Part shown: piece after piece, positions 1 through 36,497 of the stretch | How positions within the stretch are numbered: position 1 is the first letter of the stretch | Layout of the letters: each line of letters starts with the position of its first letter | From: a bacterium | Lineage (GTDB): Bacteria > Pseudomonadota > Gammaproteobacteria > Burkholderiales > Burkholderiaceae_C | DNA: 36,497 nt | Reading direction: 5' to 3' | Assembly: GCA_030824555.1 (NCBI GenBank) | Contig: JAVBXK010000082.1 | Coordinates: 1-36,497 of the forward strand | Program-made: the position numbers and the translations under genes | The notes under the pieces: model-generated | Seen by the model: the letters and a program-made list of their open reading frames with translations, nothing else | The model's database searches: none | What the model was told of the DNA's origin: nothing

Positions 1-138
1 CCCCCGCCCCAGCCCCCTGTACCTGCGCACATGGTGGCCTGCCGCCATTGCGGGCTGCACCTGCCCCAACAAGAAGCCGTGAACGGCACTCGGGGGGTTT
101 ATTGCAGCGAAACCCACCGCGCTGCCGACGAAGGTTGA
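1..138 (+). CDS. PP0621-family protein, C-terminal fragment (5' end outside window)
   Basis: Frame 1 is open from the window edge to the TGA at 136-138. The visible 45 residues end in a cysteine pattern: C-x2-C in MVACRHCGLHLPQQEA, then a further Cys in GVYCSETHR. This is the C-terminal signature of small PP0621-type proteins, which look like zinc-ribbon tails and have no established function. Proline-rich residues precede it. The N-terminal part, which in this family normally carries a membrane segment, lies outside the window. The gene ends 19 bp before pilS, so it is probably the first gene of the pilS-pilR-ampD operon. The family call rests on the Cys motif and on the usual neighbourhood in Burkholderiales, recalled from memory. 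Confidence 0.7.
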   Translation, partial: PPPQPPVPAHMVACRHCGLHLPQQEAVNGTRGVYCSETHRAADEG

Positions 139-157
139 CGGTCTGCCGCTTGCGCGC

Positions 158-1882
158 ATGGCCCGCCTCCGGCGAACACCTGCTCACATGACCGCCCCCG
201 ACTCTGCGCTTCAACCCGTCACGGTCACGCCACCTGACGTGGTGCCGACGCGCTCGCTGGAGCGGCTATGGAATGCCTTCATGGCGGCCCGCATGGCGGT
301 GGCAACTGTTCTGCTGGTGCTTCAGTGGCTGGTGCTGTTGCTGGGCACAGGGAACAACCCCTTCAGCCTTTTACTGTGCGTGGTGTACTTGGTGGCCACC
401 GTTGCCACACACATCCGAGCCAAACCGTTCCACCAGCCAGGCAACCGGCACTGGCCGTGGACGCACACGGTGGGTGTCGATCTTGTTGTCTTTGCCGTGC
501 TGCAAATTCAGCTGCAAGGTGGCCTGAACTACACACTGTTGTTTGGCATGCCCGTCCTCATGGCAGCCACTCTCGGCCCACAGCGCAGGGCATTGGCCAC
601 GGCCGCACTCGTCACGCTTTTCCTGCTGGGCGAAGCCAGCTGGGCGGCGTGGCAGCTTGCAGCCGACAGCACCCCCAGGCTGTTGCAAACGGCCATCACC
701 GGCACAGGCTACTTCCTGCTGTCGATGCTGGCCTACCAGCTTGCGACGCGCCTGGCACGGGAAGAAGCCGCGTCTGACAGCAACCAGTTGGCCGCACGCA
801 CGCAGGCCGCCGTGAATGAACTGGTCATCGACTCCATGACCGACGGCGTGCTGGTGGTCGACGTCCACGGCAACGTCAAAGCAACCAACCCGTCTGCACG
901 CCACATGCTGGGTGACCACAACGGGCCCGCTCCTGCCAGGTTCGCGCTGACAGCCCGGGGTTACTGCGCCCCGCTGATGACCCTGGTGGCGGCCACGTAC
1001 GCCAGCAACCAACCACAGCAAGGCGAAATACAGCTTGAGCCCGAAGCAGACCTGAGGCAACGCCTGCGCGTGCGAACACGTCCTACCCAGCCGACAAACG
1101 AGCTCGCCCACCCCACCAAACGCAACGAACCCAGCCTGTGCGTCGTGTTTCTGGAGGACCTGCACGAGCTGGAAGCACGCGTGCGAGCCGAAAAACTGGC
1201 GAGCATGGGCCGCATGTCTGTGGCCGTGGCACACGAAATCCGCAATCCGTTGTCAGCCATCTCTCAGGCCAACAGCCTGCTGCGCGAAGACCTGGTGGAC
1301 CCAACTCAGCAAAAACTGTCCGACATGGTGGCCAACCACACCCAACGGCTGAACCGCATCGTCGATGACATCCTGAACGTCGTTCGCGTCCCTGGGCGCC
1401 CGGCAGCGGCCGATGCACCCCTGATCGGACTCGATGCGTCTGTCCACCAGTACTGGGGCGAGTGGTGTGGTCAGCACGCGTGCACCCAGCGGGTGCATTG
1501 CGAAACCGGTTGCCCGGATGCCGAGGTGCGCTTCGACCCCGACCACCTGCGCCGTGTATTGGTGAACTTGCTGGACAACGCCCACCGATACGCCAGCCAG
1601 ACCAACGGGGCGATATGCGTCACCACTCGGCCTGACGCGCCCGGCTGGTTGCGCCTGTCAGTCTGGAGCGACGGTACCAGCCTGGACCCCAGCATCAGAC
1701 GGCATCTGTTCGAGCCTTTTTTCTCGTCCGAAAGCCGCTCCAGCGGCATGGGGCTGTACCTGTGCCGCGAGCTGTGCGACCGTTACCATGCCAAACTGGA
1801 TTACCAACGGACACCGGTCGGGGACACCATGGGCAACGAGTTTTTCCTGCTGATTCAAACGGTCGGCACGCACGACACATGA
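158..1882 (+). CDS. pilS: PilS-type membrane sensor histidine kinase
   Basis: Sensor kinase of the two-component pair that controls type IV pilus genes through sigma-54. Residues 35-200 hold several hydrophobic helices, as in the six-helix PilS sensor. A PAS domain follows (about 222-330, starting near NELVIDSMTDGVLVVD). The HisKA box is MSVAVAHEIRNPLSAI with phospho-acceptor His359. The N box is VLVNLLDNAHRYA and the G2 box SSGMGLYLC. All catalytic motifs are intact. The first Met (158) gives 574 residues and a second Met lies at 188; neither has a clear ribosome-binding site. The stop overlaps the pilR start (ATGA at 1879-1882), showing translational coupling. No pilin gene is in the window, so the pilus role is inferred from family resemblance and the pilR partner. 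Confidence 0.88.
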   Translation: MARLRRTPAHMTAPDSALQPVTVTPPDVVPTRSLERLWNAFMAARMAVATVLLVLQWLVLLLGTGNNPFSLLLCVVYLVATVATHIRAKPFHQPGNRHWPWTHTVGVDLVVFAVLQIQLQGGLNYTLLFGMPVLMAATLGPQRRALATAALVTLFLLGEASWAAWQLAADSTPRLLQTAITGTGYFLLSMLAYQLATRLAREEAASDSNQLAARTQAAVNELVIDSMTDGVLVVDVHGNVKATNPSARHMLGDHNGPAPARFALTARGYCAPLMTLVAATYASNQPQQGEIQLEPEADLRQRLRVRTRPTQPTNELAHPTKRNEPSLCVVFLEDLHELEARVRAEKLASMGRMSVAVAHEIRNPLSAISQANSLLREDLVDPTQQKLSDMVANHTQRLNRIVDDILNVVRVPGRPAAADAPLIGLDASVHQYWGEWCGQHACTQRVHCETGCPDAEVRFDPDHLRRVLVNLLDNAHRYASQTNGAICVTTRPDAPGWLRLSVWSDGTSLDPSIRRHLFEPFFSSESRSSGMGLYLCRELCDRYHAKLDYQRTPVGDTMGNEFFLLIQTVGTHDT

Positions 1883-3459
1883 GCACACCCGCTCCACCCT
1901 CTTTTGCTGCGCACATCCTGGTGGTGGACGACGAGCCCGACCTGCGCACGCTGTACGAACTGACGCTGCTGCGCGAGGGGCACAGTGTGGACGCTGCCAG
2001 CAGCCTGGCCGAAGCCCGCGACTGCCTGGCCGCCAGAACCTACGACCTGATGATCACCGACATGCGCCTGCCCGATGGCATGGGCTTGTCACTCATTCAG
2101 GAGCTGACCGCTCAGGGCCGCCCCGAACGGGCCATCGTCGTGACGGCTTACGGATCGGCCGAAAGTGCCGTCGACGCGTTGAAGCAAGGCGCATTCGACT
2201 ACCTGACCAAACCGGTCGATCTGAAGCAATTCCGCACCGTGGTGGCCACCGCACTGCGCAGCCCGCCTGTGGTACTGCCCATCCGCATGCCCGCCCCACG
2301 GCCCAGCGCCGGTTCAATAAAACAAGGCACGCGTACCGATGCGACCAGGCCCGCAGCTGACGCAGTTGACAGCCCTTGGGCCACCCGGTTGGTGGGCACT
2401 TCGCCGGCCATGGTGCTCGTGAAAGAGCGGGTAGCCAAAGTCGCTGCCAGCATGGCACCCGTGATGATCCTGGGGGAATCGGGCACGGGCAAGGAAGTGG
2501 TGGCACGCGCCATTCACGAAACCAGCCACCGCGCCACCGGCCCGTTCGTGGCGGTGAACTGCGGCGCCATCCCCGACACGCTCATCGAGGCCGAGTTTTT
2601 CGGTGCACGCAAAGGCGCCTACACCGGTGCAACCACAGACCGCGAAGGCTACTTTGCCGCCGCCCGCACAGGCACCCTGTTCCTTGACGAAATCGGCGAC
2701 CTCCCGCTGGCCATGCAAGCCAAACTGCTGCGGGTGATACAGGAACGACGCGTCCGCCCACTGGGTGGCGTGCAGGAAGAACAGGTGGATGTGCGCATCC
2801 TCTGCGCCACCCACAAGGACCTCGGCAAAGCCGTGGCCGCAGGCGAATTCAGGCAAGACCTGTACTACCGGCTCAACGTCATCGAAATGCGGCTGCCCGC
2901 CTTGCGTGAGCGCAAAGAAGACCTGGGTGCCCTGATCCATACCCTGATGGAACGCATCTGCCTGGAAAGCGGGCAGCGTGCGGCACAACTGTCCGCAGAG
3001 GCAAACGCCTGGCTGCACACACACCCGTTCCCAGGCAACGTGCGTGAACTGGAAAACCTGCTGCACCGCGCACTCGCCCTGTGCGACGGCCACGTCATCG
3101 TGCTGGATGACCTGCTCGATCCCACGCTTTCGACATGTTCGCCCGCTTTGCTCCCCCTGACCGAGGCCACTTCGCTCGCAGCGCCTCCCCAGCCCCTCCC
3201 CACCGGCGCACCACCCACCTTGCCCGACGACTTGCAGCGCCACCTGGACGAAGCCGAAAAAGCCATTCTGGAGCGCACCCTGCGCGAAACCCGTGGCAAC
3301 CGCACGGCCGCCGCCGCCCGCCTGGGGTTGAACCTGCGGCAAATTCGCTACCGCATCGCCCGGCTGAACATACAGGTGGGCGACACCGACGGAGGCACCC
3401 CCCCTGACGAAGCCACTGACGCCACCGAACCCCAGGCCGTGGTTGCCCCCCGACCATGA
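1879..3459 (+). CDS. pilR: PilR-type sigma-54-dependent response regulator
   Basis: NtrC-family activator, cognate regulator of the PilS kinase just upstream. The start at 1879 is chosen because it overlaps the pilS stop and leads directly into the receiver domain (HILVVDDEPDLRTLYEL); longer upstream extensions are shadow sequence. It has 526 residues. The receiver covers about 11-125 with phospho-acceptor Asp61 in ITDMRLPDG. The AAA+ domain spans about 175-405, with Walker A GESGTGKE (Lys205) and Walker B FLDEIGD. The sigma-54 contact loop reads GAYTGA (Tyr248) instead of the usual GAFTGA. The C-terminal Fis-type helix-turn-helix is in LRETRGNRTAAAARLGLNLR. The last codons overlap the ampD start (ATGA). 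Confidence 0.9.
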   Translation: MSTPAPPSFAAHILVVDDEPDLRTLYELTLLREGHSVDAASSLAEARDCLAARTYDLMITDMRLPDGMGLSLIQELTAQGRPERAIVVTAYGSAESAVDALKQGAFDYLTKPVDLKQFRTVVATALRSPPVVLPIRMPAPRPSAGSIKQGTRTDATRPAADAVDSPWATRLVGTSPAMVLVKERVAKVAASMAPVMILGESGTGKEVVARAIHETSHRATGPFVAVNCGAIPDTLIEAEFFGARKGAYTGATTDREGYFAAARTGTLFLDEIGDLPLAMQAKLLRVIQERRVRPLGGVQEEQVDVRILCATHKDLGKAVAAGEFRQDLYYRLNVIEMRLPALRERKEDLGALIHTLMERICLESGQRAAQLSAEANAWLHTHPFPGNVRELENLLHRALALCDGHVIVLDDLLDPTLSTCSPALLPLTEATSLAAPPQPLPTGAPPTLPDDLQRHLDEAEKAILERTLRETRGNRTAAAARLGLNLRQIRYRIARLNIQVGDTDGGTPPDEATDATEPQAVVAPRP

Positions 3460-4037
3460 CGCACCTTGCACACGAACCGGGCAGCTGGACCGCAGGCTGG
3501 TTGCACGGTGTGCGCCACCTGCCATCGCCCAATTTCGGCCCTCGCCCGCCAAGTGCCCAGGTCGATTTGCTGGTGGTGCATGCCATCAGCCTGCCGCCAG
3601 GCGAATTCGGCGGCGGCGAAGTGGACCGCCTGTTCACCAACCAGCTTGACTGGGATGCACACCCCTATTTCCAGACCATCCGGGGGCTGGAAGTGTCAGC
3701 CCATTTTCTGATCGACAGGCTGGGAGGCATCACCCAGTACGTCAGCGTGGCCGACCGGGCTTGGCACGCGGGCCCGTCGTGCTGGCGGGGGCGCCAGAAC
3801 TGCAATGACGACTCGGTGGGCATCGAACTGGAGGGGCTGGATGGCGGCACTTTCGAGCCCGCCCAGTACGACAGCCTGGCCTGGCTGTGCAAAGCCGTGG
3901 CCACGGCGTGCCCGGTGCGCCACGTTGCCGGGCACGAGCACATCGCACCAGGGCGTAAACCGGACCCCGGCCCAGGGTTCGACTGGCAGCGCCTGCGGCA
4001 TCAAACGGGCTGGCCAGCGGCGTGGTTTGCCGCTTGA
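3456..4037 (+). CDS. ampD: 1,6-anhydro-N-acetylmuramyl-L-alanine amidase AmpD
   Basis: Cytoplasmic zinc amidase that removes the stem peptide from anhydro-muropeptides during peptidoglycan recycling; loss often derepresses AmpC beta-lactamase in bacteria that carry it. The 193 residues match the family length. The zinc ligands fit E. coli AmpD spacing: His42 (LVVHAISLP), His160 and Asp170 (GHEHIAPGRKPDPG), the last two ten residues apart as in His154/Asp164. The conserved acidic residue is in SVGIELEG. The start overlaps the pilR stop. Grouping with pilSR is common in this order. A muropeptide-releasing lytic transglycosylase lies 0.7 kb downstream and could supply substrate to the recycling pathway. 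Confidence 0.93.
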   Translation: MTHLAHEPGSWTAGWLHGVRHLPSPNFGPRPPSAQVDLLVVHAISLPPGEFGGGEVDRLFTNQLDWDAHPYFQTIRGLEVSAHFLIDRLGGITQYVSVADRAWHAGPSCWRGRQNCNDDSVGIELEGLDGGTFEPAQYDSLAWLCKAVATACPVRHVAGHEHIAPGRKPDPGPGFDWQRLRHQTGWPAAWFAA

Positions 4038-4058
4038 TCTCCCGCCTGAAGAACAAAC

Positions 4059-4095
4059 AAAAAAAAGCAAACAACCTATACGCATTAAGCGTTGG
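4059..4095 (-). terminator. Possible terminator for 5-FCL
   Basis: Read on the minus strand downstream of the 5-FCL stop, a short stem ACGC-TTAAT-GCGT (4080-4092) is followed about 13 bases later by a run of eight T (eight A on the plus strand, 4059-4066). The stem is only four base pairs, extendable with a bulge (CAAC with GTTG). It is a weak candidate, but it is the only T-run between the two convergent genes. Confidence 0.3.
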
Positions 4096-4110
4096 ATGCC
4101 AAAAACTATC
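4064..4110 (+). repeat. Possible degenerate intergenic copy of the ATAGCT/AAGCG element
   Basis: Between the convergent ampD and 5-FCL genes the sequence is AT-rich. It contains AAGCGTTGGATGCCAAAAAC (from 4087) with AAAGCA exactly 23 bases upstream (4064). The three clear copies elsewhere in the window (at 11455, 21471 and 30545) have ATAGCT 23 bases before AAGCG, followed by a similar tail; the copy at 30568 reads AAGCGCTGAATGC. Tail similarity is good and head similarity weak (4 of 6). This is a candidate only. Confidence 0.35.
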
Positions 4111-4729
4111 TCAAAGGCCACACCTGCCCGTTTTCATTGAGGATGGCATCCAGCGGTTGATCGTGCGGCTCGGGGTCGAAATCATCCACAAACCCGTCCG
4201 TGAAACCCAGCCCGACAGTAAACGGTTTGGGTGACAGGGCTGCCAACGTGCGATCGTAAAACCCACCGCCGTAACCCAGCCTGTAGCCACCAATGCCATA
4301 GCCCACGCACGGCACGAACAACAAGGTGGGCACGATCAGCTCGGTGTCTTTGGGCTTGGGGATGCCGTAGGCGTCTTCTTCCATCGGGCAGCCGGGGTAC
4401 CAGACGTGAAAGGTCAGCGTCTTGTGCACCTTGTCCACCACTGGCAAACCGATGCGGCGGCGCTGCGGCTCGTCGAGCAGTTCGCCATCTTCCTTCCACC
4501 GGTGCAGCGCAGGCAGGGGGTCGAACTCGCCCTTGATGGGCCAGTACGCACCGATGACGGTGTCAGGCCGCTGGATCAGCCACACGCGCATCACGCGCTG
4601 CAGCAGCTCGGTGCGCCAGGCCCGCTCGGGCATGGCTTGCCTGCGCGCGAGCAACTCTTTGCGCAAGGCCTGTTTCTGGGTGAGAACGGGTCCACCCTGC
4701 GGGTCACCCGGCGGCTGTTTGTTGTCCAT
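4106..4729 (-). CDS. fau: 5-formyltetrahydrofolate cyclo-ligase
   Basis: ATP-dependent conversion of 5-formyl-THF to 5,10-methenyl-THF, returning this storage folate to one-carbon metabolism. The 207 residues from the Met at 4729 fit the family. The N-terminal helix is LTQKQALRKELLARRQAM. The substrate-pocket segment is IGAYWPIKGEFDPLPAL. The C-terminal signature GYGIGGYRLGYGGGFYDRTL holds the ATP and folate binding loop. A longer upstream reading frame exists but is shadow of the neighbouring transglycosylase. The start lies only 9 bp from that gene's start on the other strand, so its promoter must sit inside or across the neighbour's 5' end. In many proteobacteria 6S RNA precedes this gene; there is no room for it here. 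Confidence 0.93.
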   Translation of the reverse strand: MDNKQPPGDPQGGPVLTQKQALRKELLARRQAMPERAWRTELLQRVMRVWLIQRPDTVIGAYWPIKGEFDPLPALHRWKEDGELLDEPQRRRIGLPVVDKVHKTLTFHVWYPGCPMEEDAYGIPKPKDTELIVPTLLFVPCVGYGIGGYRLGYGGGFYDRTLAALSPKPFTVGLGFTDGFVDDFDPEPHDQPLDAILNENGQVWPLR

Positions 4730-4738
4730 AATGGCTCG

Positions 4739-6853
4739 ATGTTCCTGACCTTGCCGAAAACGCTCGCATTGCTGTGCAACAGGCCGTTGGCCTGGCTGCG
4801 GGCACAGCCCCACATTGTCACCCTGTTTCGCGGCACAGCACCCTGGAGCGGCGCAGCACCGCAGCACGCAGGTTGCACATCTGCCTGCGTGACCGTTGCG
4901 CTGGGCATGTTGGGGGCCTTGTCTGCTCACGCACAGTCGGCCAGCGACCAAGCCATTCTGGAAGCACGCGATGCCTACCGCAAAGGCAACCCGCGCCAGC
5001 TTCAGGCTGTGTTGCCCAAAACCGAATCGCATGTGCTGGCACCGCTGGCCGCGTACTGGGGCATGCGCATGGGGCTTGAAACGGCGCCCAACGACCGCAT
5101 CCGCAGCTTCCTGGACACCTGGCAAGGTACCTACTACGAAGACCGCCTGCGCAACGACTGGCTCCGACTGCTGGGCACCCGGCAAGACTGGCACACCTTC
5201 CTGGCCGAGTGGCCTCGCTACCGCATGAGCGACGACAAGCAGGTGCACTGCCACCTGCTGCACGCCAGACTGGTCACGCAGGGCAGCCTGTCTCCTGCCG
5301 AAGTGACCGATGCCGCCAACACCTGGCTGGCACAGAAAGAGGCCGATGATGCCTGCGCCAACCTGGTGGACAAGCTGATAGACCGCAAAGCCCTGAGAGA
5401 GCAGGTGGCATGGCAACGTGCCCGCCTGGGCGCTGAGACCGGGCGCGCCAAGGTCACCAGCCAGGCCGTGGGTCTGCTGAACGACGACTGGGTGGCGGCC
5501 GCCCACGCCGTGCAGGCACAGCCCGCCAAGTACCTGGAAGACAAGTTGACTGCCGTGCGACACCGCACGAAAGAGCTGGTGACGCTGGCACTGGTGAAGC
5601 TGGCCAGCACATCCCCCACTGAGGCCGCCGAACACCTGACCAAGGCTCGCTGGCAGGTGCAGCTCACACACGAAGAGCGCAGCTGGGTGTGGGGCACCAT
5701 CGGCAAAACGGCCGCCCAACGCCTGATGCCCGAGGCCCCCGGCTGGTTTGCACGGGGCCTGCCTGAACACATGCACGCCGACCACCTGGCGTGGTGGGCA
5801 CGCTCAGCCCTGCGCGCCGGGCAATGGGATCAAGTGGGCAAGCTCATTGGGGCCATGCCTGATACCCAGCAGGCCGACCCTGTATGGGTGTACTGGCAGG
5901 GTTGCAGCCTGTTGCGGCACAAGGGGCCTGACGCCGCCACACAGGCACGCGCCCTGTTCAGGTCAATTGCCTCGCCACACACGTTCTATGGTCAATTGGC
6001 CTTGGAAGAACTGGGCGAATCCATCACCACACCGACCATGCCCGCACCCCTGACCCAGGCCGAACAACAAGGTGCCCAAGGCAACCCGGGGTTGCAGCGC
6101 GCCGTGACCGCCATCGCACTGGGCTTGCGCGCAGAAGGCGTCAGGGAGTGGAACTACACCACCAACCTGCACACCCCCGGCGGCATGGCCGACCGCGAGC
6201 TGCTGGCTGCAGCCCAGCTGGCCTGTCAGCACGAAATTTGGGACCGCTGCATCAACACCAGCAAACGCACGGTGGCCAGCGCCGACTACACACAACGTTA
6301 CCCCATGCCCCACAAGGACGCGGTGCTGGCGCGCACGCGCCTGATCGGGATCGACCCGGCATTCGTTTACGGCCTGATCCGCCAGGAAAGCAGGTTCATC
6401 ACCGACGCAAGGTCGCACGTGGGCGCATCAGGGCTGATGCAGGTCATGCCCGCCACCGCAAAGTGGACGGCAAAAAAAATCGGGCTGACATCATTCCAGC
6501 CCACCGACATCACCGACCGCGACACCAACATCGCCATCGGCACGGGCTACCTGAAGCTGGTGCTGGACGACTTTGAAGGCTCCATGGCCATGGCCGCCGC
6601 TGCGTACAACGCCGGCCCCAGCCGCCCACGCCAATGGCGTGCGCCAGGTGGCACCGGCCCGATGCTGGAAGGTGCCATCTGGGCGGAAAACATTCCGTTC
6701 GGCGAAACCCGCGACTACGTCAAGCGCGTGCTGGCCAACACCACCAATTACGCTGCGCTGATCAATGGACAACCACAATCCCTGAAAGCGAGGCTGGGGA
6801 GCATCGGCCCCCGATCAGGACAAGGCACAGACCCCAATTTCGACCTCCCCTGA
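4739..6853 (+). CDS. slt: Soluble lytic murein transglycosylase (Slt70 family)
   Basis: Periplasmic enzyme that cleaves the MurNAc-GlcNAc bond and leaves 1,6-anhydro ends. From the Met at 4739 the protein has 704 residues. A hydrophobic stretch and AHA-QS type cleavage site (VALGMLGALSAHAQSA) occur near residue 65, giving an unusually long N-terminal region before the signal core; the true start could be later, though no well-placed alternative is visible. A long helical repeat region follows, as in the Slt doughnut domain. The C-terminal catalytic domain has the Glu550 motif GLIRQESRF, GASGLMQVMPATA and AAAAYNAGPSRPRQW. The product feeds the AmpD pathway encoded upstream. Confidence 0.9.
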   Translation: MFLTLPKTLALLCNRPLAWLRAQPHIVTLFRGTAPWSGAAPQHAGCTSACVTVALGMLGALSAHAQSASDQAILEARDAYRKGNPRQLQAVLPKTESHVLAPLAAYWGMRMGLETAPNDRIRSFLDTWQGTYYEDRLRNDWLRLLGTRQDWHTFLAEWPRYRMSDDKQVHCHLLHARLVTQGSLSPAEVTDAANTWLAQKEADDACANLVDKLIDRKALREQVAWQRARLGAETGRAKVTSQAVGLLNDDWVAAAHAVQAQPAKYLEDKLTAVRHRTKELVTLALVKLASTSPTEAAEHLTKARWQVQLTHEERSWVWGTIGKTAAQRLMPEAPGWFARGLPEHMHADHLAWWARSALRAGQWDQVGKLIGAMPDTQQADPVWVYWQGCSLLRHKGPDAATQARALFRSIASPHTFYGQLALEELGESITTPTMPAPLTQAEQQGAQGNPGLQRAVTAIALGLRAEGVREWNYTTNLHTPGGMADRELLAAAQLACQHEIWDRCINTSKRTVASADYTQRYPMPHKDAVLARTRLIGIDPAFVYGLIRQESRFITDARSHVGASGLMQVMPATAKWTAKKIGLTSFQPTDITDRDTNIAIGTGYLKLVLDDFEGSMAMAAAAYNAGPSRPRQWRAPGGTGPMLEGAIWAENIPFGETRDYVKRVLANTTNYAALINGQPQSLKARLGSIGPRSGQGTDPNFDLP

Positions 6854-6908
6854 CGAAGGCTGCGGTCCACACCGTTGCCCGTCGTATTGCTCACATCAAG
6901 GTTTCGTC

Positions 6909-7871
6909 ATGCGCAACATCCTCGTTCTCGGTGGCACCGGTTTTGTCGGTCGGCATGTGTGCGAGGCGCTGCAACGTGCCCACTGTCGCATGACTGTGCC
7001 CACGCGGCACATCAAGCACGCGGCCCACATTGCGCACCTGCCGCTGGTCACGGTGGCAAACATTGACATCACAGACCCCGATACGCTGACCCGCCTGGTG
7101 GCCGGGCACGATGCGGTCGTCAACCTGGTGGCCATCCTGCACGGCTCGGCAGCGGCGTTTCAGGCCATCCATGTCGATTTGCCTGAGCGCCTGGGCACCG
7201 CCTGCCTGGCCGCCAGTGTGCACAGGCTGGTGCATGTGAGTGCATTGGGCGCATCGGCCACCGGGCCGTCGCTGTATCAACGCAGCAAGGCGGCCGGTGA
7301 GCAGGCCTTGCAAAGTGGCCATGACCTCGATCTGACGGTGTTGCGGCCCAGCGTCATTTTTGGCGCTGGCGACCGCTTCCTGACCCTGTTTGCCCGCCTG
7401 CAAACCCTGTTGCCCGTGCTGCCGCTGGCCGGTGCAGACACCCGGTTTCAGCCTGTCTGGGTGCAGGATGTGGCCGACGCCGTGGTCCACGCATTGCTCA
7501 CACCGGCTACGGTGGGCCAAACGGTCGAAGCCGTGGGCCCCGACGTGTTCACGCTGGCCGAACTGGTCGGCTTAAGTGGGCAAGCCGTGGGCCACGCACG
7601 CCCCGTGGTGGGTGTGCCGCAGGGCCTGGCCATGTTGCAGGCAGGGCTCATGTCCCTGTTGCCCGGCGAGCCCGTGATGAGCGCAGACAACGTCCGCTCG
7701 CTGTCGGTTGACAACGTGGCGTCACCCGCTGAAGCGGGCATCCCCACACTGGCTGACTGGGGCATGCACCCCAGCAGCGTGCGGGCCATTTTGCCCACTT
7801 ACCTGCACGCCGACGCGCAGGCCTGCAACCCGCGCCAACGGCTGGTCAACCTGCGTGCGGGCTTGCGCTGA
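6909..7871 (+). CDS. NAD(P)-binding epimerase-like protein, complex I NDUFA9 type
   Basis: Atypical short-chain dehydrogenase of the NmrA/NDUFA9 type, 320 residues. The N-terminal Rossmann motif is NILVLGGTGFVG (Gly-rich loop, residues 8-14), followed by an acidic beta-strand end (IDITDPDTL) and HDAVVNLVAILHG. The segment SVHRLVHVSALGASA and LYQRSKAAGEQ occupy the usual Ser and YxxxK-like region (Tyr then Lys in YQRSK). Related mitochondrial proteins stabilise complex I; the bacterial relatives are poorly defined and may act on quinones or sugars. A purine-rich AAGG lies upstream of the start. It is convergent with the OmpP1 gene, whose stop codon is immediately adjacent (7872). Substrate unknown. 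Confidence 0.82.
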   Translation: MRNILVLGGTGFVGRHVCEALQRAHCRMTVPTRHIKHAAHIAHLPLVTVANIDITDPDTLTRLVAGHDAVVNLVAILHGSAAAFQAIHVDLPERLGTACLAASVHRLVHVSALGASATGPSLYQRSKAAGEQALQSGHDLDLTVLRPSVIFGAGDRFLTLFARLQTLLPVLPLAGADTRFQPVWVQDVADAVVHALLTPATVGQTVEAVGPDVFTLAELVGLSGQAVGHARPVVGVPQGLAMLQAGLMSLLPGEPVMSADNVRSLSVDNVASPAEAGIPTLADWGMHPSSVRAILPTYLHADAQACNPRQRLVNLRAGLR

Positions 7872-9179
7872 TCAGAACTTCATGCCGTACTGGATGGCGA
7901 TCGAGTTCTGGCGCATGCGCACCGTTTCCTGGATGGCTGTGCCCGTGCCCATCATCTGGTTGAACATGGATGCCCCTGTCACGCTGACGCTGGGCGCATG
8001 CATGAGGGCCCAGCTCAGTTCCGACTTGGGGCTGAGCGCGTAGGTGCCACCGATGCTCAGGTGGGTTTTCATGACACCGGGAGCCAGGATGTTGGGCGTG
8101 ATGTTGCCCCCCGTCACCGGGTTGGTGCCGCGGTTGACGCCAAAGCGCAAGGTGGTTTTGGCATTCATCTGCCACTGCACGCCCACCTTCACGGTCTCGA
8201 CGTTTTTCCAGCCAAAGCCGCCACCCGCCACGGCACCCAAGGCACCGGCGGTGGAAGCGTTGCCGATGGCACCCACCTTGTTGTAGTTGATGCGGGTGTA
8301 GTCCACCGCCACTTGCACCGCAGGCGTCACCTGAAACGCCATGCCCAGTCCGTAGTTTTCCGGGATGTCGAAATCGCCGCCGTCGGCAAACAGGCCCGCG
8401 TATTTTTTCAGCTTGCCCATGCTGATTTTGGGGGCGTAGGCAGCACCCACCGTCACCTTGTCAGACAACTTCCCCATGTAACCCAAGCGGATTCCCACAC
8501 CCGTGCTGCTGTCAGCCCCGTTGTTGGTGAGCGCTCCGGGGTTGACGGAATTTTGTGCAAAACCCTGTAACCCGTAGGCCTGAAAACGCTGGTACACCAA
8601 CAACGGGCTCACGCCCACCGCATGGTCGGGTGTCAACTTGTATGCCACGGTGGGGGCCACGATCAGTTGCATCAGGTCCACACCCAGCTTGCCCATGCCG
8701 CACATGGGGTTCATGCCTGCCATGGGTTGGCCGGTCTGCGGGTTGCCGCATGTGGTGTTGCCACCGGGGTAGGTGGAGTTCATCCCACCGTTGCCATAAA
8801 CCGTCAGGCCCACAGATATTTTGTCCGACACGGTCCTGTTGTAGCCGAACTCGGGAATCAGGAATACCGTGCGGCCGCTGTCTTCCGCAGTGTTGAGCAT
8901 GCCGGGCATGGGAAACCCCGTGCGCGTCATGTCGCGGTGCGGCATGAACAGGTCGGCACCGACCTCCATACGGTCCCCCGCGAACACGGCCGCAGCTGGG
9001 TTGTTGACGCCTGCAAACGCGTTATCGGTGGTCGCAATGGCTGCGCCGCCCATCCCCTTGGCTTTGATGCCGAAGCCATGCGGAAAGTAGCCGTTGGTGG
9101 CGTGTGCGCTGGGCAGCAACACGCTGCCCAAAGCCAGCAGCAAAGCCGCGCGAACAGGCGTGAATGTGAAACGAACCAT
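7872..9179 (-). CDS. OmpP1/FadL-family outer membrane transport protein
   Basis: Predicted 14-strand outer membrane beta-barrel for hydrophobic compounds such as long-chain fatty acids or aromatics. The start at 9179 is supported by a strong GAGGAGA ribosome-binding site and a clean signal peptide (VRAALLLALGSVLLPSAHA) before the mature N-terminus TNGYFPHGFGIKAKGMGGA. That terminus contains the plug-like motif typical of FadL/OmpP1 (IATTDNAFAGVNNPAAAVF). It has 435 residues and ends in an aromatic-rich strand (SIAIQYGMKF) with terminal Phe, as BAM substrates do. A Met-, Pro- and Cys-containing loop is seen around TYPGGNTTCGNPQTGQP. No fatty-acid catabolic gene is adjacent, so the substrate is undefined. 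Confidence 0.88.
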   Translation of the reverse strand: MVRFTFTPVRAALLLALGSVLLPSAHATNGYFPHGFGIKAKGMGGAAIATTDNAFAGVNNPAAAVFAGDRMEVGADLFMPHRDMTRTGFPMPGMLNTAEDSGRTVFLIPEFGYNRTVSDKISVGLTVYGNGGMNSTYPGGNTTCGNPQTGQPMAGMNPMCGMGKLGVDLMQLIVAPTVAYKLTPDHAVGVSPLLVYQRFQAYGLQGFAQNSVNPGALTNNGADSSTGVGIRLGYMGKLSDKVTVGAAYAPKISMGKLKKYAGLFADGGDFDIPENYGLGMAFQVTPAVQVAVDYTRINYNKVGAIGNASTAGALGAVAGGGFGWKNVETVKVGVQWQMNAKTTLRFGVNRGTNPVTGGNITPNILAPGVMKTHLSIGGTYALSPKSELSWALMHAPSVSVTGASMFNQMMGTGTAIQETVRMRQNSIAIQYGMKF

Positions 9180-9293
9180 GGGGTCTCCTCGGGTGTGTGA
9201 TGTGATGTGTTTTGGTGCACGGGCAACGGGAGCCACACGTGACATGAGTGCGGGCCAGCATCAGCGTTCTGAGCGGCCAGCGATGATGTGAAT

Positions 9294-9319
9294 GAATACA
9301 GTATTGGGTATCAGTATTC
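9294..9319. promoter_or_regulatory. Inverted repeat GAATAC...GTATTC upstream of OmpP1 gene
   Basis: GAATAC at 9294-9299 and GTATTC at 9314-9319 form a perfect six-base inverted repeat. The spacer contains a second CAGTATT-like unit (CAGTATT occurs at about 9299 and 9312). The site is 115 bp upstream of the OmpP1 gene start and overlaps the stop codon of the DUF302 lipoprotein gene. It may be a regulator site or a weak hairpin ending the lipoprotein transcript; no T-run follows. Confidence 0.3.
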
Positions 9320-9883
9320 ACCCTTTGACGCGCGCTCCATCATCTCGAAGATGGTGTCGCGCACGGCCTGGGCCTCTTCCTTCAGGGGAGACGGCAGCTT
9401 GCGGCCCATCTTCACCATCATGTCCATGTTCAGGGTGTACAGCCACAGGCCATCGTCTTTCTCCACCACCGAAACGCGGCACGGCAGGTAGGCGGCCATA
9501 TGGGGGCTGAAGTCCACCATCCGGCGTGCCGTGCCAGGACTGCAATACGAATAGACGGTCAGCAGCTTCTCTTTCTTGCCTGAGCGGGCTTCCAGCTCTT
9601 TGGACAGTGGCAAGACACCCACGTCGCGCATGTTGCGTTCGACAGCCACCATCTTCAGGATGTCCTCGACATCTTTGGCTGACACACCGGCTTTCACCTT
9701 GCGCTCCCAGGTCGTTGCCACAGCGATGTCGCCATCGCCCTCGATCCAGCGGTCCCACATGCGCATGGCCTCCGATCCCGCGCCGTTTTCCAGCTTGCCA
9801 AGGGTGGAAACCGTGCCGCAGCCGGTCACGAACAAGGTGGTGCACAAGGCGACGCCGAGCGCCAGCGTACGGAACAAAAACAT
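9311..9883 (-). CDS. DUF302-domain lipoprotein
   Basis: Small envelope lipoprotein of 190 residues. The start at 9883 gives a clean lipoprotein signal (LALGVALCTTLFVTGCG) with the lipobox Cys at residue 22. The C-terminal half is a DUF302 domain: YCSPGTARRMVDFSPHMAAY, then LPCRVSVVE and GLWLYTLNMDMM. The two Cys (in YC and PC) sit where DUF302 proteins usually have them. DUF302 function is unresolved; genes for it often accompany sulfur or metal handling genes. It is transcribed away from the CsoR-like repressor gene. The intergenic region carries a CsoR-type palindrome and an FNR-like box, so both are candidate regulators. The segment between lipobox and DUF302 (residues 23-100) is not recognised. 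Confidence 0.8.
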   Translation of the reverse strand: MFLFRTLALGVALCTTLFVTGCGTVSTLGKLENGAGSEAMRMWDRWIEGDGDIAVATTWERKVKAGVSAKDVEDILKMVAVERNMRDVGVLPLSKELEARSGKKEKLLTVYSYCSPGTARRMVDFSPHMAAYLPCRVSVVEKDDGLWLYTLNMDMMVKMGRKLPSPLKEEAQAVRDTIFEMMERASKGEY

Positions 9884-9925
9884 GGTGAATTCCCGAAAAA
9901 GAGGTGAAAAACCGAACCGACTGGT

Positions 9926-9939
9926 TTGACATAAATCAA
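9926..9939. promoter_or_regulatory. FNR/ANR-like box
   Basis: TTGAC-ATAA-ATCAA matches the FNR-family consensus TTGAT-N4-ATCAA at nine of ten positions. Its centre is about 49 bp upstream of the DUF302 lipoprotein start and 170 bp upstream of the repressor start. An FNR/ANR (or related Crp-family) protein would have to be encoded elsewhere. Oxygen-responsive control is inference. Confidence 0.45.
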
Positions 9940-9990
9940 GCCAGAGTGACCTGACGATACCGATCAAGGTCACCGGCAAACATCGGCAAT

Positions 9991-10005
9991 TACCCTAGGG
10001 GGGTA
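9991..10005. promoter_or_regulatory. CsoR-type operator in divergent DUF302/repressor promoter region
   Basis: TACCC-TAGGG-GGGTA is a G/C-tract palindrome flanked by TA, the form bound by CsoR/RcnR/CstR-family tetramers. It closely resembles the Bacillus copZA operator as I remember it. It lies between the divergent lipoprotein and repressor genes, 97 bp upstream of the repressor start, as expected for autoregulation. A very similar palindrome occurs at 18111-18128 on the trxC leader. Confidence 0.7.
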
Positions 10006-10102
10006 TGGTTTATGCAGTCGACGGCTGTTTTGACAGCAGCTGCACGGCGGTTGTTGCCAATTTTTTTGGCACACTCAGGCCACGTACATCACAGGAGTGC
10101 AC

Positions 10103-10432
10103 ATGCCTGCCGCCCCCAAAACCGCACGCGCACCCCGCGCGGCCAAAGTCAGCCCCGAGCCCTCTGCCTACCGCACGGAACACCAGCGCGACGTCATCAA
10201 CCGGCTCAAACGCATCGAGGGTCAGGTACGCGGCCTGATCGACATGGTGGAAAGCGGTAGGCCATGCGAAGACGTGGCGCAGCAGATGTCTGCCGCCCGC
10301 AAAGCCATGGAAAAAACTTTCTACCGCATGATGGCCTGCACGGTGATGGAGGCTGTCACCTCTTCCGCATCAGAGGTGGACACGTTTCGCGAAGTGGAAC
10401 GTTCCACTCGCATCCTTGAAAAATACGCCTGA
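10103..10432 (+). CDS. CsoR/RcnR/FrmR-family repressor with non-canonical ligand set
   Basis: All-helical DNA-binding repressor of the DUF156 (metal-sensitive repressor) family, 109 residues. The ATG at 10103 is chosen for its AGGAG ribosome-binding site; a GTG six bases upstream overlaps that site. The family core is clear: HQRDVINRLKRIEGQVRGL, then GRPCEDVAQQMSAARKAMEK. The first ligand Cys is Cys55. The Cu(I)-CsoR positions at +25 (His) and +29 (Cys) are Thr80 and Ala84. Instead a Cys lies at +24 (Cys79). A copper role is therefore unlikely, while a Cys55/Cys79 redox or sulfane-sulfur switch is possible. The protein also has a basic, Pro/Ala-rich N-terminal extension (residues 1-22). The gst gene follows after 21 bp. 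Confidence 0.88.
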   Translation: MPAAPKTARAPRAAKVSPEPSAYRTEHQRDVINRLKRIEGQVRGLIDMVESGRPCEDVAQQMSAARKAMEKTFYRMMACTVMEAVTSSASEVDTFREVERSTRILEKYA

Positions 10433-10453
10433 CCACCCGCACGCCCACACACC

Positions 10454-11164
10454 ATGTCCTACACACTGCTGATCGGCAACAAAAACTACTCGTCCTGGTC
10501 CATGCGCCCATGGGTGCTCATGACCCAGGCTGGCATCCCGTTCATGGAACAGATGGTGCGGTTCGACTCGTTCGGGCCCGGCTCCACCTTCAAACAAGCC
10601 CTGGCAGGCGTCAGCCCCACGGGCAAGGTGCCTGCGCTGCTTGACGACAGCCAGCGCACAGCCAACGGTCAGCCCCTGGCGGTATGGGACACCCTGTCAA
10701 TAGCCGAATACCTGGCCGAACGCCACCCTGACAAAGCCCTTTGGCCCACCGCCATGGCGGCCCGGGCGCTGGCGCGCAGCGCCTGCGCCGAAATGCACAG
10801 CGGGTTTGGTGCGTTGCGCAGCCATTTCCCCATGAACATCGAAGCCTCGCTGCCCGATGTGGGCCGTTTGGTGCTGCGCGACCAAGCCGCCGTACGCGCC
10901 GACCTGCAACGCCTGTTTACCCTGTGGCAAGGCCTGCTGGCAGCCAGCGCAGGTCCGTTGCTGTTCGGCACGTTCACCGTGGCCGATGCCTACTTTGCCC
11001 CGATGGTGATGCGCCTGAAAACCTACGGCGTGCCCCTGCCCGTCGACGTACAGGCCTACACCGATGCGGTGTGTGCCCTGCCCGGAGTACAAGCCTGGAT
11101 GGCCGACGCACGCCAGGAAGCCGACTTCCTGGATTTCGAAGAACCCTACCGCCTGGCCCGCTGA
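10454..11164 (+). CDS. Glutathione S-transferase family protein
   Basis: Cytosolic GST-fold protein of 236 residues. The thioredoxin-like N-terminal domain begins SYTLLIGNKNYSSWSMRPW, with Ser residues in the position of the glutathione-activating residue, and continues to VSPTGKVPALLDD (cis-Pro loop) and WDTLSIAEYLAERHP (gamma-glutamyl contact region). The C-terminal helical domain contains LLFGTFTVADAYFAPMVMRL, the conserved N-capping segment with Asp. The substrate cannot be read from sequence. It lies 21 bp after the CsoR-like repressor gene and overlaps the cca start (TGATG at 11162-11166), so these three genes look like one operon. A thiol enzyme here fits a thiol-stress theme, which is inference. 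Confidence 0.85.
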   Translation: MSYTLLIGNKNYSSWSMRPWVLMTQAGIPFMEQMVRFDSFGPGSTFKQALAGVSPTGKVPALLDDSQRTANGQPLAVWDTLSIAEYLAERHPDKALWPTAMAARALARSACAEMHSGFGALRSHFPMNIEASLPDVGRLVLRDQAAVRADLQRLFTLWQGLLAASAGPLLFGTFTVADAYFAPMVMRLKTYGVPLPVDVQAYTDAVCALPGVQAWMADARQEADFLDFEEPYRLAR

Positions 11165-12504
11165 TGGACGTGTACATGGTGGGTGGCGCGGTGCGCGATG
11201 CCTTGCTGGGACTGCCCGTGACCGAGCGCGACTGGGTGGTGGTGGGCAGCACCCCCGAGGCCATGCTGGCCCAGGGCTACCAGCCTGTGGGCAAAGACTT
11301 CCCGGTGTTTTTGCACCCGCGCACCCACGAAGAGTACGCACTGGCCCGCACCGAACGCAAAACCGCGCCGGGCTACCACGGCTTCGCCTTCCATGCCGCG
11401 CCCGACGTGACGCTGGAGCAAGACCTGGCACGGCGCGATCTGACCATCAATTCAATAGCTACCAAACCAATATCAACAAGCGGTGAGGCCGATTTTTACT
11501 TAAAAAAATCAGTCACGCCCGATCTGACACAACTCATTGACCCGCACGGTGGCGTGGCCGACCTGCGTGCAGGCGTGTTGCGGCACGTGGGCGACGCGTT
11601 CCGCGAAGACCCTGTGCGCATCCTGCGGCTGGCCCGCTTTGCCGCGCGCTTCCCCACGTTCACCGTTGCGCCACAGACCCTGGCGCTGATGCGCGACATG
11701 GTGCAGTCGGGCGAAGTGGCCCACCTGGTGGCCGAACGCGTGTGGCAGGAGCTGTCGCGCGGGCTGATGGCCGACAAACCCAGCCGCATGTTCGAAGTGC
11801 TGCGCGACTGCGGGGCCCTGGCCGTGCTGCTGCCCGAGCTCAACCGCCTGTGGGGCGTGCCCCAGCGGGCCGACTACCACCCCGAGGTGGACACTGGCGT
11901 GCACGTCATGATGGTGCTGGACCACAGCGCCCAACGCCAGGCCAGCCTGCCCGTGCGCTTTGCCTGCCTGTGCCACGACCTGGGCAAGGGCACCACGCCG
12001 CCAGACGTGCTGCCCCGCCACATTGGCCACGAAGAGCGCAGCCTGCGCCTGCTGCAAGGCGTGTGCGAGCGCTGGCGCGTGCCCAAAGAGTGCCGCGAAC
12101 TGGCTGAAGTGGTGGCACGCGAGCACAGCAACATCCACCGTTGCGGCGATTTCTCGGCCGCAGCCCTGTTGCGGTTGCTGACGCGGTGCGATGCCATCCG
12201 CCGCCCCGCCCGGTTTGACGACGTGCTGCACGCCTGCCTGTGCGATGCGCGCGGCCGCCTGGGGTTCGAGACCACCCCTTACCCGCAGGCCGATCGGTTG
12301 ACCCTTGCGCTGACAGCAGCCTGCACAGTGGCCACCGAGGACATCGCGGCACGCGCGCTGCGTGACCTGCCTGCCACGCCCGACCAGGCACCGGGCGCGC
12401 GTGGCGAAGCCGTTGCCCAGGCCATGCAAACCGCCAGGCAGCACGCCATTGAAGCTGCCTTGCGCGTGGGTGCTGGCCACACAGGCACGGCCAGCAACAC
12501 CTGA
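11164..12504 (+). CDS. cca: Multifunctional CCA tRNA nucleotidyltransferase with HD domain
   Basis: Adds and repairs the 3'-CCA end of tRNAs; proteobacterial enzymes also carry phosphohydrolase activity in an HD domain. It has 446 residues. The start at 11164 overlaps the gst stop and leads straight into the nucleotidyltransferase motif MVGGAVRDALLG with the metal site ERDWVVVG. Motif ARRDLTINSIA follows, then LIDPHGG, FREDPVRILRLARFAARF and the HD site CHDLGKG with GHEERS. Between NSIA and LIDPHGG is an AT-rich stretch of about 20 extra residues (98-120) that the family normally lacks; it coincides with the repeat at 11455. The active-site motifs are intact, so the insert probably forms a tolerated surface loop. 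Confidence 0.93.
   Translation: MDVYMVGGAVRDALLGLPVTERDWVVVGSTPEAMLAQGYQPVGKDFPVFLHPRTHEEYALARTERKTAPGYHGFAFHAAPDVTLEQDLARRDLTINSIATKPISTSGEADFYLKKSVTPDLTQLIDPHGGVADLRAGVLRHVGDAFREDPVRILRLARFAARFPTFTVAPQTLALMRDMVQSGEVAHLVAERVWQELSRGLMADKPSRMFEVLRDCGALAVLLPELNRLWGVPQRADYHPEVDTGVHVMMVLDHSAQRQASLPVRFACLCHDLGKGTTPPDVLPRHIGHEERSLRLLQGVCERWRVPKECRELAEVVAREHSNIHRCGDFSAAALLRLLTRCDAIRRPARFDDVLHACLCDARGRLGFETTPYPQADRLTLALTAACTVATEDIAARALRDLPATPDQAPGARGEAVAQAMQTARQHAIEAALRVGAGHTGTASNT
11455..11510 (+). repeat. In-frame AT-rich element, copy A (in cca)
   Basis: ATAGCT at 11455, AAGCG at 11478 (offset 23), then GTGAGGCCGATTTTTAC and an A-rich tail. It is strikingly AT-rich inside a GC-rich gene. Translated in the cca frame it reads IATKPISTSGEADF (residues 98-111). 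Copies B (21471) and C (30545) share the orientation, offset and reading phase. Confidence 0.8.
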
Positions 12505-12529
12505 GCAGCGTTATCCCGGCGAGAGAGTG

Positions 12530-14527
12530 TCAGTTGGCAGGCTTGCGCGTCTGAAAGCGCTCGCAAGCCGCGTGTGAGCGGTAGGTGTCGGTGCTGCACT
12601 GTTTCCACAGACAGCTTTCACGCTCGAAGAAACCCATTCCAGCACAGGGCTCGGCCGGTGGCGCGGGCGCGATGCCCGCCGACACCGGTTTGGGTACAGC
12701 CGCAGGCACCTGCGGAGGTGGCGTGACCTCCTCGGGCTTGCCCGCGCTGCGCGAGTCTGCAGCCTTGCCCGCCGGCACGCTCTCGGTCGGTTTGATGGGC
12801 TTCTTGACGGTCGCCGCCGCAGGGGCACCCGCTGCTGCTGAGGCCGCCGTGCCAATCGGCGCGGCCTCGGCAGGCGCTGCGACCTTCGGGGCCTCGGTCG
12901 GCATCACCGTCCCAGGCGTGGACACCGACGAAGCCGCCGCAGGCGCACTGCCCGGCTGCACCAGCACTTCCCGGTCCGACAGGGTTTGGTTGGCGTCGGC
13001 AATACCCGCTGCTGCGGGCATGGCAACAGGCGTCTGCCCACTGCCTCGTGAAAACCACCAGGCAGCCAGGGCAACCAGCAACACGCCACCGCCCAGCAGC
13101 AGCCAGCGCTGAACGCCCCCGCTGCCAGCAGCGGCGACAGTGGGGCTTTGCGCCCGCAGCGCAGCGGGCACATCCGCCTGTGTGTGGGTGAATGCCGACA
13201 CATCGGCGTGCGCCGATGGGGTCACGGTGCCCGGCAAAGTCACGCTTGTTGGACTGACAGGGCCCGCCGGCAACGTGACGTTTGCCACTGCATCCGGCCC
13301 TCCCCCAAGGGTCACCAGCGGTGAGGCCGTTGCAGTCACGTCATTGACAAGGCCCGCCTCTGCGGTCGCACCCGCCAGCACGGTCACATCGCCCACCTCA
13401 CGCTGGTAGAGCATGGTGCCGTCGCCACTGGTCGGATAGCGGCCGGATGTCGCGCCGGTCCGCACAAAAGCCACCCCAGCCCCACTGCCCGGCACAGGGT
13501 CAGTCCCCCCACCTGACACGCTGGCGGCCTGAGGCTGCGACGCATCGGGCTCACTGCCCGCACCACTGCCCGTGAGCATGCGGCTCAACAACCAGCGCAA
13601 CATCCCGGCCGACTCGGCGGCCACCAGTGACTGCGCACCCGCCACACGGGCCGTGACATCGGCGCCACCCAGTGAATTGACGGTCGAAGCCAGCGCGTCA
13701 GCAAAGTCAGCGCCGGTCTGGAAACGCTCGGCGGGGTGCTTGGCCATGGCACGCACCACCACCGCATCAAGCGCCATGGGCACCGCCGGGTTGACCGAAG
13801 AAGGCAAGGGCGGTGCTTCGTTCAGGATTTGCGCGGCGATTGCAAATTGGTTGCTACCGTCGAAAGGCAGGCGCGCGGTCAACAGCTCGTACAGCAACAC
13901 GCCGGCCGAAAACAAGTCACTGCGCTCGTCCAGCGGTTGCCCACGCACCTGCTCGGGCGACATGTACCGGGGTGTACCGATGGAATGACCCGACAACTGC
14001 GTGCCGTTGTCGTCCTCGGCATCCAGGATTTTGGCAATGCCAAAGTCGGTCAGCTTCACCCAGCCAGCCGAATCCAGCAGAATGTTTTCGGGCTTCACAT
14101 CCCGGTGCAATATTTTCTGCTTGTGTGCATGGTCCAGCGCAGCCAGCACATCCAGCACCACCTTGACGGCACCCCAGGGCGTGAATTTGACACCCTGGTT
14201 CAAACAGTGCTTGAGGTTGACGCCAGGCACGAACTCCATCACCAGATACGCCAGTTCCCCGGCTTGCCCCGAATCGAACACGCTCACGATGTTGGGGTGG
14301 CTCAGGCGCGCCACCGACCTCGCCTCGGTCAGGAAGCGGGCTTCATACGCCGCAACCTGGGTGGGGGTGAGTTGGTCGGCGCGGATGGTCTTGATGGCCA
14401 CTGTACGTGCCAAGCGAGGGTCCCGCGCTTCGCAGACCACACCCATTGCGCCCTTGCCCAGGACGCGCACCACCTCATAGCGACCAATTTGCGTTTCGTG
14501 CATATCCTGCGTTCTAAACCCTGTCAT
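12530..14527 (-). CDS. PknB-type serine/threonine protein kinase, membrane-anchored
   Basis: Hanks-type kinase of 665 residues. The kinase domain covers about 15-275: glycine loop LGKGAMG, Lys46 in VAIKTI, catalytic loop HRDVKPEN (Asp143, Asn148), DFG at 161-163 and GTPRYMSPEQVRG. A low-complexity Ala/Thr/Val/Pro linker leads to one membrane segment (RWLLLGGGVLLVALAAWWF, about 465-490). A Pro/Ala-rich periplasmic tail ends with a small Cys module (CAGMGF, ESCLWKQC, HAACERF), common in Comamonadaceae kinases as I recall. No PASTA repeats and no adjacent PP2C phosphatase are seen. Met at 14527 or 14503 could start it; the former sits in a hairpin. It is convergent with cca. Confidence 0.88.
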   Translation of the reverse strand: MTGFRTQDMHETQIGRYEVVRVLGKGAMGVVCEARDPRLARTVAIKTIRADQLTPTQVAAYEARFLTEARSVARLSHPNIVSVFDSGQAGELAYLVMEFVPGVNLKHCLNQGVKFTPWGAVKVVLDVLAALDHAHKQKILHRDVKPENILLDSAGWVKLTDFGIAKILDAEDDNGTQLSGHSIGTPRYMSPEQVRGQPLDERSDLFSAGVLLYELLTARLPFDGSNQFAIAAQILNEAPPLPSSVNPAVPMALDAVVVRAMAKHPAERFQTGADFADALASTVNSLGGADVTARVAGAQSLVAAESAGMLRWLLSRMLTGSGAGSEPDASQPQAASVSGGGTDPVPGSGAGVAFVRTGATSGRYPTSGDGTMLYQREVGDVTVLAGATAEAGLVNDVTATASPLVTLGGGPDAVANVTLPAGPVSPTSVTLPGTVTPSAHADVSAFTHTQADVPAALRAQSPTVAAAGSGGVQRWLLLGGGVLLVALAAWWFSRGSGQTPVAMPAAAGIADANQTLSDREVLVQPGSAPAAASSVSTPGTVMPTEAPKVAAPAEAAPIGTAASAAAGAPAAATVKKPIKPTESVPAGKAADSRSAGKPEEVTPPPQVPAAVPKPVSAGIAPAPPAEPCAGMGFFERESCLWKQCSTDTYRSHAACERFQTRKPAN

Positions 14528-14543
14528 GGGCGAAAATGCCCAT
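14526..14543 (-). promoter_or_regulatory. Inverted repeat over kinase start codon
   Basis: ATGGGC-GAAAAT-GCCCAT is a perfect six-base inverted repeat overlapping the ATG at 14527. In the kinase mRNA it would form a hairpin that sequesters this start codon. Alternatively it is an operator and translation begins at the Met at 14503. No clear ribosome-binding site is seen for either start. Confidence 0.35.
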
Positions 14544-14647
14544 TCATTGAGCTAGCTTAAACCCGATTGCCATCGGTGTGAATACGATCAGCCTCATCCA
14601 CCACCCGCATCGGCGGTCTTTCCTGCCCGTGCCCAACGCCTGCTGCC

Positions 14648-15451
14648 ATGCCAGATCACAAGCCATCGCCCCTTCGACGTGCCATGCTGACCCTGGCACT
14701 GTCATGTTCGGTCCCCACGTGGGCAGTTGCCCAGGCCGCGCCCGAAGCCATGCTGCTGTATTGCGGCATCACCATGGTCAGACCCATGACGGAAATTGTC
14801 CATATTTTCGAGAAGCAGGAAAACGTAAAAATCTCCATCGCGCAAGGGGGATCGGAAGACATCTACCAGTCTGTGGCCAAAGGCACGGTGGGTGATTGGT
14901 ACCTGCCGGGCGAACCCAGCTATTTCCAGGGGCCCGAGCGCCAGAAGTACTTTGCCGAGCGTGTGCTGGTCGGGCACAACAAGATGGCACTGATGGTGGT
15001 CAAGGGCAACCCCAAGCACATCAAGCCTGACCTGAAGGAATTGCTGCGAAAAGACGTGGTGACCACCGTCGGCAACCCCGATTCCGGCAGCGTGGGCAAG
15101 GAAAGCAAGCGCATGCTGGAGGCAGCGAAACTGTACGACAAGGTGGTGCGGTCAGCGGCTTTTCTGGCCCCCGATTCGCGCAGCATCACCAATGCCTTGA
15201 AAAAAGGCGAAGCCGATGTCTCCCTGAACTGGCGGGCCACGGCGTTTTTCCCTGACAACGTCGACAAACTGGAAGCCATCGACCTGGACAAAACCATCAG
15301 CCCACCCCAGCCGCTGATGCTGCTGCGCCTGCACACCTCGCGCCGACCCGACTTGGCAACCCGCTTCCTGGCACTCGCCGCTGGCGAGCAAGGCAAGGCC
15401 ATTTTCAGAAAATACGGTTTCATTGACAGCCACGACAAACCCACCCGTTGA
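14648..15451 (+). CDS. Periplasmic substrate-binding protein (type II, ModA/PstS-like)
   Basis: Exported binding protein of 267 residues with a signal peptide (RRAMLTLALSCSVPTWAVAQA, cleavage near residue 29). The fold pattern is ModA-like: LLYCGITMVRPMTEIVHIFE at the N-terminus, ISIAQGGSEDIYQSVAKG (Ser/Gly ligand loop), DWYLPGEPSYF, VTTVGNPDSGSVG and DVSLNWRATAFF. No ABC permease or ATPase gene is adjacent. The next gene, 34 bp downstream, is a hybrid histidine kinase with a large periplasmic domain. This suggests the protein presents a ligand to the sensor rather than to a transporter, as TorT does for TorS. The ligand is unknown; an oxyanion is a reasonable guess from the family. Confidence 0.75.
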   Translation: MPDHKPSPLRRAMLTLALSCSVPTWAVAQAAPEAMLLYCGITMVRPMTEIVHIFEKQENVKISIAQGGSEDIYQSVAKGTVGDWYLPGEPSYFQGPERQKYFAERVLVGHNKMALMVVKGNPKHIKPDLKELLRKDVVTTVGNPDSGSVGKESKRMLEAAKLYDKVVRSAAFLAPDSRSITNALKKGEADVSLNWRATAFFPDNVDKLEAIDLDKTISPPQPLMLLRLHTSRRPDLATRFLALAAGEQGKAIFRKYGFIDSHDKPTR

Positions 15452-15485
15452 CGCACACCGCGCCCTCCGCCCTCACCCGTCCCAC

Positions 15486-17558
15486 ATGAACAGCCCTGCT
15501 GTCAACCCAAGCCGCGAGCCGTCGCCTGCGGCGGGCACCACACCAGCGCGCTCAGGCGACCTCTCGTTGCGTGCGCTGTTGGTGGTGTTCATTTTGGGTT
15601 TGGTGGTGCTGATCAGCCTGCGTGTGCTGTTCGGCAGCCTGCAGGCGGACATCCGTGCACAGCGCACCAACGAGCAAGCGCGCCAGTTTGTGGGCGAAGA
15701 AATCGTGGTGGGTATTCAGGAGCTGGAAAAAGACATTTTCCAGATGGCCTCCACCCCCAACCTGGCTGCGTTCCGTCGCTCGCACCGCCTCATTGACGAT
15801 TCCTTGACCAAGTTGAGCCACGACCTGTCGGTGTTGGAAAAAGGCGGCACGTCACGACGGCTGTCGCCACTCAACATCGACGGCCACCACGACATGAAGC
15901 AGGAGGCCACTTACACACCCAGGGCAAACACCTCGGACTATGTGATGGAGTCCATCGAAATCGCCCCCTTGCTCGACCAGCTGGCGGCCAAGACGGCTCA
16001 GCTGGAACTGCTGCTGGCGCGTCGCTGGGCAGCCCAGGAAGCGGCACACAAGGCCGACTTCTTCAACGTGGTGGGCGAGATCGACCTGTTCATGAAACAC
16101 CTGCCGCCTTACTTCGAGCGGCTGAACGAAAACGCCAACCGCCTGCTCTACGACAGCACGCAACGCCTGGTACGCCTGGAGACCGGTCTGCAAGCGCAAA
16201 GCCAACGGTTGCTGTGGGTAGAGGTGTCGCTGTTCCTGCTGGTGCTGGTGCTGGGCAGCCTGGCCGTCTGGGTGTTCCTGCGCAACCTCAAACGGGCCAA
16301 CCGGCAACTGGCATTGGCACTGTCGGCCATGGAAAGTGCTCGCGATGCGGCCGAACACGCCAGTCAGGCCAAGTCGGAGTTCGTTTCGCGCATGAGCCAT
16401 GAGTTGCGCACACCGCTGAATGCCATCCTGGGGTTTGCCGAGTTGCTGGAGGCCGAACAGTTGTCCGCCTCTCAGCAAAACTATGTGGGGCTGATCAACA
16501 GCTCGGGCAAACACCTGATGGACCTCATCAACGCGGTGCTGGACCACGCCAAGATCGAAGCTGGCAGCCTGGCACTGGAACACATTGCCTACGACTTTGC
16601 CGACACCATCGAATACGTGAACACCATTGTGGGGCCGCGCGCATCGGCCAAAGGCTTGTCATACGTCACATCGGTGTCTCCGGCGCTGCCCCGGCGCGTC
16701 ATGGGCGACCCCACCCGGCTGCGGCAGGTGCTGATCAACCTGCTGATCAACGCCATCAAGTTCACCGAACGCGGCTCGGTCGAGATGCGGGTGGCGGCAG
16801 AGGACGGCAAGCTGCACTTCAGCGTGCGCGACAGCGGCATCGGCATGGATGCAGAGGCCCTTGACCGCCTGTTCAAACCCTTCAGCCAGGCCGACGACTC
16901 AGTCACCCGCAAGTTCGGCGGCACAGGGCTGGGGCTGGTCATCTCGCGCGAGCTGATCGAGGCCATGGGCGGCACCATCCAGGTCGAAAGTGCACCAGGC
17001 GCAGGCACATGCTTCTGGTTCTGGCTGCCATTCAAGGAAGCCCCGGAATTGCCCGCCCCGCCCCCAGCGCCTGCCAGTGGCATGAATGGCACGGGCATTC
17101 TCGTCACCGCCGACAGCACGGGCGCGAGCAGCCTTGCGGCCGATACCGCCCCCGACCTGCCCGCGCTGCTGGGCGGCAAACTGCTGCTGGTAGACGACAA
17201 CGTGGTCAACCAGAAGCTGGCCAGCGCCATGCTGACCCGGTTGCGCCTGACGTTCGATGTGGTCTCCAACGGGCAGGAGGCCGTCGACATGTCGGCCATG
17301 CACCCGTACGCATTGGTGCTGATGGACATGGAAATGCCCGTGCTCGACGGCATTTCCGCCACGCGCGCCATCCGCGCGCGCGAACAGGCCGATGCTGCCA
17401 GCGGCCACCTGCCCATCATTGCCATGACTGCCAATGCTTTGCAGGCAGACCGTGAGCGCTGCATGGACGCAGGCATGGACGGCTACATCGCCAAACCCGT
17501 GAATCTGCGTGCGCTGCAGTCCGAATTGCAACGGGTGGGCAGTCTGAAACTGGGCTGA
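15486..17558 (+). CDS. Hybrid sensor histidine kinase with C-terminal receiver
   Basis: Inner-membrane hybrid kinase of 690 residues. The ATG at 15486 is preferred over a TTG at 15423 that would overlap the upstream gene. Order: TM1 (ALLVVFILGLVVLISLRVLF, about 30-50), a helical periplasmic domain of about 180 residues, TM2 (VEVSLFLLVLVLGSLAVWVF), HisKA with His305 (RMSHELRTPLNAILGF), HATPase with INLLINAIKF, DSGIGM and GTGLGL, then a receiver from about 568 with Asp614 (VLMDMEMPVLDG). All catalytic residues are present. There is no Hpt domain and no response regulator next door, so a phosphorelay would need distant partners. The partner binding protein is directly upstream. Confidence 0.9.
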   Translation: MNSPAVNPSREPSPAAGTTPARSGDLSLRALLVVFILGLVVLISLRVLFGSLQADIRAQRTNEQARQFVGEEIVVGIQELEKDIFQMASTPNLAAFRRSHRLIDDSLTKLSHDLSVLEKGGTSRRLSPLNIDGHHDMKQEATYTPRANTSDYVMESIEIAPLLDQLAAKTAQLELLLARRWAAQEAAHKADFFNVVGEIDLFMKHLPPYFERLNENANRLLYDSTQRLVRLETGLQAQSQRLLWVEVSLFLLVLVLGSLAVWVFLRNLKRANRQLALALSAMESARDAAEHASQAKSEFVSRMSHELRTPLNAILGFAELLEAEQLSASQQNYVGLINSSGKHLMDLINAVLDHAKIEAGSLALEHIAYDFADTIEYVNTIVGPRASAKGLSYVTSVSPALPRRVMGDPTRLRQVLINLLINAIKFTERGSVEMRVAAEDGKLHFSVRDSGIGMDAEALDRLFKPFSQADDSVTRKFGGTGLGLVISRELIEAMGGTIQVESAPGAGTCFWFWLPFKEAPELPAPPPAPASGMNGTGILVTADSTGASSLAADTAPDLPALLGGKLLLVDDNVVNQKLASAMLTRLRLTFDVVSNGQEAVDMSAMHPYALVLMDMEMPVLDGISATRAIRAREQADAASGHLPIIAMTANALQADRERCMDAGMDGYIAKPVNLRALQSELQRVGSLKLG

Positions 17559-17636
17559 AGAAACGACCTGACGGCGTGACCCCGTGGCTCACGGCATGTC
17601 GGGCGAGCCCGCCCCCGCCCAAAACGTCCGCCAGCG

Positions 17637-18107
17637 TCAGCGCCCGAGTTGCGAGCGTGTCCAGCGCACGATGTCGGCAGCGCCCATGGCACCGGGCTGG
17701 CGGGCCACTTCGCGCCCGCCCACGAACAGCGCCAGCGTGGGAATGCTGCGGATGCTCAGGCGGGCACCCAGTGCCTGCGCCTCTTCGGTGTTGACCTTCA
17801 CCAGCCGCACATGGGGCTCCAGCTGCTGGGCTGCGGCCTCGAACTGCGGGGCCATCTGGCGGCAAGGCCCGCACCAGGGTGCCCAGAAATCAACCAGCAC
17901 AGGCAAGTGGCTGCGGCTGATGTGCCGCTCGAAACCCGCCTCGTCCAGCGCCAGCGGGTGGCCGGTGAACAGCGGTTGATGGCACTTGCCGCAGGTAGGC
18001 ACCTGCCTCAGCGCGGCAGCGGCCACGCGGTTGGTGGTGTGACAGTGCGGGCACACCACGTGCAGTGGCGCGTCAACGGAATCGGTGTGTGAAGTGGTTT
18101 GGCTCAT
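17637..18107 (-). CDS. trxC: Thioredoxin TrxC (thioredoxin 2)
   Basis: Zinc-containing cytosolic thioredoxin of 156 residues. An N-terminal zinc module has two CxxC pairs (Cys19/22 in VVCPHCHT, Cys39/42 in TCGKCHQ), followed by the thioredoxin fold with active site WCGPC (78-82) and cis-Pro in SIRSIPTLALF. ATGs at 18131 and 18113 would also be in frame, but an AAGGG ribosome-binding site sits 7 bases before the ATG at 18107, which gives the usual family N-terminus. A CsoR-type palindrome overlaps that ribosome-binding site. It is the last of a minus-strand run (methyltransferase, DUF2905 gene, trxC), with about 113 bp upstream for its own promoter. In E. coli trxC is induced by OxyR; here a different repressor is suggested. 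Confidence 0.93.
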   Translation of the reverse strand: MSQTTSHTDSVDAPLHVVCPHCHTTNRVAAAALRQVPTCGKCHQPLFTGHPLALDEAGFERHISRSHLPVLVDFWAPWCGPCRQMAPQFEAAAQQLEPHVRLVKVNTEEAQALGARLSIRSIPTLALFVGGREVARQPGAMGAADIVRWTRSQLGR

Positions 18108-18110
18108 GTT

Positions 18111-18128
18111 CATACCCTTTGGGGTATG
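18111..18128. promoter_or_regulatory. CsoR-type operator over trxC leader
   Basis: CATACCC-TTTG-GGGTATG is a perfect seven-base inverted repeat with the same TACCC/GGGTA arms as the site at 9991-10005. It overlaps the AAGGG ribosome-binding site of trxC and begins 4 bases upstream of its start codon. A repressor bound here would block trxC transcription just after initiation or at the promoter. The cognate regulator is inferred to be the CsoR-family protein encoded at 10103. Confidence 0.65.
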
Positions 18129-18226
18129 CATTTGATGCTGCCTGCCACGTTTTCAAGCCCCTGGGCTGTGCAGAAGAAGCCTGCTGACGGCAGACAACCG
18201 GCCACACAAGCCAGAAGCCAGGCTGG

Positions 18227-18421
18227 TCAGATCACCCGGGCAATCAGGCTGGCCACGGCACTGAGGATCAGCGTGGTGGTCACCGGCAAGAAAAACTCAC
18301 GCCCGAACAGCCGGAACCTGAAGTCCCCCGGCAACCGCCCGAAGCCCAAGCGCTGCAACAGCGGCGTGAACCAGTTGATGAGCAGGAGCGCCAGAAAAAT
18401 GACGATCACCCAGCGGATCAT
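18227..18421 (-). CDS. DUF2905 small membrane protein
   Basis: Protein of 64 residues from the ATG at 18421, beginning MIRWVIVIFLALLLINW (first membrane helix). The DUF2905 signature GFGRLPGDFRFRLFGREFFLP follows, then a second helix TTLILSAVASLIARVI. The family is widespread and of unknown function. It starts 7 bp after the methyltransferase stop, so the two are probably co-transcribed. An upstream in-frame extension would overlap the methyltransferase and is not favoured. Confidence 0.85.
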   Translation of the reverse strand: MIRWVIVIFLALLLINWFTPLLQRLGFGRLPGDFRFRLFGREFFLPVTTTLILSAVASLIARVI

Positions 18422-18428
18422 GTCGCAC

Positions 18429-19820
18429 TCATAACGTATGGGTACGGTCACCCGCTGCAAACCCCATGGGCAGCCAGCCCTGCGAACTGGCGGGCGGAGC
18501 CACGGCCAACACCTTGAACAGCTCGCCCATTTCGTGCTCGTTCACCAGCTTGGCGGCCATGGCGCGTTGGGCCAGGCCTGCGGCATCGTGCGGCAGCGCG
18601 TCCAGCACCGAAGCCAGGCCGCAGTTGATGAGGAAGCGTCCCTGCGTGGTGTAGCCCAACACGTCCAGCCCCGCGTCCTGCGCGGCCAGGGCCACGCCGG
18701 TGAAGTTGACGTGTGCGGTGATGTCTTTGTCGCCCACCTGCGACAGCGGATCGTCGTCCATGCGGTGCAGGTGGTGGCAGGCCAGCGTGCCCATGTGGCG
18801 CTGAGGGTGGAAGTACTCCGCCTCGGGGAAACCGTAGTCAATGAAAAACGCTGCACCCCGTTGCAGGCGGTCGGCCAACGTTCGCATGAAGGCCTCGGCC
18901 TGGGGGTGGATTTCAGTCAGGTGGTCGTGGTCGCCCGGCACATCGACCGGTGGCCGCAGCGCCGTGGAGCGGTCTGCCCACACCCAGCGGGCGGACGCAC
19001 CCGCCTCAGCATCCGCCGAAACGTCATCCGCGCCACCCGACACGCCAGCGCCTTGGCTGCGCACGCGCGCCACACCGCGCTCGGCCCACTCACCCGCCAC
19101 GCGAGCCAGCAATTTCACGGGCATGGCGTCCAGCACCTCGTTGCCCAGCACCACACCGTGCAGGGCAACGGGCAGGGTGTCGGCCCACTGCACGCGACCA
19201 GCCCATTCACGCAAGCGGTCTTGCTGGCGCGCACGCAAGGTGCCCGACAGGTCCACGATGACATATTTATCAACCAAAACCGTGCCTGTCGCTTTTTCTG
19301 CATGGCTGATGTGCTTCAAAATTTGACAAGCCAGTGCACCTGAGCCCGCACCAAATTCCCACACCTCGCGCGTGCCGGTGGCCTGCAGGGCTTGCACCAC
19401 CTGGCGGGCCAGCACCTCGCCAAACAGGGGGGACAGCTCGGGGGCCGTCACGAAATCGCTGCCAGGCAGCTCGCCTGCGGGTGGCAGTGCGCCAGCATCA
19501 GGTACAGCGGGCACAGTGGGATCGGCAGGCACGGGTGGCACGGTTGATGCGGCCACCACTTGTGTGGTCTGGCCATCCGGCATGCGCCCGAAGGTCACGC
19601 GACCGTTGGCGTAGTAACCCAGGCCAGGGGTGTACAGCGCCAGCGCCATGAACCGGTCAAACGGCAACCAACCTCCGGCAGCCGCGCAGGCCTGGGCCAT
19701 GTGGCGGTCCAGTTCGGCAGTCACTGGGTTGAGGGGGGGTGTCAAATGGGCGGGTGCGCGCGACGCAGCGGGCATGCTGGGGGGACGGTTGTTTGCATTC
19801 ACCCCGGAATTGTCCCCCAT
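18429..19820 (-). CDS. MidA-like SAM-dependent methyltransferase (COG1565)
   Basis: Class I methyltransferase of 463 residues from the ATG at 19820; a second Met at 19775 is possible. It matches the MidA/NDUFAF7 family: PVTAELDRHMAQACAAAGGWLPFDRFMALALYTPGLGYY at the N-terminus, ELSPLFGEVLARQ, the SAM loop VWEFGAGSGALACQIL, YVIVDLSGTLRARQ and VVLGNEVLDAMPVKL. The eukaryotic relative methylates an arginine of complex I; the bacterial substrate is not established. Two low-complexity inserts rich in Pro, Ala, Val and Asp (about residues 80-115, and between GVARV and RWVWADRS) look lineage specific. An AT-rich patch at 19290-19317 resembles the repeat element. The glk gene lies 152 bp upstream on the same strand. 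Confidence 0.85.
   Translation of the reverse strand: MGDNSGVNANNRPPSMPAASRAPAHLTPPLNPVTAELDRHMAQACAAAGGWLPFDRFMALALYTPGLGYYANGRVTFGRMPDGQTTQVVAASTVPPVPADPTVPAVPDAGALPPAGELPGSDFVTAPELSPLFGEVLARQVVQALQATGTREVWEFGAGSGALACQILKHISHAEKATGTVLVDKYVIVDLSGTLRARQQDRLREWAGRVQWADTLPVALHGVVLGNEVLDAMPVKLLARVAGEWAERGVARVRSQGAGVSGGADDVSADAEAGASARWVWADRSTALRPPVDVPGDHDHLTEIHPQAEAFMRTLADRLQRGAAFFIDYGFPEAEYFHPQRHMGTLACHHLHRMDDDPLSQVGDKDITAHVNFTGVALAAQDAGLDVLGYTTQGRFLINCGLASVLDALPHDAAGLAQRAMAAKLVNEHEMGELFKVLAVAPPASSQGWLPMGFAAGDRTHTL
19290..19317 (-). repeat. Weak match to the AT-rich element, in the methyltransferase gene
   Basis: On the minus strand GAAGCA lies exactly 23 bases before AAGCG, which is followed by ACAGGCACGGTTTTGG, resembling the tail of copy A. 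It encodes part of ILKHISHAEKATGTVLVDKY, a spot where this gene is slightly longer than I expect for the family. The reading phase differs from copies A-C and only three of six head bases match, so chance is possible. Confidence 0.2.
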
Positions 19821-19972
19821 GAACGTGCGCATGGCCCATCGCCTGGTCCGCCTGCGGCCCCTGACGCAGTGGCCAAATGCGTTGCAGCCGCTCAATCGCC
19901 TGCCGGGCTATGGACGCGGAAAGTGAAAAGATGCCGCAACCCACCTTCCAAAGGCTGACAGGCAGCCTGCCG

Positions 19973-20977
19973 TCAGGCCAAGCTGTCCAGCGCCCGCGCG
20001 GCGCCCAACAAGGCGGGCGACTGGGCAGACGTGATGACCCACACCGGCATGGCCTGCAGGTAAGCGGTGAACCGGCCTTTGGCCTCGAACCGGGCGCGAA
20101 ACGGCGATGTGTCGAACCACTCGCCCAAACGGGGCACGATGCCCCCGCCGATGTACACACCGCCGTGCGCACCCAGCGTCAGCGCCAGGTTGCCCGCCAC
20201 CGAGCCCAGCAGCGCACAGAACATGTTCAAGGCCTCCAGCGCGTGGGGGTCGGTGGCGGCCAGGGCGGCATCGGTCACGTCGGCGGGCGTGGTGCAGCGC
20301 GGCGCGGCCACACCATCGGCAGCGCACAGCAGGGTGTAGGTGTCGAGCAGGCCTTGGCCGCACACCGCGCGCTCGGCCGATGCATGGCCGTACAGGCGGG
20401 TCAGGCCGTCCATCACCAGCCGCTCGCGCGGGGTGACGGCGGGCAGGGTGACGTGGCCGCCCTCGCCTTGCAACGGCAGCCAGCCGCCACGCCCGTCGGG
20501 CACCAGGCCCGACACGCCCAAACCGGTGCCCGCGCCGATCAGCGCCCTGGGCGCATCGGGCTGGGCCACGGTGCCACCCACCTGGCGCAACTCGTCAGCC
20601 GGCAAGGCGGGCAACGCCAATGCAAGCGCGGTGAAATCATTCAGCACCCGCAAGGTGGTCAGGCCGAATTCGGCCTGCACCGCTGCCTGCGAAAACGACC
20701 AATGGTGGTTGGTCATGGTCACCTGGTCACCTGCGACCGGGTTGGCCATCGCCATGGCGGCGTGCGGTGGCACGCCCTGCCCCAACCCGTCCAGGTACGC
20801 ATGCATGGCCGCTTGCAGCGAGGGGTAATGGGCACACGGTAGCACGCTCACATGGGTCAGCGGCTGACCAGCACCCGCCTGCCAGGCGAACCGGGCGTTC
20901 GTGCCACCGACATCGGCCAGCAGGCGGGCGGTGGCAAGCGGGCTTTGCGACGGTGGAGTGGGTGTGCAGCAGTTCAT
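19973..20977 (-). CDS. glk: Glucokinase (Glk family)
   Basis: ATP-dependent phosphorylation of glucose to glucose-6-phosphate in the cytoplasm. It has 334 residues, a little longer than E. coli Glk. The phosphate-binding motif is LLADVGGTNARFAW. The sugar site and catalytic Asp are in VLNDFTALALALPAL. The second ATP motif is LIGAGTGLGVSGL, then LPLQGEGGHVTLPA and GGVYIGGGIVPRLG. This is the bacterial Glk family rather than ROK. No other sugar gene is nearby. The upstream 310 bp contains a cluster of CGTG/CACG palindromes that could be operators. The methyltransferase gene follows on the same strand, but with enough space for a separate promoter. Confidence 0.9.
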   Translation of the reverse strand: MNCCTPTPPSQSPLATARLLADVGGTNARFAWQAGAGQPLTHVSVLPCAHYPSLQAAMHAYLDGLGQGVPPHAAMAMANPVAGDQVTMTNHHWSFSQAAVQAEFGLTTLRVLNDFTALALALPALPADELRQVGGTVAQPDAPRALIGAGTGLGVSGLVPDGRGGWLPLQGEGGHVTLPAVTPRERLVMDGLTRLYGHASAERAVCGQGLLDTYTLLCAADGVAAPRCTTPADVTDAALAATDPHALEALNMFCALLGSVAGNLALTLGAHGGVYIGGGIVPRLGEWFDTSPFRARFEAKGRFTAYLQAMPVWVITSAQSPALLGAARALDSLA

Positions 20978-21287
20978 GGTCGGTGAGCGGAAGCTTGAGC
21001 CATCTGTACGGAGAACATCTGTGTTTGAACACGGTCATTGTGCCTACGTGCCGACACGACGCCACTGCCTTGGACGTGCGTCACAGCACGTGTGCCGACA
21101 CGCCTGCACGTCAATGAGCCTATATGGTCTGCATTGGGCTCATGCAATATCTGGGCTGCGCTGGGCTGGGCTCTGGCCTGCCCCACGCTTGCCTCCGCGC
21201 GGCCAACCATGGGCCGTTAAACTGACAGTCCGTTCCTGCTTGTGCACTGTCGCACCTTGTGCCTGCAGCACCCTTACCCCCACACGA
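20978..21287. other. 310-bp divergent intergenic region between glk and the SDR gene
   Basis: No credible gene is present. It holds the CGTG/CACG palindromes at 21047-21102. It also holds a seven-base inverted repeat ATGAGCC...GGCTCAT (21114-21120 with 21137-21143) around a 16-base loop containing TATATGG, and a C-rich stretch before the SDR start. Both divergent promoters should lie here. No tRNA-like or T-run terminator structure was seen. Confidence 0.6.
21047..21102. promoter_or_regulatory. Cluster of CGTG/CACG palindromes upstream of glk
   Basis: Three overlapping or adjacent inverted repeats: CGTG-CCGA-CACG (21047-21058), ACGTGC-GTCACA-GCACGT (21074-21091) and CGTGT-GCCG-ACACG (21089-21102). 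The first and third share the direct repeat GTGCCGACACG. They lie 70-125 bp upstream of glk and about 190-240 bp upstream of the SDR gene. The regulator is unknown. Confidence 0.45.
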
Positions 21288-22202
21288 ATGCACCCCACCC
21301 CTCACACCGCGTCCGATCGCTCGTCAGGCACCTCAGGGGCGCCGCGCCGCACCGTGCTGGTCACGGGCGCCGCGCGCCGCCTGGGCCGCGAGATTGCGCT
21401 GACGCTCGCACGCCAGGGCTGGAACGTGGCCATTCACTACCGCCATTCGGCGGCAGATGCAGCACAAACCATAGCTGACTGTACCCACCAATCAAGCGGC
21501 GAAGGCCAATTTTGTTCATTTTTTGCCGACTTGTCAGACGAGACCGCCGTGCGCCAGTTGTGGGCAGACGTGGTGGCGCGCTTCGGCACGGTGAATGCTG
21601 TGGTCAACAGCGCCAGCACCTTCCAGCACGACGACGCGGCCAGCTTCGGTTACGCGGCCTTGCACACGCACATGGCGGCCAACACCGCTGCGGCTGTGGT
21701 GCTGGCCCAGTGCCTGCATGCGCACCGGCTGGGGCAAGCCACGAGGCAACCACCAGCCGACCCGGCGGCGGCCCCATCAGCTTCATTTGCTTCATCCGCT
21801 GCCGCACAGGCCGCAGGCAGCCAGCCCCCCGAGCCTGCGGTGGTGGTCAACCTGCTGGACCAAAAGCTGTGGAACCCCAACCCGGATTTTTTCAGCTACA
21901 CGCTGTCCAAAGCCGCGTTGGAGGCGGCCACCACCTTGCTGGCACAGGCGTTTGCACCCCACGTGCGCGTGGTAGGTGTGGCCCCCGGTCTCACGCTGAC
22001 CAGCCATTTGCTGACCGACGAGCAGTTTCAGGCGCTGCACAGGCTGTCGCCACTGGGCCGCAGCTCCACCCCGGAAGACGTCGCCGCTACCGTGGCCTTT
22101 GCGCTGACCAACCGCTCCATCACCGGCACCACCTTGCTGGTGGACGGTGGCCAACACCTGATGAAATTCGAGCGAGATTTCTCGCTCATGCCCAAGGTCT
22201 GA
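21288..22202 (+). CDS. SDR oxidoreductase, probable pteridine reductase (FolM/PTR1-like)
   Basis: Short-chain dehydrogenase of 304 residues. The NADPH motif is TVLVTGAARRLGRE (Gly-rich loop 26-33, with the extra Arg typical of NADPH-preferring pteridine reductases). Next come FADLSDE and VVNSASTFQHD (the N-S-A-S-x-F motif), and catalytic Tyr204/Lys208 in FFSYTLSKAAL. The segment VVNLLDQKLWNPNPDFFSYTLSK resembles pteridine reductases. It ends 4 bp before folB, supporting a role in dihydromonapterin or folate reduction. Two unusual parts: residues 62-75 coincide with repeat copy B (21471), and an Ala/Pro/Ser-rich insert lies at about 145-180. The ATG at 21288 has no clear ribosome-binding site; longer upstream frames are intergenic. 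Confidence 0.82.
   Translation: MHPTPHTASDRSSGTSGAPRRTVLVTGAARRLGREIALTLARQGWNVAIHYRHSAADAAQTIADCTHQSSGEGQFCSFFADLSDETAVRQLWADVVARFGTVNAVVNSASTFQHDDAASFGYAALHTHMAANTAAAVVLAQCLHAHRLGQATRQPPADPAAAPSASFASSAAAQAAGSQPPEPAVVVNLLDQKLWNPNPDFFSYTLSKAALEAATTLLAQAFAPHVRVVGVAPGLTLTSHLLTDEQFQALHRLSPLGRSSTPEDVAATVAFALTNRSITGTTLLVDGGQHLMKFERDFSLMPKV
21471..21524 (+). repeat. In-frame AT-rich element, copy B (in SDR gene)
   Basis: ATAGCT at 21471, AAGCG at 21494 (offset 23), then GCGAAGGCCAATTTTGTTC and a T-rich tail. In the SDR frame it reads IADCTHQSSGEGQF (residues 62-75), in the loop between the second helix and third strand of the Rossmann fold. Same orientation and phase as copies A and C. Confidence 0.75.
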
Positions 22203-22206
22203 CACC

Positions 22207-22593
22207 ATGTCCCACCCTACCCACTTCAGCAAAGCTGGCACGCAGACCCTGACCCTCACCGGCCTGCGTTTCGACGCCAACCTGGGGATTCTGGAACACG
22301 AAAAAAGCTCGCCCCAGCCCATACAGGTGGATGCCGAGCTGAACCAGGGCACCCAGCCACTGCTGCCCGCCGACGACGACATCAACCATGTGCTGGACTA
22401 CCGCAAGGTGCGCCAGATCATCATCGACGAGTGCACGGCCGAGCACGTCAACCTGCTTGAAACACTCATCGGCAAGCTGGCCCACCGGCTGATGCAGTTG
22501 CCCGGCGTGATCGGCGTGCGCGTGAAAATTGCCAAACTCGAAATTTTTGAAGACTGCGAAGTGGCGATTCGGATGCAGAGTGGGCAGTGGTAA
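22207..22593 (+). CDS. folB: Dihydroneopterin aldolase
   Basis: Converts 7,8-dihydroneopterin to 6-hydroxymethyl-dihydropterin and glycolaldehyde in folate synthesis. It has 128 residues. Family motifs: LTGLRFDANLGILEHEK (active-site Glu region), INHVLDYRKVRQIIIDE and HVNLLETLIGKLAHRL, then VKIAKLEIFEDCEVAIRM. The start lies 4 bp after the upstream SDR stop, so the pair is co-translated and the SDR is likely a pteridine enzyme. FolX epimerase is a close relative and cannot be fully excluded. It is convergent with the GGDEF-EAL gene, 24 bp apart. Confidence 0.88.
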   Translation: MSHPTHFSKAGTQTLTLTGLRFDANLGILEHEKSSPQPIQVDAELNQGTQPLLPADDDINHVLDYRKVRQIIIDECTAEHVNLLETLIGKLAHRLMQLPGVIGVRVKIAKLEIFEDCEVAIRMQSGQW

Positions 22594-22617
22594 CCCCAAA
22601 GGCCAGCACGTCAGCGG

Positions 22618-25446
22618 TCACGCGCGGGGGTTGACAAACAGCCGCTCGAAATCAGCCAGCGGCACAGGCCGGCTGAACAGGTAACCCTGGTACAGGTTGC
22701 ATTTGTGGACAGTGCCTAAAAAATAGCGTTGCGCCTCAGTCTCGACGCCTTCTGCGATGACATCGAGCCGCAAACTGCGCGCCAGGCTGATGATGGCCGC
22801 ACAAATGGCGACGTTGCTGTTGCCCGTTTCGATGTCGGCCACAAACGATTTGTCGATCTTGAGCTGGTCCAACGGCAAACGGCTGAGGTAGGCCAGCGAA
22901 GAAAACCCCGTGCCAAAGTCGTCCAATGAAAAGCTGATGCCCAGGGTTTTGAGCCTGAGCATTACTTGCCCGACATCCTTGTCGTTGTCAGCCAGCACGC
23001 TTTCCGTCAGCTCCAGCTTCAACCTCTCGGGGTTGGCGCCTGTTGTTTCCAGCGCGGTGACCACCCGGTCAACGATGTCCGGCGACATGAACTGCTGTGC
23101 ACTGACGTTCACCGCCACCGTCAAATGTTGCATGGTCGGGCGCTGCGCCCAGCTGGCAAGGTGCGAGCAAGCCGTTTCCAACACCCAGCTGCCCAGTGGC
23201 ACCATCAAACCCAACCGCTCCACATAGGGGATGAATTCAGCTGGCGACACCATGCCACGCTCAGGGTGCCTCCACCGGATCAAGGCCTCGGCACCGACGA
23301 TCTCCCCGGTTGCGAATGACACCTGAGGCTGGTAGTGCAGCTCAAACTGATGTGTTTTAAGCGCCTCGCGCAAATCGTTGCCCATGCGGACCAGCGCCAG
23401 CGCCGCAGCCTCCATAGACGGATCGAAAAACGAATAGCGGCCACCGCCCATGGCCTTTGAGCGTTGCATGGCAAGGTCGGCCTGGCGCAGCACGTCGTTC
23501 TCGGCAGCGTCGTGCCCCAGGAACAGCGTGACGCCCATGCTCGCAGCACAATGGAAACCTGATTGCTGCAACGCATAAGGGGCGTCCAGCACGCCCATCA
23601 GGTGCTGGCAAATGGATTCGATGGCCGCTGCCGCCTCCGTCAGGCTGCCGGTGTCGAGGCTGTTGAGCATGACCACGAACTCGTCGTTCCCCAGCCGCGC
23701 CACCGTGTCGCCCTTGCGCACCGTGGCCAGCAAACGCTCGGCGACCTGCTGCAACAGCAAGTCACCACTGACATGCCCTTGGGTGTCGTTCAGGTTCTTG
23801 AAGTTGTCCATGCCAAGCAGCACCACCGCGCCGTAGGTGCCGCTGCGTGCGTTGCTGGCCACGGCTTGATGCAGCCGGTCCAGAAAGAGCGTGCGGTTGG
23901 GCAAGCCCGTCAACTGGTCGTAGAACGATAGGTTCTGGATTTTGGCCTCTGCCAGCTTGCGCTCGGACAGGTCGATGTAGGCTGCCACGTAATGCGTCAC
24001 GTGGCCGTCAGTGCTCCTGATGGCCGATATGGTGGTCCACTTGGGGTACAGCTCACCGCCCTTGCGCCGCCCCCAAAGCTCGCCGGACCAACCATCCGTT
24101 TCATGGATGTGCGCCCACATGTCGGCATAAAACCCATTGTCATGCCTTCCAGACTTCAGCACATTGGGTGTATGCCCGATGAGTTCTTCGGCAGCAAACC
24201 CTGTGCTTTGCAGCAAGGCCTGGTTGACACGTTGTATGCGCCCGGCTGCATCGGTGATCAACATGCTCTGCTGCGTCTCGAAGGCCGCAGCGGCGAGAGC
24301 GAGCTCGATTTGGACTTGCTTGCGCTCGGTGACATCCGTGCCCACGCCCTGGTACCCGAGGAAAGCCCCCGTTGCATCAAACACCGGGTCGCCGCTGACT
24401 GAGATATGGCGAACCGCACCTTTCGCCCCGGGTCGTGAAATCTCGAAGTTCCGAAACGGCTGATGGGCGTCGAGCACCGCCCGGTGCAGCGTCCATGCTT
24501 CGGCGTCCGGAGCCGTGTAGGGCACCTCCCAGCGCAACAAGCCGAGAAACGAGGTGGCGTCAAAAATCGGGTCAGCCGCTTCCTGCGAGCTCGCGGTGCG
24601 CAGCGTGAACCGATGCTCTGCGTCGGTTGCCCAGAAAAAGTCGGACGATATGCCGGTCAGCGTGCGGAACTTCGCTTCGCTGACACGCAACCGCTGCTCA
24701 CTTTGTTGTAACGCCAACGTGCGCGCTGCAACACGTTCATCAAGCTCTCGGTTCAAGTCTTCCAGGGCAGTGGCATGCTCGTCAACTTTGGCATAGGCCC
24801 GACGCACCACCAGCACCAACAGGACATACAACACGCCGAAAACGACGCAAATGACGATCAGCTGCTCAAACGCCTGCCGCTTCATGTGTGCCAAGTCAGT
24901 CGTTACGTTCTGGTATTGCTCGAAAACGGCAACCACCTTGCCGTCGTCCACCACAGGCACGTAGCTGGACAGCAGATCGACATCGTTCATCTCGCCCTCG
25001 AACGCACTGAACTTGCCACGGTGCACCAGTTCACTGGCCACACGACCATCTCTGGCGGCCATGAAACCGGGGTTGGTACTTTTGTTCTCGCCAATTTGGC
25101 CCAGTTCAGTGGAGAACACAGTGACACCCTGGAGGTCGTACACCTTCACTTTGGCAACCTGGGTGCCCCAAATGAGGGGGGCCAGCTTGTCACGCAAACG
25201 CTGCACGGCACCACGCTGCTGCAACGCCTGGGGTGTCGCGCCCTGCTCGATCAGGAGCAGTTGAGCGACGTCCTCCCGAAGCAATATGCCCAACTGCTGC
25301 GTGAGGCTGACATTGAGGCTTTCGGCATAGCCCGTCATGGCAGCCAGGTGCTGGTTGCGATCGAACGCGCTCAACAATGCCGCAGCCAGCACCAGGATCA
25401 CCAGCGACAGCCATGAAAAATAACGGGTCACATGTGGAAAAGGCAT
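22618..25446 (-). CDS. Membrane PAS-PAS-GGDEF-EAL cyclic-di-GMP protein
   Basis: Protein of 942 residues. TM1 is near 11-27 (LSLVILVLAAALLSAF). A periplasmic Cache-like sensor region follows (AKVKVYDLQGVTVFSTELGQ, SELVHRGKFSAF). TM2 is near 192-212 (LIVICVVFGVLYVLLVLVV), followed by a coiled coil and two PAS domains (about 250-375 and 380-495). The GGDEF domain has the inhibitory RxxD site (RKGD) but reads LGNDEF (Asn587 in place of the second Gly). The EAL domain is intact: AEALIRW (Glu720), DDFGTGFSS, LKIDKSFV and IAEGVETEAQ. The net activity is probably c-di-GMP hydrolysis, with the GGDEF domain weak or regulatory (inference). It is divergent from ttcA. Confidence 0.9.
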   Translation of the reverse strand: MPFPHVTRYFSWLSLVILVLAAALLSAFDRNQHLAAMTGYAESLNVSLTQQLGILLREDVAQLLLIEQGATPQALQQRGAVQRLRDKLAPLIWGTQVAKVKVYDLQGVTVFSTELGQIGENKSTNPGFMAARDGRVASELVHRGKFSAFEGEMNDVDLLSSYVPVVDDGKVVAVFEQYQNVTTDLAHMKRQAFEQLIVICVVFGVLYVLLVLVVRRAYAKVDEHATALEDLNRELDERVAARTLALQQSEQRLRVSEAKFRTLTGISSDFFWATDAEHRFTLRTASSQEAADPIFDATSFLGLLRWEVPYTAPDAEAWTLHRAVLDAHQPFRNFEISRPGAKGAVRHISVSGDPVFDATGAFLGYQGVGTDVTERKQVQIELALAAAAFETQQSMLITDAAGRIQRVNQALLQSTGFAAEELIGHTPNVLKSGRHDNGFYADMWAHIHETDGWSGELWGRRKGGELYPKWTTISAIRSTDGHVTHYVAAYIDLSERKLAEAKIQNLSFYDQLTGLPNRTLFLDRLHQAVASNARSGTYGAVVLLGMDNFKNLNDTQGHVSGDLLLQQVAERLLATVRKGDTVARLGNDEFVVMLNSLDTGSLTEAAAAIESICQHLMGVLDAPYALQQSGFHCAASMGVTLFLGHDAAENDVLRQADLAMQRSKAMGGGRYSFFDPSMEAAALALVRMGNDLREALKTHQFELHYQPQVSFATGEIVGAEALIRWRHPERGMVSPAEFIPYVERLGLMVPLGSWVLETACSHLASWAQRPTMQHLTVAVNVSAQQFMSPDIVDRVVTALETTGANPERLKLELTESVLADNDKDVGQVMLRLKTLGISFSLDDFGTGFSSLAYLSRLPLDQLKIDKSFVADIETGNSNVAICAAIISLARSLRLDVIAEGVETEAQRYFLGTVHKCNLYQGYLFSRPVPLADFERLFVNPRA

Positions 25447-25678
25447 TTCACACTTCCGTCAACGGTGACGTGCCCATACGGTCACGCATGGCAAGCATGT
25501 TAGCAACCTCTGCTGCGTTGCAAGCGGCAGCGCCCACATCGCGCCGTGCCGCCAGCAGGTGTGCCGCGCGCAAAGGTCGGGCATCGACGCGCCCGGCACC
25601 GGTCAGCGACAATCCACCGACACGCCGCCGCCTGTACCCGCTGCGCGTGCGCACCCGACATCCGCCTAGAAAGCCAAC

Positions 25679-26662
25679 ATGACGACCACCTGGGTAGACA
25701 CCCCCAACGACGCCACACCCGACCGCACCGGTGACGGCACGGCCCCCGCCAGCAGCGCGGGCCAGACCCTGCGCATCGAGCGCGAAAACCACAAACTTGA
25801 AAAGCGCCTGTGCCGCCTGACCGGCCAGGCCATCGTCGAGCACAACATGATCGGCGAGGGCGACAAGGTCATGGTCTGCCTGTCAGGCGGCAAAGACAGT
25901 TACGGCCTGCTCGACATTTTGTTGAAGCTCCAGGCGCGGGCACCCGTGAACTTCGAGCTGGTGGCCGTCAACCTCGACCAGAAGCAGCCCGGTTTCCCCG
26001 AACACATCCTGCCCGAGTACCTGACCCAACTGGGGGTACCGTTCCACATCGAGAACCAGGACACCTACTCCATCGTCCGCGACAAAATCGCACCCGGTAA
26101 AACCATGTGCAGCCTGTGCAGCCGCCTGCGCCGGGGCATCCTGTACCGCGTGGCCAGCGAGCTGGGAGCCACCAAAATTGCGCTGGGCCACCACCGTGAC
26201 GACATCCTGGCCACGCTGATGCTGAACATGTTTTTCGGTGGCAAGCTCAAAGGCATGCCACCCAAGCTGGTCAGCGACGACGGGCGGCACACCGTCATCC
26301 GCCCGCTGGCCTATGTGGCCGAAAAAGACCTGATCCGCTGGGCGCAGGTGAAAGACTTTCCCATCATCCCCTGCTCGCTGTGCGGCAGCCAGGAAAACCT
26401 GCAGCGCAAGCAGGTAGGCATCATGCTGAAAGAGTGGGAAAAGAAATTTCCCGGCCGCCTCGACAACATGCTGCACGCGCTGCAAAACGTGGTGCCCAGC
26501 CACCTGATGGACCGCCAGTTGTTCCCGTTTGAAACGCTGGTGCCCACCGGCGTGGCCAGCGACGAAGGCGACAAGGCGTTCGATGCCGACGACTTGCCCG
26601 AACCCACCACCGCGTTCGCCAAACTGCCGACACTTCAAGTGATTCAACTGATGCCCAACTGA
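25679..26662 (+). CDS. ttcA: tRNA 2-thiocytidine(32) synthetase TtcA
   Basis: Fe-S dependent enzyme that thiolates cytidine 32 in certain tRNAs. It has 327 residues. The PP-loop ATP motif is [13 protein letters not shown] (69-74). Two CxxC pairs follow, [11 protein letters not shown] (Cys144/147) and PCSLCGSQ (Cys232/235), three Cys of which normally bind the cluster. Also typical are [21 protein letters not shown] and [12 protein letters not shown]. The start at 25679 has a weak AGAAAG upstream. The N-terminal extension (residues 1-35) is polar and low in complexity. The 232 bp upstream separates it from the divergent GGDEF-EAL gene and holds no other gene. Confidence 0.95.
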
Positions 26663-26761
26663 GCACAGGGCGCGCACCACCCACATCGGTCACCACACAG
26701 TCATTGCCCTGCGGCTCCCCATCATTGACCGGTCCATCTCAACACCACGCGCCCCACCACC

Positions 26762-27406
26762 ATGCCCACACACCGTACGTTGCCCCACGCCACCCGCCTC
26801 ACCCGTTGGCTGGCGTGGCTGGCTGCATTTGCGTTGACAGGCTGCGGCACCGTGATGCGGGTGGACAGCGAGGTGCAATCTCATGCCAAATGGCCTGCCA
26901 CCGCTTTACCCACGGGACAAGTAAGCTATGAATTCGAGAGACTGCCATTGCAAACCACTGGCCAGGCAGGTACCGACCAAAACACGCTGGAAGCGCTGAC
27001 GCGCGATGCCCTGGCCGGGTTGGGCTGGCAAGCCACCACAGCTGGCCCGGCACCGTGGCGCGTGGCCGTCAGCGCCCAATCGGTCACCTTGCCCCGCGCA
27101 CCGTGGGACGACCCGCGTGATGGCTGGTTGATGCGGCCCAGGCTGGGCATGGCGATGGGCACAAGCCGTGGCGGGCCATACATGGGTGGCCTGTTGAGCG
27201 TGGACATGCCTTACTACCAGCGCAGCGTGTCGCTGGTGGTGCGCGATGGGCAAACTGGCCGCGTGGCTTTCGAAACCCGTGCGGCACACGATGGCCGCTG
27301 GCACGACAGCCCCGCCGTGTGGCGCGCCATGATCGATGCTGCATTGCAGGGTTTCCCTGCACCGCCAGCCGGCACACGCACGGTCAACATCGACATCCCG
27401 CGCTGA
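26762..27406 (+). CDS. DUF4136-like lipoprotein
   Basis: Predicted outer membrane lipoprotein of 214 residues. The signal LTRWLAWLAAFALTGCG has the lipobox Cys near residue 29. The start of the mature region, VDSEVQSHAKWPATALPTGQ then YEFERLPLQ, followed by ALTRDALAGLGWQ, resembles DUF4136 proteins, which have no known function. The middle is rich in Pro, Met and Arg (DGWLMRPRLGMAMGT). The C-terminal part SVSLVVRDGQTGRVAFETRA looks like paired beta strands. It lies 99 bp after ttcA on the same strand, and its stop is 9 bp from that of the convergent PAS kinase-like gene. Family assignment is moderate. Confidence 0.72.
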   Translation: MPTHRTLPHATRLTRWLAWLAAFALTGCGTVMRVDSEVQSHAKWPATALPTGQVSYEFERLPLQTTGQAGTDQNTLEALTRDALAGLGWQATTAGPAPWRVAVSAQSVTLPRAPWDDPRDGWLMRPRLGMAMGTSRGGPYMGGLLSVDMPYYQRSVSLVVRDGQTGRVAFETRAAHDGRWHDSPAVWRAMIDAALQGFPAPPAGTRTVNIDIPR

Positions 27407-27415
27407 AACACGCGG

Positions 27416-29440
27416 TCACCCCCGCTTGGGCAGTCGGGCCAGCACACCGGCCAGCTGGTCGGCCATGTCTTCGACGCTGTCTTGCTTGTTCAGCACCTGC
27501 AGCACGCCTTCGGCCAGGGCTTCGGCCGTCATGGCTGGCGTCACGTGGCCCGACGTGATGACCATGGGCAGGTCGGCCCGCCAGGCCTTGACCTGGCGCA
27601 CCACGTCCAACCCGCTCATGCCGGGCATGTTGTAGTCGGTCACCAGCAGGTCCACGTCGGCTGGGTTGGCCTGCACCAGTGCCAGCGCGTCTTCCGCCCG
27701 TTCGAAGGCCGACACCCGGCAGCCCCGCTTGCGCAACATCCGGGTGATCAGGTAGACCATGGCCTCGTAATCGTCGATGTACACGATGTGACCCGCCGCC
27801 CCTGCTGCTGCGCCCTGGGCAGGCACGGCAGGCGGGGCCATCCGATCCACCGGTGCGGGTGCAGGGGGCATGGCCGCCACGGTGGGCAACCACACTTCGA
27901 CCTGCGTGCCCCGGCCGGGCACGCTGTCGAGCGCGACACGCCCCTGGTGCGCCGTGACGATGGCTTGCACCGCAGGCAGCCCCAGGCCCGCCCCCGCACC
28001 AGGCGAACGGGTGCTGAAAAACGGCTCGAACGACCGTGCCTGCACCTCCGGTGGCATGCCCAGGCCATCGTCTGTCACCACCAGGGTCGCACCGCGCCGC
28101 GTGGCGTCGGGTGCCACCCTGACCTGCAATGTGCCGCCCGACACGGCAAACGCCTGGCAGGCGTTGCGCCACAGCTCGCCCAGCAGCTGCCTGATCTGGG
28201 CGGCATCGGCCAGCACTTTCAAGGGTTGGTTGGCCAGTTGACGCGCCAGCACCACGCCCGGCGGCAAGGTGGCTTGCAATGTATCGAGGCAGGTGGCGAC
28301 CACCGAGCACAGGTCAAGCACCACCATGTGCTGGGGCTGCTGACGGCTGAATGCCAGCATCTGGCGCGCCAGTGTGTCGGCCTGGTTCGTGGCCTGCTCA
28401 GCAGCAGACAACCGCGCCAGCAACACGGGGTCGCTGCCCAGTTCGGCCCGCAACTGCTGAAGGTGGATTTGCACGGTGCCCAGCATCTGGCTGAAGTCGC
28501 GGGCCACACCGCTGGCCAGCACACCCAGCGCCTCTTGTTTCTGCGATTCGCGCAACTGCGTCTGCAGCGCCTGGCGTGCCGCGTCAGCGGCCATGCGGTC
28601 GGAAATGTCGGTGATGTGCCCCGCAAACCGCACCGCCTGACCCGTGGCATTGCGCGCCACCATGCCCCGACCATGGAACCAGCGGTAGTCACCCGAGCGG
28701 CAACGCAGGCGGTATTCGGCATCGAAGCCAGGCACCTGCCCTTCGATGTGTGCCCGGATCAGTCCGGTGATGCGAAGCGTGTCGTCGGGGTGCAAATGCG
28801 CACGGAAGGTGAACACCTCGTTGAACTCCACCGGGTCGGTGTAATGCAACAGCGCCATGAACCGGGGTGAGCAATACAGCTTGTCAGCCACCAGGTCCCA
28901 GTCCCACAGGCCATCGTGCGTGCCCTGCAGGGCCAATTCAAGCCGTTCCCGGGTCAGGTCGTGCTGCAACTCGGCCTGTTTGCGGGCTGTGATGTCCACG
29001 TGGAAACCCGTCATCCGCAGGGGCTTGCCACGGGCGTCGCGCGACACCACCAGCCCGCGCGTCAGCACCCAGATCCAGTGGCCCGCCCTGTGCCGCACGC
29101 GGTGCTCGTTCTTGTAATAAGGGGTAAGGCCGTCCCAATGGGCCTGCCGGTCACGGTACATGGCGGCCACGTCGTCGCGGTGGGTCAGGGCGTCCAGCTC
29201 GACGTCCAACGCGTCAGCATCCCCATACCCGTACATGGCTTTGAGGGACGGTGATGCGTAGGCACGCCGCGTGACCAGGTTCCAATCCCAGATGCCCAGC
29301 CCCACGCCCTCCAGCACATCGAACAGGGGTAAACCGAGTTCAGGTGCGCCGGGAAAAGCCGTGACCTGCGGCGGTGCAGGCGGCCAGTCAATGGAGGGAG
29401 GTTCGGGCGCAGCCATGGTGATGCGGTGGGTTGCAGCCAT
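27416..29440 (-). CDS. PAS-PAS hybrid histidine kinase-like protein lacking the phospho-acceptor His
   Basis: Soluble protein of 674 residues. The start at 29440 has GGAAG at good spacing; longer frames overlap the phosphatase gene opposite. Two PAS domains come first (about 35-170 and 175-300; motifs LGIWDWNLVTRRAYASPSLK and DGLWDWDLVADKLYCSPRF). The HisKA-like helix then reads LGVLASGVARDFSQML: Arg314 occupies the position of the conserved His (family pattern GIAHDFNN). The HATPase domain keeps the G boxes DDGLGMP and GAGLGLPA, with a modified N box (LWRNACQAF). The C-terminal receiver has acidic residues in YIDDYE, phospho-acceptor DLLVTDYNMPG and Lys in LNKQDS. Autophosphorylation at the usual site is impossible. 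A receiver scaffold or ATP-regulated role is inference. Confidence 0.87.
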   Translation of the reverse strand: MAATHRITMAAPEPPSIDWPPAPPQVTAFPGAPELGLPLFDVLEGVGLGIWDWNLVTRRAYASPSLKAMYGYGDADALDVELDALTHRDDVAAMYRDRQAHWDGLTPYYKNEHRVRHRAGHWIWVLTRGLVVSRDARGKPLRMTGFHVDITARKQAELQHDLTRERLELALQGTHDGLWDWDLVADKLYCSPRFMALLHYTDPVEFNEVFTFRAHLHPDDTLRITGLIRAHIEGQVPGFDAEYRLRCRSGDYRWFHGRGMVARNATGQAVRFAGHITDISDRMAADAARQALQTQLRESQKQEALGVLASGVARDFSQMLGTVQIHLQQLRAELGSDPVLLARLSAAEQATNQADTLARQMLAFSRQQPQHMVVLDLCSVVATCLDTLQATLPPGVVLARQLANQPLKVLADAAQIRQLLGELWRNACQAFAVSGGTLQVRVAPDATRRGATLVVTDDGLGMPPEVQARSFEPFFSTRSPGAGAGLGLPAVQAIVTAHQGRVALDSVPGRGTQVEVWLPTVAAMPPAPAPVDRMAPPAVPAQGAAAGAAGHIVYIDDYEAMVYLITRMLRKRGCRVSAFERAEDALALVQANPADVDLLVTDYNMPGMSGLDVVRQVKAWRADLPMVITSGHVTPAMTAEALAEGVLQVLNKQDSVEDMADQLAGVLARLPKRG

Positions 29441-29545
29441 CGTACTTCCAACGCTACAGTTCTGCACCTTCAAATTGCAATGGCCAACGGCCTGCGCTGC
29501 CAGATGCCTGGCGGCACTGCCCCCTGACTGACTGGACCCCACCCC

Positions 29546-30199
29546 GTGCAAGCCACCCGCCTGATCGTCCTTCGCCACGGCGAAACCACCTGGAACCAAG
29601 ACACCCGCATCCAGGGCCACACCGACATCGACCTGAACGACACCGGTCGCTGGCAGGCCCGCCAATTGGCGCAGGCCTTGTCTGACGAACCGCTGGCCGC
29701 CGTGTACGCCAGCGACCTGAAACGCGCACATGCCACCGGCCAGGCCGTGGCCAAAGCCCAGGGTCTGCATGCACAAACCGAACCCGCCCTGCGCGAGCGC
29801 TGCTTCGGCGCGCTGGAAGGCCTGACCTGGGCCGAAATTGAAGCCCGGCACCCCGCACACGCGCTGGCCTGGCGCAGCCGCGTGCCCGATTGGGCGCCCC
29901 CTGGCGGCGGCGAGTCACTCACCGTGCTGCGCGAACGCATCCTGTGCGCCCTGAACGCACTGGCGCTGCGCCACCCCGGCGAACAGATTGCCCTGGTGGC
30001 CCACGGCGGTGTGCTGGACATCATCTACCGCGCCGCCACCGGGCTCGACCTGCAGGCCCCCCGCAGCTGGTTGCTGAAAAACGCCGCCATCAACCGCGTG
30101 CTGTGGACGCCGCAAAGCCTGACGCTGGTAGGCTGGGGCGACGTGGCCCACCTTGAAACCTCTGCAGACGGCACCGCGCTGGACGAAAAAACCACCTGA
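29546..30199 (+). CDS. Histidine phosphatase family protein (GpmB/PhoE-like)
   Basis: Phosphohydrolase with a phospho-histidine intermediate, 217 residues. The start codon is GTG at 29546. The catalytic motif is LIVLRHGETTWN (His11). Other signatures are GHTDIDLNDTGRWQA, AVYASDLKRAHATGQ (second Arg), the acid Glu in RERCFGALEGLTW, and the second His in IALVAHGGVLDII. The family includes phosphoglycerate mutase-like and broad phosphatases; the substrate cannot be assigned. The gene is divergent from the PAS kinase-like gene, with 105 bp between, and is followed 30 bp later by yhhN. The C-terminal tail after LVGWGDVAHLE is polar. Confidence 0.88.
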   Translation: MQATRLIVLRHGETTWNQDTRIQGHTDIDLNDTGRWQARQLAQALSDEPLAAVYASDLKRAHATGQAVAKAQGLHAQTEPALRERCFGALEGLTWAEIEARHPAHALAWRSRVPDWAPPGGGESLTVLRERILCALNALALRHPGEQIALVAHGGVLDIIYRAATGLDLQAPRSWLLKNAAINRVLWTPQSLTLVGWGDVAHLETSADGTALDEKTT

Positions 30200-30229
30200 T
30201 GCCCAGCACCTGACACCACGCACCACGCC

Positions 30230-31132
30230 ATGCCCCCCGTCTTGGAAACCCCGCTGACCCACGGCGAGCGCTGGTTTGCCGCTGCGCAGTGGGTGCTGAT
30301 GCTGGGCGCGGCAGCGGGATTGCTGTGGTTGGCACGCGGTTGGAGCCACCTCGAACAACTGACTGCCGCGGTCGCCCTGGCTGTGGCGTGCTGGGCACAG
30401 CGTGCCCACTGGCAGCGGCGGCTGAACGCCTGGGCCTGCCTGATGGTGCAGGCGGCCGTGCTCAGCACCGTGAGCGCAGCCTGGGGCTGGGCTGCCGTGC
30501 ACCAGGTCGCCAAACCTGTTGTGATGGTATTTGCACTGCTTTACATAGCTAAAAAGGCTTACATAAAAAGCGCTGAATGCACTTTTCATTCACAAAATAG
30601 GTGGTTGCTGGCTGCGGTGGTCTGGTCGCTGGTGGGGGATGTGCTGCTGATGCTGTCCCCCAGCCTGTTCGTGGGCGGCCTGGCGGCGTTTTTACTGGCG
30701 CACCTGTGTTACCTGGCGCTGTTCAGCCACGACGCACCGTGGTTTGCCCACCGCGTGGCAGGGGCGGGCACGCTGGCCGTGGGGGGTTTGATGTATGCCG
30801 TGCTGCTGACCGGTTTGCCCGCCGCCCTGCGCCTGCCCGTTGCGGCCTACGTGGTGGCCATTGCCGCCATGGCCGCACAGGCCATGGGCCGAGCGGCCAC
30901 CCTGGGCACGGTCAGTGCACGGCGTGTGGCGCTGGGGGCTGTCGCATTCATGTGCAGCGACGCATTGCTGGGCATCAACCGCTTCGTGCAACCGCTGCCG
31001 TTGTCAGCGGTCTGGGTGCTGGGCACCTATTACGTGGCGCAGGCACTGATCGTGTTCCATGTGCTGCCATCATCGGCACAGTCACCACAGCCGTCGCCAG
31101 GTCCACCCGGCCCGGCCGACACGCCTGCCTGA
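30230..31132 (+). CDS. YhhN/TMEM86-family membrane protein (lysoplasmalogenase-like)
   Basis: Polytopic membrane protein of 300 residues with about eight helices. Family motifs: AKPVVMVFALL, VWSLVGDVLLML, FLLAHLCYLALF, MCSDALLGINRF and LGTYYVAQALIVFH. The Asp residues in GDVLLM and CSDALL belong to the predicted active centre. The human relative hydrolyses lysoplasmalogen; bacterial substrates are uncertain. The N-terminus has an extra pair of helices (residues 15-55). Residues 106-119, in the loop after the PVVMVFALL helix, coincide with repeat copy C, and the loop is longer and more basic than usual. The stop lies in one arm of an inverted repeat shared with the convergent chemoreceptor gene. 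Confidence 0.85.
   Translation: MPPVLETPLTHGERWFAAAQWVLMLGAAAGLLWLARGWSHLEQLTAAVALAVACWAQRAHWQRRLNAWACLMVQAAVLSTVSAAWGWAAVHQVAKPVVMVFALLYIAKKAYIKSAECTFHSQNRWLLAAVVWSLVGDVLLMLSPSLFVGGLAAFLLAHLCYLALFSHDAPWFAHRVAGAGTLAVGGLMYAVLLTGLPAALRLPVAAYVVAIAAMAAQAMGRAATLGTVSARRVALGAVAFMCSDALLGINRFVQPLPLSAVWVLGTYYVAQALIVFHVLPSSAQSPQPSPGPPGPADTPA
30545..30600 (+). repeat. In-frame AT-rich element, copy C (in yhhN)
   Basis: ATAGCT at 30545, AAGCG at 30568 (offset 23), then CTGAATGCACTTTTCATTC and an A-rich tail. In the yhhN frame it reads IAKKAYIKSAECTF (residues 106-119), in a loop between membrane helices. The region is sharply AT-rich against its gene. Same orientation and phase as copies A and B. Confidence 0.78.
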
Positions 31133-31162
31133 CCCTGATGGAGCGCCCCGGCCAAGGGTCAG
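31129..31162. terminator. Inverted repeat between convergent yhhN and chemoreceptor genes
   Basis: CTGACCCT (31129-31136) and AGGGTCAG (31155-31162) form a perfect eight-base inverted repeat with an 18-base GC-rich loop, covering the whole 32-bp gap. The yhhN stop codon lies in the left arm. There is no T-run, so it may be a factor-assisted, bidirectional stop or an mRNA-stabilising hairpin. Confidence 0.4.
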
Positions 31163-31164
31163 CG

Positions 31165-33060
31165 TCAGAAGGTTTCCCAGTCGCCATCGTCCGATGCGGG
31201 TGCCTTGGTCGCCCTCGGTGCAGCCGCAGCGGGTTTGGCTGCCGGTGCAGCCGCCTTGGGCCGTGCTGGCGGGGCAGCAGGTCTGGCCTGGGATGTCGTG
31301 CGTGCAGTGGCTGAAGTCGGTGCCGATGGCTTGGACGCTTTGGCTGCCGGGGCCAATGCAGATGCAGGGGCAGGCAAAGCCGCTGCCTTGCGCACGGCGG
31401 GTACAACCGACTTGCGCGCTGGCGCCGACAAAGCCGGGGCCCTGGGTGCAGGCGTGGGCGCGGCCAAACGCGGGCCCACGCTGGCGGGTGCGGCAGCCCT
31501 CGGCTGCGGCAACGCACCCATGCCGCTGCGGTGGGTCCCGTCTGTCTGGAACACGCTGACCAGCTGGCTCAGCCGCTGAGCCTGCTCTTTCAGTGCATCG
31601 GCGGCGGCAGAACTTTCCTCCACCAGCGAAGCGTTTTGCTGGGTCATGTGGTCCAGCTGGTTCACAGCGGTGTTGACCTGTGCAATGCCGTTGCTCTGCT
31701 CGGCGGTGGTGGCGGTGATTTCACCGAGCACATCGGTCACGCGGCCCACGCTGGCCACGATTTCGTTCATGGTTTCGCCGGCGTGCTGCACCAACCTGCT
31801 GCCGCTGTCGACCTTTTCGACACTGGCGTTGATCAGGTCTTTGATTTCCTTGGCGGCCTGGGCGCTGCGCCCGGCCAGGTTGCGCACTTCGGACGCCACC
31901 ACAGCAAAGCCACGCCCGGCCTCGCCCGCGCGCGCCGCCTCGACGGCGGCGTTGAGCGCCAGGATGTTGGTCTGGAACGCAATGCTGTCGATCACGCCAA
32001 TGATGTTGGCAATTTTGCGGCTGCTCTCGTTGATGTCGTCCATGGTGGCCACCACCTGGCTCACGACCTCGCCACCGCGCGAGGCCACGCCCGCAGCCGT
32101 GGATGCCAGCTGATTGGCCTGCGACGCCGCGTCGGCGCTCTGGCGCACCGTGGTGGTCAGGTCGGCCATGCTGCTGGACGTTTGCGCCAGGTTGCTGGCG
32201 GCCGACTCGGTGCGACTGGCCAGGTCTTGCGTGCCGCTGGCAATCTGGGTGCTGGACACCCCAATGTGGTCAGATGCCCCACGGATTTCATTCACCACTT
32301 TCAACAGCGACGACTGCATCTGCCCCAGTGCGCGAAGCAGGTCGCCCAGTTCATCGTTGCGGTCTGTGTGGGCCGACACCACCAGGTTGCCGCCTGCCAC
32401 CTGTTGCGCCAGCTCACCCGCGCGCGCCAGGTCGTTGACCACGCGGCGCAGCATCAGCCACGACGCCCAGATGGCAACGAGGGCCACAACCACACCCAGC
32501 ACGAGCATCAGCCAGTGCAATTTATCGGCCTGCACCCGGGCACCGTTGACCACCTCCACCGCATGGGCCTCGGACTTTGCGCTCAATGACACAAACTGCT
32601 GGTTCAGGTTTTGGAACGTGGCATCGGCCGTTTGCAAAGCGGCCACACCGGTGTTGGGGTCCACACTGGCCAGGTCCAGGGCCATGTCGGCTTGCTTGGC
32701 GTACTGCGCGGTCTGTGCACGAACACCCTGAATGAGGGTGGCATCCAGGCCATGCCCTTCCAGTCCGGTCAGCACACGCTCGGCCCCCTGAAGCTGCTTG
32801 ACCAGATCCGCCCGCACCGCGGTCAGTTTGGCATCGTCCATCGACCCCACGATGGCCATGGTGCGATACACACCTGTGTGCGCCTGGGCAATCTGGTCCT
32901 GCACATCGTTGATGGTCTTGAGCTGCGTCACCTGCGCAGCAAAGCCCGTCTGAACGGTCTGAGCACTGCGGGCAACGAAGTAAGAGTCGACCTGCCCGGC
33001 CACCAGCACGCCCACGGCGGTCAGCACGGGTGCCATCAACAGTTTGTGTCTGAGCTTCAT
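31165..33060 (-). CDS. Methyl-accepting chemotaxis protein, 4-helix-bundle type, with DWETF tail
   Basis: Transmembrane chemoreceptor of 631 residues. TM1 is near 8-25, followed by a helical periplasmic domain of about 165 residues of the 4HB type (VTQLKTINDVQDQIAQAHTG). TM2 is near 190-210 (HWLMLVLGVVVALVAIWASW), followed by HAMP. The cytoplasmic helical hairpin has the highly conserved tip [20 protein letters not shown]. After it comes a linker of about 100 residues rich in Ala, Pro and Lys, and then the last residues DDGDWETF. DWETF resembles the NWETF pentapeptide that tethers CheR and CheB in enterobacterial receptors. The start is supported by CAGGA about 9 bases upstream. No che genes are in the window. 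Confidence 0.92.
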   Translation of the reverse strand: MKLRHKLLMAPVLTAVGVLVAGQVDSYFVARSAQTVQTGFAAQVTQLKTINDVQDQIAQAHTGVYRTMAIVGSMDDAKLTAVRADLVKQLQGAERVLTGLEGHGLDATLIQGVRAQTAQYAKQADMALDLASVDPNTGVAALQTADATFQNLNQQFVSLSAKSEAHAVEVVNGARVQADKLHWLMLVLGVVVALVAIWASWLMLRRVVNDLARAGELAQQVAGGNLVVSAHTDRNDELGDLLRALGQMQSSLLKVVNEIRGASDHIGVSSTQIASGTQDLASRTESAASNLAQTSSSMADLTTTVRQSADAASQANQLASTAAGVASRGGEVVSQVVATMDDINESSRKIANIIGVIDSIAFQTNILALNAAVEAARAGEAGRGFAVVASEVRNLAGRSAQAAKEIKDLINASVEKVDSGSRLVQHAGETMNEIVASVGRVTDVLGEITATTAEQSNGIAQVNTAVNQLDHMTQQNASLVEESSAAADALKEQAQRLSQLVSVFQTDGTHRSGMGALPQPRAAAPASVGPRLAAPTPAPRAPALSAPARKSVVPAVRKAAALPAPASALAPAAKASKPSAPTSATARTTSQARPAAPPARPKAAAPAAKPAAAAPRATKAPASDDGDWETF

Positions 33061-33142
33061 TTTTGTTGTCCTGTTCCCAACGGGATGGGCTGTGCAGCCC
33101 CCCGCACATGCCGCGCACGCCGCAGCCGATATCAGTTATCCG

Positions 33143-33598
33143 TTACTTGTAGATGCCGCCACACACCACGGCCTCATCCAGCTTTTCGCAGTACATGGCT
33201 TTGGGTTCGATTTTTTTGGTGACGGGGTTGGTGAACTTGTAGTCCTGCCAGAACGTGCCTTTGGACTTGGCCAGCTCGACGCGCTCTTTCACGAATGGCT
33301 TGCCGTCCACGTCTTTCAGCTCGATCAGGTTTTTACCGATCATTTTTTCGTTGGCACCGTGAGCATGCACCGTGCCGTCCAGACCGTAGACCACCAGGTA
33401 CAGGTCGCGGTCAATGAACTGGCCCGCCTTGTTGCTGATTTCAGCATGGCCCTTTTCCTTGCCATTGGCCTTGATGAAGGCCACGCCTTTTTTCACCATG
33501 GCGGTGGCTTCCTTGTCGGTCGCATGGGTTTGCGCCATGGCCACCCCGCCCACGAATGAAAGGGCCAAGCCGAAAACGAGGGAACGGGCAAATGTCAT
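33143..33598 (-). CDS. Secreted single-Cache-domain protein
   Basis: Exported protein of 151 residues with a cleavable signal (LVFGLALSFVGGVAMA-QT) and an upstream TGGAG ribosome-binding site. The mature part is a stand-alone Cache-type sensor domain: MVKKGVAFIKANGKEKGHAE (long N-terminal helix), FIDRDLYLVVYGLDGTVHAHG, MIGKNLIELKDVDGKPFVKE and GTFWQDYKFTNPVTKKIEPK. Two Cys near the end (YCEKLDEAVVCGG) could form a disulfide. It has no membrane anchor or signalling domain. It lies between two chemoreceptor genes on the same strand, so it may act as a periplasmic co-sensor. The domain call is firm; the partner is inference. Confidence 0.85.
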   Translation of the reverse strand: MTFARSLVFGLALSFVGGVAMAQTHATDKEATAMVKKGVAFIKANGKEKGHAEISNKAGQFIDRDLYLVVYGLDGTVHAHGANEKMIGKNLIELKDVDGKPFVKERVELAKSKGTFWQDYKFTNPVTKKIEPKAMYCEKLDEAVVCGGIYK

Positions 33599-33761
33599 GT
33601 CGGTCTCCAGTGAAGAATGTGCCTGTCAAGGGAAATGCACGCAACGTGTACACACTTGTTGTGCGCACCGCTCGAAAGACCATTCTAGACCGTGCAATGG
33701 CCGCATTTGCCCGGCAAACCGGCCATGAAACGGGGACAAACCCGTGGGTGATGGAGCAGAC

Positions 33762-34856
33762 TCACACTTTGAATTCGTCCACCACGCCTTGCAATTGGTG
33801 CGCCTGTTCAGACAACTCGGAGGCATCCTTTGCCACCTGTGCCACCAACGAGGCGTTTTCCTGGGTCACCCGGTCCATGTGTTCTACCGCATCGTTCACC
33901 TGGGAAATGCCATGGCTTTGCTCGGCTGTGGCAGTCGATATGTCGCCCAACAAATGGGTGACACGCTGAACCGCCGTGACGATTTCCTGCATGGTCTGCC
34001 CAGCCTCATCCACCAGGTGCGCGCCAGTGTCCACATGCGCAACGGAGTCGTCGATCAACGCCTTGATTTCTTTGGCCGCGCCAGCGCTGCGCTGCGCCAG
34101 GCTGCGCACTTCACTGGCCACCACGGCAAAGCCCCGCCCCTGTTCACCCGCTCGGGCGGCCTCGACAGCCGCATTCAAAGCAAGGATGTTGGTTTGGAAC
34201 GCAATGCCTTCAATCACTTCAATGATGTCCACGATCCGGGCAGAACTGGCATTGATGGCGTGCATGGTGTCGACCACTTGCCCCACCACGGCACCACCGC
34301 GCTGCGCGACTTCAGATGTGTGCAGCGCCAGCACGTTGGCTTCCTGTGCCCGTTCGGCGGTTTGTTTGACCGAGTGGGTCAATTGGTTGACGCTGGCAGC
34401 GGTTTCACCCAGCGACGTGGCCTGGTCGGCCGTGCGGTGAGACAAATCGCTGTTGCCGTGGGCAATTTGAGCCGAAGCCGTTGAAATGGACGAGGTGGTG
34501 TTTTTGAGGCGCTCGACCAAATCGGTCAGGATGTCTTCCATGCTGCCCAGCGTGCCCAACAATGGACCGAAATCCCCTTCCACTTCAGTCTCGAAATCCT
34601 GACTCAGGTCACGCGCAGCCACGGTTTCGGCAATCAACTGCGCATCGCGCAAGGGTTTCTTGATGCCATTGAAAATGCCTCTTGCCGCAATGCCACTGGT
34701 GACCAATGCGGCCAGCATCAAGCCCAGCAACCCGCCAGCATGCGCGTCCATGCTGCCATTCGCCACACCCAGCCAGGTTGACATGGCCATCAGACTGAGA
34801 ACCGAACCAAAACCCCATACCAAACGCGCGGCAATGCTCAGCTTGGAAAAATTCAT
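33762..34856 (-). CDS. Methyl-accepting chemotaxis protein with almost no periplasmic domain
   Basis: Chemoreceptor of 364 residues. The start at 34856 has an AGGGGA ribosome-binding site about 8 bases upstream. Two closely spaced hydrophobic segments (about 10-29 and 38-55) are separated by only about 10 residues ([10 protein letters not shown]), so there is no ligand-binding domain. A short HAMP-like region follows ([19 protein letters not shown]), then the signalling hairpin with the conserved tip [20 protein letters not shown]. The C-terminus ends VVDEFKV with no pentapeptide. The Cache-protein gene follows after 163 bp on the same strand. Sensing may go through the membrane, through the partner protein or through receptor arrays. 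Confidence 0.9.
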
Positions 34857-35002
34857 ATTGCAGTCCCCTGTTTCACTGTTGGGCCAGACCATAACCCGCT
34901 GAAACCGAGGCGCAATACGTGAATTTGCTTACTTCTGCCTGAATATCGCCGCTGGCAACGAGATCAACGGCCTTGCAACTGATCGCACGAAACCCGTCAC
35001 GC

Positions 35003-36055
35003 TCAGAACAGGCCACCTTTTGATTCAGGCGGCACCAACCCCAGGTGCCGGTACGCTGCCTGCGTGGCCACCCGCCCGCGCGGCGAGCGTTGCACGTACC
35101 CCTGTTGAATCAGGTAGGGCTCGATCACGTCTTCGATGGTGTCGCGCTCCTCCCCGATGCTGGCGGCAATGTTGTCCAGCCCCACGGGGCCGCCGTCAAA
35201 ACGGTGCACCAGGGCCTCCAGAAATTTGCGGTCCATCAGGTCAAAGCCCTGCGGGTCCACGTCCAGCATGGCCAGGGCCTTGTTGGCCACGTCGAGCGTG
35301 ATGGCCCCGTCGGCCTTCACCTCGGCGTAGTCGCGCACGCGGCGCAGCAGGCGGTTGGCAATGCGGGGGGTGCCCCGGCTGCGGCGGGCAATTTCGAACC
35401 CGCCCACCTCGTCCATGACCACATTCAGCAGCCCGGCGCTGCGCCGCACGATGCGGGCCAGCTCGTCAGGGGTGTAGAACTCCAGCCGCGCCACGATGCC
35501 GAAACGGTCGCGCAGCGGGTTGGTCAGCATGCCCGCGCGGGTGGTGGCACCAACCAGGGTGAAGGGCTGCAAATCGAGCTTGATGCTGCGCGCGGCCGGG
35601 CCCTCGCCGATCATGATGTCGATCTGGTAGTCCTCCAGTGCGGGGTACAGAATTTCTTCCACCACGGGGCTGAGACGGTGGATTTCGTCGATGAACAGCA
35701 CATCGTTGGGCTCCAGGTTGGTCAGCAGCGCGGCCAGGTCTTTGGGTTTTTCGAGCACCGGCCCACTGGTCTGCCTCAGGTTGACGCCCAGCTCGGCCGC
35801 GATGATGTGGCTGAGCGTGGTTTTGCCCAGGCCGGGGGGACCGAACAGCAGCACATGGTCCAGCGCCTCCTGGCGCTTCTTGGCTGCGCCAATGAAAATT
35901 TCAAGCTGCTCGCGCACCTTGGCTTGACCCACGTATTCGCCCAGCAACTTGGGGCGCAGGGCGCGCTCCAGCGCCTCTTCGCGGGGCGACTCGGGGGCCG
36001 CGCTGACCATGCGCTTGGGGGGGGTAGGCGAAAAATCGTCGGTTTGAATGCTCAT
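35003..36055 (-). CDS. ruvB: Holliday junction branch migration helicase RuvB
   Basis: AAA+ motor that drives branch migration with RuvA in recombination repair. It has 350 residues from the ATG at 36055; the in-frame extension to 36151 is not family-like. Walker A is [13 protein letters not shown], Walker [12 protein letters not shown], sensor 1 [11 protein letters not shown], and the arginine-finger region [15 protein letters not shown]. The sensor 2 region is [20 protein letters not shown]. The C-terminal winged helix includes [20 protein letters not shown]. The ruvA and ruvC genes are not next to it, since a chemoreceptor gene follows. The N-terminus ([19 protein letters not shown]) is typical of Burkholderiales RuvB. 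Confidence 0.97.
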
Positions 36056-36189
36056 GTTTGGCAGGCTGAAAGCGGGCAAGGTGGCAAACGCACAGTATCG
36101 GCTGACATGCAGCGGGGCTGGCCCGCACACACGCTCAACTTGAAGGACCATATACCGATATGCTTGAGTATCCCCGGTGCAGCCCCCTC

Positions 36190-36497
36190 ATGACCCACAC
36201 CCGTTCAGTCCAGATTGCGAACCCGCTTCGCTTCAGCCCCGGCCACACCATTGACGCCGGGACGGCCCCTGCAGGGCAGTGGCTGCGTGCACGGGTGTCT
36301 GGTTTGCTGTTGACATGCGCCGCCATGGGAGTCGCTGCGGCCGATGCCCCGGCGACACCTGCGGCTGCGGCCCCTGCGCCAGCTGCCACACCTGTGGCCG
36401 TGCCCATCGATGTACCGGTGACGCGCGGCACGATTGACCTGTCTGGCTTGCGCCCCAGCATCCGCCCCCAGCTTGACCCGAATGCAGCGTCGGCACA
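36190..36497 (+). CDS. N-terminal part of an unrecognised secreted protein (3' end outside window)
   Basis: An ATG at 36190 opens a frame that runs to the window edge (102 codons). After about 37 polar residues a signal-like core appears (LRARVSGLLLTCAAMGVAAADA), followed by an Ala/Pro/Thr-rich stretch. A more ordered segment then begins (VPIDVPVTRGTIDLSGLRPS, then IRPQLDPNAAS). The long N-terminal region suggests that translation may start later. It is divergent from ruvB, 134 bp apart. I do not recognise the family. Overlapping frames on the minus strand lack a plausible protein character and are not called. Confidence 0.55.
   Translation, partial: MTHTRSVQIANPLRFSPGHTIDAGTAPAGQWLRARVSGLLLTCAAMGVAAADAPATPAAAAPAPAATPVAVPIDVPVTRGTIDLSGLRPSIRPQLDPNAASA

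Follow-up and report, generated by a model that had tools for sequence, protein, structure and literature searches.

A repeated two-block DNA motif in spacers and genes of Comamonadaceae as a candidate uptake signal

The stretch of DNA analysed here (the window, 36,497 nucleotides) carries four copies of a repeated motif. On its forward strand ATAGCT occurs at 11455, 21471 and 30545, and at all three sites AAGCG follows at an offset of exactly 23 bases, as the original prediction had observed. The first copy (11449-11505, +; ATAGCT 11455-11460, AAGCG 11478-11482, a T-tract at 11493-11497 and an A-tract thereafter; nhmmer E 5.4e-10) covers residues 98-113 of a 446-aa CCA-adding/polyA-polymerase-head enzyme (11164-12504, +), identified by Pfam PF01743, PF12627 and PF01966, orthologue alignments and a model. 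The second (21467-21524, +; ATAGCT 21471-21476, AAGCG 21494-21498; E 7e-9) covers residues 62-77 of a 304-aa short-chain dehydrogenase (SDR; 21288-22202, +; Pfam PF13561 and PF00106, orthologue alignments, model), and the third (30541-30595, +; ATAGCT 30545-30550, AAGCG 30568-30572; E 2.4e-8) residues 106-121 of a 300-aa YhhN family protein (30230-31132, +; Pfam PF07947, orthologue alignments). All three copies are in phase 0, with ATA GCT read in frame, and the Pfam assignments show that the host proteins are unrelated; both points had been made beforehand. A fourth exact copy of ATAGCT-N17-AAGCG, missed until now, lies at 26902-26929 on the reverse strand (profile match 26878-26935, E 2.8e-4), antisense within a weakly coding ORF of 214 aa (26762-27406, +) with a low hexamer gene-caller score and a sub-threshold Pfam match to DUF4136. 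These four exact matches compare with an average of just 3.83 in shuffled windows in which two mismatches were allowed.

Each copy had also been placed in a loop of its host protein. In the AlphaFold2 model of the CCA enzyme, residues 98-113 form a strand (99-104) and part of a loop (105-116, with pLDDT below 50 at 107-110), whilst in the SDR model residues 62-77 run from the end of a helix (55-68) through a turn into the first part of a strand (75-79). The predicted structures bear out the placement only partly, and since both copies span strand or helix too, a claim that the motif is always in a loop is too strong.

The motif is repeated throughout the genome from which the window derives. 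The exact pattern ATAGCT-N17-AAGCG occurs 207 times in its 5.16 Mb (118 and 89 by strand), and the reversed pattern not once. A profile scan, as had been proposed, recovered 93 copies at E 0.01 from 827 kb, the best matches on reversed sequence having E values of 1.9 and 8.7. Extended to 1.22 Mb, the scan gave 137 copies, with a single match on reversed sequence at E 2.7. At the resulting density of 112 per Mb, we estimate 580 copies for the whole genome. Together with the family-wide counts given below, these numbers bear out the suggestion that the motif recurs genome-wide, in spacers and in relatives.

Aligned copies define a motif of about 60 bp consisting of a W-tract, ATAGC, a CA/CTT element, AAGCG, an R-rich GGC, a T- or A-tract and a further W-tract, with W-rich tracts towards both ends and several of the blocks about 10 bases, or roughly one helical turn, apart. 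AGC and AAGCG, the latter at offset 23 from ATAGCT, are near-invariant in the logo, followed by GGC and the A/T tracts; the tract after GGC is T in 108 of the 137 copies and A in 22. The exact pattern served as the seed of the first profile, whose ATAGCT and AAGCG columns therefore reflect ascertainment in part; a logo seeded instead on AAGCG-N5-GGC-N2-TTT recovered AGC in 16/16 copies of this genome. Copies have a median pairwise identity of 50% and the best pair reaches only 76%, such that there are no close duplicates. Perfect and one-mismatch copies are about equally frequent, with no excess of the former (42:48; reversed control 0:5), and in G015, another genome of the family, the ratio is 51:29 (reversed control 0:2). 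In neither genome are the copies spaced more regularly than random (coefficient of variation 0.79 against 0.95 for random placement, not significant, and 1.17 against 0.97 in G015).

The copies have a G+C content of 36% (50% in G015). A dispersed repeat of Bordetella and Comamonadaceae, the BRE, is mostly intergenic with some copies in coding sequences (PMC3110155), and in Bordetella it is 75-91 bp long, has 69% G+C, is often tandem and numbers at most 29 per genome (PMC3110155). We set this identity aside on the G+C content and the far greater number of the copies found here, the BRE having been compared by its description only.

Copies prefer non-coding DNA: 105 of the 137 in the 1.22-Mb sample lie in spacers or across a gene edge and 32 within called genes, when about 89% of the first sample was called coding (genes being called with a purpose-written hexamer script). 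Gaps between divergent genes are avoided (6 copies, 28.9 expected) and convergent gaps are slightly enriched (20 copies, 14.4 expected), and in tandem gaps copies face either way (29 with and 27 against the genes). The distribution over divergent and convergent gaps is what would be expected of intrinsic transcription terminators or a structured RNA, as is the form of the copies in G015, which are near-palindromic and consist of a stem-loop followed by T (hairpin z -2.81). However, copies in the genome of the window are weakly structured (mean z -1.06, with 33% below -1.5), the T-tract is exchanged for an A-tract in the 22 copies noted above, nearly a quarter of the copies are in genes, either orientation occurs in tandem gaps and an Rfam scan of the window returned no family at gathering threshold. 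We therefore regard terminators or RNA hairpins as very improbable and set them aside as the main reading, as we do membership of an Rfam family.

Within genes, one reading phase is preferred. Nineteen in-gene copies lie on the coding strand, of which 15 use the ATA-GCT phase, 4 the phase that would read TAG as a stop codon and none the third. Two of the four TAG-phase copies were examined as DNA, and in both the TAG is altered. Antisense copies likewise show one phase in 10 of 13 cases. The phase shared by the three in-gene copies noted beforehand is thus a preference in this genome and does not extend to G015, where 15 coding-strand matches split 3, 3 and 9 over the phases; this spread arises in part because near-palindromic copies match on both strands, which doubles the in-gene hits of G015 (171 hits, 110 merged sites). 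The phase rule is specific to the lineage of the window's genome. Hosts of in-gene copies include the repair and housekeeping genes for MutS (L211:15800-18580), IleS (L057:8944-11889) and LeuS (L061:461-3325); in other systems, uptake sequences are said to show a preference for genes of genome maintenance (PMC2346458).

Rickettsia palindromic elements are inserts, short repeats that occur in frame in unrelated genes and in spacers. The motif resembles them in its placement in frame in unrelated genes and in spacers, and the original prediction had taken it for a mobile mini-element of this kind. From the 32 in-gene copies, 11, spread over ten proteins, were each aligned once to a PDB homologue. 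Eight alignments lack a gap of element size where the motif lies: those of IleS (the homologue is 9 aa longer), the first copy in an AMP-ligase, aminopeptidase N, aconitase, LeuS (about 6 aa), an acyl-CoA dehydrogenase (2 aa), a GST-like protein (4 aa) and ProA (0). The other three copies lie in insertion-like segments, namely the second copy in the AMP-ligase (16 aa), SrkA/YihE (about 36 aa) and MutS (9 aa). The same kind of gap test led to the judgement that Haemophilus USS are not insertions (PMC1626085). The SDR copy of the window aligns gaplessly to 4/4 of the orthologues shown from its own genus; against those of other genera of the family there is mostly a gap of 3 or 4 aa, the exceptions being L160, which is 8 aa longer, and L162, with gaps of 7 and 8 aa in opposite directions. 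Results from G015 are mixed: one copy in gene L202 aligns gap-free to most relatives, and a second copy in L202 and those in L206 and L198 fall in segments absent from some relatives. No homologue of the motif-bearing proteins of the window's genome was found in a 400-kb sample of G015.

The motif site of the CCA enzyme follows the conserved RRDLTIN(A/S)(I/M)A, so the I-A of the predicted protein pattern falls on a dipeptide of the host. Motif-like DNA occupies this site in many Rhodoferax, Polaromonas, Acidovorax and Comamonas loci and is absent from it in the 6 Hydrogenophaga, the 6 Ramlibacter and the Paraburkholderia loci. The loop varies between clades from 8 to 30 residues, for which reason the CCA site alone cannot settle the matter of insertion. 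There is constraint here at the level of DNA. Among CCA sites recognised as motif without the use of ATAGCT, the isoleucine codon is the rare ATA at 21/21, as against 31/249 of the other isoleucine codons of the same genes, and the score of the CCA site correlates with the genome-wide count of AAGCG-type copies (Spearman 0.76, 49 genomes); for both results the p-values are too small because the genomes are related. The original prediction had named shared residues in orthologues of distant genera as a sign of ordinary protein sequence, and the motif residues are indeed present in CCA orthologues from other genera; the genome scan, for which it had also envisaged a chance-level outcome, is far above chance.

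Overall, the balance of these alignments favours change in place within tolerant segments, with indel-prone segments well represented. A mobile element is not supported as the main reading, because 8 of 11 copies have no element-sized gap, the SDR copy is gapless within its genus, there are no close duplicates and, as described below, the spelling shifts between relatives. The feature is better described as a family-wide DNA signal evolving in spacers and coding sequence.

Motif spelling differs between genomes of the family (all counts are of exact patterns only). At least 10 AAGCG-type copies are present in 24 of 150 family genomes, that of the window included, with a maximum of 471. This maximum belongs to G015, whereas G146 has 18, though the two are of one genus. 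A collinear 20-kb block of G015 and G146 suggested that G146 uses a different spelling. The pattern derived from the block, TAGCT-N4-GCGCA-N2-T-N4-GTA, has 238 matches in G146, a single match in each of two other genomes and none in the remaining 147. Over 400 kb of G146 a profile of this GTA type gave 121 copies, with no match on the reversed sequence. A third spelling, AAGGG, was noticed in four Rhodoferax-type CCA copies, from which a genome search followed: AAGGG outnumbers AAGCG in three Rhodoferax, by 209 to 1 in U11-2br, 243 to 3 in BLA1 and 147 to 7 in MAG_BA11, and by 57 to 4 in G189, as against 0 to 207 in the genome of the window. Eleven genomes were in both searches and had a CCA copy in which AAGCG or AAGGG stands exactly, 23 bases on, and in 10 of them the CCA spelling is that of the genome majority. 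The one that disagrees, G151 (L073), has AAGCG at CCA and 28 AAGCG against 88 AAGGG genome-wide.

We compared gene gaps along two collinear 200-kb stretches of G015 and G146, which hold 61 and 44 motif sites respectively (none on reversed sequence) and in which 61 gene-gap intervals could be matched. Both genomes have the motif in 11 of these, only G015 in 8, only G146 in 6 and neither in 36, which is more sharing than expected by chance (Fisher p 0.0013; 6.0 shared gaps expected by permutation within length strata, p 0.0016). Eight of the 11 shared gaps are best fitted by the AAGCG type in G015 and by the GTA type in G146. Strand agrees in 8/11 (p 0.11), or in 12/15 when the 20-kb block is added (p 0.018); in that block 4 of 14 intervals are shared, 4/4 on the same strand (one weak, 17 bits), with one unshared interval in each genome. 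One further stretch, G146:C1, had no overlap with the first G015 stretch. Most simply, each shared position would go back to a single ancestral site whose spelling was changed in either lineage, some sites having also been gained or lost.

These data also bear on an older history, in which a palindromic mobile or converting mini-element of REP or Rickettsia type has since degenerated and gene conversion keeps the core alike. The near-palindromic copies of G015, the three in-gene copies in insertion-like segments and the G015 copies in segments that relatives lack are all compatible with such an origin. It is harder to reconcile with the 8 of 11 copies that are in place, the lack of close duplicates and two congeneric genomes that each have their own spelling, partly in the same gaps; unlike Rickettsia palindromic elements, the motif shows genome-wide dialects. 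We consider this origin rather unlikely, and the gap tests, the absence of close duplicates and the replacement of dialects led us to set mini-element insertion aside as the main reading. REP sequences, which are associated with RAYT transposases, are short, partly palindromic and preferentially extragenic, and the motif is like them in all three respects. A REP/RAYT identity was nevertheless rejected, given that the hairpin is weak in the genome of the window, the palindrome depends on lineage and a Y1 transposase/RAYT, found in 112/150 genomes, is missing from 2 of the 24 copy-rich ones (G095 and G141). The chromosome of G015 has 20 Y1-transposase matches, several of them identical or split in two frames, a recent IS200-like burst that is apparently unrelated to the motif.

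Alternatively, the motif may be the binding site of a chromosomal protein, such as a nucleoid, replication, segregation or repair factor, that has co-evolved with its sites. The strong core, the A/T tracts and the many copies on both strands would fit such a protein, with which retention in genes and dialects are also compatible. Respelling within a genus at hundreds of sites, however, seems easier where a loss of specificity is tolerated, and the strand counts show no clear bias (p 0.05). We judge a chromosomal binder to be unlikely, though it is the most credible of the alternatives.

By analogy with known systems, we propose that the motif is a candidate uptake signal comparable to the USS of Pasteurellaceae and the DUS of Neisseriaceae, a reading to which we assign a probability of roughly 0.6. 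High abundance, a rigid core, A/T tracts at intervals, a preference for spacers, a mostly in-place origin and dialects of clades together fit the trace expected of uptake-biased transformation (PMC1626085, PMC3630211), and an unusually strong consensus is a puzzling trait of both USS and DUS (PMC1626085). The likeness to Pasteurellaceae USS (PMC1626085) lies in the hundreds of copies, the strong consensus, the A/T-rich segments that flank the core at a spacing of roughly one helical turn and the clade-specific types; in-gene USS arose in place in many cases, as most of the aligned in-gene copies of the motif may have done. Moreover, the core of the Apl-type USS, ACAAGCGGT (PMC1626085), resembles the (A/C)AAGCG(G/C)T of the motif. 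Unlike USS, the motif is longer (about 60 bp) and has a second conserved block, ATAGC, two turns upstream. With about 112 copies per Mb it is less dense than USS and DUS, for which roughly one per kb is given (PMC1626085), and it departs from the USS and DUS described in that source in that its spacing is no more regular than random. As with Neisseriaceae DUS, related genomes have different, internally uniform spellings around a common core (PMC3630211), although DUS are 10-12 bp long, are without flanking A/T segments and have a known receptor, ComP (PMC3630211).

If the motif is an uptake signal, a competence-pilus receptor would prefer DNA that bears it, and transformation with such DNA would both spread the motif and mend it at homologous places. 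Each genome would consequently converge on the dialect of its own receptor, and copies would persist wherever spacers or tolerant protein segments permit. The favoured phase would then reflect which residues are tolerated in proteins (I-A-x6-S-[GA]-x-x-x-F), together with the TAG in one other phase.

Natural transformation has been reported in the family. Verminephrobacter eiseniae is reported to be naturally transformable and to have type IV pili, with competition data that were read by the authors as selective uptake, and natural transformation has been reported for Acidovorax temperans and A. facilis (PMC4212676). DNA from a different Acidovorax species failed to transform any of the Acidovorax that were tested (PMC4212676). 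The available text of that paper names no uptake motif. Among the open-licence papers listed none was found to name one in Comamonadaceae, the subscription literature being outside this scope and absence thus unproven. The genome of the window encodes ComEC, as do 144 of the 150 family genomes; it is found in 24/24 genomes with at least 10 copies and in 120/126 others, i.e. in motif-rich and motif-poor genomes alike, and so does not discriminate between them. Minor pilins of the GspH/FimT type, present in 15 of 16 genomes tried, are likewise non-discriminating, and from the G146 locus no GspH/FimT-type pilin ORF was recovered for comparison with G015.

Uptake sequences have been described for two families only, according to the portions available of two sources (PMC1626085, PMC12616744). 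We would give slightly better than even odds that Comamonadaceae and close relatives possess a third natural sequence-specific uptake system, in which the signal is long (about 60 bp) and built of two blocks, A/T tracts are helically spaced, three or more dialects exist that can switch within a genus and protein segments, for example the CCA-enzyme loop, have been rewritten in place across genera. If so, a large environmental group, some members of which can be cultured and transformed, would have an independent system in which to study the evolution of uptake specificity, the switching of dialects and their role in isolating species, and the identity of the pilus protein that recognises the DNA. 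The hundreds of repeats and the odd protein segments of these genomes would be explained as well, and the transformation of Comamonadaceae could become easier.

Lastly, two further genomes are of note for their spelling. Comamonas denitrificans (G197, L147) has 33 AAGCG-type and 34 AAGGG-type copies, possibly a mixed or changing dialect. The Ramlibacter isolate ACE_PRO44 (G175, L097) has no motif at CCA and no AAGCG-type copies, and carries 24 copies of ATAGCT-N17-AAGGG; among those listed, copies are often centred on AAAGTGRCCG, perhaps a further dialect.
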